Source of the DNA: Nitrosomonas sp. Is79A3
Lineage (GTDB): Bacteria; Pseudomonadota; Gammaproteobacteria; Burkholderiales; Nitrosomonadaceae
Reading direction: 5' to 3'
NCBI RefSeq assembly: GCF_000219585.1
Contig: NC_015731.1
Span: 806,001-870,000, forward strand
DNA length: 64,000 nucleotides
In this document: piece by piece, positions 1-64,000 of the stretch
Layout: every line of letters starts with the position of its first letter
Position numbering within the stretch: position 1 is the first letter of the stretch
Notes under the pieces: generated by a model
Told to the model about the DNA's origin: nothing
The model's input: only the letters and a program-made list of their open reading frames with translations
Databases searched by the model: none
Translations under genes and position numbers: made by a program

Positions 1-85
1 AAATACCAGGATTTTAAAGAAAGAGAAGATTCTTATCATGAATTCTTGGCATGATCTCAAAAAAATTACCAAATCATTTCTGAAC

Positions 86-104
86 AACAGTTCAGAGAAC
101 TGTT
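86..104. promoter_or_regulatory. Short palindrome upstream of the first gene
   Basis: An 8-bp inverted repeat with a 3-base spacer (AACAGTTC, aga, GAACTGTT) lies 57 bases before the first ATG of the DUF3579 gene. It could be an operator or a small hairpin. Only the symmetry is seen; no regulator family is implied. The rest of bases 1-145 shows no gene. Confidence 0.3.
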
Positions 105-160
105 ATGTCTAGAGTGCATATTATTTGTAAATTCTTGCCTTTATTTTGGCCGCATTACAG

Positions 161-511
161 ATGAAGTTCGAACCTGAAGAGTGGCTGGTTCTGGGTATTA
201 CTCCCAATGGTCGGCCATTTCGTCCGAGTGATTGGTCAGAAAGGCTCTGCGGAGCGCTCGCCAGCTATGATAGCCATGGGCGTTGGGTATACTCTGAGCA
301 TGCGCAACCTGTCATACATGATGGGCAAGCGGGTGTGCGGGTAAAAACAGTGCTAAAAAATAGCAATCCGGGCGCTTATGAATTTATTATGGATTTTGCC
401 AGTGACAACCAGCTCAAAGTGGTATCAAGAAGAAAAGTGATTTACCTGAATGAATCTGCAACGGTGCCAGAAGTGGCGTTGCCGGTAAGAAAGCTGACGC
501 TCGCTCTATGA
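161..511 (+). CDS. DUF3579 family protein
   Basis: Small soluble protein of about 116 residues. The segment GITPNGRPFRPSDWSERLCG matches the signature I remember for DUF3579 (FRPSDWAERLCG), a family common in betaproteobacteria with no known function. The ATG at 161 is preferred because family members begin shortly before the GIT motif. A TTG at 146 would add five residues (MAALQ), and neither start has a convincing ribosome binding site. No signal peptide or membrane segment is visible. The next gene is on the other strand, so it is probably monocistronic. Family assignment is fairly sure; role unknown. Confidence 0.8.
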   Translation: MKFEPEEWLVLGITPNGRPFRPSDWSERLCGALASYDSHGRWVYSEHAQPVIHDGQAGVRVKTVLKNSNPGAYEFIMDFASDNQLKVVSRRKVIYLNESATVPEVALPVRKLTLAL

Positions 512-602
512 ATGCATCACTGGGGAATAAGATTCTCATGGAGATGGCTGGAGTTTTAGGCAGTTAATGCAAGCTGAGTCGTAATCATTTTCCTGATATC
601 AG

Positions 603-2678
603 TTATAAAGTCTTAAGGTATTCCAGCAGATCCAGCCGTTGTTCTTTAGTCAATGCTGGTAGAAATGTTCCGTCCGGTTGTGGTGTACGGCCGGAAGCAT
701 ATTCATGCCCACTATTGTTATTACCCCAAATGTTGGTTCGAAACAAGAAGCCATCGTAGCCAGCAGATTTTAAGCCAACTTTTTCCGGATCAAATTCACG
801 CGAACCGGCCATAAATTCATCCGGCCGATATTCAGCTTCTATCGGATCATTTATTTGTCTTTTGGGTAGAAGTAGATCATACAGTGTCGGTACCGAGCCA
901 TTATGTAAGTAAGGAGCGGTTGCCCAGATGCCATTGAGCGGGCGTGCTTTATAAGCCATTACCGAAGCAAAAGGTTTGGCAGTCGTATCAGGCGTGTAGT
1001 TCCCGTTTTTAAGGGAAGATTGCACTTCATTATCAAAAAATGTATAGGCAAAATCAAACGATCGCTCTACCCATCGTCGTATAAACCATTTGTCGCGATC
1101 GGGCGTGGTAACCACATTGCGCGTAGCGGAGGTCAGTAGAGCAACCGCTGGTGCTTGACTTTGCAATAAGATGTTACCGGTACTGACGCTAACATATTGA
1201 TTCTTGAGAATGCCGCTATAGCCGGTAAATTCTATGCTGTTTGCAGCCATTTTAGAATCCGTTCCTACGGAAGAGACTGAAATCATTTTAGCGACGACGC
1301 GTCGATCAGGATCTGACCGATTTATTTGACCATGGCACGATGCGCAATATTGAGCAAATAATTCTGCACCCCTAGTCAACCGTGTGTTGTCGAGCTTGGG
1401 CAAAATATGTTCAGGCCAAAGGGGTGAGGTTAATTTGCGCAGATGGTTTTCTACTCGGCGCAAATTCCGAATATCGATGGAGGATTGAAAATCAACATGT
1501 TTGGAACCAAATCCTTGACCGCCGAGCACTGAAGATAGGGTGAATCCATCTTTTTCTTGCCAATCCAGTGTGCCGAATACGCCGATCAGTTGACCCGCAT
1601 TACGTGCCATGGGACCCAGTCCACTGTTCTCGACCCTGCCATTCCATTGAATATAGTCATGCTGTGGAACATCCCACAGAAAAGGATAGCTGACTGGGGC
1701 ATCGGCCGGATTATAAATTTTATTGCGTAATTTGATGATTTGTTTGTCAGTCAAATATGCCTGGGTTCGTTCGATAATATGGTCGCGATCACTGCTGCTG
1801 AGTACCTGTTCCAAGCCTGTCATTACTTTAGCCAGTTCAGCAGGAGAAAGTATTTCAGCCAGTAATTCGCGCAATTGTTGCGCACTCATAATGTGTTCGA
1901 GCACACGGTTATAGATACGTCCAAACGCATCCAGTCGCGCATAACCATAGCGAGTGAGCGGGCGCTTGGTGTCCCGGGGCGTGTTAATGATGGTATAAGT
2001 TTTAATACGCTGAGCATATTTCTTCAGATCGGCTAACACATCACTTGCATTCTCATAGTGGCCTCGTTTCAATACGTTTCTAACAAAGCGATCAAGTTTT
2101 TCCGGGGTCACTAAAGTAGCATGCAGGGCCTCTGCCAAATCGATCATGAAAGTTTCCATATCTGAATTCGCCGGACCCCCATCAATACGAATTCCGATAC
2201 CGGCATAATTGATTTGGGTCGTATGGCAGGCCGCACAAGTAAATCCCATAAACGCCTTGCCTTGATACTCATCTCGTACCATCCCGACAGGCAAGCCGTC
2301 CGAGTTACCGATGGTTGGTCGTTGCGGTAGATAGCCATAGCGATCAATATTTTCATCGCTGCGGAACAAAGCGGACGAACCAGGCTGTTCCAACACCAGA
2401 AAGAAACTATAAGGTAATAAATTGGAACCTTGCGTCGTATTGTAGAACCATAGGCTATCAGCTGCAGACCAGCCTTGGTCAAGATACATTGTTTGGGTAA
2501 TTTGACTACCAAATTTATCGGTACCGTTTATGGTGGCACCACGGCTAGGATCATTGTCACGCAATTCATATACCCGCCAAGATATTCCTGTAACAAGCCA
2601 AATAATCGCTAGTACGCTGAGAATCAGCATCAAGAACTTTATCGGGTACAGATAGTGATGTGAGGATTTTGAATGCAT
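603..2678 (-). CDS. RoxA/MauG-like di-heme cytochrome c
   Basis: A 691-residue protein with one N-terminal membrane segment (about residues 12-32) and two c-type heme motifs, CAACH at 148-152 and CASCH at 445-449. The C-terminal ATAPYLHNGSVPTLYDLL segment is typical of the MauG/cytochrome c peroxidase superfamily. Its length, roughly twice that of a bacterial CcpA, fits the large di-heme group that includes the rubber oxygenases RoxA and RoxB; such proteins are often annotated 'di-heme cytochrome c peroxidase'. It should act in the periplasm, held by its N-terminal anchor. Substrate is unknown and rubber cleavage should not be assumed. It is transcribed away from the metal-efflux operon, with a 221-base shared upstream region. 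Confidence 0.75.
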   Translation of the reverse strand: MHSKSSHHYLYPIKFLMLILSVLAIIWLVTGISWRVYELRDNDPSRGATINGTDKFGSQITQTMYLDQGWSAADSLWFYNTTQGSNLLPYSFFLVLEQPGSSALFRSDENIDRYGYLPQRPTIGNSDGLPVGMVRDEYQGKAFMGFTCAACHTTQINYAGIGIRIDGGPANSDMETFMIDLAEALHATLVTPEKLDRFVRNVLKRGHYENASDVLADLKKYAQRIKTYTIINTPRDTKRPLTRYGYARLDAFGRIYNRVLEHIMSAQQLRELLAEILSPAELAKVMTGLEQVLSSSDRDHIIERTQAYLTDKQIIKLRNKIYNPADAPVSYPFLWDVPQHDYIQWNGRVENSGLGPMARNAGQLIGVFGTLDWQEKDGFTLSSVLGGQGFGSKHVDFQSSIDIRNLRRVENHLRKLTSPLWPEHILPKLDNTRLTRGAELFAQYCASCHGQINRSDPDRRVVAKMISVSSVGTDSKMAANSIEFTGYSGILKNQYVSVSTGNILLQSQAPAVALLTSATRNVVTTPDRDKWFIRRWVERSFDFAYTFFDNEVQSSLKNGNYTPDTTAKPFASVMAYKARPLNGIWATAPYLHNGSVPTLYDLLLPKRQINDPIEAEYRPDEFMAGSREFDPEKVGLKSAGYDGFLFRTNIWGNNNSGHEYASGRTPQPDGTFLPALTKEQRLDLLEYLKTL

Positions 2679-2858
2679 ATGGATTTATAACATTGTTCAG
2701 CAATCATTCAGGAATGTTTTGGTAAATTCTGAACTTTTGTTAGTTGGCTATTCTGATTTTCTTCAAAATACTAATAAAAGACCTCATTATCCTTAACATT
2801 AAGATTGCTGAAACATAAAATTCCTATATTATTAGTAGTTAATTTTATGTGAAGATTA

Positions 2859-2874
2859 TGTGAATGGAATCACA
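2859..2874. promoter_or_regulatory. CRP/FNR-type palindrome upstream of efflux operon
   Basis: TGTGA-N6-TCACA is present exactly (2859-2863 and 2870-2874), which is the core of a CRP-family binding site. Its end is 25 bases before the start codon at 2900, so it would lie over or downstream of the efflux promoter and more likely repress or block it. It is about 185 bases from the divergent cytochrome start, where activation is possible. Seen: the palindrome. Inferred: a CRP/FNR-family regulator. Confidence 0.45.
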
Positions 2875-2899
2875 TCTTTGTAATGATTGAAAGGGCTCT

Positions 2900-4168
2900 A
2901 TGCAGACTTCTCCGTTTTGTTATCTATTGCTTAGTTTTAGCTTCGTATTCTCATCACCGCTCGTATTTGCTCAACAAACAGCCAAACTCACGATTGAAGA
3001 AGTACAACGGATGGGTCTCCAGGCAAATGGTCTCGTTCTTGCCGCGCGTTCGCAAATAGAAATGTCTAAAGCCGGTGTAGTGGCTGCATCAGCGTTTCTT
3101 AACCCTGAAGTAACCGTGACGGCTGGTCCCGATAGTCATCGCTATTCTTTAGCGATAACTGGCCCTACTTCGATGCAGCGTCACGTGACCGTCAATCAGC
3201 CGATTGAAAACCCTGTCATGCGGAGTGCGCGTATTAATGCATCGGAGGCAGTTGTTGATGCCAGTCGTGCCAGTTATGATCAAGTGCGAGCTGATTTGGC
3301 CGCTCAATTACGTGTGCGTTCTTATGAATTATTGCTTCGCCAGGAACAATTTGCAATGGAGCAAAGTATCTACGATTTAGTGGAGGATGTGCGCCGGCGC
3401 ATTGCAATCAATGTCGAAAGAGGTGAAATAGCGCGCTTTGAGTTAATCCGCGCGGATACTGAAGTACAAAATGCAGCCAATCGCAGGGAGGCAGCCCGAT
3501 TGGGCGTGCAACGCGCACGCATAGCGCTTATGCAGTTTACAGCCGGAGCAATACCCGCTGATTTTGAAATCAATGCTTCATTAAAAGATCCCGTTAATTT
3601 TCCTTCGCTGGAGGTATTACGTCAGCAAGTTCCTAGCGTTAACCCTGAGGTGATGCGTTTACAGGCCGAGCAAGAGCGCGCCAACTTACGGATTAGCCAA
3701 GAACGAGCTTCGGTATTACCGCAAATCAACGTGCTATACACTAATTATCAGGACGCTCAATTTACCTCTAACACGGCTGGTATGAGCGTAAGAATTCCTC
3801 TCTGGTACCGCCGCCGGGGTGAAATTGATACGGCCATTTATGATTCCGCACGGATACGGGAAACACTCGAATTTCGTCGTTTTGAGGTCGGACAACTGTT
3901 TGAATCGGCATGGCAGGCTTTGCAGATTGCCCAGCGTAGAGTAGACATGTTTGAAAGCGGATTAATCAAGGAAGCAGAAAATGCCGTGCAGGTTGCTCAA
4001 TCTGCCTACCGTTTTGGTGAACGCGGCTTGATCGATGTGCTGGATACGCAGCGTATATATCGTGGAATCCTCGGCGATTCTTTGCTGGCACGTTTTGAAC
4101 TGCAATCCGCCGCGGCCGAAATCGACCGCCTGCGCGCACATTATCCCAAGGAGTTACTTGTAGAATGA
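2900..4168 (+). CDS. TolC/CzcC-family outer-membrane efflux protein
   Basis: A 422-residue protein with a cleavable signal peptide (hydrophobic residues 6-24, probable cut after VFA) followed by the repeated alpha-helical pattern of outer membrane efflux proteins (OEP/TolC), including the C-terminal stretch RFGERGLIDVLDTQRIYRG. In a heavy-metal RND system it forms the outer-membrane channel. It has no lipobox, unlike many CusC-type channels. Its last four bases overlap the adaptor start (ATGA at 4165-4168), indicating translational coupling. The start has an upstream GAAAGGG box. Substrate metal cannot be told from this subunit. Confidence 0.85.
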   Translation: MQTSPFCYLLLSFSFVFSSPLVFAQQTAKLTIEEVQRMGLQANGLVLAARSQIEMSKAGVVAASAFLNPEVTVTAGPDSHRYSLAITGPTSMQRHVTVNQPIENPVMRSARINASEAVVDASRASYDQVRADLAAQLRVRSYELLLRQEQFAMEQSIYDLVEDVRRRIAINVERGEIARFELIRADTEVQNAANRREAARLGVQRARIALMQFTAGAIPADFEINASLKDPVNFPSLEVLRQQVPSVNPEVMRLQAEQERANLRISQERASVLPQINVLYTNYQDAQFTSNTAGMSVRIPLWYRRRGEIDTAIYDSARIRETLEFRRFEVGQLFESAWQALQIAQRRVDMFESGLIKEAENAVQVAQSAYRFGERGLIDVLDTQRIYRGILGDSLLARFELQSAAAEIDRLRAHYPKELLVE

Positions 4169-5319
4169 AATTCAAATTATCAATCATCGGTTTCATTGTT
4201 ATCGCTGCATTGTTGCTGACCGGCTGCGGTAAAGCTTCGGAGGAACAAGCTCCCAAACAATCTACAGCAGAGCGTGATATTAACAGCATCACAGCTCGCC
4301 CCGAATTGGAAGGGCGGATAGAAATTGGGCAACCAGCGCTCATTGATCTTGCCGATAAAATACTTGTACCCAGCCGAGTTCAAGTCGATGAAGAACGAAC
4401 CGCGCAAATTGGTTCTTATGTCACAGGGCGTATCATCAGTATGTTTGTGATATTGGGTGATTACGTTAAAGCAGGCGATCGATTGGCACGTATTACCAGT
4501 CCGGATTTAACACAAGCACAACTTGCCTATTTACGCGCTGTATCCCGTGTTGTGGTAACCCAGAAAGCAACCGAACGCGCGCGTCATTTGCTGACTGCCG
4601 ATGTGATTCCACTCGCAGAAGTCGAACGGCGCCAATCCGAGCTGGAAATTGCTCAAGCCGAGTTAAGCGCAGCAATAGATCAACTTAGATTATTTGGAAT
4701 GGGCGATCAAGAATTAAAAGAACTGAAAAAACAAGGAAAAATCTTACCGTGGATGGATATCAAGGCAACTCGCGAAGGCTACGTGATCGCACGTAATGTC
4801 ATGGTAGGTCAGGTAGTACAACCCGCTGATCCACTTTTCCAAGTTGCAGATTTGTCGCATGTTTGGGTCGTCGGCGATGTGCCTGAGCAAATTGCTCGCG
4901 AAGTTCACTTGGAGCAACATGTCGAGATTCAAGTGCCTGCATTAGGAGCTCAACTTATGGATGGCGTGATCATCTTTGTTTCCGATACGATCAATCGTTT
5001 AACCCGTACTGTGATGACCCGGGTGATGGTGGAAAATTCCGAACGCAAGCTTAAACCGGATATGCTGGCAAATATGCACATCACGGATCCGCAACACAAA
5101 GTATTAGTGGTTCCTGAATCGGCTATCGTTCGAGAGTTAAATCAGGATTATGTCTTTATCGCATTAGGCGATAACCGTTTTCAACGCGTGCCTGTTGAAT
5201 TGGGTCCTGAAGTGGCTGATTTACGTCCGGTAATAAAAGGATTGATGATTGATCAACGTATCGTAACCGCAGGTGCTTTTCATTTAGATAGTGAGCGTAA
5301 GCTTGCTGAACTGGAGTAG
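4165..5319 (+). CDS. RND efflux periplasmic adaptor (CzcB/CusB-like lipoprotein)
   Basis: A 384-residue membrane-fusion protein that bridges the inner-membrane pump and the outer-membrane channel. The lipobox LLTGC puts the lipidated cysteine at residue 21. It is followed by a barrel-sandwich half (GSYVTGRIISMFVILGDYVKAGD), an alpha-hairpin rich in Ala/Glu (about 120-190), the second half-motif (ATREGYVIARNVMVGQVVQ) and a beta-barrel C-terminal part, all usual for the HlyD/CzcB family. There is no His/Met-rich N-terminal metal-binding stretch of the CusB kind. It overlaps the channel gene by 4 bases and ends 3 bases before the pump gene. Confidence 0.87.
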   Translation: MKFKLSIIGFIVIAALLLTGCGKASEEQAPKQSTAERDINSITARPELEGRIEIGQPALIDLADKILVPSRVQVDEERTAQIGSYVTGRIISMFVILGDYVKAGDRLARITSPDLTQAQLAYLRAVSRVVVTQKATERARHLLTADVIPLAEVERRQSELEIAQAELSAAIDQLRLFGMGDQELKELKKQGKILPWMDIKATREGYVIARNVMVGQVVQPADPLFQVADLSHVWVVGDVPEQIAREVHLEQHVEIQVPALGAQLMDGVIIFVSDTINRLTRTVMTRVMVENSERKLKPDMLANMHITDPQHKVLVVPESAIVRELNQDYVFIALGDNRFQRVPVELGPEVADLRPVIKGLMIDQRIVTAGAFHLDSERKLAELE

Positions 5320-5322
5320 CCC

Positions 5323-8300
5323 ATGATGGCCGCGATAGTTCGTGCAATGTTGAGGCAGCGTCTGCTGGTGCTGGTGATCGGACTGATGCTATGCGCTGCA
5401 GGCGGGTTTGCAGTTAAATCGCTCACTGTGGATGCATTTCCAGATGTCACCAACATCCAGGTGCAGGTCGCTACGGTAGCAATTGGCCGCAGTCCGGAAG
5501 AGATGGAACGATTGGTTACCGTACCAGTTGAAATCGCCATGACCGGTCTGCCCGGGTTAGTCGAAATGCGCTCATTGAATAAGAGTGGATTATCGCTAAT
5601 CACCTTGGTGTTCACCGATCAAACCGATGTGTTTTTTGCGCGCCAATTGGTCATGGAGCGGATTATTGATGTCACACCTCGGTTGATACCGGGCATCACA
5701 CCAGTACTTGGGCCGGTATCGACAGGTCTGGGGGAAGTCTATCAATATACTATCGAACATCCGGATGACGGTACCCGAGCACTGACTGAGGAAGAATTAA
5801 TTGAGCGCCGAACAGTTCAGGATTGGGTAGTGCGTCCCTTGTTACGCTCGATCAGGGGCGTAGCGGAAATCAATTCCATTGGCGGATTTGTCAAAGAATA
5901 CCAAGTATACGCCGACCCCAATAAGCTGCGGCATTACGATATAACACTAGGACAGGTTGACCGTGCATTGGCCAGCAATAATGCCAATGCCAGCGGCAAT
6001 ATATTGGCATTGCGCTACGAGCAGTATCTGATCCGTGGCGTGGGCCTCATCGCCTCGTTGGATGATATCCGCAATATCGTGCTCAAAGAAATGGATGGTG
6101 TTCCGGTATATGTGCGCGACGTGGCAGAGGTGACCTTGGGCGGCGAGGTGCGCCAGGGCGCCAGTATTAAAAACGGATATACCGAATCGGTGACTGGCAT
6201 TGTCATGATGCTGCGCGGCGGTAATGCCAAGGAAATTGTCGGTCGAATCAAGGAAAGAGTTGCTGAAATCAATGAACGTGGAATTTTGCCGGATGGTTTG
6301 CAGATCGTGCCGTTTTATGACCGCACCGATCTAGTGGATGGGGCACTATCCACCGTTCAAACTACGCTGATGGAATCCTTGATTCTGGTTATTGTGGTGT
6401 TATCGATCTTTCTGGGTACTGTTCGTACTAGTTTTGTCGTATGTTTCACACTGATTATCACTCCATTGATCACCTTCCTGGTGATGAACCATTACGGTAT
6501 GCCTGCCAATTTGATGTCATTGGGAGGGCTGACGATTGCACTCGGCATGATGGTGGATCCCACGGTGGTAGTTGTTGAAAATATTTATCAGCGCCTGGGG
6601 GAAGCCAAAGATACGGGAAAGTCCAAATTTGATGTCATTGTGGATGCAGTTGCTGAAGTCGGCACGCCGGTGATTTTTGGTTTAATTGTGACCGTGCTGG
6701 TATTTCTTCCTTTAATGACCCTGGAAGGAATGGAAGGAAAAACATTCAGTCCACTAGCAATTACTATTTCCATCTCGTTATTTATCGCATTGATTGTATC
6801 GTTATTGTTGTCTCCTGTGCTGTGTGACTATCTGTTAAAAGGCGGCAGCGAGCAGGACACTAAAGTCATCGCTGTGCTTAAAAAGGGCTACTTGGGCATT
6901 TACGATTTAGCGGTGCGTAATCAGAAAAAGACCTTGATTGTTGCTGTTTGCTCATTGATGGTGGCATTTGCGCTGTTTCCGCTGCTGGGTACGGCGTTCA
7001 TTCCAATCATGAAGGAAGGCGCAGTGACCCCAGTGATTATCCGCGCACCATCCATTTCTTTGGATGAAGCCATCAAGATCGAAACCGAAGCGATGAAAAT
7101 GATCGCGGCGATACCGGGCGTCAAATCGGTCGTTTCCAAGCTGGGCCGTGGAGAAACTCCCGCTGATCCGGCATCGCAGAATGAATCGGATCCGATCGCC
7201 GATCTGGATCTCATTGGGTCAGGCAGAACACAGCACGAGATTGAGGAAGATATTCGTAAAGCCCTGTCCGTGCTGCCGGGCGTCAATATTGTAATCTCTC
7301 AACCAATTGCACAGCGGGTGGATGAAATGGTCACCGGAGTGCGTTCGCAAGTCGCCATTAAAATTTTTGGCGATGATCTGGAACAATTACGTAAACTATC
7401 CGAACAAGTGGCGCGTGTCGTCAAATCCACACGGGGTGCTCGAGATATCCGTATTGAAAGATTATCCGGCCAGCAGGAGTTGACGATTGATATTGATCGC
7501 CGTGCCATCGCTCGTCACGGCTTGAATGTCGCTGATGTCAATGAAAAGATTGCTACCGCAGTGGGTGGCAAGGCGGTTACTCAGGTATTTGAAGGCGAGC
7601 GGCGCTTTACGTTGCTACTGAGATTCCCGGAAAAGTATCGTTATGATGTGGAAGCGATCAAGCAATTGTTATTAAGGCCTGGCAGTGGCACACCCGGTGG
7701 AGTAGGGGCTGCTGGTGGTATGCTCATTCCAATGAGTGCAGTCGCAGATATTAAAGTGATCGATGGCCCTGCAATCATTTCACGTGAGTTTGCCAAACGC
7801 CGTGTGGTCATCGGTGTTAACGTGCATGAGCGCGACATGGGTGGTTTTGTCGCTGAGCTCCAAGAGCGTACCGCGAGAGAAATTAAATTACCTCCCGGCT
7901 ATTATTTCGTCTGGGGTGGCCAATTTGAAAATATGCAGCGCGCGATGGCAAAACTTTCCATTATTGTGCCGGTCACGTTGGCAGCTATTTTCTTCTTGCT
8001 GTTCATGCTATTCAACTCAGTCAAAATGGCCGTGCTCATCTACTTGGTATTACCCTTCGCATCGGTCGGCGGGATTGTCGGACTCTTTGTTACCGGTCAA
8101 TATTTGTCGGTACCGGCATCGGTAGGCTTTATTGCCGTGTGGGGAACTTCCATCTTGAACGGCGTAGTGCTGATATCCTTTCTGCGCGAATTGCGCGGAA
8201 AAGGCCTGAGTGTGCAAGCAGCCGCTAGACAAGCCTGTGCGCAACGTTTTCGGCCGGTCATGATGACGGCGGCCACGACAATTCTAGGGCTGGCACCTTT

Positions 8301-8508
8301 TCTCACAGCGACGGGATTGGGTTCTGAAGTGCAAAAACCACTCGCTATCGTGGTCATTTTCGGATTGACGACAGCGACGCTAATGACGATGGTGGTTATG
8401 CCGATGGTATATCACTGGTTTGATGACATACCCGATAAAAAAGCACCGGATCAGCCGGAACCCTTACTTGCACCGGCTATCGTGCAAACTGCTGTTAAGG
8501 ATGCCTGA
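5323..8508 (+). CDS. Heavy-metal efflux RND pump (CzcA/CusA family)
   Basis: Inner-membrane proton-driven pump of 1061 residues, the full length for the HME-RND family. The N-terminal helix is followed by the VDAFPDVTNIQVQV porter-domain opening, two blocks of transmembrane helices and two periplasmic porter domains. The fourth-helix segment GLTIALGMMVDPTVVVVENI carries the conserved Asp and Glu of heavy-metal RND pumps, but with PT where CzcA has GA, so the metal (Zn/Co/Cd versus Cu/Ag) cannot be fixed. It is the last gene of a three-gene operon. No sensor kinase or response regulator gene is adjacent. Confidence 0.92.
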   Translation: MMAAIVRAMLRQRLLVLVIGLMLCAAGGFAVKSLTVDAFPDVTNIQVQVATVAIGRSPEEMERLVTVPVEIAMTGLPGLVEMRSLNKSGLSLITLVFTDQTDVFFARQLVMERIIDVTPRLIPGITPVLGPVSTGLGEVYQYTIEHPDDGTRALTEEELIERRTVQDWVVRPLLRSIRGVAEINSIGGFVKEYQVYADPNKLRHYDITLGQVDRALASNNANASGNILALRYEQYLIRGVGLIASLDDIRNIVLKEMDGVPVYVRDVAEVTLGGEVRQGASIKNGYTESVTGIVMMLRGGNAKEIVGRIKERVAEINERGILPDGLQIVPFYDRTDLVDGALSTVQTTLMESLILVIVVLSIFLGTVRTSFVVCFTLIITPLITFLVMNHYGMPANLMSLGGLTIALGMMVDPTVVVVENIYQRLGEAKDTGKSKFDVIVDAVAEVGTPVIFGLIVTVLVFLPLMTLEGMEGKTFSPLAITISISLFIALIVSLLLSPVLCDYLLKGGSEQDTKVIAVLKKGYLGIYDLAVRNQKKTLIVAVCSLMVAFALFPLLGTAFIPIMKEGAVTPVIIRAPSISLDEAIKIETEAMKMIAAIPGVKSVVSKLGRGETPADPASQNESDPIADLDLIGSGRTQHEIEEDIRKALSVLPGVNIVISQPIAQRVDEMVTGVRSQVAIKIFGDDLEQLRKLSEQVARVVKSTRGARDIRIERLSGQQELTIDIDRRAIARHGLNVADVNEKIATAVGGKAVTQVFEGERRFTLLLRFPEKYRYDVEAIKQLLLRPGSGTPGGVGAAGGMLIPMSAVADIKVIDGPAIISREFAKRRVVIGVNVHERDMGGFVAELQERTAREIKLPPGYYFVWGGQFENMQRAMAKLSIIVPVTLAAIFFLLFMLFNSVKMAVLIYLVLPFASVGGIVGLFVTGQYLSVPASVGFIAVWGTSILNGVVLISFLRELRGKGLSVQAAARQACAQRFRPVMMTAATTILGLAPFLTATGLGSEVQKPLAIVVIFGLTTATLMTMVVMPMVYHWFDDIPDKKAPDQPEPLLAPAIVQTAVKDA

Positions 8509-8609
8509 TTCGTTTTTTAGTTTAGAAGTTGATTCGATTTTTAAAGTTTCTTACCTGTGATATTTTGTGCCATTCACCGATTCAATCTGATTCTCTTTTT
8601 CGGGAATAC

Positions 8610-9869
8610 TCATAGCACACGAAATGCAATGATGGCCACTAATGTCGGAGGCAATGCCGCAATCAATAAGCCCAGTGGATGAATCGACTGCTCATCGAAC
8701 TTACCTCGCAGAATAGCAAAACCTGCAGGATTGGGCGCATTGGCTATTACCGTCAGACCGCCGCCAGCGACCGCGCCTGCTACCAGTGCTATTTTAAATT
8801 CTTCACTCAGCCCTTCAACCAATGAGCCCAAATAAGTGAGCGCTGCATTATCAGTAATCGCCGTTAACGCCGCTGCTCCAAAAAACACAGCCGTATCATC
8901 CATATCCATCAGAAGCGGCTGCAGCCACCACTGCTGCTGCCCGCCGAGTACCACCAATCCTCCTAAGAAGAAGGCTACCAGTAAAGCTTCGCGCAAGATT
9001 AATGGGTTTTGATACTGCTGATATGCGGCCGTAAATCCAAGAAAGAATAGGAATAGGCCCATAAAGGCAACGGGATGATGCGCAAACAGTACAACCAATG
9101 TCAGAAACACCAAATGGATCAGTATCACCGCTAACGGCGTTTTTAACACGGCGGTATCAACCTTTTGACTGACATGCCCTAGCTCATGCCGGAACAACCA
9201 AGTCACTGCACACGCATTGACAGCAACGGCTGCCGCAGCTTTCCAGCCAAAGTTCGTCATCATAAACCAAATATCCCAATTCCATTTTGCAGCGACCATC
9301 AGTACTGGTGGCGCCGCAAAAGGTGTCAGCGTGCCACCAATGGAAACATTCACAAATAACACACCGACCGTCGCGTATTTTAATTTAGTGGATATCTCTT
9401 TGCTAAATAACGTATCACGCAACATCAGTGCTGCAAGTGTCATCGCAGCAGGTTCTGTAATAAACGAACCCAATAGAGGAACGAAAGCCAGCAATAAGAA
9501 GTACATCGCCGTACCTTTATTGATGGGCAGAAAGAATGCAATACGCTGAACACTTGAGGCTGCGAGATCCAGAATAGGGCGCGTACCGGCAATCACCATA
9601 ATCACAAAAACAAACATAGGTTCGGTAAAATCGCGTGATTCAAGGTACGTGATTGCCTCATGCTTACCGCTTATGGCAAATATAAATAGTATCAAAACCA
9701 TTGCCCAGAAACCAAACACCACTTCCACTTCACCCAATAAATGCCAAATTCCTGCATGACGTGGTTGAATATGCGCCAGATGTTCGAAATATTTGGTTGA
9801 GAATGTGTGGACTACAGCCAGTGCAAATAACACGGCAGCGATTAGTTGAACAGATGTCGGATTAATCAT
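8610..9869 (-). CDS. Putative Na+/H+ antiporter (Na_H_antiport_3 family)
   Basis: A polytopic membrane protein of 419 residues with about ten to twelve hydrophobic helices. The conserved stretches FGFWAMVLILFIFAISG, the ESRDFTEPMFVFVIMVIAGTRP region and the late Gly/Asn-rich GGGLTVIANAPNPAGFAIL resemble the family annotated as putative Na+/H+ antiporter (PF07399), related to the arsenite-permease/NhaD superfamily. Transport substrate is predicted only. It converges with the RND operon across 101 bases that show no obvious terminator. A 16-base palindrome lies 38 bases upstream. Confidence 0.8.
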   Translation of the reverse strand: MINPTSVQLIAAVLFALAVVHTFSTKYFEHLAHIQPRHAGIWHLLGEVEVVFGFWAMVLILFIFAISGKHEAITYLESRDFTEPMFVFVIMVIAGTRPILDLAASSVQRIAFFLPINKGTAMYFLLLAFVPLLGSFITEPAAMTLAALMLRDTLFSKEISTKLKYATVGVLFVNVSIGGTLTPFAAPPVLMVAAKWNWDIWFMMTNFGWKAAAAVAVNACAVTWLFRHELGHVSQKVDTAVLKTPLAVILIHLVFLTLVVLFAHHPVAFMGLFLFFLGFTAAYQQYQNPLILREALLVAFFLGGLVVLGGQQQWWLQPLLMDMDDTAVFFGAAALTAITDNAALTYLGSLVEGLSEEFKIALVAGAVAGGGLTVIANAPNPAGFAILRGKFDEQSIHPLGLLIAALPPTLVAIIAFRVL

Positions 9870-9906
9870 GTTGTGAAATTATATGAAATGAGTAGTGAGT
9901 GATTTT

Positions 9907-9922
9907 GTAATGATAACATTAC
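9907..9922. promoter_or_regulatory. Palindrome upstream of antiporter gene
   Basis: GTAATG-ataa-CATTAC is a 6-bp inverted repeat around an AT-rich centre, 38 bases before the antiporter start and on its promoter side. Size and symmetry suit a dimeric repressor operator. It resembles metal-regulator boxes only loosely, so no regulator is named. Confidence 0.3.
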
Positions 9923-9983
9923 CCATATGCTATCCCGTGTGTTTGACTGTTTGATGACGAGATAAGATAAGGTTATCGACCAA

Positions 9984-10724
9984 TTACTTCCCTAAATCAA
10001 TCAGAAAAAGCCGGATGCGTTCGGCATTCATGCCCAGATCACCTTTCCCGACCCGGGAAGCGGAACGCATATCGACTTGTGTCTTGTTTCCCGCTGCTTG
10101 TACCCGAATTACTACATCATCCTTGAAGCCCATGATGCGTGTGGTGTCTGTTGCTTCGATTCTGCCATTTGCAGCAGAAGCAGCGGCAATCTCCCAGCCA
10201 CGTTTTTTCACCAATGCGACTGCTTGTTCAAAAACCTGATCAGAGGGACGATTAATGAACAGCGGAGTCAGATCGGGATAGCCTGCTTTCTGTAAGGCGG
10301 CCAAATTCTCCGGCTCAGGCCGATCCAGAGAATTATGCGCCGGTGTGCGTAGCGCCTTGATTGCCACAAACTCAGGCGGATGCGCCAGATCTGTCGTAAT
10401 ATCATGAATACGTGGTGTCCCGGCCCCCGCCATGATAGTCATTAAAACTGGCGTCACGACTAAAAATCCTAGAGTTGATCCAGCCAGTGTAGGGGCAATT
10501 TCAGTTTCTTTTGTTTTGATTGCACGCAATGTTCCAATCAATCCAACAATGATGGCCAGAAATCCGGTTAGTACAGTACCCGCGAGACCCAATAAGGCTG
10601 GTTGAAAACCAATCATGCTGAATTGATGACCGAAGATAGCCAGAGCTGCTATTAGGACAGCAAGCAACGAAAGTCTGAGGCTCCATCGGGTAAAATCAAA
10701 TAGTTTATTCATAGTCGATATCAT
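9984..10724 (-). CDS. DUF1499 membrane protein
   Basis: A 246-residue protein with an N-terminal membrane portion of about three helices (residues 14-35, 41-62 and 85-102) and a C-terminal soluble domain (about 105-246). That domain contains HDITTDLAHPPEFVAIKALR and ends with VDMRSASRVGKGDLGMNAERIRLFLIDL, the characteristic ending of DUF1499. Function of the family is unknown. It precedes the antiporter on the same strand, 114 bases apart, so they may be co-transcribed. Confidence 0.8.
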   Translation of the reverse strand: MISTMNKLFDFTRWSLRLSLLAVLIAALAIFGHQFSMIGFQPALLGLAGTVLTGFLAIIVGLIGTLRAIKTKETEIAPTLAGSTLGFLVVTPVLMTIMAGAGTPRIHDITTDLAHPPEFVAIKALRTPAHNSLDRPEPENLAALQKAGYPDLTPLFINRPSDQVFEQAVALVKKRGWEIAAASAANGRIEATDTTRIMGFKDDVVIRVQAAGNKTQVDMRSASRVGKGDLGMNAERIRLFLIDLGK

Positions 10725-10961
10725 TTTAAGTAAGGTTAATAAAATAAGTAGGGATCGCCATTTTTACCAATCCTATAACTCGACCAAATATAACCGATGT
10801 GCCTTGGTATCTGAAAATGGGCTTATTTTCTTGACTTGAAAGAAGCTGATTAATATTTCATTATCCTGTAAGATAATTCTCGCCCATCTACCTGGAAAGC
10901 TCAAATTATTTGGTTCAAAGCCGTTGCTATCTCTTTTTATAAATATCCTCAGCATTATTGC

Positions 10962-12668
10962 ATGAAGAAGCTTCTGCAATTGCCTTTCGCTGTCATTGTG
11001 ATGTTTTTCTGGATTTTTCCGGCCAGTGCGGAAAAGCTGGATGTTGCCATAGAATACAAAGAAACGATCGGTCAATATATTCAGATTTACCAGAGTGACG
11101 ATAGCCACGCAAGCATGCGCGATGCTTTGGATGCATTCAATAAAGGGCATTTCGCTTTATCCGCTAATTCCGTTATTAATTTTGGCATCGGCTCAAAACC
11201 GATATGGCTTGCACTTCAAATTAGCAATTCCGGGGAAACCGCTATTCATCGAAACCTGTTGTTTGAAACCGCCTGGCTGGATAAAATCGATGTTTATTTT
11301 CTCCAACGAGATCAAGTAATCAACAGTTATCACACTGGCGACAATCTGCCATTTTCAAAGCGCCCTCTCAATCATCGTTTCTTTGTCATGGGGCATGATT
11401 TTGCACAGGATAAAACCACAGTCTTGATCAGGATAGAATCAGCCGACGCAATGGTTTTGCCCATTTATTTTATGAGCACTGAGAAGCTAAATGATAGAGA
11501 TGTGCTGCAAGCCTATAGTTATGGTTTTATGTACGGTGTCATCCTGGCTTTGGTTGCTTACAATTTTATGTTGTACATAGGGTTAAGAATTATCCCCTAT
11601 CTGCTTTATTCACTCTATCTCTTATTCTTTTTAGCACTGAATGCTGCTTATACCGGTCACGGCTACCAATGGTTGTGGGCTGAATCGCCCCAATGGCAAC
11701 AATGGGCCAATCCGATTCTGATGATGGTCTGTACCGTGAGCGGGTTTGCATTTGCATTACACTTTCTAGCTATCAAAACAGCTTGGCCTCGCATTTATCA
11801 CGTGATTATCCTAAGCTGCGCCGGTTTTAGCGCATCAATACTTTTTGCGATGCTGGTCGATGAATTTGTCATCGCACTGTTGATATCAATTGTTTTCATT
11901 TTCTTTTTTTACATTTCCTCAGTCATATTGAGTGCCATTTCGTTGCGCGCCGATAACAAGTTCGCCAAGTATTTTCTGCTGGCATCGATTTTCTCGATAT
12001 GCGGTGGAACTATAACGGCAAACGCCGTATGGGGATTCATTCCATTCAACTGGTTGACTTATCGGGCGACGGATATCGGCATGATGGTCGATGCGATTTT
12101 GCTGGCGCTGGCACTCGCCGAACGTTTTAACATCAATCAGAACGAGAAACTGGCGGCTGAGAGAATGGCCGGAATTGATTTGTTGACCGACTTGAATAAC
12201 CGGAGGTCGTTTTATAAATTTGTGCAACCGATCTGGGCCATGAGTGTACGCAGCAAAAGTAGTACATCGGTCATCATGCTGGATATCGATCATTTCAAGG
12301 TGTTTAATGACAATTATGGCCATGCATTGGGAGATCGTGTTTTGGTGCAATTGTCGGAGACCTTGCAGAAAGAAGCACGTAGCGGAGATATTCTGGCGCG
12401 GTGGGGCGGGGAAGAGTTTCTCGTTTTTCTGCCGGAAACGCGATTGTCAGATGCCGCAACCATTGCGGAAAGGATGCGCAAAAAAATTGCCACTATCCAG
12501 ATTGCCACCGATAAGGAAGAAAAACTCTCATTTACCGCCAGCTTGGGAGTTGCCAGTACCTTAGATGTTACTATATCTTTGGATGAATTGATCTCCCAGG
12601 CAGACCAGCAACTTTACCGGGCCAAGAAGCAGGGGCGTAACTGTGTGTGCTCAGACCTATCCGGCTAA
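10962..12668 (+). CDS. Membrane diguanylate cyclase with 7TMR-DISM sensor
   Basis: A 568-residue enzyme predicted to make cyclic di-GMP. Order: signal peptide (1-23), a periplasmic 7TMR-DISMED2-type beta-sandwich (about 30-175, with FGIGSKPIWLALQISN), seven membrane helices (about 185-390) and a GGDEF domain starting at TDLNNRRSF. The active-site motif is GGEEF at 482-486. The inhibitory I-site RxxD (RSGD, 473-476) lies five residues before it, so both catalysis and product feedback look intact. The domain layout implies control by a periplasmic ligand, identity unknown. It runs toward a small gene on the other strand with only 16 bases between. Confidence 0.92.
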   Translation: MKKLLQLPFAVIVMFFWIFPASAEKLDVAIEYKETIGQYIQIYQSDDSHASMRDALDAFNKGHFALSANSVINFGIGSKPIWLALQISNSGETAIHRNLLFETAWLDKIDVYFLQRDQVINSYHTGDNLPFSKRPLNHRFFVMGHDFAQDKTTVLIRIESADAMVLPIYFMSTEKLNDRDVLQAYSYGFMYGVILALVAYNFMLYIGLRIIPYLLYSLYLLFFLALNAAYTGHGYQWLWAESPQWQQWANPILMMVCTVSGFAFALHFLAIKTAWPRIYHVIILSCAGFSASILFAMLVDEFVIALLISIVFIFFFYISSVILSAISLRADNKFAKYFLLASIFSICGGTITANAVWGFIPFNWLTYRATDIGMMVDAILLALALAERFNINQNEKLAAERMAGIDLLTDLNNRRSFYKFVQPIWAMSVRSKSSTSVIMLDIDHFKVFNDNYGHALGDRVLVQLSETLQKEARSGDILARWGGEEFLVFLPETRLSDAATIAERMRKKIATIQIATDKEEKLSFTASLGVASTLDVTISLDELISQADQQLYRAKKQGRNCVCSDLSG

Positions 12669-12684
12669 GACAGCCTCCTAGCTG

Positions 12685-12879
12685 CTAATGCAGTCTCAAA
12701 GACTCGAATGTGATTTCACACTCTTCGTCATCATCAAAAGTATCATGGCTAGTCTCTAGCTCATCAATGATCTGAACGATCCGGCTATCAGGAATCAAGC
12801 CATCCGCTAAAGCTTCATCATCGCCATCAATTGCATCCATAACCTCTGCAGTATCGGCAAAGAATTTCTTGTTTATCAT
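12685..12879 (-). CDS. Asp/Glu-rich small protein, paralogue of the one at 17868
   Basis: A 64-residue, very acidic protein with no signal peptide or membrane helix. The start is well supported by GAGGAGG seven bases before the ATG. It shares with the 78-residue protein at 17868-18104 the MI(N/K) start, the core LAD--IP------IIDE-ET---FDD and the ending (I/V)T(F/L)(E/D)SL(G/R)L. The upstream DNA is also related (12943-12995 against 18171-18224). I recognise no family. A regulatory, metal-binding or precursor-peptide role is conceivable but unsupported. The two copies bracket the TIR-NACHT island. Confidence 0.7.
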   Translation of the reverse strand: MINKKFFADTAEVMDAIDGDDEALADGLIPDSRIVQIIDELETSHDTFDDDEECEITFESLRLH

Positions 12880-12942
12880 GACAAACCTCCTCGCTGCATT
12901 TGTTGATCACATTACTAGTAGAGCATAGGGCTATGCAACATA

Positions 12943-12995
12943 AATTAAAGATTACAAACGATTTTCCCTGGCAATTTGATAGTATGGAGTATGCC
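12943..12995 (-). promoter_or_regulatory. Conserved upstream block of the acidic-protein gene, copy 1
   Basis: Compared with 18171-18224, the first 34 bases match at about 29 positions, and the core TTTTCCC-GGCAATT is shared. Both blocks sit about 65 bases upstream of paralogous small genes and point the same way. This suggests a shared promoter or leader duplicated with the gene. No clean -35/-10 or -24/-12 pair is evident. Confidence 0.45.
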
Positions 12996-13052
12996 CTTCA
13001 GCAACGCCGCCAGTTGCCTGAATTGCCGAATTTGTTTGCAGGCCCGCCTTTA

Positions 13053-13192
13053 CAGGCCGTTGAAAAACTATCTGCGTTGCCGCTGCGGTGTTAAAAACAG
13101 ACTCAAAATGCTCATTTATCACGCATAAACTGCGTTTTTTCGCCTGTTTTTGCCTTGCATCGGCTGCCTCGAAAACGTTTTTCAACGGCCTG
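13053..13192. repeat. ~140-bp inverted-terminus element, copy A (complete)
   Basis: The element is bounded by perfect 15-bp inverted termini, AGGCCGTTGAAAAAC (13054-13068) and its complement (13177-13191). The interior is shared with copies at 34151-34203, 38863-38956 and 41519-41657. It has no transposase gene, so it resembles a MITE or a non-autonomous element. No clear target duplication is seen at its edges. It occupies most of the gap between the small acidic gene and the 159-residue gene. Confidence 0.8.
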
Positions 13193-13299
13193 TTAGAGTG
13201 ATACGATTATCTGACTGCATTCCATTTCCATTAGGTTGGAATAGGAAGTATTCTTTGCGATTCTTATTCAAACTGAGTCAGCGTTATTGAGGCCAAATC

Positions 13300-13779
13300 A
13301 TGAAAATTAAAGATCTGTTTGAAAACTGGAACCTGACCGGACTCAAAATCAAGGCATCGTTCTTGGAAATGGAATGGAAGCCCTCCGATCCCGATAAAGC
13401 GGCCGCATGGGATCTCTATGTAGAACTCGTAACACGCATCACCACGCAACCGCTGGCGGACGAAGATGGCGTGGAACAAACTGCACTGACCAGCATTCAC
13501 GACTTGTTCGACCTCACCCGGCAAACCCTCAAAACGCATGGCTATGCGTGCGAACAATTTGCCAAAATCGCCATCGTGGTACTCAACCAAGTGGTGCGGC
13601 CATTTACCGCCAAATGGCATCGCAAAAGCCAGAACGGCGCTTTTGCTTCTCCCGATGACTGCCAGCAATTCCGCCAGGAACTGCAAGTCTTACAAACGCA
13701 ACTGAGAAATTACACTCACCTGCTGGCCGAACTTGCCGGGGTGGAAGATTTGACGGAGATCGAAGCGGAAAATTTGTAG
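13300..13779 (+). CDS. Hypothetical protein upstream of a TIR gene remnant
   Basis: A soluble, mostly helical 159-residue protein, with no signal peptide or membrane helix. The ATG at 13300 has GAGG eight bases upstream. Conserved-looking features are the opening FENWNLTGLKIKASFLEMEW, the segment VVRPFTAKWHRKS and a helical C-terminus ending ELAGVEDLTEIEAENL. I have an impression that similar small proteins sit next to TIR-domain genes, but I cannot name a family. Here a broken TIR gene begins 38 bases downstream on the same strand, so this may be the surviving partner of a two-gene unit. The intact TIR-NACHT gene runs toward it from the other strand. Confidence 0.6.
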   Translation: MKIKDLFENWNLTGLKIKASFLEMEWKPSDPDKAAAWDLYVELVTRITTQPLADEDGVEQTALTSIHDLFDLTRQTLKTHGYACEQFAKIAIVVLNQVVRPFTAKWHRKSQNGAFASPDDCQQFRQELQVLQTQLRNYTHLLAELAGVEDLTEIEAENL

Positions 13780-13817
13780 CCTATAATCACAGCCATCAGC
13801 AATCGATGCCATTCATC

Positions 13818-14023
13818 ATGCCGGAAACCGAGGCTCAAACTATCAAACCAATATTCCTCAGCTTCAGCCGCACTGATCGTGACGTCGGCGTGCAGGGATG
13901 GATAACTCTATGCGTTTTGCGGATTCATGGGGGCTACGGCGGCATGTGCTGAAGCCAATCCGCATCAAACCCGGCGATTTACGGCAGAAAAATTCAAGCA
14001 CCGCTTCGCGGCGCTATCAGTGA
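13818..14023 (+). pseudogene. Remnant of a TIR-domain gene
   Basis: An ATG at 13818 opens a frame whose residues 9-23 read IKPIFLSFSRTDRDV, the beta-A strand and following loop of a bacterial TIR domain. After about 25 residues the protein stops resembling TIR and the frame ends at 13952. A second frame, entered near 13900, continues as MRFADSWGLRRHVLKPIRIK and stops at 14023; it may be the tail of the lost protein. A TIR domain needs about 130 residues, so this is a start fused to an end by deletion. It begins 38 bases after the 159-residue gene, as in an operon. Confidence 0.5.
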
Positions 14024-14065
14024 ACAGCAAACCAGCGCTTCAGCGGCCAGCGCGCCAGCGATCCG

Positions 14066-16930
14066 CTATTCGATGGGGGACGAACACAATACCCGGAAAC
14101 CGAGATTGCCGCGGCGATAGGCCGGATGGTAGCTGACGCGCACCGACGCGCGCACGTTGACCGGATAATAGAACCAGGAACCACCGCGCAGTACGCGGGC
14201 CTCGTTGCCCGATAATTGGCAATTTTCTGACATGTCGTATTCATTCAAGCACCATTCCCAGACATTGCCGGCCATATCCAGCACACCATCAGGCGAAGCG
14301 GCATGCGAATATAGCCCAACTGCGGAAGTTCTTCCGAGATTGAATTCACAATTAGAAAAATCTTTCTGGAATTCATTCCCCCAAGGATAGTTCAAACCTT
14401 GTGTCCCACGTGCCGCCCGTTCCCATTGTTGTTCTGTTGGCAAACTCACCATAAAACCCCGTCGATCACTAAGCCAGCGGCAGAAGGCTATCGCCTCATA
14501 CCAACTGACTGTTTCCCGTGGTGCATTGGGTTCGCTCCAGTCGGGTGAAGCGGGTGCATCCAAGCGCTCATGCAACACCTGCCACCCCTGCCACCCCTGC
14601 CACCAATGATCATCCTGATAACCACCGGCATCGATAAATGCCTGAAACTGGGCATGCGTGATCGGGTAACGGGCGATATGAAATTCCGGCAGCGGAGAGT
14701 GTTCATCATCTTGATAAACAAAGGCAGTAGAGGGAATTTTGACCCAATCGATATCCGGCAAACCATCCGCGCGCAAACCGACGCCTTTACGGTTGTCCAG
14801 TCCAAAATTTCCCAATGCACGACCAATGGCGGCACGCGCAGCGGGATGCGGCTCCTGTGCAATGTCGGTCATGCGAGTAAACCATTGGTTGGCAATGGTT
14901 GAAAGTGCCTCGGATGATAAATTTATTTTTCCCACATGTTGCCAGATTGTGCTGGCAACCTCCGGATTGGCTTGGGCCAACCAGGCAATTAAGTGTAGCT
15001 GTGCGTCAGTATCGTTGCCGCACGATTCGGCGGCGATTTCCGCGACGACTTCCCAGCCAGACCGCTCCCACCAGGTTGCTTGAGGCCAGAAATCATTCGC
15101 AGTCTTGTCACTGGAATGGCTAGCATCCAACAATAGACGGCTGGCGAGATATTCCTGTAACAATTGATGCGTAAAGCGGATATCACTACCGCTTTGCTGT
15201 AGTACGCTCGCATCGATGGAAAATTTGATTAGATCATCCGTTAAGCTGGCCGGACATTGTGAGCGCAATAGCGTGGTTTGCGCGCCATCTGATTGTTGTG
15301 TATTTGCGGTGTTTTGCATTGCTTCAGCTAGCGCCACTAGAGCCGCTTCCCAGTCAGTCCGAGCGGGAACATGTTCATGACGGTTCTCGCGTGCCGTTTG
15401 TTCGCGTTCATACAAAAGCTGCAGGAATCCTTGGAATAACTGGGCGCGATTGCTGGGTACTTGCTTGAGTGCAATAAAAACATGCAACAAATAAGGATTC
15501 GACGCCAGTCGTAATAAACTGCGCGGATTAAAGCGCACTTCCCGCCATAATTGATTTTGCTGCCAGGATGTATCGATGTTCGGGTTTTCCTTGGGGATTT
15601 TTTTAGCACTCCAGAACAAATCCAGATCTGCACCGGCTTTATGCCAGATCTCCCACACTTGCCGGATATCATCACCGCCGGCTAAGTGCCAGAACCGGTC
15701 TTGGGCAGCTTGAGCGGCATTGGATCCATCTTGCAGCAAATTAAATGCCCGTTCCAGAAAAACCATAATTTGCGATGGCTTTAATGGCTGCAATACCAAG
15801 GTATCAAATGGTAAATAACAATCCCCGGTAAAATCTTTTTCACGGCAACTGACCATGACACTGGCAAAGCGCTCATCTTGCGCCAGACACTTAATCTGCT
15901 CAACCTTGAATTTGCGCTGCCCTGGAGGAATTTCGTTCATGCCGTCCAGCAGCAGTACAGCCCGTCGCAGGTCACGCAATGTTGAAAAATAGCGGCCAAG
16001 TTTGCCCAATTGATCCTCAATAAAATCTTCCAACGATATGGCTTCGCGCGTCCAGGACCCCAGCGGCACCAGTAATGGAATCGGCGCATGTTCATCTTGC
16101 AGCGCTTTTCGGGCATATTCAATTGAAATTCGCTGTAACGAAAACGACTTACCCGCACCAGGTTCACCCAATACCGCCAAGCGTCGCACCGGCTTGTCTT
16201 CTAAATCCCGGTAAGCATCCAGCGCATCCGTATAAGTTTTTTCGATGACTTGCTCATGCGCTATTTGATCCACTTTAAAAGCCCGGAAAATTGCATCGGT
16301 ATCAACCCGAAGCGATTTCATTACCCGCTCGGGAGAAAGCGAACGGCGTTCGCAGGCTTCCAACGCCACATAACGACTTTCCAGATCGGATAAATCCTTG
16401 TTGATCAGATCATTAAGATAGGTTAATTCATCCCGGCGCTGCGGGCTGGCAGAAGTTTGTGTGTAATTGTTTTCAGAAAGTGGCGCAATATTTGGGGTGC
16501 GGTTTTGCAGCGCAGGCAAAATTTCGGCTAATTTTCGGGTCAATCGGTCCAGTGTATCTTGCGGATCAGAATGCGCTTCGATCGGTTGCTTTTCTTGGAT
16601 GTAGAAAGGTAAGCTGACATTATCAATACGCAGTGCTACAACTTGCTTTTTCAATTTATCTGAATACAACATTTCCCGCTCTTGCCAGCCACACTGATCA
16701 GTATCTTTTCCTACAATGCAAACCACCACATCGGACTTTTCAATGCCACGTTGTATGCTGCGATACCAATTGTCGTTGCCTTCCTCAATCGACCGCTCAT
16801 CCCGCCAGACTTCGGCACCCTGTTGTTCGAGGTGGGATTGTATCCGCTCCGACCAAGTGTGCGCATTTCCGCCGCGCGCGTAACTGATAAATATCCGTAG
16901 TTTCGCAAGTTGATTAGTTGTTGCCGTCAT
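14066..16930 (-). CDS. TIR-NACHT-FGE/C-lectin protein, putative immune effector
   Basis: A 954-residue multidomain protein. Residues 10-150 form a TIR domain (KLRIFISYARGG, with a WQERE segment where NAD-cleaving TIRs carry the catalytic Glu). Residues about 250-420 form a NACHT-type ATPase with Walker A GEPGAGKS (255-262) and Walker B LLLDGMNEI (D329). A helical middle region follows. From about 717 on is an FGE-sulfatase/C-type-lectin fold domain (GNVWEWCLNEYD, RVLRGGSWFY, NLGFRV). By analogy with prokaryotic NLR-like conflict proteins, the C-lectin part could sense a ligand, NACHT oligomerise and TIR consume NAD+. The start at 16930 is chosen because AAAAGA precedes it and TIR begins ten residues on; an upstream start would add 36 unconvincing residues. 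Confidence 0.85.
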   Translation of the reverse strand: MTATTNQLAKLRIFISYARGGNAHTWSERIQSHLEQQGAEVWRDERSIEEGNDNWYRSIQRGIEKSDVVVCIVGKDTDQCGWQEREMLYSDKLKKQVVALRIDNVSLPFYIQEKQPIEAHSDPQDTLDRLTRKLAEILPALQNRTPNIAPLSENNYTQTSASPQRRDELTYLNDLINKDLSDLESRYVALEACERRSLSPERVMKSLRVDTDAIFRAFKVDQIAHEQVIEKTYTDALDAYRDLEDKPVRRLAVLGEPGAGKSFSLQRISIEYARKALQDEHAPIPLLVPLGSWTREAISLEDFIEDQLGKLGRYFSTLRDLRRAVLLLDGMNEIPPGQRKFKVEQIKCLAQDERFASVMVSCREKDFTGDCYLPFDTLVLQPLKPSQIMVFLERAFNLLQDGSNAAQAAQDRFWHLAGGDDIRQVWEIWHKAGADLDLFWSAKKIPKENPNIDTSWQQNQLWREVRFNPRSLLRLASNPYLLHVFIALKQVPSNRAQLFQGFLQLLYEREQTARENRHEHVPARTDWEAALVALAEAMQNTANTQQSDGAQTTLLRSQCPASLTDDLIKFSIDASVLQQSGSDIRFTHQLLQEYLASRLLLDASHSSDKTANDFWPQATWWERSGWEVVAEIAAESCGNDTDAQLHLIAWLAQANPEVASTIWQHVGKINLSSEALSTIANQWFTRMTDIAQEPHPAARAAIGRALGNFGLDNRKGVGLRADGLPDIDWVKIPSTAFVYQDDEHSPLPEFHIARYPITHAQFQAFIDAGGYQDDHWWQGWQGWQVLHERLDAPASPDWSEPNAPRETVSWYEAIAFCRWLSDRRGFMVSLPTEQQWERAARGTQGLNYPWGNEFQKDFSNCEFNLGRTSAVGLYSHAASPDGVLDMAGNVWEWCLNEYDMSENCQLSGNEARVLRGGSWFYYPVNVRASVRVSYHPAYRRGNLGFRVLCSSPIE

Positions 16931-17008
16931 TCTTTTAAAGCCTGATGAAAATGGCGTGGATTCGTGTACTTGTAGATTATAGTTGGCGGTATTATAAGCA
17001 AGTAATAG

Positions 17009-17164
17009 TGCATCAGGTGGATATGTGGCGCAAATCAAGAGAACAGTTTTGCTCGTTCATTTGACTGGCGGGTACGTAATGCCAAACCACATCCTTGGGG
17101 TGCTTTGAACGTGACTTTGTTTAGTCAGGTGTGCCAACGGTTCAATCAGATTATCCAGCTTTGA
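17009..17164 (+). pseudogene. Possible decayed coding fragment
   Basis: Between the TIR-NACHT gene and the Nudix gene, one plus-strand frame stays open for 51 codons and reads plausibly as protein near its end (RNAKPHPWGALNVTLFSQ, then VCQRFNQIIQL). It lacks a start codon. It could be the tail of a deleted gene, but I do not recognise the family and chance is possible. Nothing else is visible in this gap. Confidence 0.2.
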
Positions 17165-17192
17165 TTGCGGATTAATCCCCAATCCCGATTAC

Positions 17193-17807
17193 TCAAACTG
17201 CCCACATGGTTCTTACCTGATCTCGATTTAAGGCCAACCACTGCAAGGCGATGATTGCGCTGACTGAATTGATTTTTCCGGCTTGTAATAACGCGAGTGC
17301 TGTATCCACTGCAACGACATGTACTTTGATATCTTCGCCTTCTTCACTGGCACCATGAACGCCACCGGCATGCGTCGTATCAACCCGGCCGCAGAATAAA
17401 GCAACGCTTTCTGTAGTGCCGCCAGGGCTGACCAGAAAGTTATACAATGGAATCAAGTCGGTAATGATGCAATTGGCTTCTTCGATGCTTTCGCGTTTTA
17501 CTACGTCTTCTGTCGTTTCATCCGCTTCGATGATGCCGGCTACAATTTCCATTAACCATGGCCCGCCGGGAGCATTCAGGGCGCCAACGCGGAATTGCTC
17601 TATCAGGACGACTTCATCGCGGATTGGATCATATGGCAGGACTGCGGCGGCGTGACCACGTTCGAATACCTCGCGTACCAGCGGGTGACTCCAGTCACCG
17701 CTGAATAATCGATGACGCAAACGGTAACGCTCGATACGAAAGAAGCCTTCAAAACAAACTGTTTTCTCTAAAATTTCTACGTCTGTATTCACCGTTACTT
17801 GTTCCAT
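17193..17807 (-). CDS. nudF: Nudix hydrolase, ADP-ribose pyrophosphatase type
   Basis: A 204-residue Nudix enzyme. The Nudix box fits G-x5-E-x7-RE-x2-EE (GIIEADETTEDVVKRESIEE), which binds the catalytic Mg2+. The preceding RVGALNAPGGPWLMEIVAG segment and the length are those of bacterial ADP-ribose pyrophosphatase (NudF/YqiE), which splits ADP-ribose to AMP and ribose 5-phosphate. Substrate is inferred from the family. nudF is an ordinary housekeeping gene in proteobacteria. Here it stands between the TIR-NACHT gene and an acidic small gene, where TIR NADases would generate ADP-ribose compounds, so a link is possible but unproven. Confidence 0.85.
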   Translation of the reverse strand: MEQVTVNTDVEILEKTVCFEGFFRIERYRLRHRLFSGDWSHPLVREVFERGHAAAVLPYDPIRDEVVLIEQFRVGALNAPGGPWLMEIVAGIIEADETTEDVVKRESIEEANCIITDLIPLYNFLVSPGGTTESVALFCGRVDTTHAGGVHGASEEGEDIKVHVVAVDTALALLQAGKINSVSAIIALQWLALNRDQVRTMWAV

Positions 17808-17867
17808 AGGAATAGATTGTTATGCTGCGTTCGCTATGCAACAAGTGCTGTTGTAGAGTTTGAGAAA

Positions 17868-18104
17868 CTAACGCAGTCCTAACGAGTCGAGCGTAACATC
17901 ATTATCGTCGTCATCGTCAAAATCATTTTTGACTGTTTCGAATTCGTTATCATCAAAATCATCTTTGACTGTCTCAAATTCGTCAATGATTTTTGCAAAT
18001 TTCCCCGGTGGGATTTTGCTATCCGCCAGCAGATCATCCTCATCATTTATACTATCAGCAGGATAAATGCCATCGTCATCATCAAAAGAAAGTTCTTTAA
18101 TCAT
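17868..18104 (-). CDS. Asp-rich small protein with internal 12-residue repeat
   Basis: A 78-residue, strongly acidic protein related to the 64-residue protein at 12685-12879. The ATG at 18104 lies eight bases after AAGGAGG, the best ribosome site in this region; an ATG two codons earlier is only two bases from it. The core LADSKIPPGKFAKIIDEFET is followed by a near-exact repeat of FETVK-DFDD, and the protein ends VTLDSLGLR. No membrane helix, signal peptide or known domain is visible. The function is unknown. Its upstream DNA resembles that of its paralogue. Confidence 0.7.
   Translation of the reverse strand: MIKELSFDDDDGIYPADSINDEDDLLADSKIPPGKFAKIIDEFETVKDDFDDNEFETVKNDFDDDDDNDVTLDSLGLR
17917..17982. 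repeat. 36-bp period tandem duplication inside the acidic-protein gene
   Basis: Bases 17917-17946 and 17953-17982 match at 27 of 30 positions with a period of 36 bases. The duplication therefore keeps the frame and doubles a 12-residue Asp/Glu segment. The paralogue at 12685 has a single unit, so the duplication is specific to this copy. Confidence 0.75.
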
Positions 18105-18170
18105 TGTCATCACCTCCTTCAAACATATTCTGAAAACAATGTTATTGATATCACACCCTATTGATACAAG

Positions 18171-18224
18171 AATCAAAGATCACATACGGTTTTCCCCGGC
18201 AATTCTTAAGTTTGGAGAAGTGCC
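18171..18224 (-). promoter_or_regulatory. Conserved upstream block of the acidic-protein gene, copy 2
   Basis: Counterpart of 12943-12995, placed 67 bases before the start at 18104. The best conserved part reads TTTTCCCCGGCAATT on the plus strand. It probably carries promoter or regulatory signals duplicated with the gene. Confidence 0.45.
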
Positions 18225-18318
18225 ATCAATCAAAATTCTGGATTTTGATGCCATAAAACCGTACTTTAGTGGTGTCTTTTAGCTATACTAGCGGAATCAA
18301 GAACGGATAAATTAGAGT

Positions 18319-18435
18319 ATGGACGAAGAAACCAAAGCGTTGTTACGCAATATCTCTCATCATCTCAAATGGGTCATCCTATTGCTATTAGGTATTTTGG
18401 GATTGTTAATTGCCGAAATGGCTGGCGGCATTTGA
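18319..18435 (+). CDS. Small single-helix membrane protein
   Basis: A 38-residue frame starting MDEETKALLRNISHHLKW and continuing with one hydrophobic helix (VILLLLGILGLLIAEMAGGI). A charged head followed by a single transmembrane helix is a common design for bacterial small membrane proteins. The ribosome site is weak (TTAGAG). It converges with the lipoprotein gene, 42 bases away. I recognise no family. Confidence 0.5.
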   Translation: MDEETKALLRNISHHLKWVILLLLGILGLLIAEMAGGI

Positions 18436-18477
18436 GTCTGGTTCCTTTGTTGTATTACGTAGTTCCGGAACCTCCTG

Positions 18478-18909
18478 CTATTGCCAGCCAGTAACTTCAT
18501 AACCTTTTTCTTGCAAACAGCGAGAAACGAAGTTTGCATAAGCTTGATTGGGTTGAGTGTGTCTTGCCGAGAGGAAGATACCTCGCAACAATCCTGCGGC
18601 GGCGCCACTGGCTGCGCCCACTAAAGAGCCTTGTCCAGCCGAACCGTATATAGCACCGCCCACTGCACCGCTCGCAGCACCAACACCTGCTCCCATGGCC
18701 GTACTTGTCGCAACATTACTGACATTTCCTTTTGCTTCCCTTGCACCAGCCGCTTCGGCCAATTCTTTACAAGCTTCAATATCCTCCTCTGCTACCTTTT
18801 TCCCCACAGATAGAAAATGTGTGTTTGGATATAAAATAGGCCCTGTACTGGAGCAAGCCGACAGCCCCAAAAGAATTAAGCCGACAGTTAACATCATCAT
18901 TAATTTCAT
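18478..18909 (-). CDS. Glycine-zipper lipoprotein
   Basis: A 143-residue lipoprotein: signal sequence with lipobox LSAC (lipidated Cys 19), a short helical stretch, then a glycine-zipper region (STAMGAGVGAASGAVGGAIYG and SGAAAGLLRG) that can insert in or pack against a membrane, and a C-terminal part with one Cys (FVSRCLQEKGYEVTGWQ). It is probably an outer-membrane lipoprotein. The conserved ending suggests a real family, but no function is known to me. Confidence 0.8.
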   Translation of the reverse strand: MKLMMMLTVGLILLGLSACSSTGPILYPNTHFLSVGKKVAEEDIEACKELAEAAGAREAKGNVSNVATSTAMGAGVGAASGAVGGAIYGSAGQGSLVGAASGAAAGLLRGIFLSARHTQPNQAYANFVSRCLQEKGYEVTGWQ

Positions 18910-19160
18910 GGTGCTTTCCTTCTATCGATGAATAAATATTCGTGATTGGATTAGTATAAATGGAATTTTCTCAAGGTATCCTGAAAAAATAGATTTTTGG
19001 ATAAAAACCGGTTTTGTATTTGATAATGCTGCAGAAAGTGATATAGGGATATTGACTCTGGCGCGTGAAGTGCTAGTAATGGCAGGAGTGAGAAAATAGG
19101 TTTTCGTAAAAAAATTTTCTGTAAGTGATAGGGATGACACTACGATACATAAACTTGTAA

Positions 19161-19184
19161 TTCTCCGTGGCTTGCCACGGAGAA
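19161..19184. repeat. Hairpin downstream of peroxidase gene (1)
   Basis: A perfect 10-bp stem TTCTCCGTGG / CCACGGAGAA around the loop cttg. It lies about 110 bases past the peroxidase stop in the 384-base gap 18910-19293. No T-run follows on either side, so it is not a classical terminator. It may be an intergenic palindromic repeat. Confidence 0.6.
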
Positions 19185-19236
19185 CATATAGATTGCATTT
19201 GTGACGTTAGCGTAGCGCGCCGCTTTTGTGTTTTCT

Positions 19237-19272
19237 GCACCTATCTTTGCAGGTTTCCGCAAAGATAGGTGC
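19237..19272. terminator. Strong stem-loop downstream of ccpA (2)
   Basis: A perfect 14-bp stem, GCACCTATCTTTGC with its complement, and an 8-base loop, 22 bases after the peroxidase stop. On the minus strand it is followed by AGAAAACAC rather than T residues. It could end transcription or protect the 3' end of the mRNA. The rest of 18910-19293 has no convincing gene. Confidence 0.5.
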
Positions 19273-19293
19273 AAGGCCGCATGGAGCAAATTT

Positions 19294-20349
19294 TTACTCT
19301 TTGCCCTTACTGGTTAAAGATCCCAGGAATGCTTTCACATCACTAATAAATCCCGGGCCAACTTCCCGGCCCAGTTGATGTTCAGCCATTTCTTCTATCG
19401 CCTCGTCCAATGTTGCAACTGAGCCGTCATGGAAATACGGGGCTGTTTTGGTAATATTTCTCAGGCTTGGCACCTTAAACACTTTCTTGTCAATCTCAAG
19501 TCCGGTTATCTCAAACCGTCCCATATCTTTGGTTTCATAGGGTTTAACAACGCCGATTTTTTTGTATGAATTTCCGCCAAGTGCTACGCCATTGTGGCAA
19601 GTGGCGCATCCCATGTGGACAAATTTTTGCAGGCCTCTTTTCTCACTGTCATTCAGAGCGCTCTCGTCGCCTTTGAGATAGTCATCAAACCGGGAAGGTG
19701 TTAGTAGCGTACGCTCAAAAGCACCAATTGCCTTACCTATATTTTTGTATTGGAATGGATCTTTTTCATCCTTAAAAGCTTCTGCAAAGAGAGCCTTATA
19801 TTCCTCTATTTTTTTCAATTTATTGACAACAGCTGCTTCATTCGGCATACCCATTTCGATGGGGTTTAAAATGGGACCCAATGCTTGCTCTTCCACATCT
19901 TTTGCCCGTCCGTCCCAGAATTGTGCGATATGCAGTGCCGCATTCATCGAGGTCGGAGAATTTCTGCCGCCGCGTTTTCCTTCATGGCCTGGTGAAGTTG
20001 ACTGACTGTCTACACCGAAATTATCCAGCCGATGACAAGAATTACAGGAAATCTGATCATTGATCGAAAGCCGGGGATCCAGATACAGTTTCTTGCCAAG
20101 CTTGATCAAAGCTGCATTCTTTTTCTCATCAATAATTGATGCAGGTAATGGTTCAAAAAATTGTTTTAAAGTGGTTTGGTCCAGTTTGTGATGACCGCCG
20201 CCATGCATGCCGCCCATTCCGCCGTGATGATCGCCATCGTGCATTCCACCATGGTGATCAGCCTTCTTCGTGTCCTCTTGATGATCATGACTAGTTTGAG
20301 CATAACTATAGGAACTCAATACAAGCGCTAAGAATAAGAATATTTTCAT
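19294..20349 (-). CDS. ccpA: Di-heme cytochrome c peroxidase with His-rich N-terminus
   Basis: A 351-residue periplasmic peroxidase that reduces H2O2 with electrons from c-type cytochromes. After a signal peptide (1-17) there is an unusual His/Gly/Met-rich stretch (about 21-55, HHGGMHDGDHHGGMGGMHGG). Then come the two heme motifs CNSCH (102-106) and CATCH (248-252), and the MauG/CCP ending TAPYFHDGSVATLDEAI. Core length is normal for bacterial CcpA. GGAGG precedes the ATG by four bases. The His-rich tail is not part of the standard enzyme and may bind Cu, Ni or Zn; that is inference. A perfect 14-bp inverted repeat lies just upstream. Confidence 0.92.
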   Translation of the reverse strand: MKIFLFLALVLSSYSYAQTSHDHQEDTKKADHHGGMHDGDHHGGMGGMHGGGHHKLDQTTLKQFFEPLPASIIDEKKNAALIKLGKKLYLDPRLSINDQISCNSCHRLDNFGVDSQSTSPGHEGKRGGRNSPTSMNAALHIAQFWDGRAKDVEEQALGPILNPIEMGMPNEAAVVNKLKKIEEYKALFAEAFKDEKDPFQYKNIGKAIGAFERTLLTPSRFDDYLKGDESALNDSEKRGLQKFVHMGCATCHNGVALGGNSYKKIGVVKPYETKDMGRFEITGLEIDKKVFKVPSLRNITKTAPYFHDGSVATLDEAIEEMAEHQLGREVGPGFISDVKAFLGSLTSKGKE

Positions 20350-20389
20350 ATAACCTCCAAAAATTTAACATTAACACCCTAATCAACGT

Positions 20390-20420
20390 TTCAGAAATAA
20401 GCAACATGCTTATTTCTGAA
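20390..20420. repeat. Perfect 14-bp inverted repeat between c-di-GMP gene and ccpA
   Basis: TTCAGAAATAAGCA and its complement are separated by three bases. The repeat is 41 bases upstream of ccpA and 87 bases past the stop of the GGDEF-EAL gene, both on the minus strand. No T-run follows. It may be a terminator of the upstream gene or an operator for ccpA. Confidence 0.6.
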
Positions 20421-20506
20421 AACTGGTAAAAGGGAAAAAAACACTTTTTAAATTACCGGTACATTAATTGCAAAATTGCAGTTTATGATTGAATGTATAG
20501 ATTTAT

Positions 20507-22753
20507 TTATCCTTTTTGTAGAAAAGCTTCAAATTTATCTGCTGTCAACGGTTTGCTAAAAAAGTAGCCTTGCCCGTAATCGCAACCCATCGCTATCAAT
20601 AGCTGTTTCTGCGAATCTGTTTCCACGCCTTCGGCAATTACTTTCATATCCAGGCGATGGGCCATAGTGATAATCGCTTCGCATAAAATGCTATCGTTGG
20701 ATTCACTGTCCAGGTTAGAAATAAAAGATCGATCTATCTTGAGATAATCGATATCAAATTTTTTGAGATAGGATAGTGACGAGTAGCCCGTGCCAAAATC
20801 ATCAATCGCCACCTGAACACCTGCATCCCGAAAATTTAATAGTTGTTGAACAACCAATTCATGAATATCTAACAACAAGTTCTCGGTAATTTCAACGATG
20901 ATGCTACGCCCGTTTAGTTCAAGTTCGTTAAGATGATTTACCCAATCGCTCATTTTACTAATAAATTGTTTGGGTGATTTATTAACACTGATTTGAAATT
21001 CAGTGTCAAAATGTGCTTGCCATTGCGCAACTTGATTAGCTGCCTGCTTAAATACCCAATCGCCGATTTCTGTAATCAGATTGGTTTCTTCTGCAATGGC
21101 AATAAATTCTGCGGGATAAATCGTTCCTTGCTCCGGGTGTTGCCAGCGTATCAATGCCTCGGCTTTGTGCACATTGCCGGTTGCTAGTTCTATTATCGGT
21201 TGATACATTAAATATAACTGGTGGTCTCTCAGTGCATTACGCAATTCATATGCGATTTTCGAGCGGATTTCTGTAGCTGCTCGCATATTCGATGTGAAGC
21301 AACTCCAGCAATTCCGTCCATTATTCTTAGCAGCATACATGGCTTGATCAGCATTTTTCATCAATAGATCGGTGCTGCTCGCATCATCAGGAAAAAATGT
21401 AACGCCAATACTTGCGGAAACATATGCCGACTTAGTATTTAAGTGAAAAGGCTTGGCCAGTTCCTGCAAAATCATTTGAATAATCGTTTCTGCACAGCGC
21501 TGATTGTTGATTCCATTTAAAATAATTGTAAACTCGTCACCACCTAAACGCGCTACAGTATCTGTTTCGCGAACACAATTACTAAGCCGCTTTGCTGCTT
21601 CCATCAGCAGCGCATCGCCAATGCTGTGGCCAAATGAATCATTTACTTCCTTGAAACGATCAAGATCGATAAATAACACGGCCAGCTGTGTTCCTAAACG
21701 GGAAGCATTTTTAATATCGTGATTCAATCGATCATAAAACATATTACGGTTTGGCAAGCCCGTCAAAGAGTCAAAATTAGCTTGACGCCAGATAATCTCA
21801 TCCGATTTTTTCTTATCCGTAATATCGGAAAAATTAACCAGATAATAGCTTATTATTCCATCTTCGCTATGCACTGCGGTAATGCTAAACCATGCCGGAT
21901 ACTCCCGTCCGTGCTTGTTCCTGTTCCATACTTCACCTTGCCAATGACCGTATTGTTTAACGCTTAACCAAATTTTCTGGAAAAACTTCGAACTGTGCCG
22001 AATCGACACCATAATTGACACAGATTTGCCGATTACTTCTTCTTCCGTATAGCCAGTTATTTTATTGAGCGCCTTATTGGTAGAGATTATTGTCTTACCC
22101 GTATCGGCAATCATAATAGCTTCGGTACTATTTTCAAAAACCTTGCTCGAGAGATAAAGCTGTTCGTTCATTTTTTGCTGTTCGAGCGCAATCCCGATAA
22201 TAAACGACCCTATTTCTAATAACTTACGGTGAAATGTACTGGGTAGCCGATGCTCAAAACTGGAAAGTGCAAATGATCCGATGCACTCATTCCCTTTACT
22301 GCGTACCGGCATTGACCAGCAGGAGAGTATATTAAAATCAACGGCCAGTTTTCGGATACTTTGCCAGCGTGGATCTTCCAGTGTACTCTCTACAAAAACC
22401 GCTTCTTGGCGAAAAACCGCATTTCCGCAAGATCCAGCTTCAGGACCTGGCCGCAAACCATTCAGTTGAACAACACATTCCTCCGGGACACTTGGTGCGG
22501 CAAATACATTCATGCATTGTTTTTCTTTGTCCAATAACATGACCGTTGCTACGGCATTGTCCAGAAGCTGTTCCATTAGCAGACAGACTTGCTCACAGAT
22601 TTCTTTGTAATTATTTCCCAATACCACTAACTGAAGAATCTCCTGCTGAAACTGGAGAATCTTGCCTTGCTCTAGATTGGTCAAATCAAAGTAATTGGTT
22701 GGTGCAAAAATCTCATTAGATAGATCTGTATTTGTAGGAATGTTTCTACTCAT
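20507..22753 (-). CDS. GAF-PAS-GGDEF-EAL cyclic di-GMP signalling protein
   Basis: A 748-residue cytoplasmic protein. An N-terminal GAF domain (about 40-190, with the SCGNAVFRQEAVFV segment) is followed by a PAS domain (about 205-320, FENSTEAIMIADTGKTIIS), a GGDEF domain with an intact GGDEF at 404-408 and I-site RETD five residues before it, and an EAL domain with EAL at 532-534 and DDFGTGYSSLSYL. Both cyclase and phosphodiesterase motifs look complete, so the net activity cannot be predicted. The GAF opening resembles bifunctional sensors answering small ligands. No membrane segment is present. Confidence 0.92.
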   Translation of the reverse strand: MSRNIPTNTDLSNEIFAPTNYFDLTNLEQGKILQFQQEILQLVVLGNNYKEICEQVCLLMEQLLDNAVATVMLLDKEKQCMNVFAAPSVPEECVVQLNGLRPGPEAGSCGNAVFRQEAVFVESTLEDPRWQSIRKLAVDFNILSCWSMPVRSKGNECIGSFALSSFEHRLPSTFHRKLLEIGSFIIGIALEQQKMNEQLYLSSKVFENSTEAIMIADTGKTIISTNKALNKITGYTEEEVIGKSVSIMVSIRHSSKFFQKIWLSVKQYGHWQGEVWNRNKHGREYPAWFSITAVHSEDGIISYYLVNFSDITDKKKSDEIIWRQANFDSLTGLPNRNMFYDRLNHDIKNASRLGTQLAVLFIDLDRFKEVNDSFGHSIGDALLMEAAKRLSNCVRETDTVARLGGDEFTIILNGINNQRCAETIIQMILQELAKPFHLNTKSAYVSASIGVTFFPDDASSTDLLMKNADQAMYAAKNNGRNCWSCFTSNMRAATEIRSKIAYELRNALRDHQLYLMYQPIIELATGNVHKAEALIRWQHPEQGTIYPAEFIAIAEETNLITEIGDWVFKQAANQVAQWQAHFDTEFQISVNKSPKQFISKMSDWVNHLNELELNGRSIIVEITENLLLDIHELVVQQLLNFRDAGVQVAIDDFGTGYSSLSYLKKFDIDYLKIDRSFISNLDSESNDSILCEAIITMAHRLDMKVIAEGVETDSQKQLLIAMGCDYGQGYFFSKPLTADKFEAFLQKG

Positions 22754-23128
22754 TACGTGCGGCCTTATGTTAATGAGGTTCTAGGAAGTTAAACGAAGAT
22801 TCAATGGTAGAATGAGGGTAAGCATGTGAATGGGTAGGAATTATACTGCAAAAATGCTTCAAGAGTATTCCGAAAATACGTGGTTTTTTATGGCTTAAAA
22901 AGCTTGCCATAGTCAGTATGATTTCCAATCCAAAGCAGTGCTAAACCTCGTTTGAGATGGGAAATTTAGAGAAACGAAGTCATTTCAATTTTAATATTCC
23001 ATCCACTAAGGAAGCTCTGATTAAGTCCTTCGACAGGCTCAGGACGAACGGTAATATGTTGATTACGTTCGTGGTGAGCTTGTCGAACCATGAATGTAAT
23101 CAACCAAGTCCGCGCTTAATTAATAAAA
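22754..23128. other. Gene-free interval upstream of the GGDEF-EAL gene
   Basis: 375 bases without a credible gene. It holds the upstream region of the GGDEF-EAL gene, a small hairpin near 22890-22912 (TATGGC / GCCATA) and the REP-like palindrome at 23029-23087. An apparent plus-strand frame here is built from the palindrome and is not a gene. Confidence 0.6.
23029..23087. repeat. REP-like palindromic repeat
   Basis: The arms TTCGACAGGCTCAGGACGAACG (23029-23050, given here as two joined halves TTCGACAGGCT and CAGGACGAACG) and the facing arm at 23066-23087 match at 19 of 22 positions as inverted repeats with a 15-base centre. The sequence type (TTCGACAAGCTCACCACG) is one I know as a widely scattered intergenic repeat in proteobacterial genomes. 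It lies 41 bases past the kup stop. Confidence 0.75.
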
Positions 23129-25030
23129 CTAGATGCCAATGCGGGTACCCAATTCAAGGACGCGATTTGCTGGTAATTTAAAGTATTCAGCCGCATTGCT
23201 GGCATTTCTTGCCATCGTAGCAAAAATCCGTTCCTGCCACTGCGGCATGCCGCCACCAGGACTTGGGACAATTATTTCGCGGCTGAGAAAATAGGAGGTA
23301 TTAAGCGGCTCAAACTCAAGTCCAAGCTGCTTGCACATTTCAAGCGCGGCGGGTAAATCAGGCTCATCTTTAAAGCCATACCGGACAGTTATTTGATAGC
23401 AGTTTCCTACGAGTGGCTTAATTGCTATTCGTTCTTCATCCGGGACTTTCGGAATCTCCAGATAATCCACTGTTAAGATCACCACACATTCATGTAGAAC
23501 TTGGTTATGCGCGAGATTATGCAATAACGCATGTGGAACTCCGTTCAGATTCGATGTGAGAAAAACAGATGTTCCGGCGACACGGACGGGTGGATGCGCA
23601 AGTAGTGATTCCAAGAAGGGTTCAAGAGGAATATCGTCGGAACGCAGGTGCTCCAGCAAAATCTGTCGCCCGCGATGCCATGTCGTCATGATAAAAAATA
23701 TGATCGTACCAATCACGAGGGGAAACCAGCCGCCTTGGAAGATTTTTAATATGGTTGCAGCAAAAAATGTGGCATCGATTATCAAGAAAAAGCTGGTTGC
23801 CAGTACGCTCACAATCAGCGGGTACTTCCAGGCGAAGCGAAGCACAAAGAAAGTCAGTATGGTTTCAATCACCATTGTGGTGGTAACCGCTACGCCATAC
23901 GCTGATGCAAGATTGGATGAGGAACCGAATCCCACCACAGCCATGATCACTGCTGCCAGCAAAATCCAATTGACGAAAGGGATATATATCTGACCAATCT
24001 TTTGGTCTGAGGTGTGCCTGATTTGCATGCGCGGCAAGAATCCTAACTGGATAGCTTGCCGGGTTACTGAGAAAACACCGGAGATTACCGCTTGCGATGC
24101 AATAACGGTGGCTGCGGTAGCCAGCGCTACTGCTGGATAAAGAGCCCACGATGGGAACAACAAGAAGAAAGGATTGGAAATGGCTGATGGATTGACAAGC
24201 AACAGCGCGCCCTGTCCTAGATAATTCAATATGAGCGCAGGAAGAACGCAACCATACCAAGCCAGGCGAATTGGTTTTATCCCAAAGTGCCCCATGTCGG
24301 CATAAAGTGCCTCGCCGCCCGTCACTGCCAGTACTACGGCTCCAAACGCAATAAACGCAAGTAATCCATTGTCCAGACAAAAACTAACAGCAAACAACGG
24401 ATTAAAAGCTTGCAAAATCTCTGGTGCCACAGCAATGTTCATCAGACCGAAAAACCCCAGTGTAATGAACCATATCAGCGTTATCGGTCCGAACATTGCA
24501 CCGATACCCCCTGTGCCACGTTGCTGGATCAGGAATAGTGAAATCAGAACAGTTAATGTAATTGGAAGCACATAGGGCTGGAACAACGGGGTTGCCACCT
24601 CTAGTCCTTCTACTGCACTCAATACGGATATGGCAGGAGTAATCACGCCGTCGCCATAGAAAAGTGCTGCACCGAATGCACCGATCATAAAAAGGATTCT
24701 TCGTTGTTGCGGGCGATCGACGGCCGATGAGCTGGCAAGAGACAGCAATGCCATGATGCCGCCTTCTCCATGATTGTCTGCGCGCAGAATTAACGTGACG
24801 TACTTGACTGTTACTACACTCATGATCGCCCAAAAAATGAGCGAGATGACACCAGTGATATTGCTATGCGTGATAGCAAGCCCATGGGCAGGATCAAAAA
24901 CGGTTTTCATGACGTATAGCGGACTTGTGCCGATGTCTCCATACACGACACCCAGTGCAGCGAGGCTTAATACACCGAGAGATTGTTCTTTAGTTGTGCT
25001 GCTTTTCGGTTTGTTGCTTGTGCTGGTCAT
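23129..25030 (-). CDS. kup: Low-affinity potassium transporter Kup
   Basis: A 633-residue K+/H+ symporter of the inner membrane. The first helix carries the family signature LAALGVVYGDIGTSPLYVMK, about twelve membrane helices follow, and a soluble C-terminal domain of about 170 residues ends FKLPANRVLELGTRIGI, as in Kup/TrkD. The ATG at 25030 is preferred over the TTG at 25045 because TAAAGA precedes it. Monocistronic by position. Length and ending are normal. Confidence 0.95.
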   Translation of the reverse strand: MTSTSNKPKSSTTKEQSLGVLSLAALGVVYGDIGTSPLYVMKTVFDPAHGLAITHSNITGVISLIFWAIMSVVTVKYVTLILRADNHGEGGIMALLSLASSSAVDRPQQRRILFMIGAFGAALFYGDGVITPAISVLSAVEGLEVATPLFQPYVLPITLTVLISLFLIQQRGTGGIGAMFGPITLIWFITLGFFGLMNIAVAPEILQAFNPLFAVSFCLDNGLLAFIAFGAVVLAVTGGEALYADMGHFGIKPIRLAWYGCVLPALILNYLGQGALLLVNPSAISNPFFLLFPSWALYPAVALATAATVIASQAVISGVFSVTRQAIQLGFLPRMQIRHTSDQKIGQIYIPFVNWILLAAVIMAVVGFGSSSNLASAYGVAVTTTMVIETILTFFVLRFAWKYPLIVSVLATSFFLIIDATFFAATILKIFQGGWFPLVIGTIIFFIMTTWHRGRQILLEHLRSDDIPLEPFLESLLAHPPVRVAGTSVFLTSNLNGVPHALLHNLAHNQVLHECVVILTVDYLEIPKVPDEERIAIKPLVGNCYQITVRYGFKDEPDLPAALEMCKQLGLEFEPLNTSYFLSREIIVPSPGGGMPQWQERIFATMARNASNAAEYFKLPANRVLELGTRIGI

Positions 25031-25155
25031 AATGTCTTTACACAAAGATGTTTATTATACGCTTTCCTAAATGTGCGCTTGAGAATGTCATTTTGAGATA
25101 CTCGGTTTAGCAAAAATAATTCACGTTATTTAAACCTGCGGGCGGCAACAACCTG

Positions 25156-26160
25156 TCATAGCATACTACTCAACAGCTGGTGGTGTGAAAACTTCATTGA
25201 TCTGACTAAAAGAGCCTCCGGAGTTGGGCCGCCGCTGATCACGTACAAGCGTCCGTCGACGACGGCTGAGCCAAGCCCATGCCGTGCCGTGGGCATTGGC
25301 ATCATTGTGCGCCATTGATCGGTTCCGGGATGATAAGCTTCATTAGTGTTAAATGTGCCGTCTCCTGATTCGCCGCCGATGACATAAATCCAATCAGTGA
25401 TTACGCCTGCGGTGATGCCACTTCGGGGCGTTGGGAGCTTCACGCGTGGCCGCCATTGATTGCTGTGTGGGTCGTATTCTTCAACGGTTCCCATATTTTG
25501 GTGATAATCCAGATCAGGTCGGCCACCGATGGCATAGATCCGGCTTCCTGCCGTGGTTACTGCTAAATGGTCTCGGGGTGTAGGCATGGATGTACCGGAT
25601 GACCAGGTATTCGTATGCGGATCAAAAATTTCCACAGCGCCAGAATTGTATTTGCCATCATACCCGCCGATTGCATATAAGCGATTCTGATAAATAGCCA
25701 CACCAAGCGCGCCGCGTGCAGTTGGCATCGGTGCAAGTTCACGCCATGCTTTGGTAGAGGGGTTGTACTGATAAACAGTGGGAACGGCATGCCAGATCGA
25801 CATAAAAGATTGGGTGAATCCACCCACTACATACAACAATCCATTCAGTGAAGCAATTCCTGCGTGATGCCGGCCTTCTGGCAACGGTGTTGTGGTCGAC
25901 CAGGAATCAGAGGCCGTATCATAGACTTCCACATCGTTACTGATGGCAAATTTCAAGGCATTTTGCAGATTAGGTTTATTAAACCCGCCCACCACATAAA
26001 TTTTCCCTTCAATTGCCGCTGCGGCGACCTCTGTTCGTTGTGTGGGCGCTGGAGCAGCCAGTTTCCACGTTCCTTTGGAAATTTCAGCGAGTGTCAGATT
26101 ACTTTGAGTTAAAGTGAAAAAAAGAATGCTTGAAATAATGAATGGTCTTGAGATAAACAT
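25156..26160 (-). CDS. Secreted Kelch-repeat beta-propeller protein
   Basis: A 334-residue protein with a signal peptide (about 1-26, ending TLA) and six Kelch motifs, each with a double Gly and spaced Tyr/Trp (YVVGGF, YVVGGF, YAIGGY, YAIGGR, YVIGGE, YVISGG), forming a probable six-bladed propeller. The start at 26160 has GGAGGAA seven bases upstream; an earlier start would add nine residues. It is likely periplasmic or exported. It could bind proteins or sugars, and no catalytic site is apparent. Confidence 0.85.
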   Translation of the reverse strand: MFISRPFIISSILFFTLTQSNLTLAEISKGTWKLAAPAPTQRTEVAAAAIEGKIYVVGGFNKPNLQNALKFAISNDVEVYDTASDSWSTTTPLPEGRHHAGIASLNGLLYVVGGFTQSFMSIWHAVPTVYQYNPSTKAWRELAPMPTARGALGVAIYQNRLYAIGGYDGKYNSGAVEIFDPHTNTWSSGTSMPTPRDHLAVTTAGSRIYAIGGRPDLDYHQNMGTVEEYDPHSNQWRPRVKLPTPRSGITAGVITDWIYVIGGESGDGTFNTNEAYHPGTDQWRTMMPMPTARHGLGSAVVDGRLYVISGGPTPEALLVRSMKFSHHQLLSSML

Positions 26161-26472
26161 GGCAAAGTTCCTCCGGAAAGTAATCAATCTTCGCAGACTT
26201 AAATGCAGACAATTTTTTTATTGTGACTCATATTCCTGTTAGAAGAAATCAGAAACGCACGCAAATCGATTTTTGTTGAAGCCCAAGGCATCACTCAGTG
26301 TCCATCTGTTTGAGTCATCAATGGATCCTGGCGTTCTCAAATAAACTGGAAAGCTGCTTTAAATCTGTTTACTATTTTGTTGCAGGAACGCACAGTATTC
26401 AAAATTGCATTGACACAAATTCGGGATGCTTGTACGTTTCTAATCAATCACCGCTGAAATTAGCCATTAAAA

Positions 26473-27381
26473 ATGAACATACTTATTACTGGCGCGACAG
26501 GATTCGTTGGCCGGCACCTCGTGCAGTGCTTGAAACAGAATCAGCATACGATCAAAGTACTTAGCCGGGATGGTGCGCGCGCTAGCCAAAAGCTTGGTGT
26601 GCCTGCCTATGGCTGGGATTATGCAACACAGGAAGTGCCTGCTGAAGCACTGGAAAATATTCAAGTGATCATTCACTTGATGGGTGAGAATCTGGGTGAT
26701 GGCCGTTGGACCGATGCGCGCAAACGTGCGATTTATGAATCACGTATTTTGAGTACTCGTAAGTTAGTGACGGCAGCGCCTTCCAGTCTGGAATGTTTTA
26801 TTTGCGGCTCAGCTATCGGGATTTATCCAGGTCAGGGAGAGGATGTTTATGATGAATCCTACGTCGTACTTGATCACGGAGATTTCATGCAAACTATCTG
26901 TCGTGACTGGGAGAAAGAAGCGGCGAATATTGAAAGCAGGGGAGTGCGCCGGGTTAGCATTCGGACAGGGGTTGTGTTGGGTGAGGGTGGAATGCTGGCA
27001 AAGCTGTTGCCACTATTCAAACTCGGATTGGGTGGACCGATTGGGCAAGGACGTCAATGGCTTCCGTGGATTCTTATTCACGACCTGGTCTCAGTATACG
27101 AAATTGCCGTCCTGGATACGCGTTATCGAGGTCCGGTGAATGCCGTTTCACCCAACCCGGTACGCTACAGGGATTTTGCAACCGCGCTCGGTAAAACACT
27201 TCATCGGCCCGCATTTTTTCCTACTCCGGCTTTTATCTTAAAATTGGTGTTAGGAGAAACCGCAGCCTTGGCCCTGAACAGCTATCACATCGCCCCGGCA
27301 AAATTGCTGCAAACGTATCACTTTGATTTCAAATTTACCAGTCTATCAACTGCGCTTGAAGATTTATTCGAGAAAGGCTGA
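26473..27381 (+). CDS. TIGR01777 family NAD(P)-binding epimerase-like protein
   Basis: A 302-residue member of the extended short-chain dehydrogenase group related to YfcH and plant/cyanobacterial SulA. The N-terminal dinucleotide motif is GATGFVGRHL (residues 7-16), followed by the family blocks IIHLMGENLGDGRWTDARK and IRTGVVLGEGGMLAKLLPLFKLGLGGP (split here only for naming). The last third matches the DUF1731-type ending. The reaction is unknown. It is divergent from the Kelch gene, and the following 480 bases hold no gene. Confidence 0.88.
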   Translation: MNILITGATGFVGRHLVQCLKQNQHTIKVLSRDGARASQKLGVPAYGWDYATQEVPAEALENIQVIIHLMGENLGDGRWTDARKRAIYESRILSTRKLVTAAPSSLECFICGSAIGIYPGQGEDVYDESYVVLDHGDFMQTICRDWEKEAANIESRGVRRVSIRTGVVLGEGGMLAKLLPLFKLGLGGPIGQGRQWLPWILIHDLVSVYEIAVLDTRYRGPVNAVSPNPVRYRDFATALGKTLHRPAFFPTPAFILKLVLGETAALALNSYHIAPAKLLQTYHFDFKFTSLSTALEDLFEKG

Positions 27382-27864
27382 ATACGATCCGGTGATCACT
27401 GGTAGGGTGTAAAAATTTTCAGTTTCCTATTTGCATGCGGTTTTACTACATCTCCTAATATTTTTTCCGGTCCGGCTAATAGTATTCCAGTTTTTAGATA
27501 GGATAGAGAAGAAATTGATTTGTGAAAAATAAGATATTCTCTTATTTCTTGTTTAATAAATTAAAATTACCCTAGTACTGTGGATGCAGTAAAGTTGAAT
27601 CCGCTACACACTGATAGCATTACGCATCCACAAAGTTTATTGCTATATATTTAATCCAGTAGTTAAAACTTTATCTGGCCGGATCCATGGTAATTGGCGT
27701 CAAGGTGATAAACCAGCCATTATTTGAAGGAGCCAGGCATGCATTCAATCCGACCTGCTCAAAATTAACTGCCGGGGTTGATTCTTGAATCCTCCGTTCA
27801 GAAAATTAAAGCGTGCTATTATTTTTTAAGACTGTAGGTAATTGCTTGAGTGGAGATTCATGCC
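27382..27864. other. Long intergenic region with hairpins and a nine-codon frame
   Basis: 483 bases without a supported gene. Visible features are an AT-rich hairpin AAATAAGA / TCTTATTT (27527-27547), an 8-bp inverted repeat GTGGATGC / GCATCCAC (27580-27587 and 27624-27631), and a tiny frame at 27739-27768 (MHSIRPAQN) with AAGGAG six bases upstream. The tiny frame could be a leader peptide, but its composition suggests no attenuation amino acid. The promoter of the amidohydrolase cluster should lie here. Confidence 0.45.
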
Positions 27865-29502
27865 ATGACAAATATTGAACCTAGTTTGATTTTCTACAAT
27901 GGTAAAGTCACTACACTCGATAAAAGTAATCCCGAAGTAACAGCCATTGCACTGGCAAGCGGATTTGTGTCAGCCGCTGGATCAGACAAGGAAATCTGTG
28001 CATTGGCAGGGCCAGACGCGAAAATGATTGACCTGAAGGGTAAGCGCGTGATTCCCGGTCTCAACGATTCCCACTTGCATCTGATCCGCGGTGGTTTGAA
28101 TTACAATATGGAGTTACGCTGGGATGGGATAAACAGCTTAGCCGATGCGCTGGCGATGCTGAAAATTCAAGCTGACCGCACTCCTGCGCCACAATGGGTA
28201 CGCGTTGTCGGTGGGTGGAGCGAATTCCAGTTTAATGAACGCCGTATGCCGACGCTGGAGGAAATCAATTCAACACGCCATTTTATGCGCGAACTGAATC
28301 GCCTGGGGGTAACGAGCTGCATTGATGCAGGCGGTGGATTCCAAAATTACCCGGAGGATTACGCAGTGATTGAGAATCTGCACGAGGCTGGGTTGATGAC
28401 GATACGTATCGCCTATAATCTGTTCACACAAAATAAAGGTGGAGAACTCGCGGATTTCAGGAAATGGGCAAATAGGATCAAACCCTACAGCGGTGATGGC
28501 TATCTGCGTCATAACGGCGCTGGAGAAATGCTGGTGTTTTCAGCCGCTGATTTTGAAGATTTCTTGCAGCCGCGCCCCGATATGGCAGCCAGTATGGAAA
28601 AGGAACTTGGCGACGTTGTGCGTTTTCTTGTAGAAAATCGCTGGCCATTTCGTCTCCATGCGACCTATGATGAAACGATCGACCGTGCTCTGGATGTTTT
28701 CGAAACCATTAATCGCGATACGAAGTTTGGCGATGTGCGCTGGTTTTTCGATCATGCCGAAACAGTCAGTGAAAAAAATCTCGAACGCATCAAACGCTTG
28801 AATGGGGGCATTGCTGTACAGCATCGCATGGCTTTTCAAGGCGAATATTTTGTTGATCGTTATGGTCAGCGCGCCGCAGAGCATAGCCCTCGGCTCCGCA
28901 AGATGCTTAATATGGGCATTCCGGTTGGCGGGGGGACCGACGCGACACGTGTCGCGAGCTATAGCCCATGGGTATCTCTGTACTGGATGGTGACGGGAAG
29001 AACAGTCGGCGGCTTGCCGCTTTATGGCGACAGCAACCGGCTTGAACGCGAAGAGGCGCTATATCTATGGACGCAGGGTAGCGCATATAAATCCAATGAA
29101 GAAATGGTCAAAGGCATTCTGATGCCCGGCATGTATGCGGATTTCGCAGTACTATCACAGGATTTAATGACTGTACCTGATGAAGCCATTAAAGTTATCA
29201 CATCCATTATGACGGTAGTGGGTGGGAAAATCGTCTATGCAGACGCGGAATTCAAGTCACATGACACGCCTTTGCCGCCGGTGAGTCCCGATTGGTCGCC
29301 CGTTCGCTATTTTGGCGGTTATCAAGATAGTTCCCGACACGCTCCGATAGCTACTAACGCTTGCATGACGCCGGGATGCGGCCATCACCACGCTTACGGG
29401 GATGACGGTAAGCTATCCCGCTGGCTGAATCTTAACGAACAGAAGGGAAAACCCAGCTTTAAAAATCCATGGGCTATCGGCTGTGGCTGTTTTGCATACT
29501 GA
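27865..29502 (+). CDS. Amidohydrolase family 3 (YtcJ-like), possibly internally deleted
   Basis: A 545-residue metal-dependent amidohydrolase. The N-terminal composite-sandwich strand FYNGKVTTLD leads to GKRVIPGLNDSHLHL, the first metal motif. Later come FRLHATYDETIDR, WFFDHAE, and PVGGGTDATRVASYSPW with the last Asp. Relatives that I recall have about 75 more residues between TLEEIN and STRHFMREL, which here are joined directly near residue 134, so an in-frame deletion is suspected. The ATG at 27865 has GGAG nine bases upstream; a GTG at 27850 is less likely. Its stop is two bases before the MFS start. The substrate is unknown. Confidence 0.8.
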   Translation: MTNIEPSLIFYNGKVTTLDKSNPEVTAIALASGFVSAAGSDKEICALAGPDAKMIDLKGKRVIPGLNDSHLHLIRGGLNYNMELRWDGINSLADALAMLKIQADRTPAPQWVRVVGGWSEFQFNERRMPTLEEINSTRHFMRELNRLGVTSCIDAGGGFQNYPEDYAVIENLHEAGLMTIRIAYNLFTQNKGGELADFRKWANRIKPYSGDGYLRHNGAGEMLVFSAADFEDFLQPRPDMAASMEKELGDVVRFLVENRWPFRLHATYDETIDRALDVFETINRDTKFGDVRWFFDHAETVSEKNLERIKRLNGGIAVQHRMAFQGEYFVDRYGQRAAEHSPRLRKMLNMGIPVGGGTDATRVASYSPWVSLYWMVTGRTVGGLPLYGDSNRLEREEALYLWTQGSAYKSNEEMVKGILMPGMYADFAVLSQDLMTVPDEAIKVITSIMTVVGGKIVYADAEFKSHDTPLPPVSPDWSPVRYFGGYQDSSRHAPIATNACMTPGCGHHHAYGDDGKLSRWLNLNEQKGKPSFKNPWAIGCGCFAY

Positions 29503-29504
29503 TC

Positions 29505-31136
29505 ATGTCAAGTGGAATGACAAGCTCAGCGTTTTCTCCATTCAAACATCGTGTTTTCACGATCTTGTGGACCGCGACACTGATTTCGAATATCGGCACA
29601 TGGATGTTCAACGTCACTTCCGGATGGGTAATGACAGAGCTGTCTTCTTCGCCTTTTATGGTGTCGATGGTGCAGGCGGCGACAGCCTTGCCGATTTTTC
29701 TGTTTGCTCTTCCTGCGGGCGCACTGGGCGATCTTTTTAACCGCCGCAAACTTTTGTTGTGGACACAGATTTTTCTCGCTGTTGTGCTGTTTCTTTTTGC
29801 ATGGCTTTTATCGATTGGCGGTGTCAATGCTTGGGTTCTACTGCTGTTTACCTTCGTGATCGGCGCGGGATCGGCTTTTGCCATGCCCGCTTGGCAGGCT
29901 ATCGTGCCACGTCTTGTGCCACGAGATACGCTGGGACCCGCCATTGCCATGAATGGGGTTAGCATGAATATTGCCCGTGCAATCGGCCCAGCGCTGGGTG
30001 GTTTTATTTTGGCAGCGGCTGGTGCTGTGGCGACAGCGTTTCTTGATGCTGTTTCCTATCTTGCTGTCGTGGCAGCGCTGCTTTGGTGGCGCACTGCCGC
30101 GGCGCGATCCGACGCGCTGCCTCGCGAATATCTGGTTGGCGCCATGCGCGCTGGCATTCGATTTGCGTTGCATAGTAAGCCGCTGCGCTACACTTTGATT
30201 CGTGCGCTTGCCTTTTTCATTTGTGCGTCTGCTTACTGGGCATTGTTACCGCTGGTGGCAAAAGATACGCTGCAGGGCGGCCCTAGCCTTTATGGGATTT
30301 TGCTAACCGCATTGGGAATTGGTGCTGTGTCAGGAGCGTTTCTGCTTCCAGTCTTGAAAAGACATTTCAGTGCAAACAGAATTATGCTATTGGCGACAGT
30401 AGGAACCGCGCTGTGCTCGCTACTATTTGCGTATGGTGGACATGAAGTCATCGGCATTGCTGCCGGATTTTCTGGCGGTGTGTCATGGATTATGGCAGTG
30501 TCATCGTTAAACATTTCGGCACAGGTGGCACTACCCGATTGGGTCCGTGCCCGTGGTTTAGCCATCTTCCAAATGGTGGTTTTTGGTGCGATGGCTGCAG
30601 GATCACTGGGTTGGGGGCAGGCAGCAGAAATGGTCGGGTTGCCGGTAGCTCTGGCTGCATCAGGGTTGTTGGCACTTGTTCTGATGCTTGTAACCATACG
30701 ATTCAAACTTAATCTGGGCGAACATCATGACTATACGGCATCCGGCCATTGGGCTGAGCCCATTCCTGTCATACCGGTTTCGCACGATCACGGTCCGGTT
30801 CTGGTGACGCTGGAGTATCGTATCGACGACAAGGATCGCGATGCGTTTTGCTTGCTGATGCAGGAGCTTGGGACAATCCGCCGCCGCGACGGTGCTATTC
30901 AATGGGGATTTTTTGAGGATGTCGAAGATCATGGACGATTTATCGAAATGTTCACGGTTGAATCCTGGATCGCGCATTTGCGCCAGCATGCCCGTGTATC
31001 GGTTTCCGACAAGCTGCTACAAAACAGAATCTTTGCCCTACATCGTGGAGAAACTTCACCACGCGTGATGCATGCTGTCGCACCGCATACAGGAAATCAC
31101 CTGAAAGCGATTCCCAAAACGCATCATGATTTATAA
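29505..31136 (+). CDS. MFS_3-family transporter with C-terminal ABM-like domain
   Basis: A 543-residue transporter. About twelve helices of the EntS-like MFS branch (transmembrane secretion effector family) open with FKHRVFTILWTATLISNIGTW and include AMPAWQAIVPRLVP. After the last helix (about residue 405) a soluble domain of about 90 residues (VLVTLEYRIDDKDRDAF to FALHRGE) resembles the ABM ferredoxin-like fold often attached to this branch. The ATG at 29505 follows the amidohydrolase stop by two bases; a second ATG at 29517 is possible. The gene pair is surely co-transcribed. An exporter of small molecules is the best guess. Confidence 0.85.
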   Translation: MSSGMTSSAFSPFKHRVFTILWTATLISNIGTWMFNVTSGWVMTELSSSPFMVSMVQAATALPIFLFALPAGALGDLFNRRKLLLWTQIFLAVVLFLFAWLLSIGGVNAWVLLLFTFVIGAGSAFAMPAWQAIVPRLVPRDTLGPAIAMNGVSMNIARAIGPALGGFILAAAGAVATAFLDAVSYLAVVAALLWWRTAAARSDALPREYLVGAMRAGIRFALHSKPLRYTLIRALAFFICASAYWALLPLVAKDTLQGGPSLYGILLTALGIGAVSGAFLLPVLKRHFSANRIMLLATVGTALCSLLFAYGGHEVIGIAAGFSGGVSWIMAVSSLNISAQVALPDWVRARGLAIFQMVVFGAMAAGSLGWGQAAEMVGLPVALAASGLLALVLMLVTIRFKLNLGEHHDYTASGHWAEPIPVIPVSHDHGPVLVTLEYRIDDKDRDAFCLLMQELGTIRRRDGAIQWGFFEDVEDHGRFIEMFTVESWIAHLRQHARVSVSDKLLQNRIFALHRGETSPRVMHAVAPHTGNHLKAIPKTHHDL

Positions 31137-31283
31137 AAAAATAAGCCAAACACCTCCGGCAAAGCCGGCGGCTTGTATTATTGTTCAGCATCGAGAACTA
31201 TGCGAATTATTTTAGGATCTACTGTTTATAGCAATTTTAATTCCTATCCAAATATCGAATTAGAAATAAAGCGAGGAGATTAG

Positions 31284-32153
31284 ATGAAAAACGTTATGGG
31301 TGTTTATGATGCACCGCCCCTCCATTGGGTAGGTAATGGTTTCCCGGTACGATCGCTATTTTCTTATCGAGACCACGGAAAACTACTCAGCCCGTTTTTG
31401 CTACTAGACTATGCGGGACCTGTAGAATTTGCGTCAGCTGAACAGCCGCGCGGTGTAGGACAGCATCCTCATCGCGGATTTGAAACCGTCACGATCGTTT
31501 ATCAGGGTGAAGTAGCACACCGGGATTCTACCGGTCAAAGCGGTGTGATTGGTCTCGGAGATGTGCAATGGATGACAGCGGGTGCGGGCATTCTGCATGA
31601 AGAGTTTCATTCCGAATCTTTTACACGTTCAGGCGGTCAACTAGAAATGGTGCAACTTTGGGTCAATTTGCCTGCCAAAAATAAAATGACTACGCCAGGC
31701 TACCAGGCCATTCTTAATAAAGATATTCCAGCCATAGCTGTGCCTGATGGATCAGGCGTGGTTCGTGTGATTGCGGGAAATTACCAAGGCCATGCAGGAC
31801 CTGCACATACCTTTACTCCGATGAATGTTTGGGACTTGCGGTTGAACCCTAGAAAAACAACGGAGTTTTCGTTAACAGACGGCTGGAATGTTGCGCTCAT
31901 TATTTTACATGGAATGGTGTCAATCAACGGTGATACGCTGGGAAAAGAAGCCCAGACCGTGGTGCTTGATCAGATGGGCAATAGGATTTCGCTCGAAGCA
32001 CAGGGCAATAATGCAGTAGTGCTTCTGCTCAGCGGCGAACCGATTGACGAGCCAATTGTGGGACAAGGCCCTTTCGTCATGAATAGCCAGGCAGAAATTA
32101 ATCAAGCGTTGGCAGACTTCGAAAGCGGAAGTTTTGGGCAAATATCTCGTTAG
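31284..32153 (+). CDS. Pirin family protein
   Basis: A 289-residue bicupin of the pirin family. The metal-binding residues are visible: HPHRGFETVT gives two His ligands and AGAGILHEEF gives the His and Glu. Some pirins have quercetinase activity and others bind partner proteins, so the role here is open. It has its own ribosome site (GCGAGGAG) and a 147-base gap from the MFS gene that includes a GC-rich hairpin (CCGGC-aaa-GCCGG, about 31158-31170), so it may have its own promoter. Confidence 0.92.
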   Translation: MKNVMGVYDAPPLHWVGNGFPVRSLFSYRDHGKLLSPFLLLDYAGPVEFASAEQPRGVGQHPHRGFETVTIVYQGEVAHRDSTGQSGVIGLGDVQWMTAGAGILHEEFHSESFTRSGGQLEMVQLWVNLPAKNKMTTPGYQAILNKDIPAIAVPDGSGVVRVIAGNYQGHAGPAHTFTPMNVWDLRLNPRKTTEFSLTDGWNVALIILHGMVSINGDTLGKEAQTVVLDQMGNRISLEAQGNNAVVLLLSGEPIDEPIVGQGPFVMNSQAEINQALADFESGSFGQISR

Positions 32154-32222
32154 TTTGCGCGCTACTTATTCAATGCTTGCATGGTTATGCATGTTGTGAT
32201 ATCCAATTAGGGGAGAAACAAA

Positions 32223-32849
32223 ATGAGCAAAACTTATCATCGTCTCGATAAAAACAATGCGCTCGTTGCACTCGTCGATCATCAGGCGGGATTGCTGTCA
32301 CTGGTACGTGATTTTGAGCCGGATAGGTTCAAGAATAATGTACTGGCTTTAGCTGATTTAGCTAAGTATTTTAAATTACCGACCATTCTGACAACCAGCT
32401 TTGAAGATGGCCCGAATGGCCCATTGGTTCCTGAATTAAAACAAATTTTTCCAGATTCTCCCTATATCGCGCGCCCAGGAAAAATTAACGCGTGGGATAA
32501 CGAAGATTTTGTTAAAGCGGTCAAACAAACGGGTAAAAAACAATTGATCATTGCAGGTATCGTTACAGAAGTTTGTGTCGCTTTTCCAGCACTTTCAGCC
32601 TTGGAGGAAGGTTTTGAGGTATTTGTTGTAACCGACGCATCGGGAACCTTTAACGAGGTGACTCGTGAAGCTGCATGGAATCGAATGGCTGAGGCTGGTG
32701 CACAACTGATGAGCTGGTTTGCTGTTGCCTGTGAGCTGCACCGCGACTGGAGAAATGACATCGAAGGTCTTGGCGCACTATTCTCTAATCATATTCCTGA
32801 CTATCGCAATCTTTTTACTGCCTATACTGCGATCAAGGCTAGTAAGTAA
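32223..32849 (+). CDS. Isochorismatase-like hydrolase, YcaC type
   Basis: A 208-residue cysteine hydrolase. The catalytic triad residues of the family are seen as D19 (LVDHQAG), the Lys in ARPGKINAW, and C118 (TEVCVAF) after the characteristic cis-peptide region. The sequence is closest to E. coli YcaC, an octameric enzyme of unknown substrate. It has AGGGGAG seven bases before the start, and follows pirin by 69 bases on the same strand. The grouping with amidohydrolase, MFS and pirin genes is one I remember from other proteobacteria. Confidence 0.9.
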   Translation: MSKTYHRLDKNNALVALVDHQAGLLSLVRDFEPDRFKNNVLALADLAKYFKLPTILTTSFEDGPNGPLVPELKQIFPDSPYIARPGKINAWDNEDFVKAVKQTGKKQLIIAGIVTEVCVAFPALSALEEGFEVFVVTDASGTFNEVTREAAWNRMAEAGAQLMSWFAVACELHRDWRNDIEGLGALFSNHIPDYRNLFTAYTAIKASK

Positions 32850-33017
32850 GCTGTGGTTGGAGTAGCTGATAGCCGTGGTTGAGTACAAGGTTTAGCTATG
32901 GAGTGTATTTTCCGATTGGAATTAAGAAAACAGTTGGCAGAAAAAAGGGGAGGGGGCTAAACTGAAAGTAGTCAAAATTGTATTGTGTCAAGGCGTAATT
33001 ACCATAAGGAAAAAAGC

Positions 33018-33818
33018 ATGGCTTGGTCAAGTGGTCCGCAAATGAAATTTGTCCATCAAGCGAAGCGCCTGTCACGAAGAGTGTTGATTGGATTGCTGAT
33101 GGTATGTGGAATGTTCCCTTCATTGGCTCAGGCCGAAATTTGGCACAGTACGCCAACCAGCGGAATGAGAGATGTCGCGATCGCACCTAGCGGGTTAATC
33201 TGGCTTACCGGCGAGGACGGGGCTGTCTGGGTATCGGATAATATATATGGCTCCTCATTTAGGCAGATTGGTGCAGGTGGTTTTAGCCGAATTTCTGTCG
33301 GACCGGATAGTACTGTATGGGCAATTGGATCCAATGGCTCATTGTGGAAATTTGCTACGGGTAGCTGGACCGAAACAACAGCAAACGCAGTGGAAGATGT
33401 TGCTATCGCACCAGACGGCAAAGTGTGGTTTGTTGGGAAAAATGGCAGTATCTGGTTTAGTGGCGACCAAGGACAGAAGTTCACGCAGATTGAGGCAAGT
33501 AGTTTTAGCCGGATTTCTGCCGGACCAGGTGGCGTCGTTTGGGCAGTTAGACCTGATGGCACGTTGTGGAAGTTTGCCGCGGGTAGCTGGGCCAAAACAC
33601 CAGCAAGCGGAGCCGGAGATGTTGCTATCGCACCTAATGGCTTAATCTGGCTTGCCGGCAAGGACGGGACCATATGGAGTTCACCGGATGGCGGTGTCAC
33701 TTTTAGTCAAGATGAAGAAGCGCGTGGAATAGAAAATATTTTCGCTGGAAGATCTGGGACATGGGCAGTCGGGTTCAATGGCACACTCTGGCGTAAGCTC
33801 TTTTCTCCGCAGTTCTAA
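33018..33818 (+). CDS. Secreted tectonin-like beta-propeller protein
   Basis: A 266-residue exported protein. A signal peptide ends SLAQA, then come about five to six tectonin/WD-like repeats of ~36-45 residues, each with DVAIAP-G--W--G--G-IW or RISAGP-G-VWA patterns. Repeats 2 and 4 are very alike (FSRISVGP / FSRISAGP), indicating recent internal duplication. Tectonin propellers often bind lipopolysaccharide or glycans, which is inference here. The start at 33018 has AAGGAAAA upstream; a start at 32985 would add 11 residues. Confidence 0.8.
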   Translation: MAWSSGPQMKFVHQAKRLSRRVLIGLLMVCGMFPSLAQAEIWHSTPTSGMRDVAIAPSGLIWLTGEDGAVWVSDNIYGSSFRQIGAGGFSRISVGPDSTVWAIGSNGSLWKFATGSWTETTANAVEDVAIAPDGKVWFVGKNGSIWFSGDQGQKFTQIEASSFSRISAGPGGVVWAVRPDGTLWKFAAGSWAKTPASGAGDVAIAPNGLIWLAGKDGTIWSSPDGGVTFSQDEEARGIENIFAGRSGTWAVGFNGTLWRKLFSPQF

Positions 33819-33850
33819 CCTCTGTACAATTGTTGTATTAATCAGTACTG

Positions 33851-34063
33851 ATGAATCCGGAGCATTTGCAGCTATTAGTCACCCAAGTCATGCCTTATGG
33901 CAGGTACAAAGGACGTTTGATTGCCGATTTGCCGGGAAATTATCTTAACTGGTTTGCTCGCAAAGGGTTTCCTCCCGGCGAAATCGGGAAATTATTGGCA
34001 TTGATGCATGAGCTTGATCACAATGGGCTAACATCGCTATTAGGCCCCCTTCGTGAGCGCTAA
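33851..34063 (+). CDS. DUF3820 family protein
   Basis: A 70-residue protein containing MPYGRYKGRLIADLPGNYLNWF, the hallmark of DUF3820 (a putative quorum-sensing-regulated virulence factor family by annotation, with no proven biochemistry). Normal length for the family. It starts 32 bases after the tectonin gene, probably in the same transcript. No clear ribosome site. Confidence 0.85.
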   Translation: MNPEHLQLLVTQVMPYGRYKGRLIADLPGNYLNWFARKGFPPGEIGKLLALMHELDHNGLTSLLGPLRER

Positions 34064-34150
34064 CATAATGGCTGAAATAAAAAACACCACTATTGAAATA
34101 CCGGCAGATTGGTACAATATAAGATTAAGCATTCTGGATAACCTAATTCA

Positions 34151-34203
34151 AGTCCTGTTTTTAATACCGTAGCGGCCAATGCAGATAGTTTTTCAACGGC
34201 CTG
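34151..34203. repeat. ~140-bp inverted-terminus element, copy B (one end only)
   Basis: 53 bases matching the reverse-oriented left end of copy A, including GCAGATAGTTTTTCAACGGC at the terminus. The other half is absent, so this is a truncated copy. It lies 42 bases before the RIO1-like kinase gene. Confidence 0.7.
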
Positions 34204-34244
34204 CTAAGATGAATATCAAAATATAAGCGTAGTATTTTACAAGA

Positions 34245-35099
34245 ATGAAAACCCCAAAAAGAATTGAACCACTGATCCAGGATGGCTTTATCGATGAAGT
34301 TATCCGACAATTAATGAGCGGCAAGGAAGCTTCGGTTTATGTGGTTCGCTGTGGAGAAGAGATACGTTGCGCTAAAGTATACAAAGAAGCCAACAAACGG
34401 AGTTTCCGCCAAAGCACGGATTACACCGAAGGCCGCAAAGTAAAAAACAGCCGTCGCGCACGCGCTATGGAAAAAGGTACCCGGTATGGACGTAAAGCAC
34501 AGGAAGAATCCTGGCAAAGTGCCGAGGTAGATGCGCTGTACCGGCTCGCTGCTGCGGGTGTGCGTGTGCCCAAGCCATATCATTTCCATGAGGGCGTTCT
34601 GCTGATGGATCTGGTGACCGACAGCAATGGCAACGCAGCCCCGCGGCTCAACGAACTTGTACTGACTGCAGAGTTATCTCGTGAATATCACCGCATACTG
34701 ATTACACAGGTGGTTCGCATGCTGTGCGCAGGGATTATCCACGGCGATCTGTCTGAATATAACGTGCTGGTCGACAGCACTGGCCCTGTTATCATTGATT
34801 TGCCACAAGCTATCGACGCAGCTGCTAATAACCAAGCCTGTAAAATGCTGCTACGCGATGTCGAGAACTTGGCTATTTATTTCGGTCAGTTTGCGCCCGA
34901 ATTGCTAGCCGCCAGTTATGGTATGGAGATGTGGTCACTCTACCAAAGCGGACAACTACATCCAGAAAGTGTTTTGACCGGGCACTTCGAACGTATTGAG
35001 AAACCAGTCAATATTCAAAGCGTTCTGCGTGAAATCGATGACACGCTGAAGGAAGAAGAAGCAAGGAAACTTTATCGTACATTACATGCACATCAATGA
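34245..35099 (+). CDS. RIO1-like serine protein kinase (PA4780 family)
   Basis: A 284-residue atypical kinase. The N-terminal GKEASVYVVRCGEEIRCAKVYK holds the nucleotide loop and the ATP-binding Lys. The catalytic loop is HGDLSEYN, with the conserved Asp and Asn, and the metal-binding stretch is IIDLPQAID. These match the bacterial RIO1 group annotated PA4780. In archaea and eukaryotes RIO1 acts in small-subunit ribosome maturation; the bacterial role is not established. No membrane segment. Confidence 0.9.
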   Translation: MKTPKRIEPLIQDGFIDEVIRQLMSGKEASVYVVRCGEEIRCAKVYKEANKRSFRQSTDYTEGRKVKNSRRARAMEKGTRYGRKAQEESWQSAEVDALYRLAAAGVRVPKPYHFHEGVLLMDLVTDSNGNAAPRLNELVLTAELSREYHRILITQVVRMLCAGIIHGDLSEYNVLVDSTGPVIIDLPQAIDAAANNQACKMLLRDVENLAIYFGQFAPELLAASYGMEMWSLYQSGQLHPESVLTGHFERIEKPVNIQSVLREIDDTLKEEEARKLYRTLHAHQ

Positions 35100-35144
35100 T
35101 GTACGGTTCGCCGTATGGAATGGATGCTCGCTACTAACATTGTT

Positions 35145-35181
35145 GCAATATTTTTGCATTAGCAAAATATAAAAATATTGC
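35145..35181 (+). terminator. Candidate terminator after the kinase gene
   Basis: A perfect 11-bp stem GCAATATTTTT / AAAAATATTGC with a 15-base loop, 46 bases past the kinase stop. It is AT-rich, so it is weaker than a classical intrinsic terminator. Confidence 0.45.
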
Positions 35182-35220
35182 TACGAAATTTAACTTTCAA
35201 TTTCCTTAGGCTCTGAATAG

Positions 35221-35252
35221 AAAAAAGGCCAATGTATAACAACATTGACCTT
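35221..35252 (-). terminator. Intrinsic terminator of the small membrane protein gene
   Basis: On the minus strand an 11-bp stem AAGGTCAATGT / ACATTGGCCTT (one G-T pair) with a six-base loop is followed by a T-run. It begins 19 bases after the stop of the gene at 35271-35513. Confidence 0.75.
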
Positions 35253-35270
35253 CCTTGAGCTTACGAAAAT

Positions 35271-35513
35271 TTAGGCATAAATTTTCTTCAAAGGTAAGCG
35301 TGTCTTATTATCAGATATATTGCCAATTGTAAGGTAGCCTAGAAAAAATAAAGCTCCTAAAGTGATATCAGCTTCTAACCAGCTTACTTCGGATTGCATA
35401 ATTGAGAACGAAGGCAGATCACCAAATATCATAAGCCCGATCAGAGGAACAATGCCAAATAAAACGAAAGTGGCTTTTACAGCTGTGTAAAAAATATTTT
35501 GACTTGTTTTCAT
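35271..35513 (-). CDS. Small membrane protein, two helices
   Basis: An 80-residue protein with two hydrophobic helices (about 12-29 and 47-63) and a basic tail (NKTRLPLKKIYA). The start has GAGGAG seven bases upstream, and a clear terminator follows, so it is a real single-gene unit. I do not recognise the family. Its promoter region lies next to the left end of the insertion sequence. Confidence 0.7.
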   Translation of the reverse strand: MKTSQNIFYTAVKATFVLFGIVPLIGLMIFGDLPSFSIMQSEVSWLEADITLGALFFLGYLTIGNISDNKTRLPLKKIYA

Positions 35514-35573
35514 GTGAATCTCCTCGTTGGAAGTTTGATAAAGCTAATTAAAATGTTCTTACATAGTTAAAAA

Positions 35574-35751
35574 TAGGCTATGTCACCGTTAATTGTTGGC
35601 TATGTCATCGTTAGTTAGTGGTAGTCATGTAACCCGATGAATTGGAATCAAAATATCAATTATTGGTTTTTTAGCTAATGATTTGTTTATAAATGATAAC
35701 TTGTATTTATTTACAGTGACCAACAATTAACGACGACATAGCCTAATTGTT
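35574..35751. repeat. 178-bp mini-element formed by surplus IS ends
   Basis: Bases 35574-35598 (opening TAGGCTATGTCACCG) and 35727-35751 are inverted copies matching at about 23 of 25 positions. They enclose 128 AT-rich bases, and the transposase reading frame ends inside. A further end-like sequence (GGCTATGTCATCGTTAG) starts at 35597. It looks like a MITE-sized derivative joined to the full element. Confidence 0.6.
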
Positions 35752-36712
35752 GAGCATCATTCATACCCAATGCGGCAAGCAAAACTAAGTGGGGAGACAA
35801 GGAGCCATGAACACGATCAATCAGCCGTCGCCACCCGAGATAATTGGCAAGGTAATGTGTGGCGATGCCGTGAAATCGGCGCATCCATTCTTTGAGGTGG
35901 CTGTCGTAGGCATTCACGTTTTGCACGTGATAGATCTTGCCGACAACCCGGATACCTGCAGCCAGATTGATTGGGCGGTGGACGATGCCGATTTCCCGCA
36001 CTGCGGCACCCAATGCCTTGCCGCTATCAGTACAGAGAACTGCATCGTTTGCCAGCAATGGTTTGAGTGCCGCGCCGATATGCTCTTTGTCAGCTTTCTC
36101 CAAAACGAAGTCAGATGTGCTCCCAGTACGATCACGGCCAATCAACACAGGAATCTGTTCAGAGGACAAACCACGCTTCGATGCTTTGCCGCCGCGCTTA
36201 TGTGGCGGGCGCGTCATACCGTGTTTCTTACCTTTGAATGATTCAAGAAAGAAGGTTTCGTCAGCTTTAGCAATGCCAACCAAACTTGTGGCTTTCTGCT
36301 CATTAGGCAGCTTAAGAAAACGATGGCGCCAGTGAAATGCCGTGTTGCGATGCATATCGCAGACTTTTGCGCTGGTGCGCACGCTCTGACCTGATGCTAA
36401 TTGTTGCGCGTATTCCAGCCACTTGTCCTTATGGCGCAGGCGTGCCAGTGGTATTCCGCTTAGTGTATTGAAGGTGACGCGGCAGGCACAGCAGCGATAG
36501 CGTTGTAACCCAGAAGCCGATCCCCAGCGTGCAATTTGGTTATGACCGCACTTGGGGCACAATGGCGTGACCAGTATACGATTTTCAATCAACGTACTGA
36601 CGGCCTGAATATGCCCAATCTTGTGCAAACAATCTGCTAATAACCTTCTCTGGTGCGGCGTCAATCTTGCAAGTTCTGCCGCTAATATTTGGAATTCTTC
36701 AGTTTTCATCAA
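35711..36712 (-). CDS. IS1595-family transposase
   Basis: A 333-residue transposase. An N-terminal helical segment is followed by a zinc ribbon (CPKCGHNQIARWG and YRCCACR), a helix-turn-helix-like part (SGQSVRTSAKVCDMHRNTAFHWRHRF), and the ISXO2-type catalytic core with Asp in KADETFFLES, Asp in VLCTDSG and an Asn/His block (NVNAYDSHLKEWMRRFHGI). These place it in the IS1595 family. The last ten residues (YVVVNCWSL) are read from an IS-end sequence, so the native C-terminus may be altered. Activity is uncertain. Confidence 0.88.
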   Translation of the reverse strand: MMKTEEFQILAAELARLTPHQRRLLADCLHKIGHIQAVSTLIENRILVTPLCPKCGHNQIARWGSASGLQRYRCCACRVTFNTLSGIPLARLRHKDKWLEYAQQLASGQSVRTSAKVCDMHRNTAFHWRHRFLKLPNEQKATSLVGIAKADETFFLESFKGKKHGMTRPPHKRGGKASKRGLSSEQIPVLIGRDRTGSTSDFVLEKADKEHIGAALKPLLANDAVLCTDSGKALGAAVREIGIVHRPINLAAGIRVVGKIYHVQNVNAYDSHLKEWMRRFHGIATHYLANYLGWRRLIDRVHGSLSPHLVLLAALGMNDAQQLGYVVVNCWSL

Positions 36713-36778
36713 AGATCCTATCTCATTGATTCATATGAAAACAGTATAGACCGCTATTTAACGGTGACATAGCCTAAA

Positions 36779-37420
36779 TCAATAAAGTGCCACGATGCAT
36801 TCTTTCCTCAAACGTGAACCAATATCCTTTGCGTCATAAGAATAAAAACCAACGTGATCCACAGCAAGTTCGATTGGTTCTTCTTGCAAATTTTTAATCA
36901 TTGCCGCTATCGATGCAACGGCATGATTGGCACTATATAGACCAAGGGTAACATGAGGAATATAGTGCGTGTTTCTGAAATCTTTCCTGTCATCAATCAA
37001 GGTATTCCGGATCACTTCTAATGATCCTGACGGATCCATTACTTCAAGAAACGGTGCTGACGAGAAGCTGTTGATGCCGCCGATTGAGACGATAAAGGGT
37101 GCCAATTTCAGGGCATGAAGCGTTGCCTGCTGTTTTGTGATGGCAGCTTGTGTGATGTCGTCATTATGAATGATGTGTTCGCTTAAAAAACCGCTGATGG
37201 CAAGCGTAATATGTGCCTGTCGCTCATAGGGATACAACAGCAGATCGTTGAAAAGGGAATGGTATTTTTGCAGCCGTTTATTGACTAACGCAGTATCGCT
37301 ATCGATTGCCCACAAATAGTAGCGCGGACGGTTTTTATGCCATTCAGGGTATTCACGTTTTTCAGCCGCATGCGTGTGCTGTTGTTGTATAAACGATTGC
37401 CAGGTGTCGGTGTAGTACAC
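36779..37420 (-). CDS. 2H phosphoesterase (LigT/2'-5' RNA ligase-like)
   Basis: A 213-residue protein with the two HxT motifs of the 2H phosphoesterase superfamily, AHITLAI and PHVTLGL, about 90 residues apart. Members cut or join 2'-5' RNA bonds or open cyclic phosphates; the substrate here is unknown. There is no membrane segment. The stop codon lies two bases outside the insertion sequence, so the coding frame escaped disruption while its downstream region did not. Confidence 0.82.
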   Translation of the reverse strand: MYYTDTWQSFIQQQHTHAAEKREYPEWHKNRPRYYLWAIDSDTALVNKRLQKYHSLFNDLLLYPYERQAHITLAISGFLSEHIIHNDDITQAAITKQQATLHALKLAPFIVSIGGINSFSSAPFLEVMDPSGSLEVIRNTLIDDRKDFRNTHYIPHVTLGLYSANHAVASIAAMIKNLQEEPIELAVDHVGFYSYDAKDIGSRLRKECIVALY

Positions 37421-37734
37421 GGGTCAGTGTGCGGATGAAGGTGATGAGCGCTATACTATCTTCATTTTCTCCCGGTTTGGCAAGTGCCGGTTAAGGGCTT
37501 GCATGCTTTCTTAACGCCGCATGGGCAATCCATTGCCGATTCTGTTGCTCGTCTATACTATTTCTTGACAGTAATGCAGGTGAAAATGCAAAATTCTGAC
37601 AATTTCAGATTAAATGAGATCCGGGCTGACATGTGCCAAAGCACAAATCAGTGTGATCTGTTGCGTTCTGGTTTGTGATAGATTATCCAAGAATTAAGGC
37701 AAAGGTAGTCCTTTGCCTAGTCTCTTTGTGTCAA
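37421..37734. other. Gene-free interval before cheV end
   Basis: 314 bases hold the upstream region of the 2H phosphoesterase gene and the cheV terminator. A 64-codon plus-strand frame at 37484-37678 has no ribosome site or recognisable content and is not called. Confidence 0.5.
37697..37718 (-). terminator. Terminator of cheV
   Basis: A perfect 9-bp stem AGGCAAAGG / CCTTTGCCT with a four-base loop, 16 bases past the cheV stop and followed on the minus strand by TAATTCTT. Confidence 0.65.
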
Positions 37735-38685
37735 TTATGACAGTACCTTGCGGATAGCTCCGGCCAGCTCTTCAGCCGCAAATTTGGCGACGTAGGCATC
37801 AGCGCCTACCGACTTAACGTGATTTTCGTTAGCTTCACCTGTCAGCGAGGAATGAATCACCACTGGAATTGATTTAAATCGCTGGTCGTTCTTGATGTTG
37901 CGAGTGAGTGTAAATCCGTCCATTTCCGGCATTTCCAGGTCGGTCAATACCAGGGCCACTTTGTCCTGAATTGTTTTACCCTCGGATACGGCCGCATCCG
38001 ACATGGCCTGGATACGGGTCCAAGCTTCAAGCCCAGTTTTCGTCATCACAAAAGGAACGTCGAGCGCTTTAAGCCCGTTTTCGATCAAGCTACGCGCGAG
38101 CGGTGAGTCATCGGCAGCCAGGATAACCGTTCCGGCGGGAAGTTTTATCTGGGGGCCAACATTCTCCGGTGTCAGGTCTTCAGTCGAACTGGGCAATACA
38201 TCGCGCAGTATTTGCTCGACATCAAGCACTTGTGCTAATCGTGACTCCTCGGTATTGCCATCGAGACGTGCAATGCTGGTGATCAGATTGCCGCCATTAT
38301 TTTCTGCGGCAATCACCTGGTTCCAGTCCAGGCGTGCAATTTCACTGACTTCCTCAACTGCGAAAGCCTGGGTCGAACGTGCGTATTCAGTGACCAATAG
38401 AATTGGAGTTCCCTTTTTCGGCGTACAACCCACAACCTTTGGCAAGTTAATAACCGTAATGATTTGGCCGCGAATATTGGCGACCCCCATCACATTGGCG
38501 GGCGCATTGGCTACTGCGGTGATGGTCGGCATGACCAAAATCTCACGTATTTTGAAAACGTTGATGCCATATAATTCCCGGTGATCGGTACCGGGCGCTT
38601 CACCTAAACGGAACAGTAATAATTCAAACTTGTTGTTGGATGTCAGATTAGTGCGTTCGTCAATTTCGTGTAATGCTGTGTTCAT
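37735..38685 (-). CDS. cheV: Chemotaxis coupling protein CheV
   Basis: A 316-residue protein combining a CheW-like domain (about 15-165, with YGINVFKIREI and GVANIRGQIITVINLPKVVG) and a receiver domain (about 185-316) with acidic pocket residues in AADDSP, phospho-acceptor Asp in LVLTDLEMPEMDG, and Lys in VAKF. CheV links chemoreceptors to CheA and adapts through phosphorylation. No other che gene is nearby, so it acts with components elsewhere. A terminator follows it. Confidence 0.95.
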   Translation of the reverse strand: MNTALHEIDERTNLTSNNKFELLLFRLGEAPGTDHRELYGINVFKIREILVMPTITAVANAPANVMGVANIRGQIITVINLPKVVGCTPKKGTPILLVTEYARSTQAFAVEEVSEIARLDWNQVIAAENNGGNLITSIARLDGNTEESRLAQVLDVEQILRDVLPSSTEDLTPENVGPQIKLPAGTVILAADDSPLARSLIENGLKALDVPFVMTKTGLEAWTRIQAMSDAAVSEGKTIQDKVALVLTDLEMPEMDGFTLTRNIKNDQRFKSIPVVIHSSLTGEANENHVKSVGADAYVAKFAAEELAGAIRKVLS

Positions 38686-38862
38686 GGAGTGCCCTCCCGC
38701 TGTCGGTAAATAGGAAATTAACAGTGTATCGTATTGATTGAGCTAGGAAGAACGCTATAAGCGAGATGAAATGGCTGCTTTTCACCGGATTCAAAGTGGA
38801 GGTATGCGCGCTAATCTTGTACGGTGCAACTTCAATCGCGATCAGGGAGAATCTGAAGAAAT

Positions 38863-38956
38863 GAATCTCAAAATGCTCATTGATCATGCATAAACTGCGC
38901 TTTTCCAACTGTTCTTGATTTGTATCGATTGCCGCTTACATTTTTCAACGGCACTG
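38863..38956. repeat. ~140-bp inverted-terminus element, copy C (diverged, partial)
   Basis: It shares TCAAAATGCTCATT-ATCA-GCATAAACTGCG and the terminus TTTTTCAACGGC with copy A, in the same orientation. The left terminus has degenerated. It ends 10 bases before the stop codon of the EAL-HDOD gene and may shape its mRNA end. Confidence 0.65.
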
Positions 38957-38966
38957 CTAGTGCCAG

Positions 38967-40265
38967 TTAGTTTACTATTTCTTCTAGGCGATTAGCCCAT
39001 CCTATCGCTTGTGTTTCTATATTTGATAATTCATTCAGACTTAAAAAATCCAGTTCGGATAATATGGAATGAATGGAGGTAATCTCGCCTTTTTCTTTGG
39101 CTTCAATTAATTTTAATGCTTGACCTAAGCGGCCGTGGCGAGACATCAATGCTTGACTTATGTCGTCGGAGACCCCTAATTTGTCAACTATTTGCTGCAT
39201 TTCTATGCCCAAAAATTCATCCAGTAAAGATAAAATTCCGACCATATATGCTCTTTCTTGGTGATTCTTATCATGCGGGCGCTCGATGGTTGCAATTAAT
39301 TCCATCAATTTGCCACGTGCTACAGCAGTTTGTGTCAAGGCGGTTGACGCACTATCTTCCGATTGATTGGAAGTATAAAGCAAAAGTTGTATCCAGCTTT
39401 GCAGTTGCTTGCATCCCATTAACTTAATGGCGTGCTTGATGGAATTGATTTTCTGAGGTAAGCCGTCAGTACCTGAGTTCACCATGCGCAGCAAGTTATA
39501 ACTTAAGCCAGGCTGACGTTTAAACTCGTTTTCAATTTCACCGATGCTGCTATTGCTATCATTCTCACTGGCGCCATCATTATTGCGCATAACCAATGCT
39601 AATAGCTTCAATAATGATACCTTTCCGGGATCGGCACGTTTAACGGACATTACCTCAGGTTTCGCAAAATAATATCCTTGAAACATTTGAAAGCCCAGTA
39701 ATCTGCAATATGTTTCTTGTTCGCGATTTTCAACTTTCAATGCTAAAAGCAAGACCGGCCAACGCTTGAGTTCACCGACCAGCTTTGTAAGCGCATCTTG
39801 ATTCAGTGCAAGAACATCCACTTTTACTACGCTGACCAGAGGCAATAAGAGTTCAACTTTACTGTTGATAGCGATGATATTATCCAGTGCAAATTGATAG
39901 CCCTTTTGTTTCAATTCCTTACAGCGCTGTAAAAATTCCGGCGTTATTGACGCGGATTCTTTAACTTCGAGCACAATATGTTTGCTGGGCAGTAAACTAA
40001 TAATGTCACTCATAATGAGATCAGGATCGGCATTGATAAAACCACGCTGGTGCCCCAGGACATTGTGGATACCGAATTTGCCGTAGGCATTAACGATAAC
40101 GTTTGCTGATGCAGATAAGTCACTAGTGACATTTGCAGTTTCCTCAGTTTCTTCTTGTCTGAAAAGTAACTCAAATGCGACTAGATTGTGATTACGATCT
40201 AGAATTGGTTGTCGGCCAAGACAAAAACCACCCATATTTTCCTCCGCAATTATCGATTGATACAC
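38967..40265 (-). CDS. EAL-HDOD domain signalling protein
   Basis: A 432-residue cytoplasmic protein. The N-terminal part (about 12-210) is a YuxH-like EAL domain: it begins FCLGRQPILDRNHNLVAFELLFRQ, with FELLFR in place of EAL, and so lacks the usual catalytic signature. The C-terminal part (about 225-420) is a HDOD domain (FKRQPGLSYNLLRMVNSG, AIKLMGCKQLQSWIQLLL). Such proteins are usually non-enzymatic regulators in motility or stress signalling (CdgJ/YuxH type). The start has GGAGGA seven bases upstream. Confidence 0.9.
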   Translation of the reverse strand: MYQSIIAEENMGGFCLGRQPILDRNHNLVAFELLFRQEETEETANVTSDLSASANVIVNAYGKFGIHNVLGHQRGFINADPDLIMSDIISLLPSKHIVLEVKESASITPEFLQRCKELKQKGYQFALDNIIAINSKVELLLPLVSVVKVDVLALNQDALTKLVGELKRWPVLLLALKVENREQETYCRLLGFQMFQGYYFAKPEVMSVKRADPGKVSLLKLLALVMRNNDGASENDSNSSIGEIENEFKRQPGLSYNLLRMVNSGTDGLPQKINSIKHAIKLMGCKQLQSWIQLLLYTSNQSEDSASTALTQTAVARGKLMELIATIERPHDKNHQERAYMVGILSLLDEFLGIEMQQIVDKLGVSDDISQALMSRHGRLGQALKLIEAKEKGEITSIHSILSELDFLSLNELSNIETQAIGWANRLEEIVN

Positions 40266-40608
40266 ATAAAATGTTGCTCCTCGCCGGCCTTCTTAAAGAT
40301 GACTGGAATGGTTAAGAATGCTGGTGAAGGTTTCTTGTACTTTTAGGAGCATATTACAAATCTAGTGATGCCTTAACCGAGAAAAACAGTCTTTTAATAG
40401 CCTAATAGCCATTTTAGTCAAACATATAGATTCGTATCTCAATTTTTCAAATCAACGGGTGTTCTTGTGTTCATTGAATATTGATCATGGCTATTATTTG
40501 TAAGTAGTTTTAAAATAGAAGCATTTTCACTCCAACTTGATTGATACCGCTCTTCTGCGAGTAATCAAAGACGCTTATCCCCAGTAACCATATGTTTTTC
40601 CATCTCGA
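40266..40608. other. Divergent intergenic region
   Basis: 343 AT-rich bases between the EAL-HDOD gene and the CPBP gene. It must hold both promoters. I saw no clear hairpin, operator or small gene. Confidence 0.5.
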
Positions 40609-41541
40609 ATGACGACTATTCTTTCTTATCTGCAAGAATATGCTAAGGCAGTTGATAAATGGTTGCTGCTTTTTTGCATGGTGTGGGCGGGTATTCTGGT
40701 TACCCTGAATTACCTACTGGGTATCGAGAGTGAAATGATCAAAGGACTTGATTCCCGCTTTGATCAATGGTTTTCACTTTTTCTGGTTTATTGCAGCGCT
40801 TTCGTGGTTCCCTATTTATTTGCTATGGGTTTCCGGAAACAACTGATAGACGCGACGCCAACGTTTTGGCTGCTGCTTTTTTTTGCACCGGTATTGTTTG
40901 CGCTCAAAGTAAGCATTGCCAATCCGCTGGAAAATATTATCAATGGGGTATGGGGAAGTTATCTGACAATTGTTACGACACTTCCCTTTAAGTTATTAGT
41001 TGTGCTTATCCCGCTAATCGTTTTATATAAGATTCTTCCCGTGCAGCAGAACTTTTGGGGTGTAACCTTTAAAAATGTTCGATGGCGGCCCTATTTTTTG
41101 ATGCTGGCTTTGATGATTCCACTGATTATTTTTGCCAGCACGCAACCGGACTTTTTAAATGCATATCCCAGATTAAGGCAAGCGGATTTTATTGTGCCGC
41201 ACACAGAAAATCCGCTGTGGTATCAACTCCTCTATGAAATAAGTTATGGGATTGACTTTATTACGATAGAATTATTCTTCCGTGGATTTTTGGTGTTTGC
41301 ATTTATCCGTTACGCCGGACCGTCGGCTATTTTGCCAATGGCTACATTTTATTGCAGTATCCATTTTGGTAAGCCTCTGCTTGAATGTATCTCTTCTTTC
41401 TTTGGGGGGGTGATATTGGGTATGATCGCCCATAAAACCCAATCCATCCTGGGTGGTCTGACCGTGCATCTGGGTATCGCCTGGATGATGGAATTAGGCG
41501 GTTATATCGGAAATCTAGCAGGTCGTTGGAAAACGTTTTAG
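40609..41541 (+). CDS. CPBP-family intramembrane protease homologue
   Basis: A 310-residue polytopic membrane protein with about eight helices. The C-terminal part has the CPBP/Rce1 motifs in order: IELFFRGF (normally EExxxR), FYCSIHFGK (FxxxH) and HLGIAW. The first Glu of EExxxR, catalytic in Rce1, is Ile here, so peptidase activity is doubtful. The last residues (AGRWKTF) and the stop codon are read from the terminal sequence of repeat copy D, so the native C-terminus was replaced or truncated by that insertion. Confidence 0.8.
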   Translation: MTTILSYLQEYAKAVDKWLLLFCMVWAGILVTLNYLLGIESEMIKGLDSRFDQWFSLFLVYCSAFVVPYLFAMGFRKQLIDATPTFWLLLFFAPVLFALKVSIANPLENIINGVWGSYLTIVTTLPFKLLVVLIPLIVLYKILPVQQNFWGVTFKNVRWRPYFLMLALMIPLIIFASTQPDFLNAYPRLRQADFIVPHTENPLWYQLLYEISYGIDFITIELFFRGFLVFAFIRYAGPSAILPMATFYCSIHFGKPLLECISSFFGGVILGMIAHKTQSILGGLTVHLGIAWMMELGGYIGNLAGRWKTF

Positions 41542-41657
41542 AAGCAGTCGATACAAGGCAAAAAGAGGTGGAAAGGTACAGCTTATGAACGATAAATGAG
41601 CTTTTTAGCCCATTTTTAACACTGTAACGGTAGCGCAGATAGTTTTTCAGCGGTCTG
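41519..41657. repeat. ~140-bp inverted-terminus element, copy D (complete)
   Basis: 139 bp in the opposite orientation to copy A, with termini AGGTCGTTGGAAAAC and GTTTTTCAGCGGTCT. Internal landmarks (GATAAATGAGC, TTTTTAACACTGTAACGG, GCGCAGATAG) match copy A. It overlaps the last 23 bases of the CPBP gene and supplies its stop codon. Confidence 0.8.
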
Positions 41658-41713
41658 AGAGGAATGAAATAATTTTTGAATTGTAAATTGTAATTAGAGA
41701 ATGAGTAATTAAT

Positions 41714-42424
41714 ATGTCTGAAGCAGCAACTGTAGTACAAAGTTCCAGCAACAGTGCGGGTTTGAGCGCACAAACTATCAAAGAATTGAACACGCGATAT
41801 CACCCGCTCGGTTTTGAAGCGCGTTTGCGCAAGCTTTATACCGATTTCCGGCCTGAAAAGATCATGATAACGTCTTCCTTTGCGGCGACCTCCGCCTATT
41901 TTCTGCATATCATTTCGCGCATCCGGCCGGAGCAGGTGATTTTTTTCATTGATACCGGATTTCATTTTCCAGAAACCTTGTTATACCGGGATTATCTGGT
42001 TGGGCTCTATCACTTGAAAGCCGAAGATGTGAAAGCGGATGATTATCAGCATCAATACAGCGAAAAAGAAAAATTGTATGAAACCGATCCGGATTTTTGC
42101 TGCACGATTAACAAGATTAACCCGCTGGAGGCGATCAAACCCAATTACGATATCTGGGTGTCGAGCCTGATGAGCTGGCAGACAGATCACCGTGCCGGTT
42201 TGGATATTTTTGAGGAACGCCGCGGGATAATCAAGTTTAACCCGATGATCGATGTGACGCGAGAAGAGCGCGATGCGTATATTCTCGAGCATAAACTGCC
42301 GTTCCACCCGTTAGTGGCGGAAGGTTACTCTTCGATTGGTTGCACACACTGCACGGTAAAAGGCGAAGGCCGCTGCGGACGTTGGTCCGGAAAACCTAAA
42401 ACCGAGTGCGGACTGCATCTTTAG
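41714..42424 (+). CDS. cysH: Adenylyl-sulfate (APS) reductase, CysH family
   Basis: A 236-residue reductase of assimilatory sulfate reduction. The pyrophosphatase-type loop region (ITSSFAATSAYFLHI), the LMSWQTDHRAG stretch and the C-terminal catalytic ECGLHL are visible. The paired cysteines FCC and CTHC bind a [4Fe-4S] cluster, which marks the APS-using rather than PAPS-using branch. It makes sulfite for cysteine synthesis. No other cys gene adjoins it, and repeat copy D sits 56 bases upstream. Confidence 0.93.
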   Translation: MSEAATVVQSSSNSAGLSAQTIKELNTRYHPLGFEARLRKLYTDFRPEKIMITSSFAATSAYFLHIISRIRPEQVIFFIDTGFHFPETLLYRDYLVGLYHLKAEDVKADDYQHQYSEKEKLYETDPDFCCTINKINPLEAIKPNYDIWVSSLMSWQTDHRAGLDIFEERRGIIKFNPMIDVTREERDAYILEHKLPFHPLVAEGYSSIGCTHCTVKGEGRCGRWSGKPKTECGLHL

Positions 42425-42484
42425 TCGCGTCGAGGTGATGCTTCGCTGCAAGCGTTGTGGAGATCGCTGTGGCATTGCCCATGA

Positions 42485-43447
42485 TTAGGTCAGGATCGTT
42501 CTAAATCGATCCGTGGTTCTGATCAGTGCCGCCTGTATGCCGGGTTCCCATACCGAATGGCCGGCATCTTCAATGATGATGTACTCAGCTTGCGGCCATG
42601 CATGATGCAAATCATCGGCGCTGATGATCGGGCAGACTGCATCGTAGCGGCCTTGCACGATGGTGGCGGGAATAGTATGGAGTTTATGGATGTTATCCAA
42701 TAATGAATTTTCCGGTAAGAAGATATCGTGGCTGAAGTAGTGCGCTTCCATGCGCGCAAGTCCTAATGCAACGGTATCACTGGCAAAATAACTGACTGTC
42801 GCCGGATTCGGCAATAACGTAGAGCACGAGCCTTCATAGGTGCTCCAGGTACGAGCAGCGGGCATGTGGATGACTGGATCAGGATCCATTAGGCGCTGGT
42901 AGTAAGCGGAAAGAATGTTATTTCGTTCTGCGGCAGACAGTGGGGCAACAAAATCACGCCAGGCTTCCGGGAATACATTCCGCAGTCCATAGAGAAACCA
43001 GTCAATTTCTGCCTTGCGACAAAGAAAAATCCCGCGCAGCATAAAACCCAAGCAGCGTTCGGGATGCGCTTCACCATACGCGAGAGCCAGTGTGCTGCCC
43101 CAGGAGCCGCCGAATACGTGCCATTTGTCGATTTCCAGGTGTTGCCTGAGTAATTCCAGATCACTAATCAGATGAGGTGTTGTATTATCCTGAATTTCAC
43201 CGAGTGGTGTTGAGCGCCCTGCGCCTCTTTGATCATAGATGACAATACGATAATATGCCGGATCAAAGAAACGCCGATGCGCTGCTGTTGCTCCGGCGCC
43301 CGGACCACCGTGAAGAAATACAACCGGGACACCGGAAGGATTGCCTGATTCTTCCCAGTACATCGTATGTATTTTATCCAAGGACAAGAATCCTTGCCGG
43401 AAAGGTTTGATCTCAGGATAGAGTGCAGTAGTGTGATGATTATTCAT
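42485..43447 (-). CDS. pip: Proline iminopeptidase (prolyl aminopeptidase)
   Basis: A 320-residue alpha/beta hydrolase that removes N-terminal proline from peptides. The oxyanion motif HGGPGAG, the nucleophile elbow GGSWGS and the triad Asp (GRYDAVCP) and His (EDAGHSVWEPG) are present, with the YDQRGAGRSTP signature of peptidase family S33. The ATG at 43447 matches the usual family length; an upstream ATG would add 25 residues without support. Cytoplasmic, monocistronic. Confidence 0.93.
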   Translation of the reverse strand: MNNHHTTALYPEIKPFRQGFLSLDKIHTMYWEESGNPSGVPVVFLHGGPGAGATAAHRRFFDPAYYRIVIYDQRGAGRSTPLGEIQDNTTPHLISDLELLRQHLEIDKWHVFGGSWGSTLALAYGEAHPERCLGFMLRGIFLCRKAEIDWFLYGLRNVFPEAWRDFVAPLSAAERNNILSAYYQRLMDPDPVIHMPAARTWSTYEGSCSTLLPNPATVSYFASDTVALGLARMEAHYFSHDIFLPENSLLDNIHKLHTIPATIVQGRYDAVCPIISADDLHHAWPQAEYIIIEDAGHSVWEPGIQAALIRTTDRFRTILT

Positions 43448-43597
43448 GATATGGCTATTAGAATCGCTGGTTATTGGGTTATAAAAATGATAGAAAAGAG
43501 TGGCAAACAGCACAGATTTCAAATCTTAAATGAATTATAGTTCTGATATATTGATTGACAGGCCACATACTGTGTCAATGTTAAAAGGATTAATCAT

Positions 43598-43855
43598 ATG
43601 CCTAATACTATACTGAGAGAACAAGAAGTTTCTATGTTACGTGGGGAGATGGAGATATTAATGAACGAGCGTCAATGTCTGTTGGATACTACAGGGGCGG
43701 CGGCCATGTTTGTGGCCAATCTGGACAGTACTTTATTGCCTGATGCGGCCTGTCAAGCGGCCAAGGTTTTGTCAAACTCTTTAAACAACCTACCTGAAGA
43801 GACCTTGCGGGATGCGCTGGAGAAAGTGAAATCAGAGTTTGCAGTTCGTGCATGA
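43598..43855 (+). CDS. Small helical protein coupled to a patatin gene
   Basis: An 85-residue soluble protein, predicted mainly helical (coiled-coil-like start EQEVSMLRGEMEILMNERQCLLD, named in part). It has no signal peptide or membrane helix. The start is preceded by AAAGGATTAA. Its last eight bases overlap the likely GTG start of the patatin gene, which suggests translational coupling and perhaps a partner role. I do not recognise a family. Confidence 0.65.
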   Translation: MPNTILREQEVSMLRGEMEILMNERQCLLDTTGAAAMFVANLDSTLLPDAACQAAKVLSNSLNNLPEETLRDALEKVKSEFAVRA

Positions 43856-45017
43856 GCAGAAAACAAATTTAGTTGTGCCTAAGGTAGGGCTTGTCCTAAC
43901 CGGAGGCGGAGCGCGAGCTGCATATCAGGTGGGCGTACTGCGCGCCATTGCTGACTTATTGCCCGATAAGACACGCAATCCCTTTCCGATCATTTGCGGA
44001 ACTTCCGCGGGTGCCATCAATGCAGCCAGCATTGCAGTTGCAGCCAACAATTTCGCTGAAGGTGTTGAACAACTTGAAACGGTTTGGTCTAACTTTCATG
44101 TAAACCAGATCTATCGCTCAGATTTTATGGGCGTGATGCATAACACTTTACGCTGTCTGCTTTCCTTGGTATCGAGTGAATATGGTAAGCATAATGCGAT
44201 TTCTCTACTGGACAACGCACCCTTGGAAGCTTTATTGAAGAATCGCTTTCCGTTTCGTTCTATTCAGTATTCTATCCGTTCTGGTGCATTGCATGCGCTC
44301 GGACTTACTGCATGGGGTTACACATCAGGGCAATCGGTTACATTCTATCAGGCTGCAAAAGAAGTGATGCCGTGGAGGAGAGCGCAAAGATTAGGTGTTC
44401 CCGTTGAAATTGGGGTCGAACATTTGATGGCTTCTTCGTCGATACCGTTTATTTTTCCCGCTGTGAAATTGAATCGCGAGTACTTCGGCGACGGTTCAAT
44501 GCGTCAGATGGCGCCAATCAGTCCGGCGTTGCATCTGGGTGCTGACAAAGTACTGATTATTGGGGTACGCAAGGCTGTTACCGATGAGCCAAAACGTGTG
44601 AGTGCCTCGAGTTACCCGCCCTTTGCACAGATTGCCGGGCATGCGCTGAATAGTATTTTTGTCGATAGCCTGGATGTGGATCTAGAGCGTTTGTTGCGTA
44701 TTAATGAAACTCTTAAACTGATTCCCCCCGAGGCATTTAAAGAAAAAAATATATCCTTGCGTCCTATCGAAGCGATGATGATATCCCCTAGTCAGGGGAT
44801 CAATGAGATTGCGCAGAAATATACGCATACCTTACCGTGGATCATGCGTTATCTGTATCGTGCTATTGGTGCGATGGGGCCTAATGGATCAACTTTATTA
44901 AGTTACGTGTTATTTGAAGTACCTTTTTGTCGAGAGTTGATCGAATTGGGTTATAACGATACCTTGCAACAGAAAGACGAACTTTTGAGGTTCATAGGTG
45001 TGCAAGATAAGGTATAG
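43848..45017 (+). CDS. Patatin-like phospholipase
   Basis: A 389-residue lipid acyl hydrolase of the bacterial patatin family. The oxyanion loop GGGARAAYQVGV, the nucleophile motif GTSAGA and the catalytic dyad Asp in FGDGSMRQ are all present. A later conserved block (ADKVLIIGVRK) and a C-terminal region near LLSYVLFE follow. The GTG at 43848 is favoured because CAGAG lies about ten bases upstream; a TTG at 43839 is possible. No signal peptide, so it probably acts on the inner membrane face. Confidence 0.88.
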   Translation: MHEQKTNLVVPKVGLVLTGGGARAAYQVGVLRAIADLLPDKTRNPFPIICGTSAGAINAASIAVAANNFAEGVEQLETVWSNFHVNQIYRSDFMGVMHNTLRCLLSLVSSEYGKHNAISLLDNAPLEALLKNRFPFRSIQYSIRSGALHALGLTAWGYTSGQSVTFYQAAKEVMPWRRAQRLGVPVEIGVEHLMASSSIPFIFPAVKLNREYFGDGSMRQMAPISPALHLGADKVLIIGVRKAVTDEPKRVSASSYPPFAQIAGHALNSIFVDSLDVDLERLLRINETLKLIPPEAFKEKNISLRPIEAMMISPSQGINEIAQKYTHTLPWIMRYLYRAIGAMGPNGSTLLSYVLFEVPFCRELIELGYNDTLQQKDELLRFIGVQDKV

Positions 45018-45069
45018 AAAATACCGTGGTTACTTTTTTATTGAATTGAAATTCTGTCTGGGGAAATAA

Positions 45070-45789
45070 ATGGGTTTTGATAGTCCGCAATTCTGGATTG
45101 CAGTTATGCAAATCATTGCGATTGATATTGTGCTGGGTGGAGATAACGCCGTCGTGATTGCGCTTGCCTGTCGGCGCCTGCCTGAGAAACAACGCAAGCT
45201 TGGCATTTTCTGGGGTGTTTTGGGTGCCATTATTTTACGTGTGGTGCTGATCTTTTTTGCGTTGAGTCTGCTCGCTATCCCTTACTTAAAGATCATCGGT
45301 GCGGTTCTATTGATATGGATCGGTGTCAAGTTATTGCAACCGGAACCGGAAGGGGCGCACGAGATTGATGCCAGCACGACTTTGGTAGGTGCTATCAAAA
45401 CGGTTATTGTGGCGGATGCTGTGATGAGTCTTGATAATGTAATTGCTATTGCTGGGGCGGCTAAGGACGATATTGGTCTGGTGATTTTCGGCTTGGTGAT
45501 TAGTGTGCCCATCATTGTATGGGGCAGTCAATTGGTGATGAAAGTTATGGATCGTTATCCGATAACAATCGCAATTGGTGCCGGGTTGTTGGGATGGATT
45601 GCCGGTGATATGGCAGTCACTGATGTGGTTACCAAGGAATGGGTCAGTACCCAGGCGAAGTATTTGCAATGGATCACACCGGCCGCTGCTGCTGCATTGG
45701 TAATTGTGACGGGGAAAGTGCTGGCCGCCCGGAAACCAGTTAAACCCCAGCCATTGGAAGATTTGGCCGATGAAAAAATTCCCAAATAG
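45070..45789 (+). CDS. TerC family membrane protein (YjbE-like)
   Basis: A 239-residue membrane protein with seven or so helices and the two TerC half-motifs DIVLGGDNAVVIAL and DAVMSLDNVIAIAG, whose acidic residues are thought to bind metal. Relatives export Mn2+ or take part in tellurite resistance. The function here is inferred. Only 52 bases separate it from the patatin gene, so there is no space for a full yybP-ykoY riboswitch. The universal stress protein gene follows by 32 bases. Confidence 0.9.
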   Translation: MGFDSPQFWIAVMQIIAIDIVLGGDNAVVIALACRRLPEKQRKLGIFWGVLGAIILRVVLIFFALSLLAIPYLKIIGAVLLIWIGVKLLQPEPEGAHEIDASTTLVGAIKTVIVADAVMSLDNVIAIAGAAKDDIGLVIFGLVISVPIIVWGSQLVMKVMDRYPITIAIGAGLLGWIAGDMAVTDVVTKEWVSTQAKYLQWITPAAAAALVIVTGKVLAARKPVKPQPLEDLADEKIPK

Positions 45790-45821
45790 TAACTTCTGTA
45801 TGAAAAATTGAGAGATTGAAA

Positions 45822-46247
45822 ATGTTAAAAATCCTATTGCCCGTAGATGGTTCTGAGAACTCTAGCAAAACAGTGTCTGATTTCATTCAATTACTGGATT
45901 GGTACAAGGAGAAACCGGAAATTCACTTGTTGAATGTGCAATATCCGCTGGATGGAAATGTTTCATTGTTTATTAATCAGGCGGACATCAAACAATATCA
46001 TCAAGAAGAAGCCTTAAAAAGCCTGCAGAATCCCCGTGATTTGCTCGATCAAACTGGGATTGCTTACCAGTATCATATTATTGTTGGTGATCCCGCTGAA
46101 ATGATCGTACGTTTTGCTACAGAAAAACAATATGATCAGATCATTATGGGGCCGCGTGGAAAAGGGGGCATAAAAGGCTTGTTACTGGGATCCGTAACCA
46201 ACAAAGTGATGCAATTATCAAATATTCCCGTGCTATTGGTTAAATAA
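45822..46247 (+). CDS. Universal stress protein UspA family
   Basis: A 141-residue single-domain Usp. It begins LKILLPVDGSENS and ends with the ATP-binding motif G-2x-G-9x-G(S/T) visible as GPRGKGGIKGLLLGSVTNKV, then IPVLLVK. The ATG at 45822 follows GAGAG by seven bases; an in-frame TTG two codons upstream is less likely. It sits between TerC and a cyclic-nucleotide phosphodiesterase gene, all close on one strand. Confidence 0.9.
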   Translation: MLKILLPVDGSENSSKTVSDFIQLLDWYKEKPEIHLLNVQYPLDGNVSLFINQADIKQYHQEEALKSLQNPRDLLDQTGIAYQYHIIVGDPAEMIVRFATEKQYDQIIMGPRGKGGIKGLLLGSVTNKVMQLSNIPVLLVK

Positions 46248-46268
46248 TGTATTTCTGAGGCAAATCTA

Positions 46269-47033
46269 TTGAAGCTCAGGATTTTGGGGTGTAGCGGAGG
46301 AATTGGAAGCGGCGCGCAGACCACTGCTATGCTGCTGGATGATGATGTTTTGATTGATGCAGGAACGGGTATAGGAAGTCTGAGTATTGCGGAGATGGTC
46401 AAAATTGATCATATATTTGTCACTCATGCACACTTGGATCATGTGGCTTTTATTCCTTTTCTGGTCGATACCGTTGGTTCTATACGTACCAAACCCATAA
46501 CCATCCATGCGATACAAGCTACATTGGACATATTGCAGGAGCATTTGTTTAATTGGCAGCTTTGGCCGGATTTTACCAAAATTCCAGATAATAACTTCCC
46601 TTACATGCGCTACGAAGCCTTGCCACTCGACTATACCAGTGATCTTAACGGGCGGAAGATCACGCCGCTGCCAGCGAATCATGTAGTTCCATCTGTTGGT
46701 TATCAATTAGATTCTGGCAGAGCCAGTCTTGTATTTACCGGTGATACAACGACTAATGATGCGCTCTGGACAGCCGTTAATAAGATTGGAAACCTCAAGT
46801 ATTTAATCATTGAATCAGCCTTCAGCAATCAGAAAAGGGATATTGCGCTCAGGTCTAAACATCTGTGTCCCAGTTTGCTGGCGGAAGAACTGAAAAAATT
46901 TAAACAAACTGCAGAGATATTCATTACGCATTTGAAACCAAACGAAGCGGATGTAACCATGCGAGAAATACAGCAATGCATAGGAAAATATAGTCCGCGC
47001 CGGCTTGAGAACGATCAATTATTCGAATTCTAG
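46269..47033 (+). CDS. Class II 3',5'-cyclic nucleotide phosphodiesterase (MBL fold)
   Basis: A 254-residue metallo-beta-lactamase-fold enzyme. The metal motif THAHLDHVAF closely follows the class II PDE pattern HxHLDH. Later metal ligands are in ANHVVPSVGY and FTGDTTTN, and the ending FITHLKP fits. Class II PDEs cut cAMP or cGMP. The start is TTG, supported by TGAGG eight bases upstream and by the expected MKLRILGCSGG opening. The next gene, 21 bases on, encodes a GAF-bearing ATPase. Confidence 0.85.
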   Translation: MKLRILGCSGGIGSGAQTTAMLLDDDVLIDAGTGIGSLSIAEMVKIDHIFVTHAHLDHVAFIPFLVDTVGSIRTKPITIHAIQATLDILQEHLFNWQLWPDFTKIPDNNFPYMRYEALPLDYTSDLNGRKITPLPANHVVPSVGYQLDSGRASLVFTGDTTTNDALWTAVNKIGNLKYLIIESAFSNQKRDIALRSKHLCPSLLAEELKKFKQTAEIFITHLKPNEADVTMREIQQCIGKYSPRRLENDQLFEF

Positions 47034-47054
47034 GAAGTCTGGAGAACCGAAACC

Positions 47055-49439
47055 ATGAATACAACGGCAACGACACAGCTAAAACAGAAGAATGCTACTG
47101 ATATCAGTAACGGATTGAATTTCCCTAAAAATCTGCAAACGGTTATCAACAAAATTTACGCCGCCAATGATCTCGACGAAATCATGCTGGAAGTCAGTAA
47201 AGATATCTGTGCATTGTTCAATGCGGATCGATTGACTATCTATGTATTGAGTGAAGACAAGTCGTTTTTTATTTCCCGGGTTAAAACAGGATTTGATTCT
47301 TTCCAGGATTTGAAATTGCCGGTAGCAGAAAACAGTATTGTGGGCCACGCAGGTTTGCAAAAGAAAGTCATCAATATTGAGGATGTTTACAATAAAAGTG
47401 AGTTAAAAAAAATCAATCCACTGCTCACTTTCTCGCATGAAATCGATAAGCGCACCGGTTATCGAACCAAGCAGATGTTAGTGGCACCGGTCTTGAATGC
47501 AGATAGCCAAGAACTCTTAGGTGCGGTTCAGGCCATTAATAACAGGAACAATCAGCCATTCCCAGCAGCAATTGCTGTTGAGGGCATGATTGAAATCTGC
47601 CGGACTCTTGCGATTGCATTTAAGCAACGCCAAAAGCCCGCTCAGTTAATTAAATCAAAATATGATCACTTGATATTCGACGGGGTGGTTTCTGCCGCCG
47701 AGTTTGAGTTGGCGACGGACTCGGCACGAAAAAAAGGATGCGACCTGGAAGATGTGCTGCTCGACGAGTTTCAGATTGGTTTGCCGCTCATAGGAAAAGC
47801 GCTTTCTGCATTTTTTGAAGTCCGGTACGAGCCTTTTAGGACGGATCGGCTAAGACCGATGGAGCTACTTAAAAATTTAAAAAAGGATTATGTTGAGAGT
47901 AATTCCTTGCTGCCGATTGATGAAATTAAAGAGGGGTTGATAGTTTTAACATTGGATCCTGAACGGATTAAGTCGCAGCGCATTGCTAATACGATTTTTC
48001 CCAAACACAAAATTATCTATGCGGTTACCACCAAGCGTGAGTTTGCTGCAACGGTTGAACAGTTCTACGGCGGCAACCAGGATGAAATTGGTACGGGTGA
48101 TATTAATGAAATGCTGTTTAATCTTGGGGATGAGAATGCTGAAGAAGGGCTCAACGAAATAGAGGAGTCTTCAGCAGCTTCCGACAATGAACTGGTCAAA
48201 CTTGTCAATAAAATCATTATCGATGCCTATAAAATGGGGGTATCGGATATTCATGTCGAACCCTACTCAGGAAAAGAGAAAACCAAAATACGCTTTCGTA
48301 AGGATGGCTCATTAATGCCTTATATCGAGGTTCCGGCCAGTTTTCGGAATCCGCTGGTAACGCGCATTAAGATCATGTGTGATATGGATATTTCTGAGAA
48401 GCGCAGGCCGCAGGATGGCAAGATTAAATTCAGAAAATTTGCGCCATTGGATATTGAATTACGCGTTGCGACCATTCCTTCGGCGGGTGGGCTGGAAGAC
48501 GTCGTCATGCGTATACTTGCAACTGGTGAGCCGATCCCGCTGGATAAGATGGGGTTTACTGCGCAAAATCTGGATGAGCTGAAAAAAATAATCAGTAAAC
48601 CTTATGGATTATTCTTTGTGTGTGGCCCAACCGGTTCGGGTAAAACAACTACGTTACATTCTATTCTAAAGTATCTCAATCGCACAGAAACCAAAATCTG
48701 GACGGCGGAGGATCCGGTTGAGATCACGCAAAAGGGATTGCGGCAGGTCCAAATCAATGTTAAAGCAGGCCTAACATTTCCGGTTATCATGCGGTCTTTC
48801 CTGCGAGCAGATCCGGATATCATTATGGTCGGAGAAATGCGCGACAAAGAAACTACCAGTATCGGTATTGAAGCATCGTTAACGGGACATTTGGTTTTTG
48901 CTACATTGCATACTAACAGTGCACCGGAATCGGTGATTCGCTTGCTGGATATGGGGATGGATCCTTTTAACTTTGCCGATGCTTTGCTGGGAATTCTGGC
49001 GCAACGGCTGGCGAAGCGTCTGTGTAAATGTAAACAACCGTATGCGGCCAGCGAACATGAAATCAAGTCATTATTAACAGAATATTGTGATGAATTGAAT
49101 CATATTGACCGGTTTAAAGCGAGCCCGGAAGCAGCTTATCAAGAAATTCATGATCAATGGGTCAAGCAATACGGTAATGACGAGGGGCAGATTACATTGT
49201 GTAAACCAGTCGGTTGTGATGACTGTGCAGGTACCGGTTTTTCCGGCCGGGTAGGACTGCATGAACTGATGACTGCCAGTGATGCCTTGAAAAAGAATAT
49301 CCAGGAGCATGCCCGCGTGGCGGAAATGCTGGTTACAGCGTTGGGCGACGGGATGCGAACCCTGAAGCAGGATGGGATCGAGAAGGTGTTGCAAGGGGTT
49401 ACCGATATTCACCAGGTGCGGGTAGTGTGTATCAAGTAA
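47055..49439 (+). CDS. GAF domain-containing GspE/PilB-type ATPase
   Basis: A 794-residue secretion/pilus assembly ATPase. It has an N-terminal GAF domain (about 25-195), then a GspE N-terminal domain (about 205-340), and the hexameric ATPase core with Walker A GPTGSGKT, Asp box EDPVE, Walker B DPDIIMVGEMRD and His box LVFATLHTN. A tetracysteine zinc site (CKC near residue 657, and CDDC) completes it. Ordinary PilB lacks the GAF domain. The position after a cyclic nucleotide phosphodiesterase suggests ligand control. No pilC or pilD gene adjoins, but a pilin gene lies 400 bases downstream on the other strand. Confidence 0.9.
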   Translation: MNTTATTQLKQKNATDISNGLNFPKNLQTVINKIYAANDLDEIMLEVSKDICALFNADRLTIYVLSEDKSFFISRVKTGFDSFQDLKLPVAENSIVGHAGLQKKVINIEDVYNKSELKKINPLLTFSHEIDKRTGYRTKQMLVAPVLNADSQELLGAVQAINNRNNQPFPAAIAVEGMIEICRTLAIAFKQRQKPAQLIKSKYDHLIFDGVVSAAEFELATDSARKKGCDLEDVLLDEFQIGLPLIGKALSAFFEVRYEPFRTDRLRPMELLKNLKKDYVESNSLLPIDEIKEGLIVLTLDPERIKSQRIANTIFPKHKIIYAVTTKREFAATVEQFYGGNQDEIGTGDINEMLFNLGDENAEEGLNEIEESSAASDNELVKLVNKIIIDAYKMGVSDIHVEPYSGKEKTKIRFRKDGSLMPYIEVPASFRNPLVTRIKIMCDMDISEKRRPQDGKIKFRKFAPLDIELRVATIPSAGGLEDVVMRILATGEPIPLDKMGFTAQNLDELKKIISKPYGLFFVCGPTGSGKTTTLHSILKYLNRTETKIWTAEDPVEITQKGLRQVQINVKAGLTFPVIMRSFLRADPDIIMVGEMRDKETTSIGIEASLTGHLVFATLHTNSAPESVIRLLDMGMDPFNFADALLGILAQRLAKRLCKCKQPYAASEHEIKSLLTEYCDELNHIDRFKASPEAAYQEIHDQWVKQYGNDEGQITLCKPVGCDDCAGTGFSGRVGLHELMTASDALKKNIQEHARVAEMLVTALGDGMRTLKQDGIEKVLQGVTDIHQVRVVCIK

Positions 49440-49448
49440 TTGATTCTG

Positions 49449-49465
49449 TTGGAGTATGACTCCAA
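49449..49465 (+). terminator. Stem-loop after the GspE-type gene
   Basis: A perfect 7-bp stem TTGGAGT / ACTCCAA with loop atg, nine bases after the stop, followed by AATGTTCTGTT. A second hairpin AAAGTGAC / GTCACTTT lies at 49488-49510. One of them may end the transcript. The rest of 49440-49781 shows no gene. Confidence 0.5.
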
Positions 49466-49781
49466 AATGTTCTGTTGTGGTGTGTGAAAAGTGACGAAAA
49501 TTGTCACTTTCTGACGTAATGAGTCATATGTGCAGCACATAACATCTTCGTCGAGATCTTCCTGATGTACCCCATATCCTTTCCCAATCAGGCGTCAGTT
49601 CCAATTAAGAGAATTTGGAATAACCAATGTGTATTATTCCAATAGGAATGAGCGATCTTTGTTAATCAACAGTATTGATTTCTACTGAACTTGAGATGAT
49701 GAATAACCAGAGATTGCTGGGAAGGGATGTTTGGTTTGTTGGATTTTGAGAAACGCTCGATGTTCGGAACCAGATGTGGAA

Positions 49782-49812
49782 AAGGCGCAATGCCCTTTGG
49801 GTATTGCGCCTT
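49782..49812 (-). terminator. Intrinsic terminator of the pilin gene
   Basis: On the minus strand AAGGCGCAATACC pairs with GGCATTGCGCCTT (one mismatch), followed by TTCC. It starts 27 bases past the pilin stop and is GC-rich at its base. Confidence 0.75.
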
Positions 49813-49839
49813 AAGTGTTGTTGCGCTTGGCTAGCTAGA

Positions 49840-50274
49840 TTAACAGAGTCCCTGAGCTACACAAGTACCTGGATTAGCAGTTTTACTCCATTGGATGGGG
49901 ACACCTGGGCCAGTGGTAGTTCCTCTAAGTATATATGTCTGACCTGTAAGGCCGTTTGCAGTCGCTGCAGTCATTAAGATCTCGGCTTGTGTTGCAGTAT
50001 TAGCTTGAATAACACCGGATAATATGTTTCCAGTTGCACCAATGGCACCAGGTACACCGTTGTTGTTGGCAGTACAGTTAGTTAGAACACCTAAGTCCTG
50101 GAAGCATAGTTCTATGCCGAGTTTAAGTGGTGCTGCCCCTGCTACGACTTCGCTGAATCGGGCTTTTAAAGTATAGGTTTGATAAGCAGGCACTGCAACT
50201 GCAGCCAGAATACCAATAATAGCGACAACGATCATTAATTCGATGAGTGTAAAACCTTTTTGTGCTTGTTGCAT
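49840..50274 (-). CDS. pilA: Type IV major pilin
   Basis: A 144-residue prepilin. A short basic leader ends QKG, followed by [20 protein letters not shown] with Glu at +5, the class IVa prepilin peptidase site and helix. The globular part has Cys pairs ([11 protein letters not shown] and CVAQGLC) that give the usual disulfides. Length and composition (Thr/Ala/Gly-rich) fit PilA/PilE. It has GGAG upstream, a sigma-54-type promoter and a terminator, so it is a single-gene unit, as is normal for pilA. Confidence 0.95.
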
Positions 50275-50329
50275 TTGTTATTCTCCTTTAGGTTGAGTAG
50301 GACACACCGAGTGTGTGTGGATTAAGATA

Positions 50330-50345
50330 AGCAGGAATCGTGCCA
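50330..50345 (-). promoter_or_regulatory. Sigma-54 promoter of pilA
   Basis: On the minus strand TGGCACGATTCCTGCT matches the -24/-12 consensus TGGCACG-N4-TTGCW with a single mismatch, with correct GG to GC spacing. It lies 56 bases before the pilin ATG. A small inverted repeat ACACAC / GTGTGT lies between. pilA genes are commonly RpoN/PilR-controlled. Confidence 0.75.
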
Positions 50346-50478
50346 GAATTATTATCGCAAGAAAATTATAATGTAACGCACGGCCATTCATCAAACGGAT
50401 TGCGGCCTTCAATTATATTTTGAGTATCAAGTCGCATTTAAGTTTCGTTTTTATTGTACCTACCTGACACAGCTCGCA

Positions 50479-53268
50479 TCAATCCCCAAATACTTTTTCC
50501 CATAACGCCAGTACAGCCATACGATCATCTTTTAAATGACTGCCTTCCACGCGGGTAAATTTCTGCGCTTGTCCATCGATGGGTGCACCTCCTGTCATAT
50601 CTGCATCGCCATTTAATCGCTGGCGGTGCTGGATGCGCCGGAATTCCCGGTAAGCGGAGCGTACTTGCTCGGCTGTATCCATAGGGATAAGTCCCAGTTC
50701 ACCAGCCAGTTTCAAGAGTGCGATATTGCCGATATTGCCGGTTAATTGAGGATATTGGCTGGAATATCCCAGCACCAGGTATTGCACAATGAATTCGACA
50801 TCGATAATACCGCCACGATCGTGCTTGATGTCAAAAAGTGTTGTTGGGTTGGGGTGAACATCCAGCATCTTTTCGCGCATTTTTAAAATATCTTGCTTAA
50901 GTTCAATTGGATTGCGCGGTTTGCACAGAATTTCTTTGCGTGTGTTTTCGAATGCATCTGCTACTAACCGATCACCCGCCACAAAGCGCGCTCGAGTTAA
51001 TGCCTGATGTTCCCATACCCAAGCTTGTTCGCGCTGGTATTGCGCAAAAGCTTCCATCGAACTGACCAGTAAGCCGGTGGCGCCGTTGGGACGCAGGCGT
51101 AAATCTGTCTCATACAGCAAGCCCGCCGATGTGTGACGAGTGAGCCAGGCATTGATACTTTGCCCGAGCTTGGTATAAATCTCCGCAGCATCAGGATGGT
51201 CATCTTCGTAAAGAAAAATCAAATCGAGATCAGAAGCATATCCGAGTTCTTTTCCTCCCAGCTTGCCATAGCCGATAATGGCAAAAATAGGCTTTTCGTG
51301 ATGGCGTTTTTTTAAATTCGACCAGGCCAGATTGAGTACTGTGTCCAGAATCAGATCAGCCAATGCGGTCAGGTGATCACTGAGTGTTTCAAGCAGCAAT
51401 GAGCCCTCCAGGTCGGTAACCAATAACCGGAATACCTGAGCATGCTGGAAGTGCCGCAGAACATCCATTTGCCATTCGGCAACATCATTTTTGGGATTGT
51501 TGACATGATTTAACTGATAGATGAGTTCGTTGTGCAGTGCACTCCAGTCGGGGACGGGGTGCGGTGCATCATGGCGCAATAATTCATCCAGTAAAATAGG
51601 GTGCCGCCCCAGATAGTCGCTTGCCCATTGGCTAATGCTAACGAGTTCCGCTATGCGTTGCAGCGTATGGGGATGTTCCAGTAAAAGCGCCAGATAGGAT
51701 GTTTGCGGACTAATCTTTTCCAGTAATTGCAGCATGCGCTCTAGAGTAGTTTCAACCGGTGGAAGCTCGGCTATCGCTTCAATCATCATTGGAACCAGGG
51801 TGTTGATTTGTTGTTGACTGGACTCAGGTAGTTGATGATAAAAAGTGCCTTGATAGAATAGCCGTAACCGTTCTGAAATTTTTACAGGTTCAGTGAACCC
51901 CATGGTACTAAGTTGTGACGCGGCGGCTTCAGTTTGGGAGACATCCTGTGTTTCAGCTTGCCATAGATAAGCCAGCATCTCGTGAGTGGCTGATTTTCTG
52001 GGAGTAGCAAAAATCAACTCAAAATGCCGCGTCACATTCTTGCGATGAATATCCAGCTGTTGCATAAAACTGACATAATCGGGAAATCCCATGGCGGTTG
52101 CTATGAGGTTCTCATCGGCTGGATTTAAGGGTAACGTCTGCGTCTGCTGATCATCCAGATACTGAAGTCGATGTTCCAGTTTACGCAAAAAGTGATAAGC
52201 ATCAGTGAGTTCTGCGACAGCTTGTTGCGGAAGTTGTTGCTTTTTCTGCAAGCGTTGTAAAACACTTAATGTAGGCCGAATGCACAAATCAACATCGCGT
52301 CCCCCCCGGATCAATTGAAAAACCTGCGTAATAAATTCTATTTCACGAATGCCGCCAGGACCCAGTTTGATGTTATCGTGCATTTCACGGCGTTCGACTT
52401 CCTTGCGCAATTGAGCATGTAAACGGCGCATCGATTCGTAAGCGCCGAAATCCAGATACTTGCGAAACACAAACGGTCTTACAATTTTTTCCATGAGGGT
52501 CGATTCGGCTTCGGTATCCGCGAGTCCTGCAATTACCCGGCCTTTGATCCAAGCATAACGTTCCCATTCCCGCCCTTGCTTGAGGAAATACTCTTCCAGC
52601 ATTGGAAAGCTGATCGCCAGAGGACTGTTTTCTCCATGCGGACGCAAACGCATATCAACCCGGAAAACATAACCATCTACCGTATAGTCATTGAGACTGG
52701 CGATTAGCTTGCGTCCGAGCCGGGCGAAAAATTCGTGGTTTGAAATGGATTTTGCGCCGTTTGTTTCACCATCTTCCGGGTAAACGAAGATCAAATCGAC
52801 ATCGGAGGATACATTGAGTTCGCCGCCACCCAGCTTACCCATAGCCACAATCAGCATATGCTGAGTGGCATTGCTTTGTTCTCCTATGGGTAATCCAAAG
52901 CGATCGGATTGCGTTAACCAGTTTTCATGGTGTTTAAGTGCAAAATTGATGGTGACTTCGGCGAGCTCAGTCATGCTTAGCATTACTTCGGATAAATCGG
53001 CTTGACTACCGAGGTCGCGGATGGCTAATCGAAGCATGACTTGCTTGCGTAAATCGCGTAGTACGCTATGTAAGATCTCTTCATTGCTGATATGTGCGGA
53101 TTGAGAATCCAGGAATGCCAGCATTTCATCTCTTTTGAAAGGAGACTGAAGGGCTTTTAGCAGGGTAATTTTTCGTGCGGGTTCGCTGTCAATTATGCGC
53201 TGTACATATCGACTAAAAGACAGTGTGGCGGCGAGCATTGCATCCGGTGAATTCTTGGCAGTGTGCAT
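50479..53268 (-). CDS. glnE: Bifunctional glutamine synthetase adenylyltransferase/deadenylylase
   Basis: A 929-residue enzyme that adds and removes AMP on glutamine synthetase. Both nucleotidyltransferase halves are seen: the N-terminal GKLGGGELNVSSDVDLIFVY (deadenylylase) and the C-terminal GKLGGKELGYASDLDLIFLY (adenylylase), each followed by its PII-uridylyl-transferase-like region (DMRLRPHGENSPLA and DLRLRPNGATGLL). Full length for the family. It is divergent from the nitrilase gene with 240 bases between. Confidence 0.96.
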   Translation of the reverse strand: MHTAKNSPDAMLAATLSFSRYVQRIIDSEPARKITLLKALQSPFKRDEMLAFLDSQSAHISNEEILHSVLRDLRKQVMLRLAIRDLGSQADLSEVMLSMTELAEVTINFALKHHENWLTQSDRFGLPIGEQSNATQHMLIVAMGKLGGGELNVSSDVDLIFVYPEDGETNGAKSISNHEFFARLGRKLIASLNDYTVDGYVFRVDMRLRPHGENSPLAISFPMLEEYFLKQGREWERYAWIKGRVIAGLADTEAESTLMEKIVRPFVFRKYLDFGAYESMRRLHAQLRKEVERREMHDNIKLGPGGIREIEFITQVFQLIRGGRDVDLCIRPTLSVLQRLQKKQQLPQQAVAELTDAYHFLRKLEHRLQYLDDQQTQTLPLNPADENLIATAMGFPDYVSFMQQLDIHRKNVTRHFELIFATPRKSATHEMLAYLWQAETQDVSQTEAAASQLSTMGFTEPVKISERLRLFYQGTFYHQLPESSQQQINTLVPMMIEAIAELPPVETTLERMLQLLEKISPQTSYLALLLEHPHTLQRIAELVSISQWASDYLGRHPILLDELLRHDAPHPVPDWSALHNELIYQLNHVNNPKNDVAEWQMDVLRHFQHAQVFRLLVTDLEGSLLLETLSDHLTALADLILDTVLNLAWSNLKKRHHEKPIFAIIGYGKLGGKELGYASDLDLIFLYEDDHPDAAEIYTKLGQSINAWLTRHTSAGLLYETDLRLRPNGATGLLVSSMEAFAQYQREQAWVWEHQALTRARFVAGDRLVADAFENTRKEILCKPRNPIELKQDILKMREKMLDVHPNPTTLFDIKHDRGGIIDVEFIVQYLVLGYSSQYPQLTGNIGNIALLKLAGELGLIPMDTAEQVRSAYREFRRIQHRQRLNGDADMTGGAPIDGQAQKFTRVEGSHLKDDRMAVLALWEKVFGD

Positions 53269-53508
53269 TATATTAGGCGATTAATTTTATAGAATAACAA
53301 AGCGCTTATGTTTGCTTATATCAGATAAAGCATAAATCAAATTAGAACGTTGTCAGAGTAAATGCTAGAATCCAACTTAGCGGAGCGCGAATCCTTGATT
53401 TTATATGGAATAATCAAGAAAAGCGCTTGATAATAACGGGAATTCATAAAGATTTCAGTTAAGAATCAGTTTAATTCTTGAAATCCTGAAAATTAGAGCG
53501 GCCTAAAA

Positions 53509-54372
53509 ATGTTAAACAATACCACTAAACAGCAGCAACCAATGACGGAAAACGTAAAAAGTAAAGGCTTTCGTGTGGCTGCCATTCAAATGGCTTCGGG
53601 TCCGAGCGTATCTGCAAATCTGGAAGAAGCGGCGCGTTTGATAGAAGATGCAGCTTCTCAAAAAGCCAAGCTGGTTGTATTGCCTGAATATTTTTGCATT
53701 ATGGGGATGAAGGATACGGATAAATTGGCTATCCGGGAACAACCTGGCGACGGGCAAATTCAGAGATTTCTCAGTGACACGGCGAAACGATTGGGCATAT
53801 GGCTGGTGGGCGGATCGGTGCCATTAGCTTCATCGGAGACGGATAAGGTTTATAATAGTTGTTTAGTGTATGCAGATAGTGGAGAGCAGGTTGCGCGCTA
53901 CGACAAAATTCATCTGTTTGGCTTGCAGTTGGGCAATGAATATTATGCCGAGGAAAAAACCATTAAAGCAGGAAGTAAAGTAGTGACTGTAGATTCTCCG
54001 TTTGGCCGTATTGGATTGTCAATATGTTACGATCTGAGGTTTCCGGAGTTGTTCCGCATGATGAATAATGTTGATATCATCCTGGCACCAGCTGCATTTA
54101 CTGCGATTACTGGAAAAGCGCATTGGGAGGTGCTGGTGCGTGCGCGTGCGGTTGAAAATATGGCTTATGTAATAGCACCAGGGCAAGGCGGTTATCATGT
54201 GAACGGACGCGAGACGAATGGAGACAGTATGATTGTCGATCCTTGGGGTGTTGTGATGGAGCGTTTGCCACGTGGTTCCGGAGCCGTGGTGGCGACAATC
54301 GATCCAGAGTATCAGACCAGTCTACGGGCGAATTTGCCAGCATTAGATCATCGAATTTTGCAGTACTGTTAA
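53509..54372 (+). CDS. Carbon-nitrogen hydrolase, Nit family (deaminated glutathione amidase-like)
   Basis: A 287-residue nitrilase-superfamily amidase. The Glu-Lys-Cys triad is visible in VVLPEYF, RYDKIHLF and SICYDLRFPELFR. The last block matches the Nit1/NitA group that hydrolyses deaminated glutathione. The ATG at 53509 gives a 14-residue unmatched leader; the ATG at 53542 (MTENVKSK) may be the true start. The gene lies between glnE and tldD, an order familiar from betaproteobacteria. Confidence 0.88.
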   Translation: MLNNTTKQQQPMTENVKSKGFRVAAIQMASGPSVSANLEEAARLIEDAASQKAKLVVLPEYFCIMGMKDTDKLAIREQPGDGQIQRFLSDTAKRLGIWLVGGSVPLASSETDKVYNSCLVYADSGEQVARYDKIHLFGLQLGNEYYAEEKTIKAGSKVVTVDSPFGRIGLSICYDLRFPELFRMMNNVDIILAPAAFTAITGKAHWEVLVRARAVENMAYVIAPGQGGYHVNGRETNGDSMIVDPWGVVMERLPRGSGAVVATIDPEYQTSLRANLPALDHRILQYC

Positions 54373-54595
54373 GCTTTTCTGAGTCAGTTAAAGAACAGAT
54401 TCTCCAAGCTCCTATGCAATCTATTGCATAGTTTATTGAACGACTTGCCGGATTTTATCACTAACTTAGTGAGTATGAGTATCGGTTGCAGTACTGCACT
54501 GCAGCGAAGAATATTCTTTTGGTTACCGAACCCCGAGGTGGTCTCTGGGTTGTGTGCATTTTTTTGGAAAAGCGGTGAATAAAATAAAATCAGAT

Positions 54596-56071
54596 ATGAT
54601 GACGACTGAATGTATGATAGAAACAAAAGATTTTTATGCAATTGCCGACCGTTGCTTGCTGTCGCCATATGATATCGATGCTGCCAGATTGCAGCAGGTG
54701 TTGGGTCAAATACTAACGCATAATATTGATTACGCTGATCTCTATTTCCAGTATAGCCGTTCTGAAGGCTGGATGCTGGAAGAAGGCATAGTTAAATCGG
54801 GCAGTTTCAATATCGAACAAGGTGTTGGTGTCCGCGCTATCAGCGGAGAAAAGACCGGGTTCGCTTATTCCGATGATATCAGTATGCCAGCACTTGTATC
54901 GGCAGCCCAGGCAACACGGGCAATTGCTAATCAAGGCGGAATGCATTCAGTACAAGTGGTGAAGCGTAATCCAATGGGGCTCCAGACACAGCTTTATTTA
55001 CCGGAAGATCCGATAGCGAGCCTTAAAGATGCAGATAAAGTAGCATTATTGGAGAAGCTGGAACGCTATACCCGGAAGCTTGATCGACGGGTTACACAGG
55101 TGGTGGCCTCACTTGCCGGTGAATATGAAGTTGTATTGATAACACGCAGTGATGGGTTGCTTGCGGCAGATGTGAGACCACTTGTTCGATTGTCTTTGCA
55201 GGTAATTGCGGAAGAAAATGGCCGCCGTGAACAGGGTGTTGCTGGCGGAGGCGGGCGCTTCAGCTATGCTTATTTTACCGACGAGATTTTGCAGGATTAT
55301 GCGCAAAAAGCTGTTCATCAAGCGGTGGTGAATTTGGATGCGCGTCCTGCACCGGCCGGTACTATGACGGTTGTTTTGGGGAGCGGCTGGCCTGGAATAT
55401 TACTGCATGAAGCAATTGGTCATGGATTGGAAGGGGATTTCAACCGAAAAGGCAGTTCTGCTTTTTCAGGGCGTGTGGGTGAACGTGTCGCTGCCCCTGG
55501 TGTTACGGTTGTTGACGATGGAACAATTCCGCAAAGACGTGGATCGTTAAATATTGATGACGAAGGTAATCCGACACAATGTACTGTATTGATAGAAGAT
55601 GGCATACTGAGAGGCTATTTGCAGGACAGCCTGAATGCCCGGTTGATGGATTTGCCTGTTACCGGGAATGGTCGGCGTGAATCTTTTGCGCATATACCAA
55701 TGCCGCGCATGACCAATACGTATATGCTGAATGGTGATAAAAATCCTGCGGAAATTATCGCTTCAGTGAAACATGGTTTGTACGCAGCAAATTTTGGCGG
55801 CGGACAGGTTGACATTACCAGCGGGAAATTTGTTTTCTCGGCAGCTGAAGCTTACATGATTGAAGATGGAAAAATCACCTACCCGGTTAAAGGCGCTACA
55901 TTGATTGGTAACGGTCCCGATGTATTGACGCGGGTTTCTATGATCGGAAACGATATGTTGTTGGATCCGGGCGTTGGAACATGTGGTAAAGAAGGGCAAA
56001 GTGTGCCGGTTGGCGTTGGGCAGCCTACTTTGCGCATCGATGGATTGACTGTAGGTGGTACAGGAATTTGA
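54596..56071 (+). CDS. tldD: Metalloprotease TldD
   Basis: A protein of about 491 residues forming, with TldE/PmbA, a protease that trims peptides such as microcin B17 and unfolded chains. The zinc motif [11 protein letters not shown] is at about residue 271, and the [23 protein letters not shown] region near the end (named in part) carries the third ligand region. The start is uncertain: ATG at 54596, 54599 or 54614, or a GTG at 54575 with GGAAAAGC upstream. No pmbA is in this window. Confidence 0.92.
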
Positions 56072-56143
56072 CGGTACGATGATGGGACTTTTACTGTTAG
56101 AATATTTATAACTTGTTGAAATTGATATTGGGATGCAGAAAGC

Positions 56144-57847
56144 ATGAGTGTGGAATTAACCGGCGCTGAAATTACAATACGTTGTTTGCAGGAAGAGGGC
56201 GTGCATTGTATTTTTGGCTATCCTGGCGGGGCAGTATTGTTTATTTATGATGAATTGTTCAAGCAGGATAAAGTCCGGCATATATTGGTGCGCCATGAGC
56301 AGGCCGCGATACATGCAGCAGATGGATATGCCCGCTCTAGCAATAATGTGGGGGTTGCGCTGGTTACTTCGGGTCCAGGTGTGACCAATGCAGTGACAGG
56401 TATCGCAACAGCCTATATGGATTCAATTCCTATGGTGGTCATCAGTGGGCAAGTGCCCACAAGTGCCATTGGTTTGGATGCATTTCAGGAAGTCGATACG
56501 GTGGGTATTACACGCCCTTGTGTCAAGCATAATTTTCTGGTTAAGGATGTAACCGAGCTGGCGCTAACTATTAAAAAAGCCTTTTACATTGCCTCGACAG
56601 GTCGTCCCGGTCCGGTGCTGGTGGATATACCCAAAGATGTTTCGCAACAAAAAACCAAATTCGTTTACCCGGACAAGATAACCATGCGGTCCTATAATCC
56701 GGTGATCAAAGGGCATTCCAGGCAAATTAAGAAAGCTGCCGAATTGATCCTTAGTGCCAAACGCCCAGTGATCTATGCAGGGGGGGGAGTGATATTAAGT
56801 GATGCTGCGCCTCAGTTAACCGAATTGGTGCAAATGCTGAATTTTCCTTGCACTAATACGCTGATGGGATTGGGCGGATATCCTGCGACAGATAATCAAT
56901 CCTTGGGTATGCTGGGTATGCACGGTACGTATGAAGCTAACATGGCAATGCAGTATTGTGATGTTCTAGTAGCAGTGGGTGCGCGCTTTGATGATCGTGT
57001 GATCGGTAACCCTAAACATTTTTCTAACGAAAATAGAAAGATAATTCATATTGATATAGATCCATCCTCCATTTCAAAACGCGTTAAGGTAGATGTGCCG
57101 ATTGTGGGCGATGTTCTGGATGTGCTGAAAGAACTCATCAAGCTACTAAAAGCCGAAAAGGAAAAACCCGATCAAGCTGCATTGAAAGAGTGGTGGAAAC
57201 AGATCGAGCTATGGCGTGAGCGCGATTGCCTTAAATATGATCGTGAAAGCAAAATTATTAAACCACAAATGGTGATTGAGAAACTATTCAATATCACCAA
57301 AGGGGATGCATTTATCACATCTGATGTTGGACAACATCAGATGTGGGCTGCACAATTTTATAAATTCGATAAACCGCGACGCTGGATTAATTCCGGTGGA
57401 TTGGGCACGATGGGCTTCGGTATGCCGGCCGCAATGGGTGTGCAACTGGCCAACCCTAAAGGCAAAGTGGCTTGTATTACGGGTGAGGCCAGTATTCAGA
57501 TGTGTATTCAGGAATTATCGACTTGCAAACAGTATAAGTTACCGTTAAAAATTGTTAACTTGAATAATCGTTATATGGGCATGGTAAGACAATGGCAGGA
57601 ATTTTTTCACGGTAATCGCTATGCGGAGTCTTATATGAATGCACTCCCGGATTTTGTAAAGTTGGCTGAGAGCTACGGACATGTCGGGATGAAAATTGAA
57701 CGTCCGGAAGACGTAGAAGGCGCTCTGAAAGAAGCATTTAAACTGAAGGATCAGCTGGTATTCATGGACTTTATCACCGATCAAACTGAAAATGTTTTTC
57801 CCATGGTGCCGGGCGGTAAAGGGCTATCTGAAATGATTCTGGTGTAG
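56144..57847 (+). CDS. ilvB: Acetolactate synthase large subunit
   Basis: A 567-residue ThDP enzyme making acetolactate or acetohydroxybutyrate, the first step to valine, leucine and isoleucine. The ThDP Glu lies in LVRHEQAAIHAADGYARS, the FAD/central domain follows, and the C-terminal ThDP motif is recognised as GEASIQMCIQELSTCKQY (usually GDGSF; here GEAS). Full length, no signal peptide. It starts the run ilvB-ilvN-ilvC, and its stop is seven bases before ilvN. Confidence 0.95.
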   Translation: MSVELTGAEITIRCLQEEGVHCIFGYPGGAVLFIYDELFKQDKVRHILVRHEQAAIHAADGYARSSNNVGVALVTSGPGVTNAVTGIATAYMDSIPMVVISGQVPTSAIGLDAFQEVDTVGITRPCVKHNFLVKDVTELALTIKKAFYIASTGRPGPVLVDIPKDVSQQKTKFVYPDKITMRSYNPVIKGHSRQIKKAAELILSAKRPVIYAGGGVILSDAAPQLTELVQMLNFPCTNTLMGLGGYPATDNQSLGMLGMHGTYEANMAMQYCDVLVAVGARFDDRVIGNPKHFSNENRKIIHIDIDPSSISKRVKVDVPIVGDVLDVLKELIKLLKAEKEKPDQAALKEWWKQIELWRERDCLKYDRESKIIKPQMVIEKLFNITKGDAFITSDVGQHQMWAAQFYKFDKPRRWINSGGLGTMGFGMPAAMGVQLANPKGKVACITGEASIQMCIQELSTCKQYKLPLKIVNLNNRYMGMVRQWQEFFHGNRYAESYMNALPDFVKLAESYGHVGMKIERPEDVEGALKEAFKLKDQLVFMDFITDQTENVFPMVPGGKGLSEMILV

Positions 57848-57854
57848 AAAATAA

Positions 57855-58346
57855 ATGCGACATATTATTTCTTTATTGATGGAAAATGAAGCAGGTGCTT
57901 TGTCTCGCGTAGCAGGCCTGTTTTCAGCACGCGGTTACAATATTGAGTCGCTTTCAGTAGCGCCTACTGAAGATCCAACTTTGTCACGAATGACACTGGT
58001 GACTATTGGGTCTGATGAAGTGGTGGAGCAAGTGACCAAGCAATTGAATAAGCTGATTGAGGTAGTGAAAATCATCGACTTAAATGAAGGTAATCATATA
58101 GAGCGTGAGTTAATGCTGGTCAAAGTGCGCGCGATTGGCTCAGATCGTGAAGAAATCAACCGGCTGGTTGAAATTTTTCGTGGATGTATTATCGATGTCA
58201 CAGATAAATCCTATACTATCGAATTAACGGGCACCAGCTCGAAACTCGATGCATTTCTTGAAGCGATTGAGCGTAGCGCAGTTCTTGAAACAGTACGTAC
58301 AGGTGCTTCTGGCATAGGGCGCGGAGAATGGATTTTAAAGGTATAA
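57855..58346 (+). CDS. ilvN: Acetolactate synthase small subunit
   Basis: A 163-residue regulatory subunit with an N-terminal ACT domain (HIISLLMENEAGALSRVAGLFSARGYNIESL, named in part) and a C-terminal half ending GASGIGRGEWILKV. It gives valine feedback inhibition to IlvB. Normal IlvH/IlvN length. It follows ilvB after seven bases. Confidence 0.95.
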   Translation: MRHIISLLMENEAGALSRVAGLFSARGYNIESLSVAPTEDPTLSRMTLVTIGSDEVVEQVTKQLNKLIEVVKIIDLNEGNHIERELMLVKVRAIGSDREEINRLVEIFRGCIIDVTDKSYTIELTGTSSKLDAFLEAIERSAVLETVRTGASGIGRGEWILKV

Positions 58347-58385
58347 TCCCTATTTGCTGATTAATTCGAATCTTGAAGTTAGTAA

Positions 58386-59483
<1,098 letters not shown>

Positions 59484-59554
59484 AGAATTGCTATTCCTAT
59501 CTATAGTTTGAACTTTAGTTTATACACCAATCAAATTCTTGTTGTAATTTATTT

Positions 59555-60220
59555 ATGGCTCATTATCCTCATCCGATCATCGCCCGCGAAGGCTGGCTGC
59601 ATATTGTAATTGCGTTTGCTGCCGCATTGGGTGCAACAATCTTAGTTGGATGGCTCTGGGCAATACCATTATGGGTGATTGCTTTTTTTGTTTTACAATT
59701 TTTTCGCGATCCACCTCGAGAAATTCCGACGAATCAGAATGCCATTCTGGCACCGGCTGATGGTAGGATTGTTGCTGTTGAAATGACTCATGATCCCTAT
59801 CTAGAGCGGGATGCTGTCAAAATCAGTGTATTTATGAATGTGTTTAATGTACATTCCAATCGTAGCCCAGTTGACGGCGAAGTGCGCGATAAGTGGTATT
59901 TTCCAGGAAAATTCATTAATGCTGATTTGCCTAAAGCCTCGCTGGAAAATGAACGGAATGCATTATGGATTAAAGCGGATAATGGCGCCGATGTGACCTG
60001 CGTTCAGGTAGCGGGATTGATCGCGAAACGTATTCTTTGTCATGTATCTCCGGGTGATCATCTGGCGCGCGGCCAACGCTTTGGCTTTATACGGTTTGGT
60101 TCGAGAGTAGATGTTTATTTGCCGCTGAATACTAAGATTAATGTCAATATCGGTGATAAGGTTTCGGCAACACTGACAATATTGGCAGAATTCCGTGAAG
60201 AAGCAAAAGTAAGTAGTTAG
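59555..60220 (+). CDS. psd: Phosphatidylserine decarboxylase, short (PSD-A) type
   Basis: A 221-residue proenzyme with two N-terminal membrane helices (about 13-47). It continues with [27 protein letters not shown], and the self-cleavage site [11 protein letters not shown], where the Ser becomes the pyruvoyl group. It makes phosphatidylethanolamine. The short form is typical of bacteria that pair psd with pssA, and pssA follows here. Confidence 0.95.
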
Positions 60221-60374
60221 GGGAAATATAATTTTACTATTTTCCGTATCGGAGTTTTTTGCATCAACAAGCGGAACTGCACGCACTGAAAGTTCTTTTA
60301 ACGAGATTCCGGTAATTAATTATCAACTAGGAATATTTTTTCATAATTAGCATTCTTTTCATATAACACCAATA

Positions 60375-61148
60375 ATGCCTGATTCTCTGCCAGAACGTCT
60401 TGTGCTCAAATCTCGATTGCGGCGTCGTGGCATATATTTATTGCCTAACTTATTTACCACAGCTGCTTTGTTTGCGGGTTTTTATGCCATTGTGCAGGCG
60501 ATGAATGGAAATTTCGAATCTTCAGCAGTAGCCATTTTTATAGCCATGGTGTTGGATGGATTGGACGGTCGGGTAGCACGGCTTACAGGCACGCAAAGTG
60601 AGTTTGGAGCCGAATATGATAGCATGTCGGATATGGTTTCTTTTGGTGTTGCGCCTGCACTGATTGTGTATGAGTGGGCTTTGAAAGATATGGATCAATG
60701 GGGCTGGATCATCGCATTTATTTACTGTGCGTGTGCGGCCCTTCGGCTTGCACGATTCAATACCAATATAGAAGTGGTTGATAAACGTTTTTTTCAAGGT
60801 CTGCCCAGTCCTGCAGCGGCTGCATTAATCGCAGGACTTGTTTGGGTAATGCTTAATTTTCAGGTGCAAGGGAGCGATATTAAATGGTTGGCTAGTATAG
60901 TAACCTTATTTGCTGCTTTGACTATGGTCAGTAATATTCCTTATTATAGCGGTAAAGAAATCAATTTACGTCGACGTGTTCCATTCTTCACGGTCTTGTT
61001 ATTAGTACTATTCTTTTTTGTCTTGATTCCCAGTCATCCGCCGCTCGTATTATTCTTCCTGTTTGCAGCGTATGCATTTTCTGGTTATTTTGTTAAATTG
61101 TGGCGATTTGGCAGAAGTAAAAAAAATAGTGAGCCCCCCAGTTCCTGA
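60375..61148 (+). CDS. pssA: CDP-diacylglycerol-serine O-phosphatidyltransferase
   Basis: A 257-residue polytopic enzyme that makes phosphatidylserine. The CDP-alcohol phosphotransferase motif DG-x2-AR-x8-G-x3-D-x3-D is present as DGLDGRVARLTGTQSEFGAE followed by YDSMSD. About seven membrane helices follow. Its product feeds Psd, encoded just upstream. The coding end is 50 bases before the candidate leuA leader. Confidence 0.95.
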   Translation: MPDSLPERLVLKSRLRRRGIYLLPNLFTTAALFAGFYAIVQAMNGNFESSAVAIFIAMVLDGLDGRVARLTGTQSEFGAEYDSMSDMVSFGVAPALIVYEWALKDMDQWGWIIAFIYCACAALRLARFNTNIEVVDKRFFQGLPSPAAAALIAGLVWVMLNFQVQGSDIKWLASIVTLFAALTMVSNIPYYSGKEINLRRRVPFFTVLLLVLFFFVLIPSHPPLVLFFLFAAYAFSGYFVKLWRFGRSKKNSEPPSS

Positions 61149-61197
61149 ACATTACCTATTGCACATCAAGAGAAAAGTATTTATATTCACTGTCATT

Positions 61198-61284
61198 ATG
61201 ATTGCAAAAAATAATAACCATTTGTTGCATTTTCTTTCGGATTCGATGGTTCTATCGGGGCTATTATTGCGCCTTGCGCGCTAA
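61198..61284 (+). CDS. Candidate leucine leader peptide of leuA
   Basis: A 28-codon frame, MIAKNNNHLLHFLSDSMV then LSGLLLRLAR, ending 92 bases before leuA. Eight of its 28 codons are leucine, with a run LLL-R-L near the stop, as expected of a transcription-attenuation leader. It uses rarer Leu codons (cta, tta) near the end. There is no strong ribosome site. A weak terminator-like hairpin follows. Confidence 0.55.
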   Translation: MIAKNNNHLLHFLSDSMVLSGLLLRLAR

Positions 61285-61317
61285 AATTTTCTACTCCTAT
61301 TTCCCTTTCTTCCCTAT

Positions 61318-61338
61318 AAAATTCGAAAAACGAGTTTT
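61318..61338 (+). terminator. Candidate attenuator hairpin before leuA
   Basis: AAAATTCG and CGAGTTTT pair over eight positions (one G-T) around a five-A loop, followed by ATCATCTTTT. It lies between the leader frame and leuA. It is a weak stem; an alternative antiterminator pairing was not established. Confidence 0.35.
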
Positions 61339-61376
61339 ATCATCTTTTAAGTTTTCTTCCTGAAGCGGAGAGCAAA

Positions 61377-62909
61377 ATGCAAGAGCATTTGATTATTTTT
61401 GATACGACATTGCGTGACGGTGAGCAAAGTCCTGGCGCATCCATGACTAAAGAAGAAAAGGTGCGTATCGCCTGGCAACTGGAACGCATGGGTGTGGATG
61501 TTATTGAAGCAGGATTCCCAGCAGCATCTAACGGCGACTTTGAGGCTGTTAAAGCGGTGGCTGACTCGGTAAAGGCCAGTGTGGTATGTGGATTGGCACG
61601 TGCGATCGAGGCTGACATTCAGCGTGCAGGTGAAGCATTAAAAGGTGCAAAATCAGCGCGTATTCATACGTTTATTGCGACATCTCCGATCCATATGAAG
61701 AATAAACTAAGGATGTCGCCTGATCAAGTAATTACACAAGCCGTGAAAGCTGTGAAATGGGCGCGTCAGTATACTGATAATGTTGAGTTCTCTCCAGAGG
61801 ATGCCGGCCGTTCGGAAATAGATTTCTTGTGTCAGATACTTGAGGCTGTTATTGATGCAGGTGCGACGACACTGAATATTCCGGATACGGTGGGTTATAC
61901 CATGCCGGATCAGTTCGGAAAGCTGATTCGTAGCTTGCGCGAACGCATTCCGAATTCGGATAAGGCGATTTTTTCGGTACATTGTCATAATGATTTAGGG
62001 CTGGCTGTAGCCAATTCACTAGCTGCCGTGATGAATGGTGCACGGCAAGTTGAATGCACCATCAATGGCTTGGGAGAGAGAGCAGGCAATGCTTCACTGG
62101 AAGAGGTTGTTATGGCTGTGCGAACGCGCCAGGATTATTTTCCCTGTGATACAAAAATAGATGCCACACATATTGTATCGGCAAGTAAACTGGTTTCCGG
62201 TATTACCGGTTTCCCGGTACAACCCAATAAAGCGATTGTTGGAGCCAATGCTTTTGCACATGAATCAGGTATTCACCAGGATGGCGTGCTGAAACACCGG
62301 GAGACTTATGAAATCATGCGCGCAGAAGATGTGGGTTGGGGCGCAAACAAGTTATTACTGGGGAAACATTCTGGGCGTAATGCATTCCGCAATCGACTTA
62401 TGGAGTTGGGCATTGAGTTGGAATCCGAAGAAATGCTCAATAATACTTTTATGCGCTTCAAGGAATTGGCCGATAAGAAACACGAGATATTTGATGAAGA
62501 TCTTCATGCATTGGTCTCAGACGAAGTGCTGGTACTACAGGAACGTTACCGGTTAATATCACTCACTATTCACTGCGAAACAGGCGAAATTCCTTTTGCT
62601 CGCATCGTGATTTCTGATGATGGAAATGAAATGCACGCTGAATCTCAAGGAAGTGGCCCAGTGGATGCGACTTTCCGTGCTATTGAATCGTTACTATCCA
62701 GTGGAGTGAAGCTACAATTATTTTCAGTTAACAATATTACCAGTGGAACTGATGCACAAGGAGAAGTAACCGTGCGGCTACAAAAATCTGATCGTATTGT
62801 CAATGGGCATGGCGCAGATACCGATATTGTTGTGGCTTCAGCAAAGGCTTATCTCAGCGCGCTCAATAAACTGCATAGCAAGCTGGAACGGGCTCATCCG
62901 CAGGTGTAG
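61377..62909 (+). CDS. leuA: 2-isopropylmalate synthase
   Basis: A 510-residue enzyme making 2-isopropylmalate from acetyl-CoA and 2-oxoisovalerate, the first leucine-specific step. The opening [17 protein letters not shown], metal motif [17 protein letters not shown] and [15 protein letters not shown]-box are present, and the C-terminal regulatory domain (about 390-510) for leucine feedback is complete. GGAGAG precedes the ATG. It is separated from the ilv genes by psd-pssA. Confidence 0.97.
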
Positions 62910-62961
62910 TTGAGCTGGTTGTCATTTAAGATTAAATGGAGAATGGAGGCCTGGCCACAAA

Positions 62962-63447
62962 GTGAAGAAACATAAACTGGCAGTATTATTTTGTTTGGCA
63001 GCTCTGATATTGAGTGTTCAGGTACAAGCATTTCAGTTTCAAGACGCAACAGGGAAGATCCATAATCTTGCAGATTACAAAGGGCGGTGGGTACTGGTTA
63101 ATTTCTGGGCAACCTGGTGTCCGCCTTGCTTGAAAGAAATTCCCGATTTGATTGCGCTATATGAGAGCCGTAAAGATATTATGGTGATTGGTGTGGCAAT
63201 GGATTTTAGTGACCCACAAGTGGTTATGGATTTTGTTCAATCGATGTCAATTACATACCCCACTGTTTTGGGTAGTCGGAAAATTGCTTCTCAACTGGAT
63301 GATATTTCACTGCTGCCCAGTACTTATTTTTTTGATCCGGATGGAGAACCAGCCGCGCGCCAGCTTGGGATCATTTCGCGAGAAAGTATAGAAAGGTTCA
63401 TTGAGTCAAAGTCAATTGAGAAAAATGTTAACCAATCACGCAAATAA
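62962..63447 (+). CDS. TlpA/ResA-like exported thioredoxin
   Basis: A 161-residue thioredoxin-fold protein with a signal peptide (about 1-23) and active site WCPPC (C53, C56), preceded by VLVNFWAT. The cis-Pro region is LPSTYFFD. Such proteins reduce periplasmic disulfides, often in cytochrome c maturation. The start is GTG. A GGAGG about twelve bases upstream is rather far. It follows leuA by 52 bases. Confidence 0.88.
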   Translation: MKKHKLAVLFCLAALILSVQVQAFQFQDATGKIHNLADYKGRWVLVNFWATWCPPCLKEIPDLIALYESRKDIMVIGVAMDFSDPQVVMDFVQSMSITYPTVLGSRKIASQLDDISLLPSTYFFDPDGEPAARQLGIISRESIERFIESKSIEKNVNQSRK

Positions 63448-63504
63448 ATGTGCGAAAATTTCTCTATAAATGATCAATAGAAATGCCAGAATATATTTAT
63501 TTGA

Positions 63505-64000
63505 CTATGACGAGGTATACCGCCAAGTAGTTTGCCACTTATTAAACACGAGCTGTGGATAGGTAATTTCACCCAGACTGCCATTATACCGACCAAGGGC
63601 GCGGAAATAATCGCCTTTTTCTTTATTGAGGTAATGACGCAGAATGGTGCATCCATAGCGCAAATTAACACGCAAATGAAAAAGATTGTGATCCTGATGA
63701 CCAATGGTCTCGACCCAGAATGGCATTACTTGCATATAGCCGCGCGCACCTGCATGTGAAATGGCGTATTTCTTGAAGCCACTTTCAACTTGAATTACAC
63801 TTAACACAAGTTGCGGATCCAGTCCTGCACGTGTTGCTTCATAAAAAACTGTTCTCAGAAATTCTTCCCGTTCGATTGGATCGGGTATGAATTTCTCTAG
63901 ACGGCGACTCATACTGATAAGCCAAGTGATGCTGTCAGCTACGGCGGCATATTCTGTGTAAGAAGCGGCCTGATCGCTCGTTTCGTGGAGAATGATTGTC
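63505..64000 (-). CDS. Lytic transglycosylase, SLT domain (partial, 5' end outside window)
   Basis: The visible 165 residues include a catalytic SLT domain: LVLSVIQVESGFKKYAIS with the catalytic Glu, GARGYMQVMPFW and LGRYNGS. It cuts peptidoglycan with anhydro-muramyl formation. The frame stays open from the ATG at 63912 to the window edge, and that upstream part (YAAVADSITWLIS) continues the expected family alignment, so the real start and signal peptide lie beyond 64000. Confidence 0.88.
   Translation of the reverse strand, partial: TIILHETSDQAASYTEYAAVADSITWLISMSRRLEKFIPDPIEREEFLRTVFYEATRAGLDPQLVLSVIQVESGFKKYAISHAGARGYMQVMPFWVETIGHQDHNLFHLRVNLRYGCTILRHYLNKEKGDYFRALGRYNGSLGEITYPQLVFNKWQTTWRYTSS

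Follow-up and report, generated by a model that had tools for sequence, protein, structure and literature searches.

A 159-residue gene of Nitrosomonas sp. Is79A3, located within the 64,000 nucleotides analysed here (the window), stands beside what is almost certainly the scar of a diversity-generating retroelement (DGR) cassette whose second target was left stranded. The protein it encodes is likely to be a partner of TIR systems, and we regard a function as adaptor or receptor as the leading guess; for the scar, the TIR partnership and this leading guess taken together we estimate a probability of roughly 0.6.

The deletion scar and its intact counterpart

The genome consists of one contig of 3,783,444 bases, and the closest named relatives found with the 159-residue protein are Nitrosomonas. 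The locus comprises the following features (window positions).

13300-13779, plus strand: the 159-residue gene, a 159-codon ORF of a TIR-associated family that has no curated model
13818-13889, plus strand: stub of the deleted DGR target 1, its first ~23 codons; target 1 of the relatives is TIR-nSTAND1-FGE
13880-13890: deletion joint, with a nine-base word common to the TIR start of locus L037 and the RT gene of locus L036
13890-14023, plus strand: what is left of the DGR reverse transcriptase (RT) gene, a piece of its 3' end (tblastn match 13895-14020)
14003-14065: short conserved stretch between the RT end and the end of the convergent target, present behind the targets of relatives too
14066-17038, minus strand: intact TIR_2-NACHT-FGE gene, the stranded second DGR target, in the same position as target 2 of L036
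14069-14208, minus strand: 3'-terminal variable region (VR) of the TIR_2-NACHT-FGE gene, from alignment with the L036 template

The first-pass annotation had described a two-gene unit in which the 159-residue gene is followed after 38 bases by the start of a TIR gene and a frame break, and this arrangement is present. The stub opens with an ATG at 13818, 38 bases 3' of the 159-residue ORF, and its ~23 codons align with the TIR gene starts of the related loci L036, L037 and L038. The ORF behind the break had been taken for the possible tail of the same TIR protein, a proposal that fails: positions 13898-14023 correspond to residues 296-337 of the 337-residue L036 RT query, the C-terminal 42 residues, with 76% identity (E 4e-14). 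It is accordingly next to impossible that the stub and this ORF represent the beginning and the end of a single deleted TIR gene, and this reading is also contradicted by target 1 of the relatives, which ends in a conserved FGE end unlike 13898-14023. The deleted effector of the supposed unit was thus correctly recognised in so far as the adjacent downstream TIR gene was deleted; the actual loss was larger, taking with the remainder of target 1 also the template, Avd and the greater part of RT. The gene converging on the stub is an intact TIR gene, as annotated. Its ORF encodes 990 residues, with a likelier ATG start at 16930, and includes an FGE-sulfatase domain (Pfam PF03781, E 4.7e-44); the combination of TIR_2, NACHT and FGE in one chain gives the predicted protein the layout of an NLR-like STAND immune receptor. 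Since an intact second TIR target lies next door, TIR as such was not purged at the locus. Around these features, a dispersed repeat of ~150 bases with at least 40 matches in the own genome (90-100% identity; 40 scored, from 99 first-look candidates) lies upstream of the 159-residue gene at 13040-13200, and on either side of the DGR region there is a small acidic ORF (12685-12879 and 17868-18176, both minus strand), the two resembling each other; no clear Pfam match was found for either of the two, and a similar ORF is located in L034 (9115-9366).

The intact form of the cassette was found in L036, a locus of the relative G044, with the following order.

10394-10873, plus strand: the 159-residue gene
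10913-13744, plus strand: target 1, 943 aa, TIR_2-nSTAND1-FGE (Pfam domains)
13889-14028: template repeat
14326-14697, minus strand: bAvd
ending at 15785, plus strand: RT
15828-16997, minus strand: target 2, 389 aa, TIR_2-FGE, converging on RT

Both L036 targets end in GFRVLCSSPIE. Compared to the template, target 1 differs at 17 of 32 A and at 11 of 108 other bases (Fisher p 9.6e-7) and target 2 at 14 of 32 A and 4 of 108 other bases (Fisher p 1.2e-7), which is the adenine bias of DGRs. Avd and RT are encoded on opposite strands, with Avd directed away from RT, both here and in locus L109 (10249-10659).

A DNA alignment with the related loci placed the deletion joint at 13880-13890. In a blastn comparison of window positions 13777-14066 with the fetched loci, positions 1-108 of this segment match L024 (E 2e-37) and represent the stretch behind the 159-residue gene plus the start of the next TIR gene of the relatives, with shorter matches in L034 and L026. 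Positions 104-290 correspond to L026 10248-10435, the end of the RT gene (E 4e-40). L026 and L036 derive from the same contig, L036 being the full-length version, and in L036 coordinates the two joined points are ~4.7 kb apart, so that ~4.7 kb are missing from the window. The joined stretch is also present, 90% identical over 290 bases, in another species (G045, loci L025/L039). As the joint is common to the window and L039, the deletion predates the split of these two lineages. In L039 the convergent gene survives as a TIR fragment of 96 residues and a remnant of the VR, and both copies of the scar carry further small damage. Judging from the two species, the deletion likely arose by recombination between short direct repeats, given the nine-base word at the joint that the TIR start and the RT gene have in common.

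We propose that the ancestral locus was ordered as in L036, with the 159-residue gene followed by target 1 (TIR-nSTAND1-FGE, its 3' end variable), the template, Avd, RT and target 2; Avd would have been opposite in strand to RT and the second TIR-FGE target would have converged on RT. A single deletion, probably between short direct repeats, would then have joined target 1 at about codon 22 to the last ~48 codons of RT, the same event eliminating the template and Avd together with most of RT and the rest of target 1. The second target would thereby have been stranded, its VR no longer rewritable from the window locus.

A TIR gene was lost behind the 159-residue gene in N. oligotropha as well. 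In Nm75, Nm45 and G075 the next long ORF behind the gene is presumably metH, and in the gap in between a convergent TIR gene begins, its reading frame running for 24-26 codons up to a stop. In Nm75, 80 bases of this start align with that of L036 target 2 at 77.5% identity (E 4e-12), and in Nm45 and G075 the DNA match to the same start covers 30 bases at 90%. This is a second loss, different from the window deletion.

Apparently stranded targets in the own genome

The window VR differs from the L036 template at 17 of 32 A and at 12 of 108 other bases (Fisher p 2e-6), and the window target has an FGE domain with the VR at its end, as is typical for a DGR target. Of RT, which is present in L036, residues 296-337 alone remain in the window. 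With the L036 RT query the own genome yielded no match beyond this C-terminus at E 0.001, and an RVT_1 search yielded none at E 0.01. With the VR as query, a separate template was not found in the own genome, and the only other match was one of 25 bases in another such C-terminus. The bAvd search gave no match in the own genome at E 0.01, and the control genomes were likewise without a match; Avd was detected in L036 and L109. The window thus contains a DGR remnant and not a working DGR. Two further genes of the own genome have VR-like ends.

L119, 7084-9888: DUF4062-nSTAND1-FGE gene, 934 aa; end differing at 13 of 30 A and 15 of 106 other bases
L120, 6272-9877: NACHT-FGE gene, 1201 aa; end differing at 17 of 29 A and 17 of 102 other bases

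Three targets of the own genome therefore seem to be left without a mutator.

Dore et al. 2024 (PMC10907252) describe clade 5D DGRs whose targets are STAND NTPases, in some cases with TIR at the N-terminus; they name Nitrosomonas among the hosts of multiple related DGRs and report degenerate loci in Thiohalocapsa. By target architecture, our locus resembles these clade 5D DGRs in having two targets, each with NACHT or nSTAND1 and, at the C-terminus, a variable region of the FGE/C-type-lectin kind; it differs from them in that RT, Avd and template are missing from the window, the target is stranded and a 159-residue TIR-associated gene precedes the cassette. The DGR part of the window is hence an already described kind, a STAND-target DGR, in a degraded state.

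Association of the 159-residue family with TIR genes

Homologues of the 159-residue protein were found in 20 of 125 genomes of the family Nitrosomonadaceae, in at least 5 of 369 genomes of the class sample and at least 5 of 398 of the phylum sample (both samples include the own genome and G074, and in their larger genomes part of the first-look candidates was scored), in 11 plasmid records and in two viral contigs, with the same two viral loci recovered in a repeat scan; phage records gave no match to the family. The family is thereby represented in Pseudomonadota, Poribacteria, Actinomycetota and Cyanobacteriota as well as the two viral contigs, and one Poribacteria genome has two copies. In NCBIfam and Pfam scans of 17 members the best E values were 0.097 and 0.071, respectively, spread over unrelated families, a PADLOC scan of two members gave nothing useful, and a PDB sequence search with the 159-residue protein returned a single match, to a 27-residue chain (E 0.79). 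A description of the family was not found in the open literature searched on DGRs, TIR conflict systems and Thoeris.

We judged 40 loci by hand for TIR genes within 3 kb, the distance being taken between gene edges. Of these, 25 have a TIR gene, whole or as a large piece, 3 a TIR fossil and 12 neither; the 19 Nitrosomonadaceae loci contribute 11, 3 and 5 to these classes, and among the 21 loci outside the family 14 have a TIR gene and 7 do not. Omitted from the 40 were G056 (L049) and G410 (L074), in which the 159-residue gene is cut by the contig end, the plasmid records H8 and H9, which agree with H7 in species, identity and annotation, and duplicate entries of a genome listed under more than one id. 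Scored as without TIR were G513 (L075) and G078 (L047), each with one side cut at ~600 bases, as well as Calothrix copy a, where a gene 1.5 kb away gives a weak TIR-like tblastn match (E 1.7e-5). The 159-residue gene is broken in G092, G063, G009 and the Nitrosospira genome G097, which were nevertheless counted. TIR domains were checked by Pfam except for L043, whose adjacent TIR gene was assigned by its likeness to that of L044, and L064, which relies on the RefSeq name and a tblastn match. By chance ~0.23 of the 19 Nitrosomonadaceae loci would be expected to have a TIR gene within 3 kb, compared with the 11 seen, a rough figure derived from the TIR_2 domain counts of 20 genomes that ignores relatedness. 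At genome level a TIR_2 match occurs in 20 of 20 family genomes with the 159-residue gene and in 69 of 105 without it, with mean TIR_2 counts of 5.75 and 2.14, respectively, relatedness again being ignored in the statistics.

The spacing of the two genes is often tight. They overlap by 4 bases in L064 and L072 and are 11-36 bases apart in L061, L062, L063, L066b and L073. The 159-residue gene is positioned before the TIR gene in L063, L064, L066b and L073 and after it in L061, L062, L067 and L072, and in Poribacteria L078 a 159-like gene has one TIR gene before it and two after it. The neighbouring TIR proteins carry nSTAND1-FGE, NACHT-FGE, FGE, WD40, TPR or SLOG, or are of ThsB type alone. 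On plasmids of Rhizobium, Mesorhizobium and Sinorhizobium the 159 domain forms the N-terminus of a patatin-like protein amid TIR genes, and the patatin part exceeds the Pfam cut-off in two of these three plasmids. Among 5,085 ORFs of the fetched loci, the A2 HMM found the domain alone or N-terminal to patatin and never in TIR proteins. The suggestion of the first-pass annotation that the 159-residue protein is a cognate TIR partner gains from the 25 loci and the close spacing, and its counter-prediction, that homologues are never followed by TIR genes, fails, since some of them are; the 12 of 40 loci with neither a TIR gene nor a fossil argue against an obligate pair.

Several TIR-less or composite loci have further genes. 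In Poribacteria L031 (3436-4188) and L032 (4228-4959) a TIR-less homologue lies downstream of a NADAR-DarT1 antitoxin gene, assigned by Pfam in L031 and by likeness in L032. An Nmad2 gene occurs together with ThsB-type TIR and 159-family genes in L068 (6197-6838) and L073 (8242-8982), and a look-alike is located at the edge of Poribacteria L057; Nmad2, ThsB-type TIR and the 159-residue protein possibly constitute a recurrent multi-gene system.

The gene appears to be maintained also where its TIR neighbour is missing. Pairwise dN/dS is 0.116 (dS 0.70) between the window and G045, both with the joint, 0.119, 0.135 and 0.160 for the pairs formed by the three N. oligotropha-type genomes, and 0.039-0.048 between Poribacteria copies without TIR. 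These low values indicate that the gene is kept by selection without an adjacent co-directed TIR gene, and consequently that it does not require one. Maintenance is not universal, however, as the broken copies in G092, G063, G009 and G097 show. In a tree of 36 sequences, TIR and non-TIR loci are intermixed, many branches being weak or long.

Possible roles of the 159-residue protein

From the gene neighbourhoods, the 159-residue protein probably works with the TIR domain or its product, because TIR is the common part of the neighbours and the rest of the TIR protein varies. It may act as an adaptor or receptor and so link TIR output to an effector, and copies that have lost the adjacent TIR gene may serve TIRs encoded elsewhere in the genome. 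The N-terminal fusion to patatin-like proteins amid TIR genes favours such a role over that of an inhibitor, and we put it forward tentatively, at somewhat less than even odds. The proposed parallel is the SLOG domain of Thoeris ThsA, which binds the cyclic ADP-ribose signal made by TIR. The AlphaFold model of the 159-residue protein, for which 13 alignment rows were usable, is poor (mean pLDDT 58, pTM 0.47) and a Foldseek search with it gave no match below E 1, so that neither lends support to a ligand pocket.

The likeness to Thoeris extends to ThsB_TIR-type proteins (PF08937), which adjoin the 159 family in L061, L062, L067, L068, L072, L073 and L078. Unlike in Thoeris, there is no ThsA-like NADase among the scanned neighbours, and the window TIR is fused to NACHT-FGE. 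ThsA (SLOG with Sir2 or another effector) is absent from the six proteins scanned around the window locus, and the window TIR protein gives weak matches to ThsB in PADLOC. A second comparison is offered by the effector-associated domains (EADs) of conflict systems, which according to Kaur et al. 2020 (PMC7159879) occur in both partner proteins. The 159-residue protein resembles EADs as described there (PMC7159879) in being a small, non-enzymatic-looking domain beside or fused to effectors, and differs in that, as noted above for the 5,085 ORFs, its domain was not found in the TIR partners.

Alternatively, the protein could be an inhibitor of the TIR enzyme, that is, an antitoxin or immunity protein whose orphan copies would keep in check incoming TIRs or those encoded elsewhere in the genome. 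The small separate gene, often tightly linked to TIR, its persistence under selection after two separate TIR losses and the TIR_2 genes in all 20 family genomes that have it would fit this role, which we nonetheless consider unlikely: the patatin-like fusion is odd for an inhibitor, the variable position before or after the TIR gene does not suit one, and DGR cassettes with TIR targets occur in genomes without the 159-residue gene. Decidedly less probable is that the gene is an unrelated passenger sharing defence islands with TIR genes. The 12 TIR-less loci would agree with this, as would other conflict genes nearby at some loci (NADAR-DarT1 antitoxin in L031, CHAT-TPR in L047), but the 4-base overlaps and 11-36-base gaps recur in loci of different phyla, and the count of 11 among 19 family loci far exceeds the expected 0.23. 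A function as DGR accessory protein is very improbable; seven Nitrosomonas genomes (G000, G045, G053, G092, G044, G059, G055) have the gene ahead of the cassette or of what remains of it, but cassettes with 78-80% identical RT in G020, G064 and G012 do without it, having no homologue in the fetched stretch (5 kb only for G012) or, at E 0.001, in the genomes, and most loci elsewhere occur with TIR genes, no RT having been noticed beside them in the neighbourhoods inspected, so the gene was rejected as a part of the DGR. A chance ORF is ruled out by the conservation across phyla and by purifying selection.

TIR domains occur in the immunity of bacteria, plants and animals alike, and in bacteria the genes that partner them reveal what TIRs sense and trigger. 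With the adaptor or receptor role as our leading guess, the 159 family might constitute an undescribed TIR-immunity module across phyla, one that recognises the TIR domain or the nucleotide it produces and is sometimes fused to a patatin-like lipase; in Nitrosomonas it would be linked to DGR-diversified TIR sensors, and the own genome would retain a frozen repertoire of three sensors with the mutator deleted. This wider picture is more doubtful than its parts, and we offer it with some reserve. The family is a candidate TIR partner that can be tested, found with many TIR architectures in several phyla and sometimes fused to a lipase. The scar itself represents a natural experiment, a cellular DGR without RT that seems to have left three diversified immune sensors, and poses the question whether such a frozen repertoire is kept or is decaying.
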